Shown here: positions 1 through 64,000 of the stretch, in pieces | Layout: each line of letters begins with the position of its first letter | Position numbering within the stretch: the first letter of the stretch is position 1 | From: Amphibalanus amphitrite | Taxonomy: Eukaryota > Arthropoda > Thecostraca > Balanomorpha > Balanidae | Direction: 5' to 3' | Length of the DNA: 64,000 bases | Assembly (NCBI RefSeq): GCF_019059575.1 | Contig: NW_024882762.1 | Coordinates: forward strand, 62,001-126,000 | Made by a program: the position numbers and the translations under genes | The notes under the pieces: model-generated | Told to the model about the DNA's origin: nothing | The model's database searches: none | Seen by the model: only the letters and a program-made list of their open reading frames with translations

Positions 1-3000
1 CTTGGCTCTGGCCTCGGCCGCTGCCGCCGCCCGCTCCCTAATCAGTACTGCGGCAGGTGGGGGACTGAGTCGATCCGCACTCTTAGCAACCGGAGAGACG
101 GCGCTCTCCGTACGTCGCACTCCACTCAACGGCGGAGACCCGACGCTCCTAGTCGGTGAGGGTGAGATGGTCGCTCTCTCCAGTGAGGGTCTGGGCGGTA
201 TATCGGCCGCCGTGATCAAGACATCGTCATCGTCATCGGAGAGCAGGTGGCAGTCCTCATCGGACAGCGAAGCCGCCCCGGATGAGGACGTCGGCCGGGA
301 CGACGCTGCCACAGACTCCGACGGACCGGAGTCGGCCGAGATGTCCGAACGGAGCCGCTTCAGTGCCGCTCGCCAGTCCGTAGACTGACGTTTGAGGGAT
401 GTCCCGACCTGGGGCCGCGCTTGCCGCTGGGACTGGAATTGGGACTGGGACTGAGATTGGGACAGTGACTGGGACTGAGACTGGGACTGGGACCGTGGCG
501 TTGACGCTGACAGCGACTGGGAAGCGGTCATCATGCCGTCGTCGCTGTCGGAATCCGACATGTCGTGTAGTTTGGTCTGGCGAGCGGCGACGGGTGGCGG
601 CGGAGACGGACCGGAGAGCGGTCCTGATGGACACTCCTCGGCGCAGTCTGCGTCCGAGAGGAATACGTGCACAATGCCATCCCGCTCCGGTCTGAAAGCA
701 GACGTCAGATAGAATGCGTCAGGGTCCAGGGAGCAGCAAAACCAGTCAAGAGATCCCGCCCGAATACAGGGGCGGCATAGCACCTGGTCAGAGCTGAGCG
801 CTTTGACCTATCTCAGCGGTTAAAGTGAATAAAAATGAGAAAACCGTCGTGAGGGAATCTCAATCCCACCACTCAGACGCTCCTCAGCCCCACTCTCACC
901 TGTCGGGGTCGGTCCAGTAGGTGCGCCCACTGGCGTCCAGCGCGTCCCGCCGGCAGCGCACCAGGAACCCCACTCGGCCGCCATCAACCGACACTTGAGC
1001 GTCGTCTTTGCTTCGGACCGCGGCGCCGGCCGAGCTGATGTACTGGTACATCAGGCCATCAGTGGACGGTGCGACAGTGTCCGAAGGTAGCCGCTGGGGA
1101 ACTGAAATGACGTGTGGAGACCGGTTAAGAACATATTTTATAAACGCAGCATACCAGCGTCTCCCAAGCGACCCGTGTATTTGTGTAGAACACTAGAACA
1201 GTAGGAGCCCGAGCCCATGTCAATAGACAAGACAGAAATCCTTATAAAATTGTTGACAGTTGACAGTGTGTCCATGCCCCTGTCAGGACCCTGAGCCCGC
1301 GCGCTGACCTGTGCGCGGCTCGGCTGGTCGACTACTGCTGGCGGCAACTGGCGGTGCCCCCCTGACCGGGCTAGATCCCGTGCAGTCGGACGGGGGTGAC
1401 ATCCCAGTCAGACGGTCAAAACATTCGCGCTGGCTGGGCAGAGTCCACGGGGAGGAGTCGAGACGGTCGGCCACCTCCCGACCGACGTCAGTCAGACTGA
1501 ACCTGTGGAAGCGATAGTGAGAGGAGGGAGAAGTGTCAAGCCGAACCTGTGAGAATTGAGGGGAGAGGGGAGGCGGCAGGACGGGGTCAAACAGCCTGAG
1601 TGAACAGAGGCAGCGAATGTCAGGGCCAAACCAAAACTGCAGCGGTAAATGAGAAGGATAAACACTCACGGTGGATACCTAATGATAGTACGAAGACATT
1701 TGGTGAAATATTGGCCAGTAATTTCAACCTGACAGTTGCTCCTTCACCAAAAAGTTGCCGATATGTTAATACGAAATAGTTTTCAGCGTCGATCCACCCC
1801 GTCGCACAGTGACCCACCTGGCCGGGTTACCCTCGCGCCGCACCAGTTTGCGTTTGACCAGGGTGCCCATAGTGCTCCAGGCGGTGTAGTAGCCTCCCGC
1901 CTCCGGCAGCGTCAGTGAGGCGTTACAGAGCGGCTGGGCTGCCTCTTGGAGTGCGGCCTTACGCAGGAACCCTTCCGGACGGCGGTAATATACTCAGAAG
2001 GCAGTCCACGGACCGCTTAGCACATACAATGCGATGGAGGACCCAATTTTCATTCATTATGCATGTAAATAACAGCGTAATATCCAGCACTAAACTAAGC
2101 CTCGAAGTCCGTCATGCCTTTGACTTTTGAGACAAACGTTACGGCCAATGTTCACCGAAAACAAAACATACCGATTCCCGGTCAACTTATTAACTCGATT
2201 TTTGAATCATCACGCTGTCTGGGGCAACTAATTCAGACTGTTGACCGAGCCGTTCCTTCACGAGTCCTGCGCCTCAGTGTTGTGCACTCGGCACGGCAGC
2301 CCTACCGGCGTATCCCTGCTGCTTCTCCTGCCGCCTGAGAGCCACCAGCAGAGCGAACCCACCCGATCCCGGTTTGGGGCGGTACTCGCCGGCCGGCCGA
2401 CCGCGCTGAGGAACGGATCGAAAACACAGTCACCAGCCGAAAAATACATCCAGCAAAGCAAGGCGAGGCAACGGCATAATTAGACATTGATATTGAATGC
2501 ATTTGGAGCTACGAGTGTTCTGAGCAGTTGATGCCACCAATGTTGGAAGGAAGCATAAATCGATTTGAGGCATATCATGTAACACAAACAACTTAGCAGG
2601 CGGCGGTCACAAATCTACTTGTAAGAGCGAATCCCATGGATGGTCAAAATACGTTTGTCTTTGTGCATAGAAGAAACAAAAAGCAGCCTAAACTAATGAT
2701 CTTGTTCATCCTACATGTAAGCTTCCATGCAGTGTGACCGTTCGGCGCAGCGCGTCCCCCATCGGCAGTGACCACTGACCGTCAGGGACTGTGTTTTACA
2801 CTCACCTTGCCCACCTTTCCTACTGGAGAGTCCCTATCTCGCTCTGCAGAGGAGGGCTTCGGGGCGGCCACCGGTGCCGGCTTCGGCGTCCTTTTCTTCG
2901 CGGGCGCCTTTGGCCTCTCTCGCTCCAGCTCCACCTGGTCTGCCACGCCGAGTGCTGGCAGCGGACCTTCGGGCCGGACGATGGATTAAATATGTCACAC

Positions 3001-4085
3001 TATGCACACAGGGTGGAAGGATAGGTATTTAACACGCCGAGGGCAGGCAGCGGACCTTCGGGCTGGGTGAGGAATTCAACGTCAGACTACTAGAACAGGA
3101 CGGATGGCTGGATATTGAGTCGAGGCATCGCGCGACATGAGCTTCTGGCTCCCAGGAGACAGGTCGTTACATCGTAAATAACTTGTTGTTACGTGTTTCT
3201 AGTCGAATTCTGTTTCTAGCCGAGGTTCGTCAGAACGCTCATTCATCAATGTCACCGGAAGCCATGCTTGTCAGACAGAGGAGTGAGGAGGTTTTCCATG
3301 TTACTCGAGTCATGAGGGTCCATTTCGCGACGAGACATCCTACCTTTCCCGGCCCAAACCTACCATGTTCCTCGATGTGCTCCTGAAGCCTCTGGTCCAG
3401 TCGGGCACAGAGAGTGGCGCCGAAACCTTTCAGAATGTTACAGCTCTTCCCCGAGGTGAGCGGAAGAGGGTATTGCCGCAGTGACTTTAGTGCCTGTGAA
3501 TGAAGAGATGGGACGAAGGGTGAGTTACCGTATGGTCATATGCTGAGTGGAGTGCAGTAAACGCTAAATTGCCACCCCTGGGTCGCTACTCGCTCACAAT
3601 GCAGCGTCGCCACATACTACCCCAATGTCAGGCAATGAGGTCACCAACACTGTGTATGAAGTGTCACTCCATAGATATCAGTTCACGCGCAGTACGCACC
3701 ATTTATCAGCCACTGGTCCCAGTTTAAATTAAAAGCATCCGACGACTGCTGATAATGGTGAGGATGTTACACCGATTTTGCTTCCATTTTGCTTTTACCT
3801 TACTTTTTATGGATCTTAGCAGCAGCTATCGTGATATCGACCGATCCAATGAGTAATGACCAATGAGTCATGACACATTGTCTTTGGCCTAGGTGTGTCC
3901 ATTCCATGTCTAGATGACAGATAAATTTGAGTGTGCATTCAAACTTTAATACGCACCACTCCATAAACATATTTCATCTTGGAGTCCTTTCTGTCTGCCT
4001 CTTCCCTCCATTCTGTCAGCCATGCCGTGAATAGAGGATTTGGATCTTTGAAGAGTCTCTTTAGTCGCCGCATTTCCTGCTCCAT
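1..4085 (-). CDS. MUS81: MUS81 homologue, 5' part (8 predicted exons; 3' part beyond the left edge)
   Basis: MUS81 is the catalytic subunit of the MUS81-EME structure-specific endonuclease, which cuts branched DNA in the nucleus. Predicted coding exons on the complement are 4085-3957, 3493-3364, 2954-2806, 2405-2306, 1992-1818, 1502-1309, 993-900 and 691-1; each junction has GT-AG and the phases join without a stop. The first two exons give NPLFTAWLTEWREEA and then ALKSLRQYPLPLTSGKSCNI, which closely match the N-terminal helix-hairpin-helix region of animal MUS81. Exons 4-6 (GEYRPKPGSGGFALLVALRR, GYYTAWSTMGTLVKRKLVRR, ARFSLTDVGREVADRL) match its winged helix. The last exon is a long Ser/Gln/Asp-rich disordered stretch. 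The in-window part is already 554 codons, about the whole length of human MUS81, yet the ERCC4 nuclease domain has not been reached, so the linker is enlarged. Exons 1-6 are secure; exon 7, the join to exon 8 and the exon 5 acceptor are less so. Confidence 0.85.
2944..3071. repeat. Short direct duplication over the MUS81 exon 3 acceptor
   Basis: The bases at 2944-2982, spanning the intron 2/exon 3 boundary of the minus-strand MUS81 gene, recur imperfectly at 3033-3071 in the intron. Shared cores are CACGCCGAG and GGCAGCGGACCTTCGGG. The intronic copy keeps the CAG of the acceptor, so it is a potential decoy 3' splice site about 90 bases upstream of the real one. Confidence 0.6.
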
Positions 4086-4213
4086 TGTCGTACCTGTGTA
4101 AAAAAGCCACAAATGGTTACATAGTCTGATAGCATAGCTTCAGTTCTCGTCTTTGTTACGGCCGTATTCATACAGATACGTGGGACATACGGATACGTAC
4201 CCACGAAGTGACA

Positions 4214-5369
4214 TTAACCTGCGCCGGGCCGGTGCTCTGAGATTCCGCGCCGGGCCGGGGGGGGGGGGGCTGAACACCGCCCACCTCTTCTAGCTCGGCT
4301 CCTGGGCCACGTAGCGACACGCGGTAAGCGGCAATCGAAAGAACGTCCAAAATGAGGACGAAAACATTTCGGTCATTTTTTGGGTCAGGTCAAAGGTCGG
4401 GTCACCACAAAGGTAAAATGTTGACTATTTCAACATTTTGGAAACTGCCGACGGCTATCTCGGGAACCAATAGAGCTACAGCGCCGCGGAAAAGCGCATT
4501 CGATAGCCCTTTTACAGACCTTTCTGAATAATGTTCTCAGATTTGATCTCATGTCAACGGTTTAGCCTCCAGAGGGCAAAAACTCCAAAAATAGCCGTTT
4601 TTACGAAAAACGTTTTTTTCGGCAATAACTTTTGACTCAAAAGAGCCATGACATTACTTTTGCGAGCATCGTGTTCCTCTCGTCGAGACGCGTCAAATGA
4701 ACTATAATTTGCCCTTGAAAGGTCAACTTGAAAAATTTGACCTCAGGTCAAGGTACCTTACCGGAAAAGGTCATGTTGCATATCAGTCGATCCGCAACGT
4801 CGAGCCGAACACATCTAAAGCGTTTTCAGCGCTCTAGCCCGCCTTTATCAGAAGTTATTAGCGAAAAACTGCTAGCTTCTGTTCGTGACCTGAAATGACC
4901 TCGGGGACATAACGAGGGGTCACAATTGCCATTTTCCGGTTCAGTGTGTCAATTTTACCTACATCTCGATGATTGAGTGTCTAGAATAGCGTTCGTGCAA
5001 AACAGACGCTTTTCAATTTTATCCCATTGACTTATAATTGGAGAGGCCGCAAAATTGACCTGACCTTAGGTCACCGATATCAAAATTCCGAGATAAACAT
5101 TTTATAGATAATGTTGCTCTTATCAATCGCTCAAAGTTTCAAGGCAATCGATCAATCGGTGTAGATATGACGAGCATTCTTATTTTTTCTGAGGGGAGGT
5201 CACTTGGCGTGACCTGGTGACCTGACCTAAGGCGACCTGGGTCTGAAATTTTCACATGTGCGGAAAAGATGCACAAACAGGTGTGCCCCGCCGTTTTTGA
5301 GATATCTGCGAAAAACCGCAGGGTGTGTGTGTTCAAACACCCCCCCCCCCCCAGCCCGGCGCGCGTTAA
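4214..5369. mobile_element. TTAA-flanked non-autonomous DNA element with homopolymer ends (1.16 kb)
   Basis: The segment starts TTAA-CCTGCGCCGGGC and ends GCCCGGCGCGCG-TTAA, giving imperfect terminal inverted repeats bounded by TTAA, the target used by piggyBac and Kolobok elements. A G-run lies near the left end and a C-run near the right end. The interior is rich in TGACCT/AGGTCA words, and part of it (around 4670-4800) is the inverted counterpart of 43630-43800 in a THAP intron. No transposase reading frame is visible. It lies just upstream of the MUS81 start exon. Confidence 0.6.
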
Positions 5370-6236
5370 AACAGCGAGACTTGGCACAGCTGCTGACTGA
5401 TACATTAGAGCAGTGAGCCAGACCATGGAAATGATTGCCCCTGGCATAAAAATGAGATAAATAAGCGTCGCTTCTGACTTCTGAGATTCATCTGCTGCTG
5501 ATCTAAGGGGAGCTGATACTTGATACTTGAGAGCAGCCATGAAGGTGGCAACAGGCTTGCCGGTGTCAACCTGAACCCACTCACAACTTGATGGTCCTGC
5601 CCTGGTGTCCCTACTGCATACAGGGCATGGCACTCACTCAGCTTTAGATTAAGCTTCACCATCAATATACCTCTCATCCACCAGTCACCACTGGTTGGGC
5701 ATTATCAGCCAAAGAGTGATTCACCTTCCACCTAGCTATATGTTAACCGCAATAGATCCAAAGAGCGCCCACGCCCCAATAGAAGCCAGAGGAAAGGCAG
5801 TGGAGGAGCAGTTGGCAATTGGCATCAATCCAGACAGACCTAGGCTGCATTCATTATTCAATTTCTCGGCAGTCATGTTTGGGGTCCGTTCAACCGCATG
5901 GACCAGAAACTGCTGGAAAGGGTAGGTACCTACAGCGAGGGGCAACACGTATCAGAACATCAGACACTTACACTATAAAGAACGCCTGCGGAAGCTTTGT
6001 CTACCATCACTTTACTATAGGCGCAATCGAGGTGACATAGGTACTTACTTACTTACTGAACACCTTCAACGCGAGTCTGGATGCCCACTGGGCCCACCTC
6101 TCGTACCAAACACCAGACAGCTGAGCTGTCAAACCATGGAGCTCGATGAGAGCGGGGCCTACTGCTACAGGCCTTACCATAAACACGACGACTGTAAGGA
6201 AAGGGAAGTGGAAGGTAAGGTAGCGCATAATGATAA
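5370..6236. other. No recognisable gene
   Basis: A minus-strand frame is open over 5139-5633, with cysteines and one hydrophobic stretch. It runs into the terminal C-tract of the neighbouring TTAA element and resembles no family I know. I see no splice sites or partner exons that would support it. Confidence 0.4.
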
Positions 6237-6754
6237 CAGTCGGGGAAACTATGGTAAAATCTGCTATTTTTGGCAGTCTGCTATTTTTGACAGAAATCCG
6301 CCAAAAATGGGTAAGCATGTGACGTCATCGTAACCAAATATAGCAGATTTGGGTACGGCCCCATACAAAAGCAGATCTGCACCCTAATTGAAGCAAATGT
6401 GCATCAAATGCCTGGCAGATTCATGACTAGAATAGTGCTGAGAATTTCCTGATATTTTCATTCAGATCCGACTATTTTCAAATAATGAATTTGAAAATAG
6501 TCGGATCTGAACAAAAATAGCAGAGATCACTCTCAGCACTATTCTCATGTTCCATTCTCATCATGAACCTGCCAGCCATTTGATGCGCATTTGCTTCAGT
6601 TAGGGTGCAGATCTGCTTTGGTATGGGGCCGTACCCAAATCTGCTAGATTTGGGTACGATGACGTCACATGCGTACCTACCCATTTTTGGCAGATTTCCG
6701 TTAAAAATAGCAGACTGCTAAAAATAGCAGATTTTACCATAGTTTCCCCGACTG
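6237..6754. mobile_element. 518-bp near-complete palindromic element with a 4-bp flanking repeat
   Basis: The whole segment folds on itself. It starts CAGTCGGGGAAACTATGG and ends CCATAGTTTCCCCGACTG, the arms run to a centre near 6485, and ATAA flanks it on both sides (6233-6236 and 6755-6758). The words CTGCTATTTTTGGCAG and GCAGATTTGGGTACGGCC, or near copies, occur in both arms. Its ends match those of the element at 23847-24571, so they form one family. Two perfect TGACGTCA sites (6320 and 6660) lie in the arms. No coding capacity is visible. Confidence 0.8.
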
Positions 6755-6867
6755 ATAAGGACAGGGCCATCAACCTTAGCCTTAGCTTTGTTAATTGTTT
6801 ACAGTTGATTGTAGGTAGGCACGCGGCACGCCGACGAAAGAGTCATAAATGCAGTATACTGATACAC

Positions 6868-7184
6868 TTTGTTTTGTTTTGTTGGGTTAGGCCCTTTCGG
6901 TCGACAAGACCATTGCAGAGCCGGAAGGATGATAGGAATTAGGGGGAGACATTGGTCTGGGCAGGCACCCTAGTGAATCGCCGGGGCTGAGCCCGTCCAG
7001 AGGACAGGCCACCCAGCCCCAAGGCACTCACTGCACCCGGCTACGGGGTGCGCTCCCTCAGGAGCAGCGGTGCCGCTCCAAGGGAGCAGCCCGCATGAGA
7101 TAAAGTTGCCTGTCCAGCCCGGAGGGGGTTGTGGCGTGGAGGAGAAGGATTTCAGTATCCTGAGGATAGAAGCACGGATAGGTG
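6868..7184 (-). mobile_element. Non-LTR retroposon (SINE-like or truncated LINE end)
   Basis: An 11-bp direct repeat, TACTGATACAC, flanks the segment (6857-6867 and 7185-7195), as expected for target-primed insertion. Read on the complement, the segment ends CCTAACCCAACAAAACAAAA, an A-rich tail touching the duplication, so the insertion is in minus orientation. The GC-rich body has no reading frame that I recognise. A related tail is seen in the 52-bp insertion at 43190. Confidence 0.65.
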
Positions 7185-7238
7185 TACTGATACACCCATG
7201 ATCACGATTTATAACTCAAAGCCATTTCCTTAAATTTA

Positions 7239-7701
7239 GGGCCTGTTCCAGCACCTCCAGAAACCTCCAGAAAAGCTCCAGAAAACTCTAGAATCCTCCA
7301 GAGAGCGTTCCAGCGCCTCCAGAAAGCTCCAGAAAGCTCTCGCCAAAGCTCCAGAAACCTCCAGTAGCCTCCAGAGAGTTGAGAGGTCCAAATTTCTCTG
7401 GAGGCTCTGGTCTACAATTATGGTGCACATGTGACAATCACGAATGTAAACAAAGGACATTTGACTGATTATTTTACAACTTGAATGTAAAGAAAATTAC
7501 ATTGCTATAATTTTATTTATCTTTTTAACTAAAATTGAAAACAAATTTTGCGTTTCAAGAGAGAACAATCGTCATTCTTTTGGTATCTAATATCTATGAC
7601 GCCAATCTCCAGAAATCTCCAGATTGCGTTCCAGCGCCTCCAGTAAAACCTCTGGTAGAGCCTCCAGTCAAGAATTTCTTCTGGAGGCGCTGGAACAGGC
7701 C
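7239..7701. mobile_element. MITE with CTCCAGAAA-rich subterminal repeats
   Basis: The ends are inverted copies: GGGCCTGTTCCAGCACCTCC at the left and GGAGGCGCTGGAACAGGCC at the right. About 140 bases inside the left end consist of a degenerate 9-11 bp repeat based on CTCCAGAAA. The interior is AT-rich and non-coding. The end sequence resembles PIF/Harbinger-type MITEs, but I could not establish a clean 3-bp target duplication. Confidence 0.6.
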
Positions 7702-8428
7702 TAATAAATCGCCATAACCCACCGCCGAGCCACTGCCTTTTCACAAAACGCGCGCTTTTCCAAGGTTTTGTATTTTGTTAGTATTTTGAATATTCTGAGA
7801 CAAACAACATAATGACCTAATAATGACGTTAACTAAAGTTTATAAGCCTATATTGCGTTATTTTGAAAACGTTTTATGTTTCATCAATAATATTTTGATT
7901 TAAAAAAATTTAGTTATGCTAAATGGGACAAAAATTAAAAACAAAAAAAGAAAATAAGAAATTTTATAGTAAGAAAAGACAATCAAAGCTATTCCATGAG
8001 ACACAGCCATTCTCGTAACCTTAAACTTGTTGCGCCAGGATCGTGTGGTGTTTTGTGTATTGCGCTGTATTTTTCATCTTTTTGTGCATTTTTACCGCTT
8101 TTTTGTATAAAGGCTCCTTCAGCCAAAATGAGATATCGAAATTCGGTTCCAGTGTAGGAATATTCACTCTGCAGTCTGCACTCACAACCCCTAATTGTAA
8201 TTGTAATGAGACTAAAAAAGCAAGCTAAAGTAAACAGCCAACAGTGATCTTGATGTGAATTTATTACATAATCAGTAATACGAGCTTTAGCACGACTAAC
8301 AAACAACAATGTAAATGTAAAATATTAACTAATACATAACATAGTATTAGTAAAGCTGGTGTCACTTGACTATTGTTCAGACTTCGGCGTAATGGTGAGA
8401 TTGCGCCGAAAATTTCAGCATGCGTCCA
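7702..8428. other. AT-rich intergenic sequence
   Basis: This stretch is A/T-rich with oligo-A runs. I see no gene, splice-supported exon, inverted repeat or RNA gene in it. Confidence 0.5.
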
Positions 8429-8733
8429 GGGCCTTGTTTCACCTGTGATAGTAGCATACTGCTATCAAATTGTGCGAGCTGACTCAATGTGATGACGTCA
8501 TACTAATGACGTTTCATGTAATCCGTGAGCTTTTTCATAGCTGCGTTTGGAACAGAATTGCTGTCTCGTTGAATGCTTTTGAGAAGTTTGTTTGATTGCA
8601 CGGCCGTGAAGATGTTAGCAGTGATATTTGATGACATCACACAGATTGACAACATCATGGTTTGTTGATGATTCCATGGAAACCCAATTTGACGTGTACT
8701 AGCAGCGTGCTGCTATCACCGGTGAAACGGCCC
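8429..8733. mobile_element. MITE of about 305 bp
   Basis: The left end GGGCCTTGTTTCACCTGTGA and the right end TCACCGGTGAAACGGCCC are inverted copies, followed by further imperfect pairing built on TGCTATC. A TGACGTCA site lies at 8493. The right end abuts a short GCAGAT repeat (8736-8752). No coding capacity is visible and the target duplication is unclear. Confidence 0.6.
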
Positions 8734-8968
8734 AGATGCAGATGCAGATGAGTTCCGGGGAATAGCCCTTGCATCGGCTCCCCGGCCATAGGTGCCTTAT
8801 CTGGTTGAAGGGATACTGGGAAAAGGATAAGGATAAAGGCTGCATGTCTCTGCCTTTGTTCATGGCCCTTAGAATAGAATAGAATAGAGGTTACGGATTG
8901 AGGACGGTCAACAAGGACCTGTAGGAATCCGGTCATTTACTTCTCCCTTACATCAACCATGTAGCTCT

Positions 8969-11900
8969 TTAGCTCATTCTGGCACCGCATGTTTGGTCAG
9001 TCCGCAGGGTATACTTCCTGTTCGCCCACAGCTTGTCGAGACGATTCTTGAATGTGTTCAAGCTCGGTGCCGCGACGACATCTGCAGGGAGGCTGTTCCA
9101 GCTGTCAACAATGCGGTGACAGAAAGAGGTCTGGCGAAGATGGGAGTTCACTCGTCTCTTCTTCAGCTTTAGATGGTGACCACGCGTTCGATCTGAGGTG
9201 TCGAGCTGCAGGAGGTCGGCTACTCTCACCCTCAGGCATCCTGTCAGGATCTGGTATGCCATTATCATGTCTCCTCTCATCCTTCTATAGTACATGGAGG
9301 GGAGGTTCAGGGCTCGAAGTCGATCCTGGTACTGAAGGTGACGCAAGGGACGAACCAGCTTAGTAGCTCTTCTCTGGACCCTCTCAATGGCATCCTGGTC
9401 CGATCTGAATGTAGGTCCCCACACCACGTTCGCGTACTCAAGGTGAGGGCGCACCAGAGTCCGATAGAGGAGAGGCAAAGATCGACTGTCTAGGGCTTTG
9501 AACGACCTCTTCACCAGACCAAGAACTCTGTTCGCACGACCCACTGCAGCTGCCACCTGTTCATGAAACTTGAGGTCTTCATCAATGACAAGTCCAAGAT
9601 CCTTTTCCGTGTGCACTTGAGCTAAGGTGGATCCATTCATCTGGTAGGTAAAGTATTCGTTAGAGGATCCCAGGTGCATCAGCTTACACTTTTCTTGGTT
9701 AAAGGGAAGCTGCCATCTGTCTGCCCAGTGCCCCAAGGCATCAATGTCTTGCTGGAGGAGAGTCTTGTCCTGGAGGCTGGTCACTTCCTGGTAGAGCTTG
9801 GTGTCATCTGCAAAAAGCATAGAACGGCTTCTGACGGCTTCTGGGAGGTCGTTAATGAAGACTAGAAACAACAGTGGTCCCAGTACAGAGCCCTGAGGGA
9901 TGCCGCTGCCGACCCGCGTCCAGTTCGAGCAAACGCCCTCTACCATGACTCTCTGCCTCCGGTTGGTTAGGAAGGCTGATACCCAGCGGAGCAGGTCCCC
10001 TCCAATGCCATACGCCTCCAGCTTCCTTAGAAGTCTCTGGTGGGGCACGCGATCAAACGCCTTCTGAAAGTCCAGATAAACCACGTCCACGGCACCTTTC
10101 CTGTCCAGGATGGTAAGCCACTCTTCAATCACCAACAGTAACTGCAGGGCACATGATCTTCCAGGCAGGAACCCAAACTGGTCATTGGTAAGGAGGTCAT
10201 TCTCGAGGAGATGGTCCAGTAGTCTATCTCGGACAAGAGATTCCAGCAGCTTACAGACAATTGAGGTGAGGCTCACTGGCCTATAGTTGCCAGGCAGACT
10301 TCTGTTTCCCTTCTTAAAAATCGGGACCACATTTCCCTCCCTCCACTTAGCTGGCAGGACTCCTGTGTCAATAGATCGCTGGAAAATCGTCTTGAAAGCA
10401 GTACAGAGAGGGATGGCCAACTCTTTCAGCATTCTCGGGTGTAGCCCATCAGGTCCTGGGGACTTGCTACAGTTCAGGGCCTCCAGTCTCCTTCGAATTT
10501 CCTCTTCTTGTACCCTGATGCTGGTCAGTGGTTCTCCATTGAACTTTGGATCAACTTCTGGGATGTCGCTGGTGTCCTCATCCGTAAACACTTTGCTGAA
10601 GAAGTTATTCAGTACCTCGGCCTTCTCTTCACTTGTGATAGCACTGGTCCCATCACCTCTTAACAGGGTCTCAACTCTTGCTTTCACTTTTGTTTTTGAG
10701 CTAACATATTTCCAGAAGACCTTTGGGTTTTGAGTCACATGCTTCGCCAGCTGGCTTTCATAGTTCCGTCTCAGTCTTCTGGTTAGGTTTCTTAGCACAT
10801 TCTTTGCTCTCTTATAATCTTGCTTATCTTGCTCAGATTTGGACCTCCTGTGCAGTTGATACAACCTGTCCTTATTTCTTTTTGCACGCAGGAGAGCACT
10901 GTTCGTGTAAGGTTGGCGCTTCTTCTTAGGTACACTTCTTAAAGGAATGTGCCTTTTTTCAGCCTCATGCATCAATGCCAGAAGTTCCTCCCAGCCTGAA
11001 TCAGCATCACAGAGCTGTAGTCTGCTCATAATATCTGAGTTTCGGATAGCCTGGACCATTGCTGGAAAATCTGCATTCTTGAAGTCTTTTGCTTGAGAGT
11101 TGCCCTTTACCAGCTCAGTCTTACACCTGAGAGTAAATACAAGACAATCATGGTGACTATTTCCCAGAGGCGAGTGGTGTTTGAGATCTGCTACCATACC
11201 TTCCTCTGATGTGAAGATAAGATCTAGAGTGCTAGGTGACTTGTTGGGCATAAAATGGGTTGGTTCCTCAACATGTTGTATGAGAAAGCAGTCTTGCATA
11301 GTATGCAGGAACTTGTGGGTATAATGGCTATCAGGTGCTTCAGATTTTCCTAGCTTCCAGTTGATTTCACGATAGTTGAAGTCGCCAGTAATTACGATAC
11401 TGCTTGGGTTACTTTGGCTTACTGTTTTCATTAGCTCACAGAGGGCGTCTGTTGATGTTCGTCCATCACTGCTTGGGCTACGGTAGATGGCTCCCAGAAT
11501 GAGGATTTCACCCTTTACAGGCTCAATTTGCATCCAAATGGATTCTTCAAATTGCCCAGGGAAGCTAACCTCAGATGCCCTTATATCTTCCTTGACCAAC
11601 ACCACAATGCCCTGCTTACCAGATGCACCTAGTCCTGGCTGGCTTGAATCAAAGTTTAAATAGGGCACATAATGATCCCCAACTGTGAAGCATCCAAGTG
11701 CAAGTGGTCTGATTTGGGCTTTAGGGATAGTCTCTGTTAAGACTATCACATCTGGCCACGCACAGTTTTCAGCCAGCAATGCTAATTCATCCAGCTTGTT
11801 TGGAAGACCATCTGCATTTGTGTACAGTATTTTCAATTGATTTACATTTTTTGATTGTGTTACTTCTTTCTTTGGCTGATCATTGTGTGCAGTGTCCCAT

Positions 11901-12076
11901 GACAAGTTAGATACATGCCCCTTTCTTTTGGAAAATTCACATGCATCACAGACACAGACATGCTCATGCTGAATCTTCAAGCATGCATCATAAGCAGCTT
12001 TAGCACCCTCTGGACCTGGGCATGCAAAATACCTGCAGGCTAGCCTGTAGACTTCCTTTACATGCTGACCCTTTAG
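8969..12076 (-). CDS. LINE ORF2: APE endonuclease and reverse transcriptase
   Basis: The open frame directly after the ORF1 stop is 1,036 codons including its stop. A Cys-rich N-terminus (YFACPGPEG, VCVCDACEF) comes first. An APE-type endonuclease follows, with TNADGLPNK, VIVLTET, ITGDFNYREINW, STLDLIF and NSHHDCLVF. The reverse transcriptase has FRVPHQR-type sequence, SGIPQGSVLGPLLFLVFIND and the catalytic FADDTKLY. The C-terminus (RRVNSHLRQTSFCHR, VDSWNSLPADVV) is typical of the CR1/L2 group, and RNase H is absent. The first in-frame AUG comes only at WMQIEP, after the endonuclease Asn and Glu motifs. The upstream 11978-11980 codon is UUG. A complete product therefore needs stop-codon readthrough from ORF1 or a non-AUG start. 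Confidence 0.9.
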   Translation of the reverse strand, partial: LKGQHVKEVYRLACRYFACPGPEGAKAAYDACLKIQHEHVCVCDACEFSKRKGHVSNLSWDTAHNDQPKKEVTQSKNVNQLKILYTNADGLPNKLDELALLAENCAWPDVIVLTETIPKAQIRPLALGCFTVGDHYVPYLNFDSSQPGLGASGKQGIVVLVKEDIRASEVSFPGQFEESIWMQIEPVKGEILILGAIYRSPSSDGRTSTDALCELMKTVSQSNPSSIVITGDFNYREINWKLGKSEAPDSHYTHKFLHTMQDCFLIQHVEEPTHFMPNKSPSTLDLIFTSEEGMVADLKHHSPLGNSHHDCLVFTLRCKTELVKGNSQAKDFKNADFPAMVQAIRNSDIMSRLQLCDADSGWEELLALMHEAEKRHIPLRSVPKKKRQPYTNSALLRAKRNKDRLYQLHRRSKSEQDKQDYKRAKNVLRNLTRRLRRNYESQLAKHVTQNPKVFWKYVSSKTKVKARVETLLRGDGTSAITSEEKAEVLNNFFSKVFTDEDTSDIPEVDPKFNGEPLTSIRVQEEEIRRRLEALNCSKSPGPDGLHPRMLKELAIPLCTAFKTIFQRSIDTGVLPAKWREGNVVPIFKKGNRSLPGNYRPVSLTSIVCKLLESLVRDRLLDHLLENDLLTNDQFGFLPGRSCALQLLLVIEEWLTILDRKGAVDVVYLDFQKAFDRVPHQRLLRKLEAYGIGGDLLRWVSAFLTNRRQRVMVEGVCSNWTRVGSGIPQGSVLGPLLFLVFINDLPEAVRSRSMLFADDTKLYQEVTSLQDKTLLQQDIDALGHWADRWQLPFNQEKCKLMHLGSSNEYFTYQMNGSTLAQVHTEKDLGLVIDEDLKFHEQVAAAVGRANRVLGLVKRSFKALDSRSLPLLYRTLVRPHLEYANVVWGPTFRSDQDAIERVQRRATKLVRPLRHLQYQDRLRALNLPSMYYRRMRGDMIMAYQILTGCLRVRVADLLQLDTSDRTRGHHLKLKKRRVNSHLRQTSFCHRIVDSWNSLPADVVAAPSLNTFKNRLDKLWANRKYTLRTDQTCGARMS

Positions 12077-12079
12077 TCA
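12074..12079 (-). promoter_or_regulatory. Candidate UGA-CUA stop-codon readthrough site
   Basis: On the complement, ORF1 ends in UGA (12079-12077), followed immediately by CUA (12076-12074). The frame then stays open through all of ORF2. UGA CUA is the best-known leaky stop context in animals and in alphaviruses (established knowledge). A short palindrome, CAGGCTAGCCTG (12036-12047), follows about 27 bases downstream and could form a small hairpin. That readthrough actually occurs is inference. Confidence 0.6.
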
Positions 12080-13297
12080 GACTCTGCTACCTTGGTTTTG
12101 GTGGACGTTTGTTGTTTGCTGTCCCGCATCACTTATCACCACCACTTTTCCCCTTTGGATGCGAACAACCTTACCCTCTTCTCTTAGTCTCTTTGCCTCG
12201 AGGCGTAACTTTCTGTCCTTTTCCCTTTCTTCTGGAGTGCGATCTGGTGACAAGTACACAGTTCCATATGCATGATGACCCCTGAGTTGAGGTGCCTGCT
12301 TGAGTATATCCCATTTCTTTTCTTCATCTTCCAGCGTCACGATCAACGGACGTGGCCTCTCAGGCTGGATCTTACCTGCCCTGAAGGCCTTGACGATGTT
12401 CACTTTGATGTGCAGCTCCTCTTCGATGATATTCTTTGCTTTCCTGACATCCTCCTGTGCTCGTTCCTTGGAGTTTTGGTTAGAACTCTCAGGAAGATTG
12501 TGTATCACAATGTTGTTTCTTCTCTTCTCTTTGTCAAAGAAGCTGCCAACTGTTTTTGCCAAACTTGCCTCCGGGTTATCCTCAGCAGGTCTCGGTGTAC
12601 CAGACAACTCTTCTAGTTTCTTTTCCAGTGTCTTCACAGCTTCTGCATACGTCCTCCTTTGCTCTAGCTCTGTTGCTTTTGTGGCTTCTGCTTTTTCTTC
12701 CTGCACTGTGACTTTCACTTCAATCCGCTGCACAGTTTCTTCAATTAATTTGGCCTGCTCGGAGCTTGCTGTGTGGCATGCCTGTATCAGATTTTCATGC
12801 TCTTCCAGTTGTCGCTTGAAATCGGTGTACGCTGCCTCTTGGACTTTGCATAAGTCTCTGCTGCTTGAAGCAACCCCTGCCACAGACTCACCCTGACCCA
12901 ACAGCACACTCCTGAAATCATCCAGTGCCCTAGTTACACAATCCGTCATTTTGGACTGGTTAAGCAGACTAGGCAGTATTTGTTGGCAAAAAGAGCAGAC
13001 CCAGAAGAACCCGAACCTACGGATCACCTCAAACTCTTCTACGGACTTTAACTGACAGCTTGTATGGTACCATGTCTCACATACATCACAACAGATGCAG
13101 GTGTCCTCCTTGATATCCTTTCCACACTTACTGTTCTGGCCACCCCTGCACAAAAAGGGTCCCTCAGAGTTTGCATTCTCACTACCCTTTGCTGCCTGGT
13201 CCTCGAATGTCACCTTCTTAGACATACGTGGCGCATCTCCTGGGGGCCCTATTTTGGATTTCACTGGCTGCTTGGACCTGCCCCTCGGTTCAGACAT
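12077..13297 (-). CDS. LINE ORF1: PHD-type zinc finger and coiled coil
   Basis: The protein is 406 residues from the first ATG (13297). The frame is open a little further upstream but only without an ATG. Near residues 45-105 there is a Cys/His-rich finger of PHD type (CGKDIKEDTCICCDVCETW, YHTSCQL, FFWVCSFCQ). A long Glu/Lys-rich coiled coil follows, and then a basic C-terminal part including RRNNIVIHNLPES, the kind of sequence found in ORF1 proteins of CR1/L2-group LINEs. Its role would be RNA binding in the retrotransposon particle. It ends in UGA with CUA next, in the same frame as ORF2. Confidence 0.85.
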   Translation of the reverse strand: MSEPRGRSKQPVKSKIGPPGDAPRMSKKVTFEDQAAKGSENANSEGPFLCRGGQNSKCGKDIKEDTCICCDVCETWYHTSCQLKSVEEFEVIRRFGFFWVCSFCQQILPSLLNQSKMTDCVTRALDDFRSVLLGQGESVAGVASSSRDLCKVQEAAYTDFKRQLEEHENLIQACHTASSEQAKLIEETVQRIEVKVTVQEEKAEATKATELEQRRTYAEAVKTLEKKLEELSGTPRPAEDNPEASLAKTVGSFFDKEKRRNNIVIHNLPESSNQNSKERAQEDVRKAKNIIEEELHIKVNIVKAFRAGKIQPERPRPLIVTLEDEEKKWDILKQAPQLRGHHAYGTVYLSPDRTPEEREKDRKLRLEAKRLREEGKVVRIQRGKVVVISDAGQQTTNVHQNQGSRV

Positions 13298-13764
13298 GCT
13301 TTTTGCCACATGCAACAAGCCCAATCAATTTGCCATGCAATATACCTCACTATCTTGCAAAAATGTTTCGATCTTTCAACCACACTTGGGAGAATCAACC
13401 GGTAGGTCTGGTCAGGATGGCGCCAGGAGGGGGATATGAACCCTTCCTGTCGTTTTTGACGGGTTCTCCATAAACAATGCAGCTTCTCCTTTCTCTCCTC
13501 TGCATCCTCTTCCCGTTCATCATTGAATAGAGAGTATCTCATGATCACAGTATCACTTGAGTATCTTCTATGTGTGGTCATTGTAGGAGTTTGATATTAT
13601 TTCTAACATCCATGAGTCTGTTAAATTTCAGTAGAAAGTGTGTTATTTTTCAAGATAAGGTCCGATCTACAATTGTGGCGCTGCTTATACATGACTAGTG
13701 CCTAGTGGGCTGCTACTGTGTTCTGTATTGTGGCTGTTAGATTCTATAATTTATATGTTCACAG

Positions 13765-16700
13765 ATGATGAAGGAACCAGAAAAGCAAGAGAAGAAAGAA
13801 GGACCTAAAAGTAAAATGAGTTCAAATCTAAAACACATCACATGTGTAATGCCAGGATGTGGCAAAACCAAGGAGAATTCTCCAGAATCGTCTTTCTTTG
13901 ACTTCCCAAAGGACCCTGCTCAGTAAGTACCTATCTCATTTCTCATTTGCTTCTTTATTTGCACATTTTCTTCAGATGAAGTGCAGGTACAAAGTCATTG
14001 TCCATCGTGTCTCATATTTTTTTTTTGCATTTCTTGAATCAGGTATAAGCCACTATGCATCTCAAAGCAAACCATTCCATGATGCATCATAAGATGTGGC
14101 ATGAAAACTGACCTGACCTTGCAATCAATCTCACTTTTCATGAATAGCTATGGACACTTTGATTCTTATTTGTTATTGCAATTGAAAGATTTTATCCCAT
14201 TTCTACTTTTTACTATTCTAATTCATGCTATGTTGAGTATTGACTAAATTACAATGCCTTCTAGGCTCAATGCCTGGCGACAGCATTGTACAAATAAGAA
14301 GCTGCTTGCAAATAAGCCACCAAAGCTTTGTTCAGCTCATTTTGACAAGAAAGACATCATAGAAAAGCCCACTGGCGTTTCGCTGAGGACTGGCGCTCTT
14401 CCTCTTACAAAGGTCTACATCAGCATGGTTCAGTAAGTCACATTGTTTGTATTTTGCAATGGACTGTATTTGTGTGTGCACTAAGTCGAAGCTTTGGGCA
14501 ATGGATGCATGCTCACTAATTTTTCGTTGGTGTTTATCAGCCAATTGGATAATTTTTGCTTTCAATGTTCAATACCTATTATTGGCTCAACTAAAATATG
14601 CACAAAATGTAAAGGTTTTTTATAGTTTATCTCATTGTTTGAATGCAAGACTTGCTGGGACGGGAGCCCACACTAACAAGAGCTTGTTGCCAAACCTGCT
14701 AGTGCAGCAATCCCTTCCATCCGATTAGGCAATGTCTGGTTGAATTGGAAAAGGTTGGATGCCATAGTCCCATAGCTCAGTTAGTAGAGCATTGGGCTAC
14801 TGGTGATGTGAGCCCGGGAGATCATGTCCGGGTTTAATTGACACACCAAACTTTGTTAGCTGAATTCTCCTGTTACCCAGCATTGCCCAATCGTACGGAA
14901 GGGTTCGGGGTCCCATGCCACAGGCTCTTATTAGCGTGGGTTCCAGCTCAGTGCCAATTCGTCCACAGAAACATTCGAGCTAAATTGACAGAAAAGCTAA
15001 CCATATCCCTGATTAGCCAGACACCGTCAATCTTACCAACTGGATGTGGCTGTTTCCACCAATTGTGGATCTCATTAGGGGATTCAGTGCTCTACCGACT
15101 GGGCGCCTATGGGCAAACACTGTTATAGTGACGGAGACTCTAATGCAGAACGAACTCGGAACTAGCCTATACTATTAAGAGTGACGACTGGCGTTTTGGA
15201 GTCAGTTACGCCAGTCTGTCCGTGAGTTTCGCAGCACGCACATAGCATGCTACCCGACGACTTGAGTCGTGCCGCTGCGTCTAAGGTTAGCTGTGTCCCT
15301 TAGGTCATTTTCATGTTTAGAAATGTGAAGTTTCTATTAGTTACGCTCCTCACTTTCTGAAGAATATATTACGCAGAACATCTGCATGTCCACTATGTCC
15401 AGATATATCGGCTTTTGACGTACCTACCCACGGAGGGTTTCGATTCAAGCTTTTTGCCACTGAGGGAGTTTATGGGTACAATCCCCTCGCCGTTTTGCTC
15501 CTAATGGAGCTGGAGCTTTAAAGAAGAAACGAGCATGTTTGCCTATACGGATTGCAGCGATTAGCACCAAACTCCACAGTTTTAGGTTTATTGTTGACCT
15601 GTGAAGTGAAGTCAATGGCGTAATCTTTCATCTTGTTTGTATTGTCCAGACCAATCTAATGATATGCATAACACTTTGTTTTAAAAAGTGCCATTTTGAT
15701 TGTTGAGCAAATTGTGGTTTTTGCCAGATCCGGTCAGAAGCTGTTTTCTGGGATGGTCGTTTTTGTCTCATTCGATTCGGTAGTTCTTTCTGAGATCATG
15801 GTTACCTTCCCCGTTTCGCTGACTGAATTTGGCTACCAGCTATTGATGAAAAAGTCATGTTATATTGTGTGGGGACAGTACCAGCTGTGTATCGCCAGCC
15901 CTCCGCTAGATGCAAGACCGTTTCTATTCGTTTTGAGTAACGCCTCTCGCCTCTTCTTTCAGGCGTGACAAGGCAAAGCCGGTACAGGTGGCACGGAAGC
16001 AGAGCTCGTCTAAGGTTAGTGCGGGAATTTTGCGGTTTGGGTCGGCAGAATCAGCAGTACTTATTCGCCCCCACCCCCAACCCGAGTTATTATTAGGGGT
16101 CACATGACTGGCCTGCTTCGGGTGTTTTGTAAAAAGTAAAAGACATAAAAGTTCTGAGGTCTCGGGAGCTAGCCTTTTCCAACTTTTCCAAACGTGCCCT
16201 GCGTTTTGCGACGCATTTTCCTGGTAGTGCTTCCAAATCTCGGTATTTTTAGACCGAGCAGAATTTTACGCATAATCCGTAGATTGTCTGGTTGTTACGA
16301 GCCAGCGAGCGCAGCGAGCGAAGTCTTTTCAATATAACGGGAAAATCTCAGTATGAGCGGCCCGGCCCGGCCTGTAACGCTTTTGAGAGGCTTATATCTC
16401 AGCAACCGCTGGACCGATTGGCCTGCGGTCTTTTTTGCTGGGTAGCCCCATCTCTTCTACCCCGTAATTGACTACTTTTGATACATCTCAGTGACCGTCG
16501 TGGCACGTGCCACGTGAAAAGTCAAGAGTGTTCTTAAGCTGTTTGGCAAAAGTAGTGATTTTGAAGGCTCATATCTCAGCAGCCTCTTTGGCGATTGGTT
16601 GCGGTAATTTTTGTAGGGTAGCTGCATCCCTTCTACCACAGTTTCGGATACTCTTGATCTATGTGAGTGCACGTGCAAAATGCAAAAAGAAGAGGTGCCA

Positions 16701-19542
16701 AATTTGTTCCCATTTCAATAACTCGGTAATTACTGGGGCGATTTCGCTGAAACTTGGCATACAGGTAGGCACCCACCAGGCAATGCATTCCCAGGTGTTG
16801 CGGTTAGGGTGCTACTGCACGTGCGCACGTGCAGGGCGCGCTTGCAGATCTCGAGAACGGCTGGGCCGATTGCGCTCAAATTTGGTATACGGTTGGGGAC
16901 CGGTTAGTAGGGTGCCGTGCAAAAGTCAGTTTGGGCCCCGTTTGCACGGAACGGCTGGGCCGATTGCGTTCAAATTTGGCACACCGCTAGCGACCGGTTA
17001 GAAGGGTGCTTTGGACAAGCCCGTTGGAGGTACCCTCTCGCCCTTCCGCGCATGCAGGGCTCACTATCTCGCTCGCTCGTTCTTCGCCCAAAAGGCGTTT
17101 TACTGGTCTAGAGCTTGTCTAAGTTATTGCGAAAAAACGCCAGGGAATGCCCCCATCTCCTCCCAAGCCTTGCCTTAAAGGCGTGTTAAGAGTAAGACCA
17201 GAGCATTTTGAGCCTTTTCACTTTGCTACAATTTTACTTTGCCACATCTTTTACTAAATAATCAGTTTTTTATTAGACTTAGGTGAAAAAGTGTTTAAGC
17301 TTGCAGAGGAGGCTGTGCAATATGCATATATGCAGGGCATCCCAAAAGCTCGGTTGGTTTCTCATGTCATCAAACGTTTGCGATTATAATTGAGCGCCGT
17401 AGAATCTTCCATGTTCTCAAATTTCGGGTTTATTCGCTCACCAATCATCGTTACTCACAACATCCATTTCTCCATACTGGAGACTAGACGCTTCAGTTGA
17501 GAACTCGGGACAGTTTTCCACGCTAACCTTAGTCAGCTGCTGGTTATTGGAGAGCGGCTTGTTACCGTCAAGCTGCCCTCCCCCTCATAGATAATTTCAT
17601 ACAACTTCTCTAGCAAGCTCAGATCGGGACAGCTTTCCAGCGACACCTGCTTCTCCCACAAAGCCGACAGGTATCCTGTGCATTAAGTGCACAAGCCATC
17701 TGGGCATCATAGACAATAGCTTTTAAGTAGGTACAGGGTGATGCGGAAATAGGTGCAAATGTGTGTGCCTCTCGTCTCTATTTTATTATTTCTGTATAAA
17801 TTCAGCTGTACGTTACTCTTCGACAGATGCCCGAGCCCGTCAAGAAGACGCCGGCTGAATTCTATCTGGACCTCGTTGTGGAGAAGCCCAAGCCGCCTGG
17901 AACAAACCGAAGCAACAGGCACAGCAGCGCAGGACCGCCGTTCGTTGCAGAACGGGAGGCAAACAAAGAAAACCGCGAAACCGTCGCGTCGCCGCCGCCG
18001 TCGCCACCCCTGTGCGACGAAGCCGTTACGTCGCCGCCGTCCTCACCGCCCGTATGTGACGAAGGTCCGGGCTGGGACAGCGAGCCCGCGCCAACTCCGG
18101 CGCCCAGCACCCGACCCAATGAGATTCGTGTGGTGGTCAATAAAATGCCACCTGGGCATTCTACTACAAATCCAAGTGGAAGTCGTGTGCTTCCTGCTAC
18201 TCCAGGCAAAATTGACGTACCGAATGAGGCAAAATTAACTCTTCCGGATGGCGCGCTCACCAAGTATCTCATCGAATTGAGAGCTAAGCAGCTACAGATT
18301 AACGATCTGCAGAAGAACTACAACAGCTTGGTGGAGAAGGTTCAGTTCCGGAATAACAACCCCGACTGGCCGAAGGACATCCCAGAGCAGTCGCTTGATG
18401 CCCCGATCTTAACACTTCGTGACGGCCAGCACGAGCGTGACCCGCCACTGGAGAAGGTCAACCTGCTCAGTCCTGAGGTGCTGATGCCACAGACGCCGAA
18501 CAACGCCTGGCACGCGATAGTTGGACTTCGCAAAGAGATCCTCGACCTCCAGGTTGCGCTCATGTACAGTCGCATTCAGGTGAAGTATCGTGAGCTGCGT
18601 CTGCAGGAGGTGACGGCGGAGCACAGGCGCTACAAAGTGGCCGTGCGTGCTAAACAGCGCAAAACAGACAGGGAGGAGCAGCAACGTGAAAATCGCATCA
18701 AACAGCTGGAGCGACGCTGTGACCTGACGAGCTCCAACTGTTCAGAGTGGCGGCTCAAAACGAAAATGGCCGAGAAAACCGGAATTAAGAAGAAGCGACG
18801 GAACGAAATGCTGGTCAAGGGCCTGGAGCAGATTTTCACGCCGATGCAGCTGCGCGTCATCCGCACGGGCTGCAAAGCGCGGTGGGCTGAGGAGGACATC
18901 CGACGCGCCATCGAACTGAAGAAGCTGGTGACGCGTCGCGGCTACGCCTTCATCCGAAACACGATGAAAATCCCGCTGCCATCGCCGAAGATGATGAAGC
19001 TTGGCGCCAGTCGATTCGAATCACTAAAGCATGTCTATGAACAGATGGTGACAGCCAATCTGCTGAAGTACAGCACCAAAAAGAAGCCGAAGGTGGTGAA
19101 GAAGGACGACCATGCCTATGAAGTAGATCCTCGTGCCTTCGAGACGAATCAGGACGAGCTTGATGTCGATCTTGGCATCACCAACAGGAGGGCGCTGACC
19201 AGAGAAGCGCCCTCGGAGGACCCCGCGTCCTCGGCCCCCGCTCAGCGGAAGCCAGTCAAGCGCCGCAGGAAGCGTGTGACGGCCCAGCCTAGCATGCCTA
19301 TTATGGACACCATGGATGTCGAGTTTGAAGACATGGGGGTGGTTGGACGAGCGTTCAACCCCGGCTCTACGGCAAGGGCGCCGAAGCGGTCCCGCACAGC
19401 CTGGTCCGAGACGCGTCCCAGCTGGGAGAGCAGTCGCATCTGGGGAGACGATCAGGTGCTGGGTGAGTACGAACAGACAAATGTGGACCGGCGCCAACGG
19501 CCACAACCCACCTGGTCCGCCGAAACCGACGAATTTCTCTAG
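13765..19542 (+). CDS. THAP-domain protein with P-element-like C-terminal region (4 exons)
   Basis: Predicted coding exons are 13765-13922, 14265-14432, 15963-16014 and 17827-19542; each internal edge has GT-AG and the phases give 697 residues. The first two exons build a C2CH THAP finger: CVMPGC, DFPKDP, the LNAWRQHC tryptophan, PPKLCSAHF and GALPLT. THAP fingers bind DNA in a sequence-specific way. The long last exon has a Pro/Ser-rich lead, a region with ALTKYLIELRAKQLQ and a charged coiled coil. It also has IFTPMQLRVIRTGCKARW, EEDIRRAIELK and YAFIRNTMKIPLPSP, which resemble the helix-turn-helix part of P-element/THAP9 transposases. A basic KPVKRRRKR cluster is a likely nuclear signal. I see no catalytic transposase domain, so this looks like a host or domesticated factor. 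An acceptor directly before the ATG implies an unseen upstream exon. The gene at 39361 is a paralogue. Confidence 0.8.
14766..15113. repeat. Two inverted tRNA-like (SINE-head) segments in a THAP intron
   Basis: At 14769-14841 there is a tRNA-like stretch with an A-box-like core, TAGCTCAGTTAGTAGAGCA, and a weak B-box-like GGTTTAATTG. On the complement of 15077-15113 a second one reads CAGTCGGTAGAGCACTGAA. The D-arm is plausible, but I could not build good acceptor or anticodon stems, so tRNA-derived SINE remnants are more likely than functional tRNA genes. Confidence 0.4.
16380..17010 (+). repeat. Divergent tandem repeat in THAP intron 3
   Basis: Four to five imperfect units of roughly 70-130 bases share a core like CGGCTGGGCCGATTGCGCTC followed by AAATTTGG and, later, ACCGGTTAGAAGGGTGC. 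The best pair is at 16857-16915 and 16951-17010. Degenerate CACGTGC words separate some of the units. The origin is unknown. Confidence 0.5.
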
Positions 19543-20329
19543 CGGCGTGAAGGAGCGAGGGAGTGTTTTCGAACTGTGTGGTGGCTGTGATCAGAAAGCG
19601 CGGGTATGACCAGCGTTGACCTGCAAATACGACCATTTGGACACTCATGCATGTTATGTCATGTGTTGTACATAGCGCTGTTCCATCGATGTGTATGTGT
19701 AGTGTACAATGTACATGTCATCTCGTGTAGATTTAACAACGCAAAGTCAAATCGCTGAATAGTTCAAAGGCTGATTGGGTTTAAAGCATGGGCTGAATCG
19801 GTGCGTATTCAGATATCACGTTTGGGGCTTAATGGATAGTAACTATGGTTAGACATTTTTTCGGCTGCCGGCACTGAATTTCAGCATGGGCTCTGAGCTG
19901 GTGAAGTTATGTTTTTTTTTGTGGCTTCGTTTGATGTCAACGGTCTTGGTTTGATATGCCTGTCGCCACTCATTGCCGGTTGTGGATGTTCCGACAACCA
20001 GCCATGTTATTGCTTTGTTCGAAGGCAGAAAGTACCTTATTGTGTGTGCGATCAGTCTGGTGACGATCAGATAGTATGCAAGCGCCAAGCACAACATGTG
20101 TAGTGTGTACCTAATATAAAACTTATACTGAAGATTACCTCAAGTATCTTGTCTATTGACTGCAATGCATCGATAATTCGTGCTCACACAAGCTTAGCAA
20201 ATGTTTCTTTCTCAGCATGATAGCAAGTTTTACGTCGATAGCCGATAGTCATGCGTGTAACCTTAACGAAAGCGGCCGTCTATCGTGGAGGACAATGCGT
20301 TGCCCCATCAGTGAGTACTGAGATGTATA
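19543..20329. other. 3' flank of the first THAP gene
   Basis: No further coding exon is visible. The first part is probably the THAP 3' UTR. The segment ends in the short (TA)n into which the palindromic element inserted. Confidence 0.4.
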
Positions 20330-23305
20330 GTATATATATATATATTAGGGTGTATCGTCGAATTTTGATTTTTTTTAATCGTCTTCACTACTAAATTTTA
20401 TTGGTCCCTGGCATGTTTGAAGCCGTAGAATACCAATCAAAAAAATCTGGGACGAAAACGTAGCCTGCTGCGAGCGGTTGAACGGAAGCCTGTCGGAACG
20501 GCGCCAGGCGTTGAAGTCTCCCCGTTAGTTACGCGCACACTAGCACCACGCGGCGGCTGGCGCCGTGCCGCCGCGTTCCCGGTCAGCCGTGTTTTAGCGT
20601 TCACTGACGGGTCGAAGTGATTATTCTAAGCTTTCCTAAGAAGCTTTCTGCCCCGCAGCTCATTATTGAGCAAGAATATCGCACAAACTGCATAGAACAT
20701 TGACATGCAGGTTGTCGGCACATATGGAGAAGGGGATGTTTTGGTTAATGCCTCCTTTAATAGGAAGAGATTGTGGAAGAACAACACATTTCTCTTGGAA
20801 ATTACTCATCCTCCTTCTTCCTACGTGCCTGCTTTAGTAATCGAAGTACCCCTATTGACTCTACGTTCTTGATTCGGCTGTGGATTTTATGCATGGAATT
20901 CCGCTATATTATATTTTCTCGCTCAATGTCCCCTGAGCTATATTGAGGCGTCACGGGACAGCAATGCTCAGCACACAACTGCAGAGAAAAAGTCAATGTG
21001 GTCATGCGTTTTGTATGCCAAAATGTGTGAGCCTTGGCGTGTACCAGCAGCCGTTGTCACCATTGTAATTTTCACGACTTTATCTTTATAAGGATGCAGT
21101 TGCCCACTTCCCAGTTCCCAGACTGGGTTTGGAGATATAGTTTTACAGAAACATTTAGGAATGTCTGTAATGTAAGTTAAAAGCGAATACCGAAAGGAAT
21201 CCACATATTTTCGAGTTTCCTGTTTGCTGTACCTATTGCTGCCAGACGTCATGATGGCATGGCTGCGATTGATGGTATGCCGGATGGCCAGGGTACGAAC
21301 TCACGGTAAGTCAGCTGGGCCGCCAGGCATCAACAGGCACAATAGTCTTACACTGATATCGTCACCCTCAGTTATTCGTCACCATTCAGCAGCAGGCCCA
21401 GAGCTTCGGGCTTTGAACCGTAAGGCACAGGTGTAGGAGCAAGACATTGCGCCGATTCGAAGGGCTGGAAGGGCAGCATCGCGGGGGCTGGAGTGCGCCT
21501 GAGCGGCTGAGACCATCCCATTGGGACGGGGGTGTTCTGGGTGCACTCAGCCGCTCATGCTGGGAAATGCATCCAATAGAGCTCTACCCCATCCCCACCC
21601 GTTTCGAATGATTAGGCTGACCTTTAGTCTAGAACAAGGAAGGATGACTGTTGGCTGGTCCCGAGGATAGATACAAAGGACAGGTAATGACATCATATAA
21701 TGAATCGAAGACGGCCCCGGCCCGATCCTCTGATAGAGGCTCATCAACACGTATCTCGTTGTGGACCATTTCGTTTTCCTCCACCGTGGTTTTTGCACCG
21801 ACCTCAACGGGTTGGAAGATTACGATGTTCAGAAACCATTAAGGTCGTAATTGTATATTCGTTGAGTTAGGTTAGCCTTTCCATTCCATAAAGACTACTT
21901 TATAATTATTGGATGAAAGGATGAGGTTTTCACTGTGTTGAACCTGTCCTACCTGCTCAGTGAACGAATATACAACGAATATACAATTACGATCTTAATG
22001 GTTTCTGAACATCGTTACCTTCCAACCGGTTCAGGTCGGTGCAAAAACTACGGTGGAGGAAAACGAAATGGTCCACAACGAGATACGTGTTGATGAACCT
22101 CTATCAGAGGATCGGACCGGGGCCGTCTTCGATTCATTATATGATGTCATTACCTGTCCTTTGTATCTATCCTCGGGACCAGCCAACAGTCATCCTTCCT
22201 TGTTCTAGACTAAAGGTCACCCTAATCATTCGAATGGAGAGCTCCATTGGATGCATTTCCCAGCATGACCGGCTGAGTGCACCCAGAACACCCCCGTCCC
22301 AATGGGATGGTCTCAGCCGCTCAGGCGCATTCCAGCCCCCGCGATGCTGCCCTTCCAGCCCTTCGAATCGGCGCAATGTCTTGCTCCTACACCTGTACCT
22401 TACGGTTCAAAGCCCGAAGCTCTGGGCTTGTTGCTGAATGGTGACGAATAACTGAGGGTGACGATATCAGTGTAAGACTATTGTGCCTGTTGATGCCTGC
22501 CGGCCAAGCTGACTTACCGTGAGTTCGTACCCTGGCCATCCGGCATACCATCAATCGCAGCCATGCCATCATGACGTCTGGCAGCAATACAGCAAACAGG
22601 AAATCGAAAATATGTGGATTCCTTTCGGTATTCGCTTTAACTTACATTACAGACATTCCCAAATGTTTCTGTAAAACTATATCTCCAAACCCGTCTGGGA
22701 ACTAGGAAGTGGGAAATTGCATCCTTATAAAGATAAAGTCGTGGAAATTACAATGGTGACAACGGCTGCTGGTACACACCAAGGCTCACACATTTTGGCA
22801 TACAAAACGCATGGCCACATTGACTTTTTCTCTGCGGTTGTGTGCTGAGCATTGCTGTCCCGTGACGCCTCAATATAGCTCAGGGGACATTGAGCGAGAA
22901 AATATAATATAGCGGAATTCCATGCATGAAATCCACAGCCGAATCAAGAACGTAGAGTCAATAGGGGTACTTCGATTACTAAAGCAGGCACGTAGGAAGA
23001 AGGAGGATGAGTAATTTCCAAAAGAAATGTGTTGCTCTTCCACAATCTCTTCCAATTAAAGGAGGCATTAACCAAACATCCCCTTCTCCATATGTGCCGA
23101 CAACCTGCATGTCAATGTTCTATGCAGTTTGTGCGATATTCTTGCTCAATAATGAGCTGCGGGGCAGAAAGCTTCTTAGGAAAGCTTAGAATAATCACCT
23201 CGACCCGTCAGTGAACGCTAAAACACGGCTGACCGGGAACGCGGCGGCACGGCGCCAGCCGCCGCGTGGTGCTAGTGTGCGCGTAACTAACGGGGAGACT
23301 TCAAC

Positions 23306-25815
23306 TAGAGTTGCAAAGTTTTCCCAATGGGCTGCTACCGGCACCGCCCCGCCCCACAAAAATTTTCTGGGATACCGGCATGCTACCACGCCCCAAGCAA
23401 AAAAAACCGCCAAATTACCGGCATACCAAAAAACCTGCATTTTTGATTCTGGCTTACCCCTACATGAGATGCAACATTTTGGCAATTTCAGTAGCCGCCC
23501 CACCCAGCAGCCACCCATTGTCCAACCAAAACTACCAGCAGCCTGATGTTGCCTGAGTTCGCCCCACAAATACCACAATTTTGAAACTCCATTCCAGTCT
23601 ACAGCTGTTAAAATATCACCTGTAATCAAAAAGGTATTGCCTACAAAAAGCATTAACACATTCATCAAAAAAGCAAGGACAAAAAGAACTTGAATTACTG
23701 AAATGTGTTTCTGAAGATTGCACAGTGAGCAGCAATCACATTTGCCACAAGCGTTCTTATTTTCCACATTCTCCTAAAATATTGCAGGTACCAACCAAAT
23801 AATGAACTATAGATAGTCGCAAATCACAATATAAAAAACTACAGATCAGTTGGGGAAACTACGAGGCGAACGTCAAAAAATGGATTGGTCAATAAATGGA
23901 CTTTTGATGACCATATATGGGTATAAATGCAGCCCCCGCTACTAAGGGTGAAAAACGGTATAACAAGCCGGTACTTGCGGTATCGCGTCCACTTATTGGA
24001 GAGAAAAGGCTTCCAATTTTCACTAGGAATTGGTGTGATTTGATTAAATTCGGCGAATTGACTCGAAAATGGCGATAGGAAAACGGCTTTTCTGCAGGTT
24101 CTGGGCGTCGCAATCAGCTGGCCATTCAATAAATGGATTGGTTTTATGAAAGAAAATTGTTAACAGATTTAATTTAATTACAATAAACAAAAATATTTAA
24201 TTTTAAAATAATAACTTAACTACAATTAGAAAAACCATAAACAAAATAATAAAAATAATGACATTTTAAACCACGGTACTGCTTACATTTTTTGGCGCGT
24301 CTGTTTCAATCCGCCATATTTGCCAATCGCGGTTTGACCTTGCGTTGTAACTCCGCGATTTAGAGCCGCCAGTTAATTATGCACCGGGTGAGTGTAGGCC
24401 TTGTGTGGTTAACAAACATTCTTATGCCTTATTTTTTCATTTGAATGCTAAAATTCATTGAAAAGATGAAGTTGTCTGATTTTATGACCATATATGGTCA
24501 TCGCCCCGCCCACTCCAGCCGCTGATTGGCTAATCCAATTTTTGTTTGGCTCCTCGTAGTTTCCCCAACTGAGATTCGGCCATGTTCCTAACTCATGGAC
24601 TCATGAACTGAGGAAGCGAGATCAACATCAGCTTTTTCCTATCCGCCAAGATCATCCTATCCGCCATGGCTTGCTGGCTGGTGAGTAAGATACGAATCAT
24701 GTAAAAATATGTGTTAATAACTCACTTGTCCTGAGAAGTCACCAAATAATATGTATAAATAAAAACGATATAATACCTATCCTCCCCCATCTCAAACGCG
24801 GGAACAAACACATGGTTATAAAGGATTTCGAAACAGATGCGCCATACAGTTTTTAACCAGCTGATTAAAACACTGCAAAAAAAAGGTTTTAGGACTGCAA
24901 ACTTCTGCCTCGTGAATGATTTTATTCATAAAAATCATCCAACACGATATTGAATTCCAATGAAATCAACACTGTGAGTGTTATTCACTACAAGAAAATT
25001 GATTTCTCTTGAGTGATTCAACCAAAAGGGCATATGAATAAATATTACGTCATCAGCTTACATCCTTTCATTAGGGGACAGATGATCTTAAAAGTCAATC
25101 CTTGGTTGCCTTTGCGCCACATTGCGCCACTTTGTATTCATTTGGTCTGCATGTTGTGTTTTCTTGTAAAGATAAGACAAAATGCCAGTTTAATTCATTT
25201 TCATTTCATTTTGGGACCAAAGTTAGGCTCAGGGCCTAACTTTAACTAACACCTGCCTTTTCAGCTGGATTTTCAGTGTCAAACTCTTTGTAGAGTATCT
25301 CAGACCACATCCCAGGACTCAAGGCCAGTTTCCAAACAATGTGTTTTGTGTTGTTTTGATTCTGCCTTTTGCCTAGGGAATGTTGCCATGAACATTTATT
25401 TATTTTAGTTATTGTATTATGCCTATTACCTACCATCAGACTTACTAATTGGTTGTGCTTTTGCAACATGAATGAGTATTCTTTGTCTTCCTTTGATAGA
25501 CCACAGAAGATTCTTGACAATTCTAATTAGAGCCAAACCTGTGAAATGCTGAGGTTCGTGTGTCACCCCTACCCTTAGCAATGGAACTTCTACCACAAAA
25601 TGTATTTTGCAGTGGCTAAGATTGCTGTTATTACAATTCAATAGCCTCTTAGTGTCCAAAGTTAAGTTTGAATCATATGCTGATAATTTTTTTTTGTGCA
25701 AAATCAAAAATACCGGCATGCTACCGGCAAGACATGCCAGATACCACGAAAAAACCTGCGGTAGTGAAAAATTACCGGCATGCCGGTAGTGCGGTAGGGA
25801 AATTTTGCAACTCTA
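23306..25815. mobile_element. hAT-type element (2.5 kb) nested in the palindrome
   Basis: The element has inverted ends, TAGAGTTGCAAAGTTTTCCC at the left and GGGAAATTTTGCAACTCTA at the right. An exact 8-bp duplication, ACTTCAAC, lies at 23298-23305 and 25816-25823. Both features are hallmarks of hAT transposons. The sequence without the insert matches the intact opposite arm, which proves the insertion. Subterminal regions at both ends are rich in TACCGGCATGC words. No full transposase is visible, so it is probably non-autonomous. Confidence 0.9.
23847..24571. mobile_element. 725-bp TIR element nested in the hAT element
   Basis: It starts CAGTTGGGGAAACTACGAGG and ends CCTCGTAGTTTCCCCAACTG, a perfect 20-bp inverted repeat, with AGAT on both sides (23843-23846 and 24572-24575). 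The ends are close to those of the 518-bp element at 6237 (CAGTCGGGGAAACTATGG). The interior is AT-rich and non-coding. This is the third insertion level at this place. Confidence 0.85.
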
Positions 25816-25984
25816 ACTTCAACGCCTGGCGCCGTCCCGACAGGCTTCCGTTCAACCGCTCGCAGCAGGCTAGGTTTTCGTCCCAGATTTTTTTGATTGG
25901 TATCCTACGGCTTCAAACATGCCAGGGACCAATAAAATTTAGTAGTGAAGACGATTAAAAAAAATCAAAATTCGACGATACACC

Positions 25985-28159
<2,175 letters not shown>

Positions 28160-28671
28160 TTAAAGGAAAAGGGCCACCTTCGTGAAATATGAAGATATCG
28201 TTGTTTTTCATTTTGACATTATTATTTTTCATTTTCTTTTTAAAACTGGTGCCAGAAGTGCACAATTCGCTAAAAAGTATTTAAAACTATTTAACTTATT
28301 GGTACTATGTTGATACTCTCTACGGCACCTACTGTATGATGGCATAGCGATGACGTCACACTCAAGCCAATCAGCGTTCAGAAGACAGACTCGTCGGATT
28401 GTGTCAGATAAGCTGATTGGTTAAAGCTGAGCTGGTTGGAGCTGATTGGTAAAAAACCAAAGCCTCGCCGCGGGTGGCTGTATTGTCGGATAAGAACGCA
28501 TTCCTGGGATAAGGACGCATTCCTGGCGTATTTTCTTTTAAAATTGCCGATAACTACGAATGGAGGCCGAAATCGGCCGTAAGGAGGTAGACAGATAGGT
28601 TTTCGGACACGGGCTACAAGATGGCTATCTCAGTTTCAATCCCCATGTTAAAGGTGGCCCTTTTCCTTTAA
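28160..28671. mobile_element. TTAA-flanked MITE, 512-bp family, copy 1
   Basis: The element is bounded by TTAA at both ends, with inverted ends AGGAAAAGGGCCACCTT and AAGGTGGCCCTTTTCCT. It is nearly identical, with only a handful of differences, to 33866-34377, so the family moved recently. A TGACGTCA site lies at 28351. The right TTAA (28668-28671) is also the left TTAA of the next element. TTAA targets are used by piggyBac and Kolobok transposases. Confidence 0.88.
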
Positions 28672-29172
28672 AGAGACTATCCCACCTTCTAAAATGTTGT
28701 TAAAACCAGTTAAATTGTGCCCGACTTTATAGATTGGATGACCAGGAACATGGTTCTGGCATTTATTTTTCATTAAACATCTTAGGCTTCCCATATTCCA
28801 AACACAAACTTTCAAATATGTGACGTCACAGCCCAAAATTACCTCCTTCCCCAGGCCACATTACTGTCATAAAGCTGATTCTTTTTACTCTGTAGGCACC
28901 ACAACAAAGTTCAGACCAAGTTTTAAGCGATTTTTCAATGAACAAACCCATTTAAATCAGAATGACTAAACGAGGTGACGTCACACTAACGGTCGCTCCA
29001 TGTTGAAGATAGGGTCTTGCACAAGGCCCATTTTCAAATGAAGGGAACAAATTTCTTCAACACCAAGAGGCCGCGGGGGTTGCAACCTAGATAGATAGTG
29101 GTTTCTGAACCTCGCCGCAAACTTGGCTATCTCAACTCAAACTCCATTTTAAAGGTGGGATAGTCCCTTTAA
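28668..29172. mobile_element. TTAA-flanked MITE, related 505-bp subfamily
   Basis: The ends are TTAAAGAGACTATCCCACCTT-like (reading in from the left) and its inverse at 29149-29172, with one mismatch. The right subterminal sequence (GGCTATCTCA, then TTAAAGGTGG) parallels that of the 512-bp family. TGACGTCA sites lie at 28821 and 28976. It shares its left TTAA with the 512-bp element. Confidence 0.8.
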
Positions 29173-29179
29173 GTAATAC

Positions 29180-29690
29180 TTCAGTGGGTTCCTGTCCACT
29201 GCGGAATCGACTTCGAGGGGAATGTGAGCGCAGACGACCTGGCGAAACGAGGGGCCGCCCTGCCCTCAAACGCCCGCTCGCTGACCAGGGCATTTCATTG
29301 TGCGTCCTGGCATCAATGGCGAAACAACTGGTCTGAGTCACTTTTCAAAATCAAGCCACTCTTTGGGAGCACCCTGCCGCCCCATACCTCCGGAGATGAC
29401 CGAGGGGACGCCGTTTCGGTGCACCAGATGAGGGCGGGCCCGCTCGCTCCAGTACGTGCACCGAATCGGCATTCGGCTGTCTCCACTCTGCGACGTGCTA
29501 GCAGTGCCCAGACAAGCGGTACCCCGCGGCGCTCTGCGTCAAATGCCAGCTGATGTGCCGGACTCTGGAGCACGTGCTGCTCCGCTGCCTGGGCCTCGCT
29601 GGCTCCTGCCAGCCTCTGATTTTTGCGGCCCCAGAACATCCGGCTCTGGTCTTGTTTCACGGCTCGACGCTACAGTGCGCTAGGCGTATG
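29180..29690 (+). pseudogene. Decayed LINE fragment: RNase H end and C-terminal Cys/His region
   Basis: In shifting frames the sequence gives VPVHCGIDFEGNVSADDLAK, typical of the last RNase H motif of I/R1/Jockey-type LINEs. A stretch like HRIGIRLSPLCDV and then RTLEHVLLRCLG follows, which corresponds to the Cys/His region after RNase H. Frames break several times, so it is dead. It is unrelated to the LINE at 8.9-13.3 kb, which lacks RNase H. Confidence 0.55.
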
Positions 29691-30402
29691 TGGTATTGGG
29701 TTTCCGTGGAAATAAAAAGCTTATTTGGACGCTCAAACATGGGAGAGTGTCCAAGGCCCCAGAACGCTCTGTTGATTGATATATCATTGATTGGTAGATG
29801 TGTGCATGTGCTTTATGTAAAAGTGGCTTAATTTTGGCACAAATAGGCACCCAATTTTTGGCGCAAACTATGCGAGAAGTTAAGTGCGAAATTTGCTTGC
29901 GCCGAAATTGCGGCGCAAGAGGATCTCACGTCTGTCCGGCGTAGTGTATGGATGTTTTCCAATCTGGCACCAGTGCAAGCGAGTTGGCATACTAACCAGA
30001 ACACCTGTCCTCCAATAATGCCACCTATAACTAACTTTTTCTTAAGCTGCATAACCTGTCTTATGCTGGTCTTCAGTGGTCACAAGGGTTTGTCTTTGTC
30101 TATACTCTCACATAATATAGACCAAAGCTTGAATGGTGTTTGTGTTACAGTGTTATAAATTACAAGTTACAACCAACACTAGCAGTCAACACTGGAGAAC
30201 ACTGTCCGTCATAAGGGTGGTAACTCCAGCATCAGTTCATGCCTCACAGATACTTCCTGAGTCAATTGGATAACAATCTGCAATGAAGGTTGTGTTGGTT
30301 TAGCTTTACTGCCAGATTGCTCACAAGCACCATTGTATGCTGACACCATTGTTCTTTTTCAGCCTAAGTTGTTAAAGCTTTGAATGGCATGTACTTGAAG
30401 AA

Positions 30403-32470
30403 ATGGTGAAATGCTGTGCAGCATATGGATGTAAGAATAGATTCAAAAGGCAGGACCAAGGCCAAGGTGCAAATTATATTGCCTTTCATAAGTAAGTAAC
30501 AGCACTAGCATTGCTCAGCTCTAGACCCCTTTTATTTATCCTCATCTAACAAAGGACACGTGAATATAGCCACAAATTGTCTGTGGAGTGTCTGCTATGG
30601 CAAAAATTATACAAAAACATAGTTACATGCAAGTATGTTTTAAAGTTAACTCTATACATCACAACATTAGTCTGATAATGAACTTCTAGCTGCTATAATA
30701 AACTGCTAATAAACCGTGTCCGGACAAAATTTCGTCTGACATTTTTTCGTCGGACAGTTTTTCGTCCGCAGATTTTCGTCCGACGTTTTTTCGTCTCGCA
30801 TTTGTTCGTCTGTACATTTTTTCGTCTGTGCATTTTTTCGTCTGTACATTTTTTCGTCTGTACATTTTTTCGTCCGGACATTTTTTCGTTCGTACATTTT
30901 TTCGTCTGTACATATTTTCGTCCGGACATTTTTTCGTTCAATAAATTTTACGTCTGTGCACCCAAGGTTGAGTGAAAACATACTACAATGCTATTCAACT
31001 ATGAGGCAAATGACGTCATAATAATACTCGGGGCGAAGCAGTGCAGTGCCGAAGGCAATGCCTTAGGAGAGATTACAGGCAATGGTAAGTCAAATATTTT
31101 TAGGTTAAGTGGTTGTGTATCTGGCTTCAGGCCGAAGGCCTGAAGCCTGATGCATAACCACTTAACCTAAAAATATTTGACTTACCATTGCTTGCAATCT
31201 ATTCATGCAAGTAACTTTTTCCTTATCCCCCGGTAGGCAAACATCAGTAGGTAAGGTTAGGTTAGGTTAGGTTAGGTTAGGTTAGGTTAGGTTAGGTTAG
31301 GTTAGGTTAGGTTAGGTTAGGTTAGGTTACGTTACGTTACGTTAAAATTGTAGACGAAAAAATGTCCGGACGAAAAAATGCACAGACGAAAAAATATACG
31401 AACGAAAAAATGTCCGGACGAAAAAATGTACAGACGAAAAAATGAACATACGAAAAAATGCACAGACGAAAAAAATGTACAGACGAAAAAATGCGAGACG
31501 AAAAAAAGTCGGACGAAAATCTGCGGACGAAAAATTGTCCGACGAAAATCTGCTGGACGAAAAACCGTCATGGAATCCTAATAAACTGAGCTAATAATGT
31601 GTACAGTTCTGTGACATTTATTCTGAGTGAAGTGTGAGCACTTGAGCAGCATACGTGCTATTCTGCCCATGTCCCGTGCATGCATTGTTCGTTTTGAAAT
31701 GTTTATTTCTGTTGGTATTAGAAACATATTATTTCGATTGTATCGTCCTGTATGGCTTTTGTCACAATATATCTGTGATTTGAAGAAACAAAAATTGCTG
31801 GCTACATAATTAAATAAGGTCTAATGCTAGATCACATCTGTAAAATCATTGTCAATAACCCGGTTTACATAGCATTTTTGACGAGGCTCTAGCTCGTTAA
31901 TTTGGCGATAATTTCGATGCAGTTGTCTTCAAATATTTAGAGGGGATCATTTTGTAAATTGTTCAGCACCATTGGCATCTTTTGCAACACCAGGGACGAA
32001 GATATAAGCTTGCAACAAACCCTATGTAAACGCGTCTAATGTGACTTAGGTTATTCCGTAACTGATGGGTAATTTGAGGCAGAAGTGACTGCCATTTTCA
32101 CTGCTGTTTGCTGCTTACACCTAGTTCATACCAAAAGAGCACAACATATATTATTGCTCCACGTGTTTAGGACTATTGTAGCCATAAAGCTGTGTCTTCA
32201 TCCTGATTTCTACCAACACTTGTAATAACTTGACGTGAATTTTTTGCTCTTTTCAGTTTCCCCAAGTGTGTGAAAAGAGCAAGAAAGTGGATCCAGGCAG
32301 TCCGACGCAAAGACCTAACTCTCAAGAGAGTCATCAAGGGAAGTTTCACACTCTGCAGTGAACACTTTGTAAAGGAGGATTATGTTCCATATGGAGTTCG
32401 CCAAAAGCTACAAGACTTTGCAGTGCCATCAGTGTTCCCAACGCACATTGTGAAAGGGTATGATCCGAAG
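30403..32470 (+). CDS. THAP zinc-finger module (2 exons) with no last exon of its own
   Basis: Exon 30403-30491 begins with ATG, has an in-frame TAA upstream and follows a TTTTTCAG acceptor at about 30362. Exon 32257-32470 follows TCTTTTCAG and ends AAG|GTAAGT. Together they make 101 codons, a complete C2CH THAP finger: KCCAAYGC, HNFPK, the RKWIQAVRR tryptophan, TLCSEHF and FAVPSVFP. The 101-codon length and the phases (2, then 0) equal those of the first two exons of the gene at 39361. No C-terminal exon lies before 34969. The module could splice to 34969 or to 44069, both entered in phase 0, or be a truncated duplicate. The intron holds the fold-back element at 30715. Confidence 0.7.
31080..31190. 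repeat. Hairpin in the loop of the fold-back element
   Basis: CAATGGTAAGTCAAATATTT at the left pairs with AAATATTTGACTTACCATTG at the right, and the pairing continues to a GGCTTCAGGCC/GGCCTGAAGCC centre, nearly without mismatch. It could extrude as a cruciform. Confidence 0.85.
31251..31342 (+). repeat. Interstitial arthropod telomere-type repeat (TTAGG)n
   Basis: About 15 uninterrupted GGTTA (TTAGG) units are followed by three GTTAC variant units. TTAGG is the ancestral telomere repeat of arthropods. Here it lies in the loop of the fold-back element, directly beside its right arm, and not at a chromosome end. Confidence 0.95.
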
Positions 32471-32854
32471 GTAAGTTTGTTCAATGCTCCTCATTCAAAG
32501 TCAGTGGTCATTGTGGTCAACCAGTAAGTTGCTGCAAAAACACAAATCCTTTGCTTTACCTAGTAATGTAATGTGTTCACGTGCTGTGAAGTGTGACGTG
32601 TGTCTCAGTTTCCTTGAAACAGATGAGAGACATGGATACTTGCCCCTTAACATCCAAAAAATGTATGCCAAAAATTGGCTTTGAGCTGACAAGCTCTGCT
32701 TAGCTAGGCAACTAAACCCCACAGCCACCCACTCATCAATGATCAAGTTATATTATATTGCTTAAAAAACGCAAGAATGCTGTCTGAGCTACAATATTTT
32801 TCCTTGAAGCTCAAACGTGACGCCACCATATCGATCATAAAATTTTGCGCCAGT

Positions 32855-33869
32855 TTAACCCTATTCCTGGCGGGGGGGGGGGGGCTTTAAGACCCCCCCT
32901 TCAGGTTTTTCTTGTGCCATTGCCAAACGCCGTAAGACTGAAAGCTCATATTCGGTGAATTTTCTAAACATTCATTGCACACATTTTGACAAAAAAGTTG
33001 CCGGGTCAGGTCAGGTCAGGTCACCAGAGGCGGTTTGGTGACCCCACCTCAGAAAAGTTTGCAATCACGCCAGAGCTAGAGTTCTTGACCGATCAATTTC
33101 TTCTCTTCAGGTTTTAGTTAGGGTACCAGTATGTACGATTTGTATATCTCAGAATTTTCATATCTGTGACCTGAGGTCAGGCCAGACTCGTGACCTTAAC
33201 ATTGCAAGCCTATGGGAAAATATTGAAACGCCTCCTGCTTCGTGTAAACGAGTCGAAACCACCCAATTTTTTCAGTATTATGGAAGATTATCTCATCGGT
33301 GATGATCCTGGTGCCGCTAATTGACAGGGGCACCGGCAAAGGTCATCTGAGGTCATGTGACGTCATAAATCGTTTTTCTGTCAATAAATCACGACATGAT
33401 GGTGCTAAAGACTTGTAAGTGGTACCAAACTGCTCGCCTGGTCAAGGCGCGTCGTTTGGTATGCAGCATGACCATACCCCACAACCTCATTGATGACCTG
33501 ACCTTGACCTCAGGTCAAATTTCAAATTGACCTGTGAAGGCCATCACATACTTATTTCGCATCGCCTCGGCGAGAGCAACACAAAATTTATTGGTTTTAT
33601 GTCACTATGTTTCTTAGTTTAAGTTATATAGGTAACTAATTCCAAAACATTTTATCGTTGATGACCTCTGGAGACCTCAATATTGACCTGACCTGAAAAT
33701 GTTTTTTGTAAAATTTGTAGATCTTTAAACGACCTATCAAACGCCGTTTGCCGTTTGTCCCTGCGATGTGTAGTTTTTAAGATCTGAAGGGGGGGGGGGC
33801 CGAATCGGCCCTCCCCCCCCCCCCCCGCCAGTTTCTTGTCCCGGCGGAGCCCGCCAGGAATAGGGTTAA
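32855..33869. mobile_element. TTAA-flanked element with G/C-tracts and perfect TIRs
   Basis: TTAA-CCCTATTCCTGGCGGG at the left matches CCCGCCAGGAATAGGG-TTAA at the right exactly. Ends starting TTAACCCT fit piggyBac-type elements. A G-run follows the left end and a C-run precedes the right end. The interior carries many AGGTCA/TGACCT words, a (GGTCA) run at about 33004 and one TGACGTCA (33358). No transposase frame is visible. The right TTAA is shared with the next element. Confidence 0.85.
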
Positions 33870-34377
33870 AGGAAAAGGGCCACCTTCGTGAAATATGAAG
33901 ATATCGTTGTTTTTCATTTTGACATTATTATTTTTCATTTTCTTTTTAAAACTGATGCCAGAAGTGCACAATTCGCGAAAAATTATTTAAAACTATTTAA
34001 CATATTGGTACTATGTTGATACTCTCTACGGCACCTACTGTATGATGGCATAGCGATGACGTCACACTCAAGCCAATCAGCGTTCAGAAGACAGACTCGT
34101 CGGATTGTGTCAGATAAGCTGATTGGTTAAAGCTGAGCTGGTTGGAGCTGATTGGTAAAAAACCAAAGCCTCGCCGCGGGTGGCTGTATTGTCGGATAAG
34201 AACGCATTCCTGGGATAAGGACGCATTCCTGGCGTATTTTCTTTTAAAATTGCCGATAACTACGAATGGAGGCCGAAATCGGCCGTAAGGAGGTAGGCAG
34301 ATAGGTTTTCGGACACGGGCTACAAGATGGCTATCTCAGTTTCAATCCCCATGTTAAAGGTGGCCCTTTTCCTTTAA
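33866..34377. mobile_element. TTAA-flanked MITE, 512-bp family, copy 2
   Basis: It has the same length, orientation and ends as 28160-28671 and differs at only a few bases. The left TTAA (33866-33869) is at the same time the right TTAA of the preceding G/C-tract element, and the right TTAA is 34374-34377. A TGACGTCA lies at 34057. Confidence 0.88.
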
Positions 34378-34968
34378 GCCAGTGAGGTGGGCGGACTGTG
34401 TCGGACTTTGAAATTACGCTTAATTTCGGCATTCGAATTAGGTATTTAGATTCGAAGTGCGCTACCTACCAGCTTTACCTGGCCTGGGCTCCAGCTCTGT
34501 CAATCCATCCACTCAAACATTCGAACGAAAAGGAAAAAAAACGTCGGGGGTTGGCACCACCGAGCCATTTTTTTCGTTACTCGAAAATAAGTGGTGTGGA
34601 GAGAAGGATGAGGCTAACTCGCGCCCTGGGGGTTAAGCAAACTAACTTAGTCATGGTGGTGTGGGTAGGTTATTTGGCACCCGAATTTCTCGAAAACTTG
34701 GAAAAGTAGAAAGATGCGGGAAAAGTGATATATAGTTCTTTATATGGTCTTTCAGAACCTTGGTCACGACCTTGAGGTCATTTATAACGTGGGGTCATTT
34801 TTACACGTGATACAAAATTGATGCATAATAGCCTATATCAAGTTTCGCGGAGCTGCACCCCACGATTTTCTTTACACACGGAAAAAATCTGGAGATTGTT
34901 TCCAAAAAGGCCCTCCGGTAACAGGGCGATGGCTCACATCCTTACGAAGGCTCTCTCCTCAGTTGCAG

Positions 34969-35048
34969 GTACACAAGGAATGCGCGGCGTACAACTGTGT
35001 CTTCAATGCGCTGACCAGGGAGAGGAAGGAGGACGTTCCGCTACATGT
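34969..35048 (+). CDS. Orphan THAP half-exon
   Basis: After a GTTGCAG acceptor the frame reads VHKECAAYNC, NALTRERKEDVPLH and then GT|GTAAGT, a strong donor. The CAAYNC pair and the phase-2 end match the first THAP exons at 30403 and 39361. Unlike those, it begins at an acceptor with no ATG and is entered in phase 0. It could be an internal exon after 32470 that continues into 43277 (a tandem THAP protein), or a remnant. No second half-exon of its own lies nearby. Confidence 0.55.
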
Positions 35049-35495
35049 GTAAGTTCGACGGCAAAAGGCGGGCCACCGGCAACCCTGTCACCCCGGAGGG
35101 GAACGGTATTAGTGGAGCTATCATGCTTCCCGGTTGCTTGGGTGGGGTGACTGACAAGTGACAACCCCGACCAGAACAAAAAAGTGTGGTAATGGCCATT
35201 GGCCAATCAGGATAATCAAAATTTGTTTTTGAAGCTGGTTTATCTTTTGAGTTCTAGTTTTTGACGTTTCTCGATGATTAAAACACAATGATTGTACTAG
35301 AAAATCGCCGTCGTACAAACTTGGTATCAAAAGTAAGTACATGACAACTGTTTGCTCTATCTATAAGTCTATTTTGACTGCCTTTGCCCTCTAGTGACCA
35401 AACCACCTTACATCAGACCTTTGATACACCAACGGAGGTTTTTTGAGTGCTATCTAATGCACTTTTCTTTTACGACGCAGCACTGTTACTCTTTA

Positions 35496-35953
35496 AGTCA
35501 GGGCCTATTTTAACATGTTAACTGGGGGGGGGGGGGCAAATGCCCCTGCACTCAACAGAATTGCCCCCCCCCCCCAGTCGTCGATATTTGCCCACTATAA
35601 AAATGGGCATAAATGAACAGGGTGACAAACATACTACTGTGACTTGTTTTGCAATGGATGTCAAATGAGTCAGTCTGCAAGTAATGACCAGTGGTGGATC
35701 CAAGGGTGGGTCATATGGGTCATGACCCCCGCCCCCACCCTTGGGGCCCGGGGACACCACAGGCCTGTTCGGAGCACCATCGACCTAGCAAGAGCACCAT
35801 AGGTCTGCCAGGGGCACCACAGACCTGCCAGGGGCCCCACCGACCTCGCAGGGGCACCTTGGGCCTGTCAGGGTCACCACGGGCCTGTCGGGGGCACCAC
35901 AAGTTTGTCAGGGGCACCACAGGCCTATCAGGAGCACCATCGGCCTAGCAAGA
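35496..35953. repeat. Low-complexity repeats including a 20-base GGCCTGTCAGGGGCACCACA array
   Basis: A G-tract (about 35523) and a C-tract (about 35564) come first. A MITE-like start, CAGTGGTGGATCCA, follows at 35690, whose other end I cannot find. From 35745 to 35952 there are about ten degenerate copies of a 20-base unit, GGCCTGTCAGGGGCACCACA. The same unit recurs inverted at 36985-37312. Confidence 0.6.
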
Positions 35954-37679
35954 CAGAGCCTATTTTAAGGGAATTTGACTAGGGGGGCAACCTGGAAAAT
36001 TGTCTTTAATAATCCATTAACCCTCGCCCGTATTGGTGTTTTCCAGCTGCGAACGTATATGGGGAGGGGGGGGGGGGTCCGTTGGACCCTCCCCCTTGCC
36101 GTTTCGCCCCTGATCGAGCTAGAGCTTCGCGGAAAAACGACCGTGTTGCCCGTGATGAAAGGAAGCCGATGATACCCAATTTTAAGGTCCTAGGTCTTCG
36201 GTTGACCTTCCAGATCAGGTCAATGACCCAAAAGTCGGGAAAATCGGGACCTGTTAGAGCGTCGTAAAGGGTGGCTGCTATGTTTTTTTTTCGGGATGCT
36301 GATCACGAATATCATGTTAGTTATGACCATAGATGATGTTTTCATGCATTTAGGCCAGGTCGGGTCAGGTCAGGTCAGGTCAACCAGTAAGGTTTTGCCG
36401 GGTATTCGTAGTTGGTGGCAACCGCCTCTGACAGCTTCGTAACATGTTACGAAGGCACCAAAACTTCTTCGTAAACGGTCAAATGGTTGCTAAATTCGAA
36501 TTCAGCTCCAAAAACTAGCCTAGAATCATAAAACTCGAAAATGTGAACCGAGGTCACCAAAGGTAAATGACCTGACCCGAGGGCTGTTCACGGGCCCTGT
36601 GTGCGGTCGGACCGCACACAGCCTCCAAGCTCCGCCCACTGCGTCCCTACGTCAGCCTTCCGTCACCGCACACAGCGATCGCTGTGGCCGGTCGGGACTG
36701 GCCACAGCGGACCGTCCACCGCACGCAGCCGTGACGTCAGAGCCGCCTACCCATCCCCTACCCCCACGCCTGCTGGACGCTCCGCACACACCGCACGCAG
36801 CAGTGTGCGGTGCCCGTGAACACCCCTCTGACCTTCCGGTGACTTTGACACCCACCCTAATGCATGGGAGCAACATCATATCCCATGTTTGAACGTTTGA
36901 AACACGAAAAGACTGCAAACGCGTGGCTAATGCGAGGCGACATACGCCGAATCGCGATCCCGGCCAAACATGGTGTCATGGTGCTAGGCCGCCGGTGCAT
37001 CTGAAAGAACTGTGGTGCCCCTGACAAGCCTGAAGTTCCAACGACAACTTCAGGCCCTGACAGGCCCATGATGCCCTTGCGAGGCCGGTGGTGTCCCTGC
37101 TAGGCCGGTGGTGTCTGCTAGGCCGCTGGTGCCCCTGGGCCCTGACAGGACTGTGGTGCTCCTGACAAGCCTGGAGTGTCCCCGACAGGCACGTGGTGCC
37201 ACTAACAGGCCCAGGCCAAGGTGTCCCTGTGAGGCCGGTGGTGCCCCTGCCAGGCATGTGGTGTCCCTGCTAGGCCTCTGGTGCCCCTGACAGGCCTGTG
37301 GTGCCCCTGAAAGGACTAACATGATATTCGTGATCAGCACCCCGAAAAAAGCCATAGCAGCCACCCTTTACGACGCTCTAACAGGTCCCGATTTTCCCGA
37401 CTTTTGGGTCATTGACCTGATCTGGAAGGTCAACCAATGACCTAGGACCTTAAAATTGGGTATCATCGGCTTCCTTTCATCACGAGCAACACGGTCGTTT
37501 TTTCCGCGAAGCTCTAGCTCGATCAGGGGTGAAACGGCAAGGGGGAGGGTCCAACGGACCCCCCCCCCCCCCCATATACGTTCGCAGCTGGAAAACACCA
37601 ATACGGGCGAGGGTTAATGGGTTATTAAAGACAATTTTCCAGGTTGCCCCCCAGTCAAATTCCCCTAAAATAGGCTCTG
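35954..37679. repeat. Long inverted repeat with arms of about 370 bp
   Basis: The left arm (35954 to about 36326, starting CAGAGCCTATTTTAAGGG) is matched by the right arm (about 37313-37679, ending CCCCTAAAATAGGCTCTG) with few differences. The arms include, and extend about 63 bases beyond, the TTAA boundaries of the element at 36017-37617. I see no target duplication at the outer ends. Confidence 0.8.
36017..37617. mobile_element. TTAA-flanked element with G/C-tracts and an inverted minisatellite (1.6 kb)
   Basis: TTAA-CCCTCGCCCGTATTGGTG at the left mirrors CACCAATACGGGCGAGGG-TTAA at the right. G and C runs lie close to the ends. The interior has a (GGTCA) run at about 36356, one TGACGTCA (36732) and a block (36985-37312) of the 20-base unit GGCCTGTGGTGCCCCTGACA. 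Segments match 38193-39084. Non-coding. Confidence 0.75.
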
Positions 37680-38192
37680 CTTTAAGTTATAACGAATTAT
37701 GTACCGATCTATCCAAAAATGATTGATGCGACAGTTTGACCTTTGATGACTCCCAGTGACTTTGCTATTGACCTGATCGATTACACTTTCTTTATTACTT
37801 TTTAAATTCATCTGTAGAAAACTCTCAGTCTCTTATTTCACGCCTTTCTAATTCTTTTACTTTTCGAGGCAATGGTGTGTGGCCAAAAAAACTCCCCCCC
37901 CCCGTCATGGCGAAGTAGGCTGAAACCAACTGGGCGCGGGTTAAAAGGGGAAGGTTCATGCTTGGCTAGTTTTTTGATAGCTGTATCAGTACATTTCCTT
38001 TACGTGTCACGATGCGCTATTTTTAGCTTACCTAAACAAATGAAATGAAAGCGCTTTCCTTGCCAGACGAATGGATATTTTACATTAATATTTGTGTTGC
38101 TCTTGCTTGCCCCTTCAATAAATCAATAAATCAGAGAAAGATTGCATGCTGTCACGAATGGGTTGCCACAAGTCCCAAGGTTTTGTGAAACC

Positions 38193-39084
38193 TTAACCCT
38201 AGCCGCCACAGGCCATTTTGCGTCCTTCGACGGCACAGGGGGGGGGGGGTACGACCCCCCCTCGCGTTTGGCCCCTGATCGAGCTAGAGCTTCGCGGAAA
38301 AAAACGAGCGTGTTGCCCGTCACGAGAGGAAGCCGATGATACCCAATTTTAAGGTCCTAGGTCATCGGGTGACCTTCCAGGCTAGGTCAATGACCCGAAA
38401 ACCGGGAAAATCGGGACCTGTTAGAAAGTCGTAAAGTGTAGCTCCTATGTGGTTTTCAGGGGTGCTGATCACGAATATCGTGTTAGTTTTGATCAGAGAT
38501 GATGTCTTTAAGCATTTAGACCAGGTCGGGTGAGGTCAGGTCAGGTCAACCGGTAGGGGTTGTGACGGGTATTCGTAATACGTGTCAACCGCCTCTGACA
38601 GCTTCGTAACATGTTACGAAGGCACCAAAACTACTTCGTAAATGTTAAAATGGTTGCTAAATTCAAATTCAGCTCCAAAAACTAGCCTAGAAACATGTAA
38701 AACTCGAAAAAGTGAACCGAGGTCACCAAAGGTCAATGACCTCACCTGACCTTCAGGTGACCTTGACACCCACCCTAATGTATGGGAGCAACATCAACTC
38801 ACATGTTTGAACGTTTGAAACCACCAAAAGCTTGCAAACGCGCGGCTAATGGGAGCCGACATACGCCGAATCGCGATTCCGGCCAAACATGGTCTCGGAA
38901 AAGAGGTCACAGGTCAAAGGTCATTTGAGTCAGGGTCATGAAATTTTCAGAGTAGGTGTAAAATTGATCAATGCGAGGGTACTGAAAGTTTCGTCCCGCT
39001 CGGCCGCTTTTTACGCGAGTTATTCGCGAAAAACCTTAGGGGCGGTTGCATCACCCCCCCCCCCCCTGTGCCGGCGAGGGTTAA
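38193..39084. mobile_element. TTAA-flanked element with G/C-tracts (892 bp)
   Basis: The left end is TTAA-CCCTAGCCGCCACAGG and the right end CTGTGCCGGCGAGGG-TTAA. It is the same family as 36017-37617, sharing GATCGAGCTAGAGCTTCGCG, TGTTGCCCGT and the block around 38741-38900. A G-run follows the left end and a C-run precedes the right. No coding frame. Confidence 0.75.
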
Positions 39085-39360
39085 GACTGTGTTTGGACAT
39101 GTCCGGAAATACACTTACAAGTTACAATGCGTCTTCATTTTGTCACTTCCGACTATGCATTCTTGACGCATGCATGTGATTCTGTTGTATGGCAGCATAC
39201 AATTATTACATTAGGTATAAGCTGTTATGTTACTTATCTCGAAATTACATTTGTCCTTTTTTGGTTTGACGATCGATATTTATTTTTGATTTCAGATGAT
39301 GTAAAAGGAAGCGGCAACTTTTAATGACCTGAAACTTTGAAAAGAATTCGTTAAGTCAAA

Positions 39361-42300
39361 ATGGGTGTACAATGTTGCGCAGTCAATTGTTCAACCTCTG
39401 CGAGGAGTAGTGTTTATAAGAATGGCACCGCTAGAATGCATAGGTAAGTCCAGCATTACAAATTTAAAACAACTGCCTGGTTGCTCACTTTTATAATCCG
39501 CGCTTCACTTGGACTGAGCCTGCGGTGAAGCATATTTACGTCTGGACAACGAGTTGCGTTGGAGAGGCCGGAAATAGTGGCGATTTCAGGACCGCAAGAA
39601 TGGACCGTCATTGGAATGATTCTTTTTTAAACCGTGCACTGTTTTCGGCCGGAATTTAATAGTTACTACAAAATATTTTGTAATTACGTTTCCAGCAAGA
39701 ATGAATGCCATTAGGGCTAAATTTTCAATATTATTGCATTTTGTCAAGAAGCATATAGTGCTGTGAGATTGCAGTTTTAGCGCGTTTGTTACAAAATATG
39801 AAGCGAATAAGCGTCAGTGTAATTCATTATCAACAGTGCCAGAAGTTAACTTGAGGGAAAGCTATGCTAATTGCTCTTGTCCATCCACTAAAATTTATTA
39901 AATTTTTTGCTTTGTGTATTCCAAAAGGAGAGGGAACTATTTCATTTGTGCCTTCATGTCAGAATTGAAGGTGGATCATTAAATTTTCAACGCAGTTTAC
40001 AAACAAGCATTTGGTCTTTCTCGTTTATAAGCAGTGGCTAAGAAAAGGTTGATCAATCCTGAAGTTCAGTCATCGTACCTCAACTTCGCAGCAAGATCCC
40101 CCAAGGACAGAGGATATATTGTATACATGTCCTGTAAATCAAAACAAACAAGCATTTGGTCCTTCTCGTATATAAGCAGTGGCTAAGAAAAGGTTGATCA
40201 ATCCTGAAGTTCAGTCATCATACCTCAACTTGGCAGCAAGATCCCCCAAGGACGGAGGATATATTGTAAACCTGTCCTGTTAATCAAAACTTTTTTGTGC
40301 CTTCAAAGGCTTAAGTTACCTGTGGTGTCGTCGGAGTTAGGCTATATGGCCGTTTTTGTTGTATGTTTATGTGGAGATTGAATATAACTGTGACCCTGTG
40401 CTTGTTTGTATACTTACGGTCAAACAGGGAACAGCACATTCACATAACGTACTCACCTAGCACCTAACTCATAGCTGTACCCTGCAGGATCTGTACTTGT
40501 TCATGTCTCGAGCATTAACAAAGCACTAAAGTAGCTTAGTAATCATTTCCCACATTTTCTGAGCATCTAACATGACATACAGCAGTGCAGAGCAGCTTCA
40601 GAGAAGAAACACTTTAAATGCACAGACTCACACCAGCCACCCAATGAGCCAGTTCCTCAGTTGACTGTTTCCCTGGACACAGCTTGGCAATGTGAGCTAA
40701 CTTTTGGCAAGTTGAAGGTTAGCAGGTAAGATTGAGTTAGGGTGAGTACCTACCTATAACTGGGTGCTACTGCCATGCAGGTCTTGGGTAGGCTGCAAAT
40801 ATGTGTGATGATTGAGGTTAGATCAGCTGTCAGGTTAGTCAGGTTCAGGTATGCTCATTGCTCAGGTCACATTTTTATGGACATTTGGCAAATTAAAAAA
40901 CTAACAATCTGATCTAAGCTAACCCGACTAAACATACACAACTACTGAGTACTGACTATAGGAACTGAGCACCTAACTACTTGTGCCTACATCTCATACC
41001 ATGTCAAAGTAGAGTTCCTTGGTGGAAGATTACCCTCAGTACTTTTTATCCCAGCCCTGTGAAGAAAACTAATACTTCTAAGCTCTGAGTCACTGCTGGC
41101 CATCCACAGGAAGAAACGCCGAGACTGAGAGCTTTGCCCTTGTATATTGGACCAATAATGACTATCACGAATGACTATGAACACATAATATGATCACATC
41201 ATTGCATGGATTGTCACATTGACAATTTTACTACAATCCTTTTTTCAAGAAATACAGTGATGATGATTAACATCATAATCAACATAAAGTGGATTTAGTG
41301 ATCCAAGCTTTCTCCTCCAGTAGCAATGGAATGATCGCATGTTTCATTTGCCAGACACTGAGTACCTGATGCACATTTCTGCATAGCATCTAAGCATAGT
41401 AAAACTGCCCAAGTCCATTCATTCTAGATTTTAACTTGATAGTTAGCACTAATTTATTTTGCTGTTGTAAGTTATAACTCAATATTCATACCAATACATC
41501 AATATGCGCTCATCAGTCAACATTTTTTGGCATGATCCTGCTCAGCGTGCTCTTCAGTATTGCTCCAAGGTCTGCAATATTATAGCTTGTTTTTGGACAA
41601 TAAGCTCTTTTCATTTTACTTTTTCTTGCTGATATATGAGCCCGATCAACTTGCGTTTATCAACCAAAATTTCTTGACTTGTTCAACTTGATATTGATAT
41701 TGCTCAGTAGTCAGGACCTCTGTCAGCCTCCTGGATACTTCAGATTGTTTTCAGTCAACATGCTTCTTAAGTATGATATAAGTCAATCTTAAGGGATTCA
41801 AAACATCCAACAAAACGACGTACAAGAGCAAGAAAACCACCAGATAAACTAAAAAATGGCCTTGGAACAGAGCCAAGTGGTGCTCCATTTGTTTGTTTAC
41901 AATGATTGTAGTGCTGATGTATTTTTAGGACTCTGAATGTCGGCTTATAAAAAATGAAATGTTTTTACAAAAGTTGTAAGGCAAGTAATATTTATCTGAA
42001 AGAACTAAAATATTCAAAAGCCAAACACTATGAAATACATGAATCGGAACGAAAAAGTAACCCGAAAATCCAGCCTAGTCACCGGCTCCTAAAACTGCAA
42101 CACAATCAGCACTTTTCCCCGCAACTCGTTGTCCAGACGTAAATATGCTGCGGTGAAATGCCATAGACTGAGGTCTGAGAATGGACGTCCCCCACGCCCC
42201 CCCCCCCCCCGAGATTACTTCTAGAACAAGCGAGGAACGCAAAGCGGCGTTGAGATGAGATAGTGCGCACCGAGAAACATCTAAGATATGTTGATAACTT

Positions 42301-45300
42301 TTTTAGATGACGTTTTAGAGGTTTTAGAACTTCATCACCTTGATGCTTACTTGAAACACCTACTTGCGCCGAGTTGTAGAAGATTGTCGAAATAGGCGAA
42401 AGTTTACCTTCGATTATCTCCGACGACCTGACCACAGACCTGACCTACAATGACCGAGACAACCTTCATTATTTTTGACACTCTTGACCACTTGTCGTAA
42501 CGAGTAACGACGTGGCCCAGAAGCCGAGTTAGAAGGGGAGTGGTCAACGAAGCAGGGCGAGGCAATCCAGGAGCCCCAGAGGGACGTGCATTAGAAATAT
42601 AAAGATTGGATTTGGTGATCAAATTTTGAGATAATGTTGAAATAGGTGAACAATTCATAGCTGCCTCGCTTAAATTCCCGTGTTTTATCCAATTGCAAAA
42701 CAATTTTATACAGGGAATCGTGAACAACACGGGAATCACATATTGCAAAAATGGTCATAGCTAAAGCAACTCAACGAAAGCAGACTAAAATTCGCAGATG
42801 TTATAATACATATATGGATATACATAAATTTTATACCACATTGTAACCGGAGGTAATCGTCTGTACCGATTTTTTTTATCGCGCCTGACCAATGATAGTG
42901 ACACTGACGACCCTGAAATCGTTTGAAGATTCTGTTGCACGGGCCAGTTGCACACAATGCGCGGGCATGCACAAGCATTGTTTTTCCTTATTCATAAGAC
43001 CAGGTAAATGTTCCTAGTCAAACGTAGTCAGCTTGCTCAGCTTTACCCAAACAGACAGTTTTCTAAAGAAAATTGACACTCATGATTAAATGATTTGGAA
43101 TTTTCCACCAACGGCTTCCCGTTGTAGTCCCAAATCGACGATCACGTGCTGTCTGCTACTTTATTTGTTTCTGAATGACTGTTTTTCATGGGCGCAAAAT
43201 TACCTCGCAGTCGGCGCGCCCCTAACCCCCAACAAACAAACAATGACTGTTTTTCATCGCGCTAAACGTTTTTCAGGTTCCCGAGGGATCCCACGCGGAG
43301 GCGCCAGTGGGCGATCGCCGTCCGAAGGAAAGCTGACGATGGCGGCCTCTGGGTGCCTCAGTATGAGGCGACTATCTGCAGTCTGCACTTCCCCGAGAAG
43401 GACATGGACCGCACAGGTCAAACGGTCCGACTCAGAGAGGGTGTCGTCCCGACACTCTTCAACTACGCCGACCCGCCGCAGAAACAGCACCCCAGGGTGG
43501 GTGCATCTCAGCTGTTTTTAATGCAATATATTCTGCTGACCGTGACTTTTGCATATTTCATCTCAGGTCACGAATGGTATCTGACAGTTTTTCGCGAATA
43601 ACTTTTGCTAGAGTGGTGACAACGTCTTAGATGTCTTCAGATCGACAATACGGATCGACTGATATGCAACATGACTGTTTCCGGTCAGGTCATGACCTTG
43701 ACCTGAGGTCAAGTTTTCAAGTTGACCTTTCAAGATCAGATTATAGTTCATTCGATGCGCCTTGACGAGAGCAAGTAGCAATACGATGCCGGAAAAGTAA
43801 GCTCGTGCAAGTTTCGAGTCATCAGTTATTGCAGAAAAACTATTTCCGCAAAAATAGTCTATTTTGGCAGTGTTTGCCCCCTGCAGGCAAAACCCAAGAT
43901 TCTTACAGAGGCAAAACCGTTGACGTTAGGTCAAATCTGAGAGGAATACTCGGAAACCCGCAGCAGGGTGTGGAAATCCGTGGCCCCCAGCGGGTCGCGG
44001 GTTAAATCCCTCAGTCAACTGTCCCGTGATTTCATCATATTAAAGTTTGTTTTATTTGCGCTTTTCAGGCTGCCAAAAAGCGGCTGCTGACACTGAAGGA
44101 ACTCAATGCTATTCTGGATCAGCAGCGGCACGTGGGTGGAGACGAACCCGTGACAGCAGCTCCCCGAGCAGGAGCGCCACTGCCACCGCCGTCGGATGAA
44201 CAGCAGCACGGTGATGGAGACGAAGCAGCGACAGCACCTTCCCCAGCGGGAGCGTCACCGCCACCGTCGCCGTCGCCGATGTCGACTCGGTCCTCCCCTG
44301 GCTCGACGCGACGGAAATCTCTCCGCCTCCGCAAACTGTCAGCCAAGTACAGTCTACTGACACAGTCGCTGCAGAAATATGGCTTTAGAAGGGCTTCGTA
44401 TAGTGCTCTCGTCAAACGTTGCGTGGCAAGCACGGCACAGCGAGGTCAGAGATCCAGCGATTCACAGCAGAAGTCGTCGGCCGCCGACGATCGGAGAGCT
44501 CCAGGCAGTGTGTCGTCGACCGAGCTGCCCCCGCCGTTGACCGCCCCAGAGCCGCTGGATCTGCCGTACGGAGAGCTGACACGCCATCTGTCCTCCGTGA
44601 AAACCAAACGGCATCGGCTGCTACAGCTGCGGAAGACGTATTCCGGTTTGGTGGACAAAATCGAGTACCGGAAATCCAACCCCCACTGGTGGTCAGCGAA
44701 GGCGGACGAACGAGTGCCGAAGCCGCCGCTAATGACGCTTCGCCACGAGCCGACGAACCGCGCGCCGCTTCCTGAACCGATGCCTCCTATTAGTCGTGGA
44801 ACGGTGCTGCCCTTGTCTCCGACTGAGGCGTGGAAAACGATATCCGCCCTGCGGGAGCAGGTGCTGGATCTCCAGCTGCAGCTGATGAACAGCCGAATTC
44901 AGGTGCTAGACGGCGAGGTGCAGCTGCAAGACACCATAGCTGGTCATTACCGCTACAAGTCTGAGGTGAGAGAAGAACAGAAACATACTCAGAAAGCTCA
45001 GAAGGCAGTCGTTCGTGAGGTCAAGAAGCGTTGTGACTTGCCGTGCCTAGTTTGCCCTGAGCTAAAACAAAAGTTGGAGATCCTTCAGAGGGATTCAGAC
45101 AAGAAAGTGCGCCGTGCTGAGAAGTTGGGGAAGCGACTGGAGAAGATCTTCACGCCTATGCAGATGCGTGTTCTTCGCACCGGCAAAAAGCCACGATGGC
45201 TCGAAGAAGACTTCCGGCGCGCAATCGAACTAAAAACGGTCGTCAGCCATCGCGGCTACACCTACATCCGACAGACGATGCGCATTCCGCTGCCGACCAC

Positions 45301-45766
45301 GTTCATCCTCAGTCGAGGCGTCGAGCGCTACAAGTCGCTGCAGCCACTCTACGACAAGATGGTGATCAAAAACAAAAAGAAGGTCTGGAAGAAGGGTGAA
45401 AAGAGCGGCACTGCCCTGTCAGCACAGAAGAGGAAGCTGACTGACGCCTCGCTGGTGACGGGGTCCGAGCCGCCGAGTGGCGAACGGCCGGTCAAGCGGC
45501 AGAAAAAGCGACCGCCTGCGAAGCCGCCTCAGAACGGGCAACAACAGCTCGCTCTCCCGGCGGTGAGCGCGTCGCATGCTGTGTCGGTGGCCGGCGGGTA
45601 CTCATCGGTGCCGTCGTATCAGCAGAGGCGCGTCGGTGCCGGAAACGGGAGCGTGCGTGTAGTGAGCTCAGCGCGCGCCAGTGAGTGGGAAATGGACGAT
45701 GAACTGGACGATGAAACGCTCGAACTACTTACCCGACCACGGAGGTGGTATGCCTCGCGTACGTGA
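39361..45766 (+). CDS. THAP-domain protein with P-element-like C-terminal region (3 exons)
   Basis: Predicted coding exons are 39361-39443, 43277-43496 and 44069-45766, all with GT-AG edges and compatible phases, 666 residues. The ATG has an in-frame TAA upstream and lies in an exon that begins at a TTTCAG acceptor (about 39294), so a 5' non-coding exon is likely. The THAP finger reads VQCCAVNC, MHRFPRDP, RRQWAIAVRR, TICSLHF and VVPTLF. The last exon has a Pro-rich stretch, coiled coils, IFTPMQMRVLRTGKKPRW, EDFRRAIELK, YTYIRQTMRIPLPT and a basic RPVKRQKKRP cluster. It matches the last exon of the 13765-19542 gene segment by segment, so the two are tandem paralogues. A DNA-binding nuclear role is expected from the THAP finger. 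Transposase activity is not, because no catalytic domain is seen. Confidence 0.82.
40000..40289 (+). repeat. Tandem duplication of about 144 bp in a THAP intron
   Basis: 40000-40143 and 40144-40289 are adjacent copies starting ACAAACAAGCATTTGGTC and containing GCAGTGGCTAAGAAAAGG and GCAAGATCCCCCAAGGAC. They differ at roughly ten places. No reading frame spans them. Confidence 0.85.
43190..43241 (+). mobile_element. 52-bp truncated retroposon with a 16-bp target duplication
   Basis: AATGACTGTTTTTCAT occurs at 43174-43189 and again at 43242-43257. Between them lie 52 bases ending CTAACCCCCAACAAACAAAC, a retroposon-type A-rich 3' tail. This is a severely 5'-truncated insertion. Its second duplication ends 19 bases before THAP exon 2 (43277). 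Confidence 0.75.
43500..44006. mobile_element. Fragment of a TTAA/TGACCT-rich element in THAP intron 2
   Basis: The right end is CGGGTCGCGGG-TTAA, like other members of the family. 43630-43800 is the inverted counterpart of about 4670-4800, including AGGTCAAGTTTTCAAGTTGA. The left end is not identifiable. Confidence 0.5.
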
Positions 45767-46817
45767 TCGTTGGGCGCGTGGTGCTTACGAGCGGACGTGC
45801 CACTAGTGGTGCGACGTGCCGCAGCTGTGACAGAAGTCAGTATGTGCCTGTCGGCTTGTCTGTTGATGCGCGTTTCGTTCCAATGCAGCCGAAATATCAA
45901 GCTCACGTTAGGGCGTGATTAAGCTGATACTAGCTGATTAGTTAAGGTTATTGAGTTCAAAGGCGGGGAATGCCACGCGATGTTTGCAGTAGGTATCATA
46001 GTTTCCTGGTCATGAAATACATTGTCATTTTGCTGTCGCCTGTCGGTGATATTTATGTAATATGTTGCATGTGTTAAGACTCGGCGCTCGCGTTCCAGAG
46101 TGACTTCAGTCAGGTTACCAATACAGGTCACGTCATTCGCGGGCAGTATGGCGCCGGTCCGGTGGCACCGTGACTGGTCGACATTCACAGCGGGACAGTG
46201 ATGCAACGGCACGATACATGCCTCGGGAGGTAGGCCGACACGAGTGAATATGAACGGGGTGAGGAGCACTTTGCTACTTTTTGTGGTTTTGTGGCTATAG
46301 AGTAGGTAAGTTACCAGGTACAGTTGCATACCATGCCCGGTTTATATACCATTGCACGGTCCAAACGAATCGCCCTCGTGACTACCAGATTCTTACAAGG
46401 CGGCGCATGGCACCTACTTCTGACGGTAAATGGTGACTAAAACAGGCCTAGCAGGCGTTTGCTGAGTGCTGGTGGGCTTATGGGTGATTGGGTGGCCGCC
46501 TAAGTCTCCGTCTGGCAGTCGGCAGAGCCTAAGACGTCCTCATTACCGTCACAGATACGGAAATTCCTTACGAGGGAATTAGATACTTCCGTCGATAAGA
46601 GCATGCATCCGAATATGCTACGCTATTTGCACCATTACACGCTTTAGAAACATTGATGTCTTACTCAAGCTTCAAAACTCGCTATTGTAAGTTGTAACCA
46701 AGATTCTTACAGAAACCAATTCATAACATAAAGTGATAATAATAACTGAAGTTTATTGTAAAAAAACAAAGCTTTCGATGCATACAGGCACAGCGAATAT
46801 GCATATTTATCTCATTG
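45767..46817. other. 3' flank of the THAP gene
   Basis: No recognisable gene. The first part is probably the 3' UTR. A minus-strand frame of 136 codons (45919-46329) has no family resemblance and no splice partners. Confidence 0.4.
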
Positions 46818-47975
46818 CAGGGGCGGCGCCACGGGTTTTCGATAGGGGGGGACGGGGACCGGGGCTTGCCTGACCGAAATTCCCAAAAATAGATACCTAC
46901 TGATCGTGTATGCAAAAAAAAAAACGAGGCACGTAACGCCGCGAAACTTGGCAAAGCCCAAAACACATCGAATGGTGCATCCCGTTCCCAAACTTATCCT
47001 AGGACACCTAAAATCGATCACCTTTTCAAGCATTCTTGCCTCTAAATCAAAATTTGCAGTCTTGCCAACTCGAAGCTGGTTTCCTACAAGCTGCGAATTG
47101 CTTAGGTATGAGTAGCAATGCCAACTATTCTTACGTTTCGTACTTTCAAATTCTCGATCTTACGTCTGGTCAGCTTCATGGCTTCACCATCATATAGTCA
47201 TGGAGGAAAAGTGGGAATGTCTTCTGCTCTGACAAGTGCGCCAAAACTGCAATATAATTTCAGAATCATGACATCACCACCTGATCCATATGCAACGGGC
47301 AGGGTGCAGCTAATGGCTAGCCGTCAGTGGTCATGTCATCGGTGGTCACTCAAAAGGTCATGCTAGGTCATGGAAGGTCACCAGTCGTTATTTGATCACA
47401 CTTTCTGATGGATTTTACTTACCAAGAGCTTCGCGGGAAAAACGAGCGCATGCAACGTTGAAAAAAATTGAGTGAAAGGGTCTCAAGTCCGGCGACCTCT
47501 GCAGGTGAAATGCCCCAGGGTAGGATTCCGGTCCTTGTTGATTAACTTCGTCAAAAATGGCAGTAGAGCTGTGATGTCGGCACCATTGTATTCGTCATAA
47601 TCGAGCTGGCACGACCTGCATCGTTCTCATATTCACCCTCCAATCGTAACAACTACAGCAGGGATTGGCAAATGGCGGGGCACCCCCTTTGGGAGGTAAT
47701 GAAGTTCTCTGGAAACCTCATCACCTTATAACTACAGGTATCACAGCTCCACACCTTTTGCAGATGGCCAGGACCCCCTGCGATACATCCCAACAGCAAT
47801 CTTTATTCAGAACCTGCCTTGATTAACCAACGATGCATGAAATGCGACGGATAACTCTACAATGCATTATTATCAACCATTGAACGGGCCTCGCCGATAG
47901 GGGGGTACTGTACCCCCCTAACTTTCGATAGCGGGGGACCTGTCCCCCCCGTCCCCCCCGGTGGCGCCGCCCATG
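46818..47975. mobile_element. hAT-type element (1.16 kb)
   Basis: The ends are CAGGGGCGGCGCCACGGG and CCGGTGGCGCCGCCCATG, with an exact 8-bp duplication TCTCATTG (46810-46817 and 47976-47983). CAGGGGCGG-type ends with 8-bp duplications are typical of hAT elements. G/C tracts lie just inside both ends. No transposase is visible. Confidence 0.85.
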
Positions 47976-48433
47976 TCTCATTGATAGTGGTGAATACCCC
48001 CTATCCATCGAAAGCTTTCCCTGTTACAACAAACTTGAGGTATGAGTTATGACCGTCATTTTAAAAACCAGTCATCTCGGTTGAAAATCACATGAGACGA
48101 CGACGAAGTTACTGGTATGTCATGCATGATGTACATACAAAAACAGCAAGTCGTTTTTCGTAGCTTGATGCAAGATTCTTCAAGAAGTATTTACGTCCTT
48201 GCTTCAAGATATCTTGCATAAAGGCTTGATGGCTTGATGTTGATCCTATCTGTAAGAATCTTAGTTGATCCCAACTCCCAAGATTCCTGTAGATAGTCGA
48301 TCCATGGATTTGATCCCAAGACTCTTACAGATAGTTGACCGTAAAAAACTGCTGCATTTTAGTGAAGAAGCATCAACGATTTATTCTGCGCCACAAATGC
48401 CGACAAGGAACGTTTATGTGCAGGGTATAGGTT

Positions 48434-48587
48434 GGACGCCGGTGAAAACAGGGCGCCGGAGGGCATATTAGTCACGTGACATTTGGAAGTGCTCCCCCTT
48501 CGTGGGTCTTCTACATGCTAAACGTCACGTGTAAATTTCACCAACCTTGGTCAAATCGCCCAAGGCGCCCTGTTTTCACCGTCGTCC
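48434..48587. mobile_element. 154-bp MITE with an 8-bp duplication
   Basis: The ends are GGACGCCGGTGAAAACAGGG and the inverse CCCTGTTTTCACCGTCGTCC. TATAGGTT flanks both sides (48426-48433 and 48588-48595). A second, truncated and inverted copy lies at 61568-61699. The 8-bp duplication suggests hAT mobilisation. Confidence 0.8.
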
Positions 48588-48745
48588 TATAGGTTTATGT
48601 GCGCAGTATGGGCGCAGTTCGACATTACGTGTGTTGGGATAGAGTGATTTGCTGCGTGTTTTTGTTTTTCTTGCAACGTAGTTCAACATCGTTGGTTGTT
48701 ACGAATCGGCATTAAGTATTAAATTGGTTAACTCTCGCTGGAACC

Positions 48746-49885
48746 ATGGGAAAGGGTTTTAATAACTACATGTGCAAGAAGTTTTTCCACCCTGGCTCCA
48801 TAGACAATTTGAAGAGAGTATGGATGGCTCAACAGAAAACAGATGCGGAAAAGAAGAAGCAGGAAGAACTTAAGGCACAGTATGATAAAGAGCAGGAATT
48901 GTACAACAACAAAGCTCTTCTTGCGAAGGGAGAGAACAAGGAAAAGCTGAGCTTGAACTTCATGTACGAGCCTCCAGCTGGTATGAAAAAGGAACGAGAA
49001 CGTGAGGACGGGGAACCAGAGTACAAATTCGAGTGGCAGAGAAAGTATAATGGCCCAAGGGAAAGCTATCTCTCGAAAGATGATGACACCATACGTGACC
49101 AGCCATTTGGTATCCAGGTGAGAAACGTGAGATGCATAAAGTGCAAGAAGTGGGGTCACATCAACACTGACAAAGAATGTGAACTCTACACAGCTCCATG
49201 GGAACTTACCAATCCCACAACTTCAACTGACCCTCTTGAACTGATGCAAGGGATGCGAGATAATGGGCTTGCTCTGAAAGCTGGTGTTGTTGAAGGGACG
49301 GAGCAGATCCCTGCCCATCAGCTTGTGGCATCAGATGATGGAGAAAGTGAGGAAGAGACTGAGGAGATGAAGTTTATAAAGTCCCTTTCTCAGAAAGACA
49401 AACTCAAACTGCTCAAAAAGCTGTCCAAGCTTCAAAAGAAGAAAAAGAAGAAGCAGAAAAAGAAGTCAAAGTCCAAGAAAAGCTCATCTGATTCAGACTC
49501 ATCATCTGAAGATGACAACAGCAAGGACAAAGTGAAGAGTGGAAGGAAGAAGCACTCTTCTCGTTATTCTGAGGACAGTCATGATCGGGCTCGCAACAAG
49601 CGGAGACACCACTCGGAAGACAGGGACAATGACCATAAAAGAAGCAGGAGGGAGTCCGATAAGGGGGAGGATGGCAAAAGGCATGGTCATAGACGTGAGC
49701 ATGAGGAAGCATACATAAAACAGGAGGGTGAAAAACACAGAAGAGGTTCACATAGATCATATGATGATAGTGAAAGGCATCATCACAGAAGGACAGTCAA
49801 AAAAGAAAGGGATGAAGAAAAAGGTCACAAACATTCTGAAAGAAGTAGGTCTGACTCTAAAAGAGGATCTCACAAGCAGAGGTGA
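48746..49885 (+). CDS. CIR1: CIR1 homologue (CBF1-interacting corepressor), single exon
   Basis: This is a nuclear adaptor; in vertebrates CIR1 links CBF1/RBPJ to histone-deacetylase corepressors and is connected to splicing factors. The protein is 379 residues from a well-placed ATG (GAACCATGG). The N-terminus (GKGFNNYMCKKFFHPGS, NLKRVWMAQQK) is the CIR N-terminal domain. RDQPFGIQVRNVRCIKCKKW, followed by GHINTDKEC, is the conserved Cys/His knuckle. An acidic stretch, a lysine-rich run near residues 230-245 and a long Arg/Ser/His/Glu tail follow, as in the family. Human CIR1 is 450 residues and spread over several exons; here one exon covers all of it. The final AGG-TGA overlaps a good splice donor (AGAG|GTGAGC), so a longer spliced isoform cannot be excluded. 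Confidence 0.9.
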   Translation: MGKGFNNYMCKKFFHPGSIDNLKRVWMAQQKTDAEKKKQEELKAQYDKEQELYNNKALLAKGENKEKLSLNFMYEPPAGMKKEREREDGEPEYKFEWQRKYNGPRESYLSKDDDTIRDQPFGIQVRNVRCIKCKKWGHINTDKECELYTAPWELTNPTTSTDPLELMQGMRDNGLALKAGVVEGTEQIPAHQLVASDDGESEEETEEMKFIKSLSQKDKLKLLKKLSKLQKKKKKKQKKKSKSKKSSSDSDSSSEDDNSKDKVKSGRKKHSSRYSEDSHDRARNKRRHHSEDRDNDHKRSRRESDKGEDGKRHGHRREHEEAYIKQEGEKHRRGSHRSYDDSERHHHRRTVKKERDEEKGHKHSERSRSDSKRGSHKQR

Positions 49886-50882
49886 GCACAGAAAAAAGCT
49901 AAGATACTCTGAACAATGAATCACTTTGCTGGAGTAAATGGCTTGTTAGGTGGTTTTCAGATAAAATGTGCTGAAATTCAGGTACATTTTTCAGAAGAAT
50001 GTGTCACTTTGTCAGCTGAGCAAATGATGTAGTGTTGTTGTTTTGTATCACTTGATGTAATTTTGTGTGAGTTAGGCTCTGGGCAATGTCTTGTTGCATT
50101 TCTTCATGTAGGACACTTGCAGCAGCATCACTAAACTGTGAATCAACAGTGGACAGGTTGTGTCATGTGTGTATGGACCTATGAATATGGTGCTGAAAAC
50201 ATTGGTCTGTGTAAGGTGTGCTGGGATTAAGACCACCAGTGTAAGAATATAAATGTCAGACCTGTCTCTGGCATTTTTAGTGTAGCTAATGTTTTGTAAT
50301 AGTACTTGCATTTCCAGTGCTCATTACTCATGCATCTCACATGCATGGTGTAGTATTGTGTTCTACACATGCAAAGTGTTAGTTGTGACTTGTGAATACA
50401 CTAGGAAGTCAGCCGGATTGTTTTGATAGGTAGATGAAGAGATGAAAAGCGGTCATTCTGAAAATGTATCTACGGTCGTTCCATTTGCGCATAGAGCATG
50501 TCCATCTCGTCCATCCCAGTATGAGGCCTTGGTCTATCATTTCAATAGTCATTGCTTGAAAGTGACGCTGCAGTTGAGCACCATCGTGATCCACCACCAT
50601 AAGAATACCGACGAGCCACCATCACTCTTATGGGCCGTACTCGTAGAGTACATCAAAGTGGTGCACATTTAACATAGGATGTATTGACACACCAGCGGTA
50701 GTGTAACACTCGCATCCCATCAGGGTGGGGCCCGCGCTTCACAGTTCACACTTCACATGTATAAAGGAAGATTATGAATGTTCTCGCTGGTGACTTGAAG
50801 CGATGTAAAATGAGTCGGGAGGGTATGGAAGCAGGAAACTAGCTGAGATCTTATGCCCATAGGGCCCTCGACCGCATCCTCG
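49886..50882. other. CIR1 3' region, no other gene seen
   Basis: Probably CIR1 3' UTR and then intergenic DNA. Short frames near 50409-50672 occur on both strands with no family resemblance. Confidence 0.4.
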
Positions 50883-50890
50883 ATCGAGAG

Positions 50891-51052
50891 CAGAGGCGGA
50901 TCCAGCTCAGAGTTTTTTTTTGGGGGGGGGGGCAAACCATAACAATTTATCGATTCTTTCCATGCCTCGTCCATAGGCGTAATGTTAAAATTATGCCGTT
51001 GGGGGGGGGGGGGGCAAATGCCCATTTTGCCCCCCCTCTGGATCCGCCACTG
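50891..51052. mobile_element. 162-bp hAT-type MITE
   Basis: Ends CAGAGGCGGATCCAG and CTGGATCCGCCACTG. The flanks ATCGAGAG (50883-50890) and ATCAAGAG (51053-51060) are an 8-bp duplication with one change. G-tracts of about 10 and 14 bases lie inside. A similar start occurs alone at 35690. Confidence 0.75.
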
Positions 51053-51060
51053 ATCAAGAG

Positions 51061-54000
51061 CATCATATGTCGGACAATTATGTCCTCCGGCACGGGCGCC
51101 GCACAACTCGTTATAGGAGTACCTAGGCATCCTGAATAGCCAGTAACAACCTCTTATCTAGGGCGTAGCATGAATTATTCCTAATAAATAGCACGAAAGG
51201 TAGATGTTTCATTCTAGATAACCTCTTGTTCAAACGATGCAGCTCGTTTTTCTTTCTTGGCAGCATTTTAATGCCTTTACTTACCACAGCCTTGCTTACC
51301 ACGATGTAGGTTACCATGACAACGACGCGGGGCGATCGGTCACCACGTGCGCGTGTGGGGACAGTGTGGGGGTTATGGTGTGGGGATTCGTATTTATATA
51401 CACTGGGGATTTGCAAAATGCAATGGCCTTGGATTCGCACGGGTTTCGAATCCCAAGGCTCTAAATATCTGTCATTCTAATACATCGAATCTAAAGTGTA
51501 TTTCAATTTATAGTCGCCATGGAAAAGTGAAGGCCCGGGGACTGTCTGCAATTTGCATCAATAAATAGGTAAGTATCGAGGCGTTTTCAAAAATAATCGC
51601 TGTGAGTAGCTCTGGGATGGCGCTACAAAACTTGAAAAAGGTGGGAAGCATTTTTGTTTTGCTTTCCCTAATCTCCGTCTTGTGCTTTGCAAAAATAATG
51701 TGGAATAAGTGTTTCATGCCTATAAAAATTCAAGCTATTGCAATTGGTTCCCTCTCATTGATTTATAAATTGTTGGTTTCTTGAAGCCACTGGAAGCTTT
51801 GCAAAACTGTAGTTCAAGTTAGGCATGATTCTCTCATGCCCTAATCTGGAATCCATCAAAAAGAATGTATGGTTCTCATTGAATATTTCAAATCTTGAAT
51901 GTGAACAATTTTAATGCTAATAAAGAGCACATTTTATCCTTGGGTGAGGCCTCTAGAGCAATACCAATTTTAGGTGAACCACCAATTTATCTCCATGGTT
52001 GTATCATGCTGGGTGGAAACTGGAAAGTCACCCAAAGTGAAGTGATCAATAGCACCCTGAATATAAGATGACTTTTTAACTTCTCAGTGATGTCATCCTG
52101 GGACACTTCAGCAACATAATCAACTTCTTGAGCAATGAGCACTCAAGAAGTTGAATCATGACATATGTCATCAGGCGGTCATGAAGCTGATTATGTGATG
52201 TCAGAGCATCCCATAGCCCAAAACCTGCTAGATATTACAATTTGGTGGGTACATATTTTACCCAAAAAAATATGAATGGTTGTAAACAGACCTGGATGCC
52301 TGATAAAGAGCACCAGCCACCAACTGTGTAGAAATGATCTATCTAGGAATGATATCACAGTAGGCCATCTTATTTTTAGCTACTCATGGAAGTGGATGCA
52401 TGCATGAATCATTAACAACTGGCAGAAATCATTAATTTTAACAGGGAGCATTATTTATATTATTTTTATGTTCTCAGACACCCACGTGCAACGAAAGTTT
52501 ATTGCCGTCGGTTCGAAAAATGCCGTCCGTAGCATGAATGACCAACTTCATCGTCACGGTCAGGTCAAAGCATAAGTGGCATTGACCTGAAATTAGTGGC
52601 CTTGTCAAAAAAGTATCATTTGATTGACGTGAGCATGACAAACGTGACTGTGACGAAACCTCGGCTTCGCCGGCTTCGCAATCATTTTTGGCGAACAATT
52701 CACCAAAAACCGATCTCTTACCTTAGGGCATTTGACCTGACATCAGAGGTCACCGGATGACCTGAGACATCAAAACTGGGTAGGTACCGATCGCTGGGTC
52801 TCGTAACTGCGCAATCGCTGTTTTTTCCACTCAAAGTTATAGCTCAATTTGGCGAGGGGACGTTACCCCCCACCCCCACCCCCGGTCTTTTCGGGGCGTG
52901 TGTAAAAACCGATTGGTCCGGCGACTGGCGACGGCCAATCCGTCATAGACTGAGGAAGGAGACGTATAACCATAGTCCATACGCATAACGTCTCTCCTGA
53001 CCGCGGTTGGCAACAATTCGAGAACTACTGTTGCGATCGCCTTGAAACTTCATGTAGGGTCTCTAAAGCCCGACATCAGTTTTACATGATCTGTGATTTT
53101 TTGCTAGGTTTCCTCGACACTTATTTTCCCACAAGATGCCTAATAGAGACGGGATACCGGTGAGACGGGGACAGAGACGGAGACGCGGGAACGCTCAGAC
53201 GATAAGGGAGACCTAGAGGTCGGTCTGTAGGAAACTGGAGCACACCAACATGCCACTAATAAAATCCAGCACTGGCGGCAAGCCAGCTATTCGCAGCGAT
53301 GTTACGGCACCACTGGCAAGCTGTATCGATTGGATTGGCTCCCCTTCAACTTGGTCGATGTTTGACTATTCTGCTTTATCTAGGACCTACCGTTAACGGT
53401 TTCGTGTTCTTCATGGTTCGGAACTCTGGAATCTGGGTTCCTGGAGGAAATAATTTTGTCGCAAGTTGCACCAGCCATGCATGTTTTTTTTTCCAAGTAT
53501 AAGACACCATAATTCTCGTTGATATTTCACAAACAGCCTATCGACCCTAAACAGAAGCTAGTCGATAGCATAACAGCAGTTTCTTCATACTTTCTATCTC
53601 CAGTAAAATAACGTTTTGCACAAATTGATTCGCAATATCGATTCCAATTATCTTCTAGTTATATGTAGATAACCTCACCCGGTGCCACCTGTCCTAGAAG
53701 ATGATATATATAACGCATCTAATGACAACATCGGCGATAAAAGGTTGCCGCCGGACGCGACAATCTCACCGTCCTGTCAGCAGGTTGTCTCTGAAGCCTT
53801 CAAAATGGTTTTAAGCCCCTCTCGTATCACCGGCCAAATCTTAAAACTGGTATATTATATAACTCTATTCATCCACCAGCCAAGCGACTAATCACGACAC
53901 ATTCGAGGAAGACTCACAGCATAACTTAAATAAAAATTCACAACGCTGTTGGGATAAGGGCCAGATTACCTTTGATTCGCTGTCAACTAGCGCTCGCTCA

Positions 54001-54274
54001 GCGCGGACATAATCAGATAGACCCGAGGTGCGGCAAAGACGCGCGCGTGCGGAAACTCTCCTTAGCGATACAGCATGGTGCGGCCGCGCTGGGCTGCGCG
54101 GCACGAGCGTCGAGGCAGAGCGCCACTAACGGACGCAGATCACACGCTCAAGGCACGGAGACCGGGCGGCGCGCGTTAGTACAAAATCAACGACCTCAGG
54201 CCGGGCGGGTGGGCAGGCGCGGCCCGATAGGCTTTGGGTTAAGATGCGTCTCGGCAGGCGCGCTCACAGCTGGC
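51061..54274. other. Intergenic sequence with a TGACCT-rich element fragment
   Basis: No gene recognised. About 52490-52910 has the AGGTCA/TGACCT words and a C-rich block like the TTAA-flanked family, but I cannot find its ends. An inverted repeat of about 30 bases with centre ACTTCTTGAGCAATGAGCAC lies near 52100-52190. The part next to 54275 is the probable 3' UTR of the minus-strand AIP1 gene. Confidence 0.4.
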
Positions 54275-56074
54275 TCACATGGAGACGTCCCAGAGGCGCG
54301 TGTTGCAGTCCTGCCCGACGGAGACGAGCGTCTTGTTATCGATCCAGGCGACGCGCGTCACCTGGCTCTGATCGTGCGCTCGCTTTAGGATCAGGTGCTG
54401 GCGCGGGTCGCGCGCGCTCCAGACGATGACGTTGGTGTCCAGCGAACCAGAGGCCACCAGTGAGGAGTCTGGCGACCAGGCGACGGTGTTGACCTTGGCC
54501 GAGTGGAAGGCCCACTCCTGCGGGTTGGCCACCGAGTAGTCCGGCAGCCGGTAGAGCACCACCTTGCGGTGTCCGTCGCACGCCACCAGGAAGTTTCCGT
54601 CCGGCGAGTAGGCGGCGTCGGTGACAGCGCCCTGATGCTGCAGCTCCTGCTTGAGTGTGATGTTGCTGCCCGACACGCCGTACACGATCACCTTGTTCGA
54701 GTCCTGCGTGCCGACTGCCAGGTCACCGGACGCGGCATCGTAGGCCACCGCCGACGGGTCATAGTCGATGTCGAGCGAGGCCACGCGGCTGCCGCCCCGT
54801 AGCAGCAGCACCTCCTTGACGGTGACGACCGCGATCGTGCCGTCCGAGACGGCGATGGCGCGCGGCTGAGCGCCCAGCGACATGCTGTCCGTGTAGCCCA
54901 GCTTCTGGAGGTCCACCGTGCGCAGCGAGTCATCATATCCGATGGTGTAGAGTGAATCACTGGTGGTAACTGCGCCACTGATGAAGTTACCATGGCCATT
55001 GCCTGCCACACGTTCACTGGATCCAGTTGCTACATCCCACTGGGTCACGTTGCCATCATGGGATCCAGTGAAGATGTGGTTGGAGTCCTGGCTGATGGCG
55101 AGGGCAGTGATTGGCTTATTGTGCCCCTTGACGACCCTCTTGGGCTGACTGGGGTTGTTGGGATCCAGGTAGGTGATGAATCCATGCAGGCCAACAGTCA
55201 GCAGGTGCTCTCCCTGCCACAGACAGGAGTACTGCTGGTCTTCAACAGTACTTCCCATGCAGAAGTCAGTCACCAGAGCCCTCGTCTCCACATCCCAGAG
55301 TTTGCATGTTTTGTCTCCAGATGAGGACAGCAGCTGTTTGCCATCAGGACTCCAGGCTACAGCATACACTCCTCCCTTGTGGGCTGGGGAACCAACCTCA
55401 CCAACTAGGTCAGCAGTCTTGCCATCATAGATGAAGATCTTGCCATCAAATCCAGCAGAGGCAAACAGCTCCCCATTGGGGGAGAATCGGACAGCCTGCA
55501 CAAAGCGGGTGTGTTCATTTTTGGTCAGCTTGAACTTGAATGGTGGTCCTTCGAAGAAGCCCAGCGAGTTGTCTTCACTGCCAGTGATGATCCTGAATGG
55601 CCGTGCAGGCCTGTAGTCCACTGTGTTGATGATCTTGGTCTGGCCAAGGACCTCTCCGACAGAAGTTCCTGTGTCAGCCATGAACACATGGGCATATTTT
55701 TCCCTGCCATTTCCGACAACAACTATCCTCTGCGAGTCAGGTGACCACGCGATGTCTCTGATCTCACCAGAGATGGGCTGGAACTCATTCTTGAAAATGT
55801 GCTCCAGGTTCACTGTATCCCAGATTCTCACCTTTCCAGATGCATCACCCGATGCAATGTAAAATCCACTTGGGGAGTACTTTGCAACTGTCACAGTTGT
55901 TGAGTGCTGGGTGTAAATGTCACAAATTTCCGGGTTGTTGATGTCTCTGATGTAAACACTGTTGCCATTTGTGTACAAGAAATTATTGCCTTTTGGGTCT
56001 CCTCCCAAAACCAGGGGCGTTCCACGCTGGGTGCGAGGAAGCGAAGCGAACGCGTATTTCTTGCTGTAAGACAT
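54275..56074 (-). CDS. WDR1: WDR1/AIP1 homologue, actin-interacting WD40 protein, single exon
   Basis: AIP1 speeds disassembly of ADF/cofilin-decorated actin filaments in the cytoplasm. The 599-residue frame (human WDR1 is 606) starts MSYSKKYAFASLPRTQRGTP and keeps the family pattern throughout. Examples are IRDIAWSPDSQRIVVVGNGR, FRIITGSEDNSLGFFEGPPF, THVFIYDGK-type blades, AVAWSPDGKQLLSSSGDKTC, NHIFTGSHDGNVTQWD and, at the end, VAWIDNKTLVSVGQDCNTRL. This fits the two seven-bladed WD40 propellers. There is no intron in 1.8 kb. The codon bias differs along the gene: the 3' half is strongly GC-rich at third positions and the 5' half much less so. It is divergent from FANCL. Confidence 0.95.
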   Translation of the reverse strand: MSYSKKYAFASLPRTQRGTPLVLGGDPKGNNFLYTNGNSVYIRDINNPEICDIYTQHSTTVTVAKYSPSGFYIASGDASGKVRIWDTVNLEHIFKNEFQPISGEIRDIAWSPDSQRIVVVGNGREKYAHVFMADTGTSVGEVLGQTKIINTVDYRPARPFRIITGSEDNSLGFFEGPPFKFKLTKNEHTRFVQAVRFSPNGELFASAGFDGKIFIYDGKTADLVGEVGSPAHKGGVYAVAWSPDGKQLLSSSGDKTCKLWDVETRALVTDFCMGSTVEDQQYSCLWQGEHLLTVGLHGFITYLDPNNPSQPKRVVKGHNKPITALAISQDSNHIFTGSHDGNVTQWDVATGSSERVAGNGHGNFISGAVTTSDSLYTIGYDDSLRTVDLQKLGYTDSMSLGAQPRAIAVSDGTIAVVTVKEVLLLRGGSRVASLDIDYDPSAVAYDAASGDLAVGTQDSNKVIVYGVSGSNITLKQELQHQGAVTDAAYSPDGNFLVACDGHRKVVLYRLPDYSVANPQEWAFHSAKVNTVAWSPDSSLVASGSLDTNVIVWSARDPRQHLILKRAHDQSQVTRVAWIDNKTLVSVGQDCNTRLWDVSM

Positions 56075-56966
56075 GGCAGTCTAATACTTTCAAACTAAAT
56101 CTTAGTCTAACTTTTTCTACTTAAATGCAAAAATGGACCTAGAAAAAGCCGGGCGTGTCCTCCCTCCTCCCACAATCAACCGCAAACAAACTTTGCCGCA
56201 GATCGTCAGTTTTGTATCGAAAATTTTGTTACTTGATAGTGGTGGGCAAGGTATCGTTTCTGAGTCAAATTTAAAATACCCTGAGATTATAGTAGTAATT
56301 ATTTATCTCTTTTATCATCAGGTATGATTTAAATTATATTTTGTTATTATTTTCCAAAATAAAAAGGCTTACATTGTGTTGTGACTGGATTGTACTGGTA
56401 CTCGCAAGTATTTGAGACCATCTCTTTGCCGTCGCCGGGAGTCGACGCCTCCAAATATGGACACAAGTCGGGCCCTTGGTCGGGCCTATCCGTTCTCTGA
56501 CTATACCGGCTATACACCGGATACGGGATACGGCGGCGCTCACTCTGAGAATCTCAGCAGTTTTGCCGTCGACGATTTGTACGAAATTATCAGTTATTAG
56601 ATGACAAACAGGTTGATATGACAGCTGCATCGACCCGAGAAAACTAGAGCCTAGAGCTTACGCCAAGGAAAACGTCAGGTTTTCATAGCTTTCGGGTGCT
56701 GCGGTGTGTGAGTGAGAGGGGGGGGGGGGAACCGAAAGACATTGCTACTGAATATTGCTGCCTGTCGTCACCTCCACCCCCTGATCCCCTTGTAAATAAT
56801 TCAGGCTGTACTAAAGTGTGGGATTCATAAACCGGATGCTCCACACTTCCCCAAATTTCTCAGATGATTCTCTTGTTATGCGGGCTAGCCATTCTTGCCC
56901 GAGGCTTAGCTGACCTGAGCTCCACTGGCTGCAGGCGTTACCGGGCAGACGAAGGGAAGCCGGAGG
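56075..56966. promoter_or_regulatory. Divergent AIP1-FANCL intergenic region
   Basis: Fewer than 900 bases separate the two start codons, so 5' UTRs and promoters of both genes must lie here unless an upstream FANCL exon was missed. I see no clear TATA box. A 10-base G-run lies at about 56720. A short plus-strand frame at 56412-56600 has no family resemblance. Confidence 0.45.
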
Positions 56967-59900
56967 ATGGACGAGCCGTCGCTGTTCTCAGAGTTTCCGT
57001 TTCTGGTCCGGCTTCGCTCCACCGGCGGAATGGTGCTGAAAGGTCATCTGGTGGCGGGGGTGAGTCGCCGGGCCGGGCCGGACCGCTCGGCTGGCACGGG
57101 CGGGCGGTAACCAATCGGTCCGATAAATGGGGTCCCAGTCATCGAGTAAACACCGCACGAAAATCGTAAATGCTTCTAAATGGAAGAGAGACGCGTTCAA
57201 TTGTACATCTTTGACCTGCATGAAAACAGTCTTGTATGGTCATAATGGTGTCAATGGTCTGTATGCCACCTTCGATCATTTGTGTATATTGGAGGTATCG
57301 TTATGCCATCTCTATTCTCCATCATGTGAAACTATCAACCGTCTGTAACCGTCTGTCTCTATCCTTTCGCAATCATGTTACGATCAACGGAGCATGTCTG
57401 AAGTGTCGATGAGTCACTGTCTGCCTCGTCACCTGGGGCGTTCTATCTCCTCTCTGAGAAGTGACTCATTGCAGTGACGTGATTCACGCATGTAGTGCTA
57501 GTGTTGCAACTCTGTCGCCTGCGTCACTGGGACGTTTTTGCCGTCCACAAATAACACTGAACGAGTTTTTTTTTTTTTTGTCGATAGAGTTCCGCCCTGC
57601 CCTTACCTCAACTCCCGGCATTGTAGGGTCGCTGATTGTAGGGTCTCGCCGTGTCCCTAACATTGACCCTGACTGCCCCTGGGTCCCACATTGACTCTGG
57701 CCCCCTATCCTGGCCCCCTACTCCCCAGCGGTAGATGCATCATCTAACCGATCCAATGTCCCGTCTGCCCACCAGGGTCGGTGGTGGCCGCTGGTGGTGA
57801 GTGTGCCGCACTACCCGGACCTGCGCCACCTGAGGATCACTACCAATACGGAGAGCCCGGCGGAGCAGCCCGAGTCGCCGGTATGGAAGGACTTCAGACA
57901 TACGACGGGTCGGGGTACCGTCAGATAGACGAAGGGCCGGCCGGTTTGGCGGCGGCTGGGGACGGGGCAAATGGCATTGGATCAACGCAGAAACCGTCCT
58001 GTGCTGGAACCGCCAACTGCGATCAATTAGCCGACGGATCGGTGATGTGTGGCTTTCTGGATGAAATAACGTTATACAGAATAACTTCTTGGACCGGGCT
58101 ATCGAGATCGGTGTCGTTTGTGTCGTTATGCATTTCAGTTTTATGTGGGGATAGTGTATGAGATATTTGACCTTGTTACCTTTGGAATGTTGTATTTTTA
58201 ATACGTTTTCTTGTGACTGACAGGATTTGTCTCGGTGCAGTTCGGTGTATGAAGCCGTCAAGCTATATCGAGACAGCCTGGTAAGAACTACTTAGTTGCA
58301 ACTCAACGTTTCCAAGCAGAAATCGAGTCACGATGGACGATGACTTCATGATTGCCTACCCTGGTGAAATATTTGCTGTTATCGTTGCTTGTATTCAAAG
58401 TGAGGTGACCTTTTCCATATTGAATTTAATTAAGACTTTTATAACATTATGTTGCTCCTAGTGGCGTTGGCCAAGTGATTATCACACTCACATCGATAAC
58501 AATTTTTTTTTAGAATAGCCTTGCTGTGACGATCTCCGTTCTGACTCTGTTTCGCACTTTTGAAGTGTTCTTGTCGCAATACGTTGCGTGCAGCTGATGC
58601 TGCATCCCCGCCCGTGTGCCGCAGTCGTCCCGGCCGCCGCCGCCGGACGATGGCGCCACCATCGCTGACGAGGACGACTCGGCTGTATCCGCTCTGCGCA
58701 GTCACATGACCGTCCGGCGGCAGCTGCGCGAGCTGGGTACTCGTCACGTGACTGCCTCGGCCAGTGACCTCAGCTGGGTCACACTCAGCACGCTGGACCG
58801 GTGAGGGCGGCTCCGAGGGGATGGGGGAGCCGGGTGACGCAGATGGGAACTTGAATGGCCAGACAGCAGGGTACTGGTCTCTTGAGAATATAGAGGAGTT
58901 CTAAAAGATTTAGTTCAAGTGGCCCCCTGACGACTAGCCGACTAGCCTCCGACTAGCATTTCTAGCGACGCTTCGTCCCGGCCCGCCGTCTCCCGTCTCT
59001 GGATTAGTGTTTCATCACGCGTGCCGTGTTGTCTCCCGTTTCCATCGGACTTTAGATTATCCGCCTTCGGACTAGGGGCTGCCGTCCCGTTTCGTTCCGT
59101 CTACACCGTAGTGTGTAGTGTCACCGTATCCCGTCTGGTGTGATTGGCCACCCGTCTTCTGCCCGTCGTGCTGTCGCCTGTTTTCTTCCGATCTACAGTA
59201 TACCGTCTCCCGTTGTCGACCGCTTTGTCGTCTCTGACTCGCCGTTTGTCTCCGTCCCCTATTCTGGTTTGAACGGTCCCCTGTCTCTGTCCGCCGAGCG
59301 ACCTGCCAGCTCCCTTCTCCGTCTGACTGGCGACCCTCCGTCTCTTTTCTTCGTGTGACCAGCCTCCCGTCTCCGTTAGACCTGTCATCTGCCGTCTTCC
59401 GTCTCCTTTGGAAGGTCGGCGGTCCTCTGCGTCCCCTCCGACTAGCGTTACGTCTCAGTCAGACCCGTCGTTTTTTTACGGCTGCGTCAGACCCAATGTC
59501 TAGTCTCCCGAGTCCCGTCTGCTTTTGGACCGGTCTGCCGCCCGTTATAATTCCGCGCGGCCGGAGCGGTTCGTCCAGGAAGTGCTCCGGCTGATAGCAG
59601 TCTGCGGCGCGTGGCGCTGGCCCCGCCGCCGTTTCCGCGCTGAGGCCCGGCCGGTGGTGGTCAGGGTCGATCCGGCCGCGTGGGCGCCGCCTGCGCACAG
59701 GAGATGGCGCAGACGCGTCGCCGCAACTGTCGCGGGTCGTGGCTTCCGCAGGAACCGGTGACCCATATCTGCTTCTGGACTGAGGAGCTGTCCTGGCGGA
59801 CCGGATAGGCTGCGCGCTGCCGCCGCTCGAAACGCTGCGGAAATAACTGAATTTGGTGGCAGACGGCCAGGAGCATATAGGTACCAGAAAGTTAAGGTGC

Positions 59901-62412
59901 TCTGCAGTTGCTTCATTAGCTGTAACTTACTCGACCTCAGTTCGCAATGTAGCATACCCAAATGACGATATTTTGCTGATCCTGTGCTATTTTTTTGCGG
60001 CTATCAAGTGTTGTCTTGCTGTGGTTGTCTTTGTTCGTGTCGCGGTTGCTGTTTTGCATGCAATACGTCAGTGGTCATGAGGTCATCCTGTTTGTGCAGC
60101 AGCTGGGGTTTCCTGCCCGGTGCGCTCGGTGACGCAGTTCGTGCCATTGGCTCAGTCTCAGCCATCACTGTTTACCGTTTTGTGGCTGCCTTGTCGGCGT
60201 TCTTTCCGTTTGCCTGGCGCCTGTCTGCCTAGCTGCTGTATCATACACAGACTGGCTGTGGAGTTTACATTGCCCGCGACTCTCCGATGTGTGCCTTCTG
60301 TGTTCTGGGCGCTGACTTGATAAAACAAGGTCAAAGCCCGCCCGGCCCTTCTCAACCCGTCTGTTTGACCCTTCCCGGCTCGTCTGTTCCCAGCTCGGCC
60401 CGGCGGCACGCGATGACGCTGAACCTAGCCGCCGACTACCCGGCCTCGTGTCCGCGAATCTCAGCCGACCTGCCGGTCGAGCTCACCGTCTCCTGGCACA
60501 AGGTCAGTTGGTATCTTACATCGACTGATAAGACTGATGGACTGATGAGTGATGATACTTATTGGTCATGTCTTGCTGAATCTATAGGTACTCTCATCCG
60601 TCACTTCTTATTCCGTATCGTTTCTTTAAGTAGCCGTTAACCGTAACGTACATTTGACCACCTATATGGCTTCCACTGAGATCCACTGACGACTCTATTT
60701 CCATCATATCGCAGGGCAGCACTCTGCTGGACATCTACCAGCGTTTTGAGGAGGCCGTGGACAAGTACCAGGACTTTTGGACGGCGCTGGACCGGCTGGA
60801 CGCTCAGCTATGGGTGGTGGACCCCGAGAGCCCCTCCAGACGAGACACCCGACGGCGCATCGTCATCAGTGAGACAAAAACATCAGTCATCAGCCCAGAA
60901 ATCGATGTGGGCTTGGGGTCTACCTAGATAGTAGATGGTGGAGTGTAAAGCGATTAGGTACCGCAATATGCACTGCACCACAGACTAGTCAAATGAGCCG
61001 GGGCGCTAGGGGGTGCGGGTGGGGATACAGTCGAGACGTGAGCCGTCTGTGACATCATGCGATATTTAGTTCTCGGCCAGACTGCAAAGTATGGCAATTT
61101 CGACGAGATCTCGTCGGTGCGGGCTTGTCCGGCTGGTGCGGATTTTGGAGTGGTGAGGTGCGGATTTTGCCTGGTGCGGTGCGGATTTGGCTTGGACCTT
61201 GATGCGGTGCGGACTTCGCTTGGTCTTCTTACCCGGCCGGGTTTCCTTGTTGACTGTTCTTTGGAAAGCCCTACAAATGCGTGCCAGCCACGGTGACGCA
61301 CGGTGATGGAGAAAGGTTTTAAATTTACTCTACGAACTAACAATTGCGGCAGAACAAATCCATTCTCGCCTCGGAAATTAACGTGATGACGACGTCATTA
61401 GAACGAAGACTGGTTGCAGTGGTAGATGTAGATGTAGATGTAGATCGGGGTATAGCCTTTGTAATGGCGGTAACTGGTATGTCACATTTGCGAGCAGCTG
61501 GTTTGAATTGCCAATCAGCACGCTACTTTGGAATGACGTCATTAGTTTTACTCATACGAAAGTTCGTTGGGGCGATTTTATCAAGGCTCGTCAAATTCAC
61601 ACGTGACATTTAGCATGTAGAAGGCCCACAGAGAGGGGAGAAGTTCCGAATGTCACGTGACCCAATATGCCCTCCGGCGCCCTTTTGTCACCGGCGTCCG
61701 TCTATTTGCTCTATTTCAAACTTCCGGTACAAGTGCGCGGCGCGGTCCCGTGGTGAGCGTTGCTCGTGAAACTGAAATTGGAGGGGGAATAATTATAGTG
61801 AGATGAATGAAGTCCCTTGCATTATAATTGCCTGTGGGTTCGGTGCGCATATTTTGGGCCCTCGGCTCGCTTTGGTGCGGATTTTCCGGCTCAGTTTAAA
61901 GGGTTGGTGCGGATTTTGAACTTGGGCCGGTGCGCCTCGTCGACCTGCGTGCCATACTTTGCAGTCTGGGTTCTCGGGTTACCTTTTCGGAATGTGCAGA
62001 CAATCCTGAGTCCTGACAATAGCATTCTGTGTTGGTTGTTAACGGCTCCTCTGTCTGTCTCCGCCTTACCGGTTGGTGAATACTGGGCAGCTCAACATAA
62101 CGATTGGCCACCCGCGCTGTGGAGCAATATATCACCCTTCCACGTTAGTTCTGAAAGTAACAGTAGGTACACCCTTCTGTCTCCAGCAGGCCTTGGAGGT
62201 GATCGTGGGTCATCATGTCCTGTCCCCAGCTGCTGTCCTGTCTGCCGACTGCCAGACGTTGACTGGATCTCATTCTGTCTCCTTCAGGCGGTCAGCTTTC
62301 CCTGGAGGTGACTGTGGATCCTCTCTACCCGTCGTCAGTGCCCGGCTGTCGGTTTCTGGGAGCGGAGACGGCCGCCGCCGCTCTTCGAGACAAACTGGCC
62401 AGAGAGATTGAC
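56967..62412 (+). CDS. FANCL: FANCL homologue, 7 predicted exons (RING exons not in window)
   Basis: FANCL is the E3 ligase of the Fanconi anaemia core complex that monoubiquitinates FANCD2/FANCI in interstrand-crosslink repair. Predicted coding exons are 56967-57059, 57776-57880, 58224-58280, 58625-58800, 60394-60502, 60715-60868 and 62288-62412, with GT-AG edges and compatible phases. Exon 5 (ARRHAMTLNLAADYP), exon 6 (FWTALDRLDAQLWVVDPESP, then TRRRI) and exon 7 (LSLEVTVDPLYPSSVPGCRF, then LGAE) align well with the UBC-RWD/DRWD core of animal FANCL. Exon 4 (LRELGTRHVTASASDLSW) fits just upstream. Exons 1-3 correspond more loosely to the ELF domain. The C-terminal RING finger, needed for E2 binding, was not found up to 64000 and probably lies beyond the right edge. 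Intron 6 carries a hAT element. Confidence 0.85.
58925..59560 (+). repeat. Pyrimidine-rich degenerate minisatellite in FANCL intron 4
   Basis: Many imperfect copies of CCGTCTCC or CCCGTCTCTG-type words recur every 20-40 bases, with a strong C/T bias on the plus strand. Several plus-strand frames here are products of this composition. A GC-rich block follows at 59540-59760 without a recognisable protein. Confidence 0.5.
61077..61969. mobile_element. hAT-type element (893 bp) in FANCL intron 6
   Basis: The ends CCAGACTGCAAAGTATGGCA and TGCCATACTTTGCAGTCTGG are exact inverted copies, with an exact 8-bp duplication GTTCTCGG (61069-61076 and 61970-61977). Subterminal parts have repeated GGTGCGGATTTT words at both ends. 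A TGACGTCA lies at 61534. A truncated copy of the 154-bp MITE sits inside at 61568-61699. No transposase. Confidence 0.88.
61568..61699. mobile_element. Truncated copy of the 48434 MITE
   Basis: On the complement it reads GGACGCCGGTGACAAAAGGG and follows 48434-48587, including CTTCTACATGCTAAA and GTCACGTG, but the other end is missing. Confidence 0.65.
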
Positions 62413-64000
62413 GTGAGTTTATTATGCGGACACTGCGATAGCTTCCCATCCTGCCGGACACACCAGATACATGCTCTGTGACGTCCAATAAACCAATACC
62501 CATACACTCGTGGCTATGGGCTTTAGACACTCGTGGTTAGAATGTTAGACACAACAGTGCACTCGTGGTTAAACTTAAATCATGGACCTAGCGGTATGAT
62601 CGCCTTATGCTCATGCCTCCGCCGTCCTCTCAATATTCTACCACCCTGTCTGGTCTTCGGCAGCGCCGCCGCCGCCGCTGCCGCTGCGGTTAGCCACCAG
62701 CCCCGGGTGACATCACTGAGCCGCGCCGCCGGACCGGACCGAGCCTATCTGCGCCGCACGCAGCTGGCGGGTGGATGGCACCGCCGTGTCCGCCGGCGGT
62801 GGTCCGGTTTGGTTCGTCCGGCGCGCGGACCAAGGCTAGCGGCCCGTTTTATTTTTATTTGTTTTTTGGAGACTGAGGTTCGTATTCTTCTTAGATGAAT
62901 GAAGGAAATGGAACATAGGAATGGGATATTATGGTCTGTGTTCAGATCAGTCGACTGTTGGGAAGAAGAGTGGAATTGCTACATCAAATCATGCATCATT
63001 ATAAGCATGATCACAGTCGTCAAGTATATGCTCAAATGCAGTATAATGTTTAAGCCGAAGAATACGGTGGTGCTTTGTGCTGAACAAATCACGCAGTTCT
63101 TGAAAGATGCGCTTATATAGATATTAAAATTGGATGAAAACAATAGCGTCTTCACTTGTTGGAATGGTCCCTCAAATCTCTGCCACTCAAGGGGCTGCCA
63201 AAACTACGCAAAAAATGAATGTCCATTCGCCAGTTAAACGTTTTTTTTCATGTAGGTTATTGACTAGCGCAAAACTCCTTTTGCAACTTGATGCTATCCT
63301 GTAATAACTAACGATCTGGTGGTTCCGAAAAAATGAGGTCGAGTCTAGACGCAATCGAATAATAAATTAGTGCTATGATTATTGTGACCATTGCCTTCGG
63401 TGGTTAAATGATTGCAGAACAAACCGTCTTTTGTCTAATACATAAACCTAAAGTCAACAAACTTGCAGCCAATATTGCAAATATGAGGGCCTGGCCGCCT
63501 GAGGACCTGTAATTTGAAAGTTATGTAGTGAAACGTAAAACGAGACGCTTTCTGGGTGCGTGGGTGTTGCACTGTGTGGCAACTTTCGACTGATACGCTG
63601 TAAAGCGTAGTGAAGCTGCGATCGATTTATAAAGAATGCCTTCTGGAAATGCTGCTTGTGCGCTGAAGGTATTGATTCTGAAAACAATCATAGATTGTCA
63701 TTTGTTGTATTTTCTTTGCAAGTTCGATCGGACATTTGAACGCCGAACACATTCGTAACCAGGCTCTTAACTGGCGCACGCTCCGCAAAGCCAAAACTAA
63801 GCACGTCGACACTGGTAAATCACAACGTAGGTCATGCATATTCTCCTCGAGGCAGTGTGTATTAGTTCACTATGGCAGTGATGAGGGTCAAGTTATTCTT
63901 TGAGCGCAGATCTTCTATACATCAGCTGGCGATTGAGAATCCCGCCCAGCCAGTCCTATCGACCCAGGAACCATCATCCCTTCACCTTAGCCTTCTCATC
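62413..64000. other. FANCL intron 7 or downstream sequence
   Basis: No RING-type Cys/His exon is visible. A GC-rich alanine-coding stretch (about 62660-62850) and AT-rich DNA follow. I recognise no other gene or element. Confidence 0.4.

Follow-up and report, generated by a model that had tools for sequence, protein, structure and literature searches.

Conserved in-frame UGA-C junctions point to stop-codon readthrough as the route to the endonuclease-reverse transcriptase of CR1-like LINEs in the Amphibalanus amphitrite genome

How does a LINE make its enzyme when the frame that encodes it follows directly on a stop codon and offers no start of its own? The window, a 64,000-nucleotide stretch of Amphibalanus amphitrite DNA (contig NW_024882762.1, positions 62,001 to 126,000), raises this question through an element on its minus strand. 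The original prediction held that ORF1 and ORF2 of this element lie in one frame split solely by UGA CUA (12079-12074), with no other disruption, and translation bears this out: positions 8969-13297 amount to 1,443 codons, interrupted by a single stop, and 1,035 of them run from the CUA to the final UAA. Work on how LINEs make their second protein has covered few elements, and passages in PMC5972666 and PMC2881922 indicate reinitiation; a literature check by title and abstract opening, itself incomplete, found no description of readthrough in a LINE. From sequence comparison, we consider it very probable that this CR1-like LINE, a recently mobile element, obtains its endonuclease-reverse transcriptase through programmed, sequence-driven readthrough of the ORF1 UGA. 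We infer that readthrough occurs, at some rate, and that the resulting fusion would be the working enzyme.

The ends of the element were set by other copies, which stop at window positions 13441-13428 and 8875-8865 (Table 1). All three ORF2 domains (Exo_endo_phos, Exo_endo_phos_2 and RVT_1) score above their cut-offs, giving an AP-type endonuclease and a reverse transcriptase. The PHD finger of ORF1 is a weak match here (E=1.1e-4, 22.6 bits against a cut-off of 24) and reaches 25.4 bits in family F; the rest of ORF1 after the finger is presumably a coiled-coil or RRM-like region. Short ATTCT-type repeats at the 3' end are a hallmark of CR1-clade LINEs, and such tails are found on the window copy and on the six other family copies shown. 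The element resembles CR1/L2 LINEs with a PHD-type ORF1, which, in the parts of PMC4120745 and PMC4316615 that describe them, likewise have two ORFs, an endonuclease and reverse transcriptase in ORF2 and frequent 5' truncation, together with a PHD-like ORF1, to which the weak PHD match here may correspond. Those passages are silent on how ORF2 is started; in the window LINE, ORF2 comes after an in-frame UGA C and lacks an AUG of its own upstream of the endonuclease. Searched by sequence against the PDB, the first 425 codons of ORF2 gave no match, and the viral contigs scanned contained no LINE relative. As for target-site duplications, just an 8-base match was seen, at locus L003, and none at the other loci tested.

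Table 1. Coordinates of the CR1-like LINE and its parts in the window
Feature	Position	Strand	Basis or remark
CR1-like LINE, full length	8870..13441	-	approximate ends, set by other copies
ORF1, 406 codons, AUG at 13297	12080..13297	-	translation
Stop codon UGA of ORF1, where readthrough is proposed	12077..12079	-	kept in 6/6 junction-bearing copies
CUA codon directly after UGA (leaky context)	12074..12076	-	CUA in 18/32, C at +4 in 32/32 junctions
AUG-free linker from stop to endonuclease, ORF2 codons 1-79, modelled at low confidence	11840..12076	-	
Endonuclease domain, ORF2 codons 80-317	11126..11839	-	Exo_endo_phos and Exo_endo_phos_2 matches; model strands 80-87 to 311-317
Earliest AUG in frame past the stop, ORF2 codon 182	11531..11533	-	within model strand 179-185
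Reverse transcriptase core, ORF2 codons 588-807	9656..10315	-	RVT_1 E=2.3e-34
UAA stop of ORF2	8969..8971	-	translation
3' tail of ATTCT units	8871..8888	-	

The catalytic Asn and Glu of the endonuclease, which we take to be ORF2 codons 87 (YTNADG) and 115 (LTE), both lie upstream of the first in-frame AUG, which is at 11533 and inside the endonuclease, much as had been predicted; the UUG noted at 11980 is also correct and is ORF2 codon 33. An AlphaFold model of ORF2 gives codons 1-77 a pLDDT below 50, begins the endonuclease with a strand at 80-87 and places codon 182 within a further strand.

Other copies of the same family (family A) carry the same junction. GUC UGA CUA A stands in frame in all six copies that retain the region, the comparison that had been set beforehand as the check, and in the aligned copies every indel beside the junction has a length divisible by three. 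Truncated copies are 99.8% identical over 1,700 bases and 99.9% over 1,395 bases, which shows that the lineage has been mobile recently; both of its junction-bearing members, in subfamily A1, carry the UGA. Between A1 and its sister subfamily A2, dN/dS is 0.11-0.14 in the endonuclease and reverse transcriptase, 0.54-0.58 over ORF2 codons 1-82, which take in the linker, and 0.68-0.78 over codons 1-60, ratios that indicate coding constraint on ORF2, moderate to weak in the linker.

More distant families extend the pattern. Family B shares 53-54% amino-acid identity with the window family in ORF1, 56% in ORF2 and 21-27% over the first 80 codons past the stop, with pS of 0.74-0.79 over the ORFs, and at this saturated synonymous divergence the same ten bases (GUC UGA CUA A) are found in all seven junction-bearing copies (of 10 loci). 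Family C has UGA CAA UCC at 10 of 10 junction-bearing loci, in five of which ORF1, of 474-541 codons, and ORF2, of 957 codons, are both open. The junctions of families G and I read UGA CAG, that of H UGA CGG and those of J and K UGA CUA. We then surveyed 40 further ORF1 ends of the host genome, taken without prior knowledge of the stop, and sought the endonuclease motif in all three frames. In thirty-four, ORF1 and the motif share a frame and are separated by a single stop, and every one of these stops is UGA followed by C (UGA CUA in 22); six pieces do not fit the arrangement. When each family or subfamily is represented by a single in-frame junction, three of which come from eukaryotic contigs of other assemblies, all 32 show UGA and a +4 C, CUA follows in 18, and the information at +4, +5, +6 and +7 is 2.0, 0.99, 0.58 and 0.07 bits (+7: T 10, A 9, G 9, C 4). 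Outside the host genome, families D, E and F share the arrangement at 4 of 11 loci examined, the other seven being without it. In a tree built only from sequences gathered here, with no named CR1 references, the arrangement turns up at three places apart from one another. Loci L015, L016, L032, L043 and L045-L055 fall outside the analysis. The UGA-C junction is a pattern of this LINE group in the host genome; the original prediction of a candidate readthrough polyprotein, supported for the window LINE itself by the conserved UGA-C and common frame, was too narrow in treating it as a matter of a single element.

The absence of a start before the enzyme is general, with exceptions. No AUG precedes the first endonuclease motif in 23 of the 32 families and subfamilies, and one that would leave the endonuclease whole is present in three: family B, 15 codons past the stop, and L097 and L113, 8 codons past it. 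The expectation that relatives would also lack an upstream AUG holds for the majority and fails for these three. In A2 (codon 86), in D and in four further families the AUG lies at the first endonuclease strand, and in family E the endonuclease match begins two codons past the stop. Metagenomic copy P0001, 98% identical, begins with M where the window has Lys, so an AUG may precede its endonuclease; in P0002 and P0003 the initial M lies near the position of the family B AUG.

These observations bear directly on the other ways in which the arrangement might be explained. Termination at the UGA followed by a restart of ORF2 close by, at an AUG or some other codon, proposed for SART1 (UAAUG) and mammalian L1, has precedent in two-ORF LINE RNAs whose ORF2 depends on ORF1 translation, according to passages in PMC5972666 and PMC2881922, and is possible in family B, L097 and L113 because an AUG sits between stop and endonuclease. 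However, the window LINE has neither a stop-start overlap nor an AUG before its enzyme, most families read share the latter lack, in family E the endonuclease match follows the stop almost at once, and reinitiation predicts neither a fixed frame, a fixed UGA nor an invariant +4 C; we consider it improbable. Recoding of the UGA by other means, whether selenocysteine, a changed code or RNA editing to a sense codon, would suit a stop that is UGA at every in-frame junction, but a long ORF of the window, a putative WD-repeat gene, ends in UGA, as does ORF2 in families B and C, an Rfam search of the element gave no match at E up to 1, editing would leave sense-codon copies, which are absent among the in-frame junctions, and none of the three predicts +4 C. 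Such recoding is highly unlikely.

A lone stop in an otherwise open frame is also what an inactivating point mutation in one copy would produce, with working elements having a sense codon, as the original prediction allowed. That alternative is excluded for all practical purposes: UGA CUA is common to every junction-bearing family copy and UGA-C to all 32 in-frame junctions, with no sense codon or other stop among them. None of 100 ORF1 matches in the genome lies within an open frame longer than 707 codons, whereas a fusion needs about 1,400, so no fused ORF1-ORF2 frame was seen. A protein search with the readthrough product returned five proteins of 922-984 amino acids covering 41-58% of the queried part, as fits ORF2 alone, and none is of fusion length. 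Finally, the many related families in the genome could supply ORF2 protein in trans, making the window UGA irrelevant, but the related families read share the UGA-C junction and the window ORF2 is still constrained, leaving this idea a very slight chance.

The signal itself is familiar from other systems. UGA CUA is the computed and reporter-tested consensus for high readthrough in human genes, and UGA CAR YYA has been described in yeast and in some viruses, as parts of PMC4359377 report. LDHB, MDH1, AQP4 and OPRL1 share the UGA CUA context with the LINE in the portions of PMC4359377 and PMC12233894 that treat them, but these mammalian genes gain a C-terminal extension and favour G at +7, whereas the window LINE gains a 1,035-codon enzyme and +7 is free among the 32 junctions. 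Retroviral gag-pol, as the relevant part of PMC5009743 describes it for MuLV, is alike in its structural protein, leaky stop and reverse transcriptase polyprotein, but relies on UAG and a pseudoknot; the window LINE, which is not a retrovirus, has UGA C without evident structure. Across the 32 junctions we found no downstream stimulatory structure beyond chance (mean z 0.09; two junctions below -2). One helix predicted after the stop in A1 was rejected, as by visual comparison the bases that it pairs are different in A2.

Two other recoding devices were set aside. A -1 or +1 frameshift does not apply to ORFs that share a frame, and the 2A motif DxExNPGP is absent from the 23 ORF2 rows scanned. 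Non-LTR elements bearing 2A, reportedly described by Odon et al., are similar in that recoding occurs near the ORF1/ORF2 border of CR1-like elements. Elsewhere in our material, a contaminant LINE (L035) carries DTETNPGP and L036 has a candidate -1 slippery site.

In the readthrough mechanism that we propose, the majority of ribosomes would terminate at the UGA and release ORF1p, while a minority would insert an amino acid there, aided by the +4 C and most often by the whole CUA codon, and translate on across a flexible linker to the endonuclease and reverse transcriptase. The product would be an ORF1-ORF2 fusion, and the degree of leakiness would fix the ratio of the two proteins. Points against this reading are the AUGs of family B, L097 and L113, those at the first endonuclease strand in six families and subfamilies, the M starts of the metagenomic copies, the modest constraint on the linker, the failure to find a downstream structure beyond chance, the scattered placement on the tree, the six survey misfits and the seven outside loci without the arrangement.

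More broadly, we lean towards the view that UGA-C readthrough is the default, and perhaps old, route to the endonuclease-reverse transcriptase in a large radiation of animal CR1-like LINEs, which would make the enzyme only as a low-stoichiometry ORF1-ORF2 fusion, by a primary-sequence signal without structure. Related lineages may use -1 frameshifting (L036) or 2A (L035) instead, so that ORF2 expression there would draw on interchangeable recoding devices, not on reinitiation. As some thirty families and subfamilies share this short signal, the question can be tested by a standard dual reporter. The elements would also provide a way to locate full ORF2 starts missed by annotation, and a naturally occurring collection of leaky stop contexts (CUA, CUG, CUC, CUU, CAA, CAG, CAU, CGG and CGC), selected mostly in one host. 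If readthrough is indeed the route, the LINE enzyme would be a fusion of the Gag-Pol kind, with consequences for the way ORF2p finds its own RNA and for the reason it is rare.

As originally predicted, the window copy of this CR1-like LINE occupies one frame of 1,443 codons, whose sole internal stop is a UGA followed by CUA. Its ORF1 carries a PHD match slightly below the Pfam cut-off. The further claim that no AUG precedes the endonuclease Asn and Glu motifs also stood, as the earliest post-stop AUG in this copy is codon 182 (codons numbered after the stop). In a structure model of ORF2 from 12 aligned proteins, codons 1-77 have low confidence, the first endonuclease strand spans codons 80-87 and codon 182 falls within a strand at 179-185; a protein initiated there would be without Asn87 and Glu115.

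Coordinates of the window element and of other features discussed in the text
Feature	Sequence	Position	Strand or frame	Details
Split frame	window	8969-13297	minus	
ORF1	window	AUG at 13297	minus	406 codons
ORF2	window		minus	1,035 codons; AP-type endonuclease and reverse transcriptase (RT) domain matched
Pieces of a second LINE RT	window	5877-6039	plus	tblastn
Second A1 copy	G000:C333	172236-181185		split inside ORF1, 5' part ~7 kb from the remainder
ORF2 stop, family E	L040	4357-4362		UGA CUA
ORF1-ORF2 overlap, contaminant LINE	L036	1540-1660	ORF2 in -1 frame of ORF1	
ORF1-ORF2 overlap, contaminant LINE	L037	1340-1460	ORF2 in -1 frame of ORF1	
2A-like motif DTETNPGP	L035	~317-400	+2	upstream of endonuclease, single long ORF

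Searching the 807.6-Mb genome with ORF1 plus the junction returned eight matches to the window copy's family (family A), six of which, the window copy included, cover the junction. All six read GUC UGA CUA A, so the UGA CUA is conserved across two copies of subfamily A1 and four of A2, which are separated by a dS of ~0.4. Both ORFs are open in three copies (the window's, L003 and L004), and in the five copies aligned, indels adjoining the stop are multiples of three. A1-A2 dN/dS is 0.18 in ORF1 and 0.11-0.14 in the endonuclease and RT; constraint on the linker between stop and endonuclease is weak (0.54-0.58 for codons 1-82, 0.68-0.78 for codons 1-60). The lineage has moved recently, because truncated copies are 99.8% identical over 1,700 bases and 99.9% over 1,395 bases. 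Family A copies have ATTCT-type repeats at their 3' end.

The related family B matched at 66-68% in ten loci. Seven retain the junction, again GUC UGA CUA A in every case; ORF2 runs on in the ORF1 frame in six, one with an extra stop at codon 61 (L025), and L018 breaks off 84 codons on. Synonymous divergence between A1 and B is saturated (pS 0.79 in ORF1, 0.755 in ORF2; A2-B, 0.75 and 0.74), and over the first 80 post-stop codons residue identity to B is 21% for A1 and 27% for A2. That the ten junction bases are nevertheless shared points to selection keeping them. The residue preceding UGA in both families is Val; six metagenomic ORF1 relatives (P0121-P0126) terminate at about the same place, four by eye with Val last, which suggests the same GUC UGA. 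Family B, as read in L017, ends ~130 bases past ORF2 in CCTAA repeats that resemble the arthropod telomere repeat TTAGG.

In other families of this genome the codon after the stop is CAA, CAG, CGG or CUA. Family C reads UGA CAA UCC AGG in all ten junction-bearing loci (L030 and L056 counted as one), with ORF1 of up to 547 and ORF2 of up to 957 codons, both frames open at five loci, and its earliest AUG at codon 32, beyond the Asn motif. Families G (L064, UGA CAG) and H (L065, UGA CGG) follow the in-frame UGA-C pattern, J has UGA CUA G at five loci and K UGA CUA A at one; in family I, L066 is in frame and L067 has the same stop with ORF1 frame-shifted.

We also surveyed the genome blind to the stop codon, using the family G ORF1 protein as query (100 matches; 80 of 802 candidates scored). 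The open frames that hold these 100 matches reach 707 codons at most, so no fused frame was seen. Forty pieces from this list, each ~0.7 kb beyond an ORF1 match, were sampled with their stops unknown beforehand, after excluding previously read loci and many near-duplicates. In 34, ORF1 and the endonuclease motif share a frame and are separated by a single stop, which in all 34 is UGA followed by C (CUA 22, CUG 3, CUC 3, CAU 2, CAA 2, CUU 1, CGC 1). Six do not fit: L086 has an extra in-frame stop, the motif is in a different frame in L098, L107 and L109 (first stops UGA C, UGA G and UGA C), and it was not found in L088 (first stop UAG) or L114 (a piece without a stop).

When each family or subfamily contributed a single in-frame junction, and loci with the ORFs in different frames were left out, the tally came to 32 junctions: 29 from this genome, with A1 and A2 separate, and three from elsewhere. 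Survey families were separated by their first post-stop residues (21 groups, 20 after merging two near-identical ones). UGA and C at +4 occur in 32/32 and CUA in 18/32, with 2.0 bits of information at +4, 0.99 at +5, 0.58 at +6 and 0.07 at +7. Weaker upstream signals at -5 (0.73 bits) and -2 (0.68 bits; A in 22/32) may add to leakiness; the codon preceding UGA is often CAR or GAN. In a small control, ORF2's own stop is UAA A (A), UGA A (B), UGA U (C and L027), UAA G (D) and UGA C (E), so that UGA C appears in one of six families.

UGA CUA is the highest-readthrough context in human genes by regression, confirmed with reporters and present in 144 candidates, and UGA CAR YYA is cited from some viruses and yeast (PMC4359377). 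Reported UGA CUA readthrough reaches 31.3% (OPRL1), and that of LDHB, computed from a fold difference, is well below 1% (PMC12233894). The LINE junctions share such leaky contexts but lack evident RNA structure: the 100 bases 3' of the stop have no folding advantage over shuffled sequences (mean z 0.09; 2/32 below -2). A small share of ribosomes would thus pass the UGA and make an ORF1-ORF2 fusion. UGA reassignment is unlikely, because ORF2 of families B and C, and a long window ORF read as a WD-repeat gene, end in UGA.

Reinitiation, described for SART1 and L1 (PMC5972666, PMC2881922), is possible in family B because of an in-frame AUG at codon 15, and the metagenomic proteins P0002 and P0003 start with M close to that position. 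Another, P0001 (98% identical), starts with M where the window has Lys, ahead of the endonuclease, so one copy may have an AUG there. By manual count, an AUG before the endonuclease motif is absent in 23 of the 32 families and subfamilies; it lies at the first endonuclease strand in six (A2, D, L076, L089, L090, L092) and leaves the domain whole in three (B, L097, L113). Passages in reviews and LINE papers call the mode of initiation unknown for mammalian LINEs and make no mention of readthrough in LINEs; titles and abstract openings, in an incomplete literature check, likewise yielded no report of it.

Bacterial and archaeal assemblies contained 22 LINE loci, taken for eukaryotic LINEs on contaminated contigs; we examined 11, the others matching too far into ORF2. 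The in-frame UGA-C arrangement recurs in four, from three families: L034 and L038 (UGA CAA), L040 (UGA CUA C, with the endonuclease match starting two codons on) and L042 (UGA CUA G). ORF2 carries endonuclease and RT domains in L034, L040 and L042, those scanned. The arrangement is absent from L033, L035, L036, L037, L039, L041 and L044. ORF2 of L036 and L037 overlaps the ORF1 end and has no AUG ahead of the endonuclease; in the ORF1 frame shortly upstream of its stop, L036 has G GGA AAC, a canonical -1 slippery site, and L037 has G GAA AAC UAA. L035, with its 2A-like motif, comes from a Bathymodiolus symbiont assembly. UGA-C users occupy three places on the tree, and the device is therefore either old with occasional loss or repeatedly gained.
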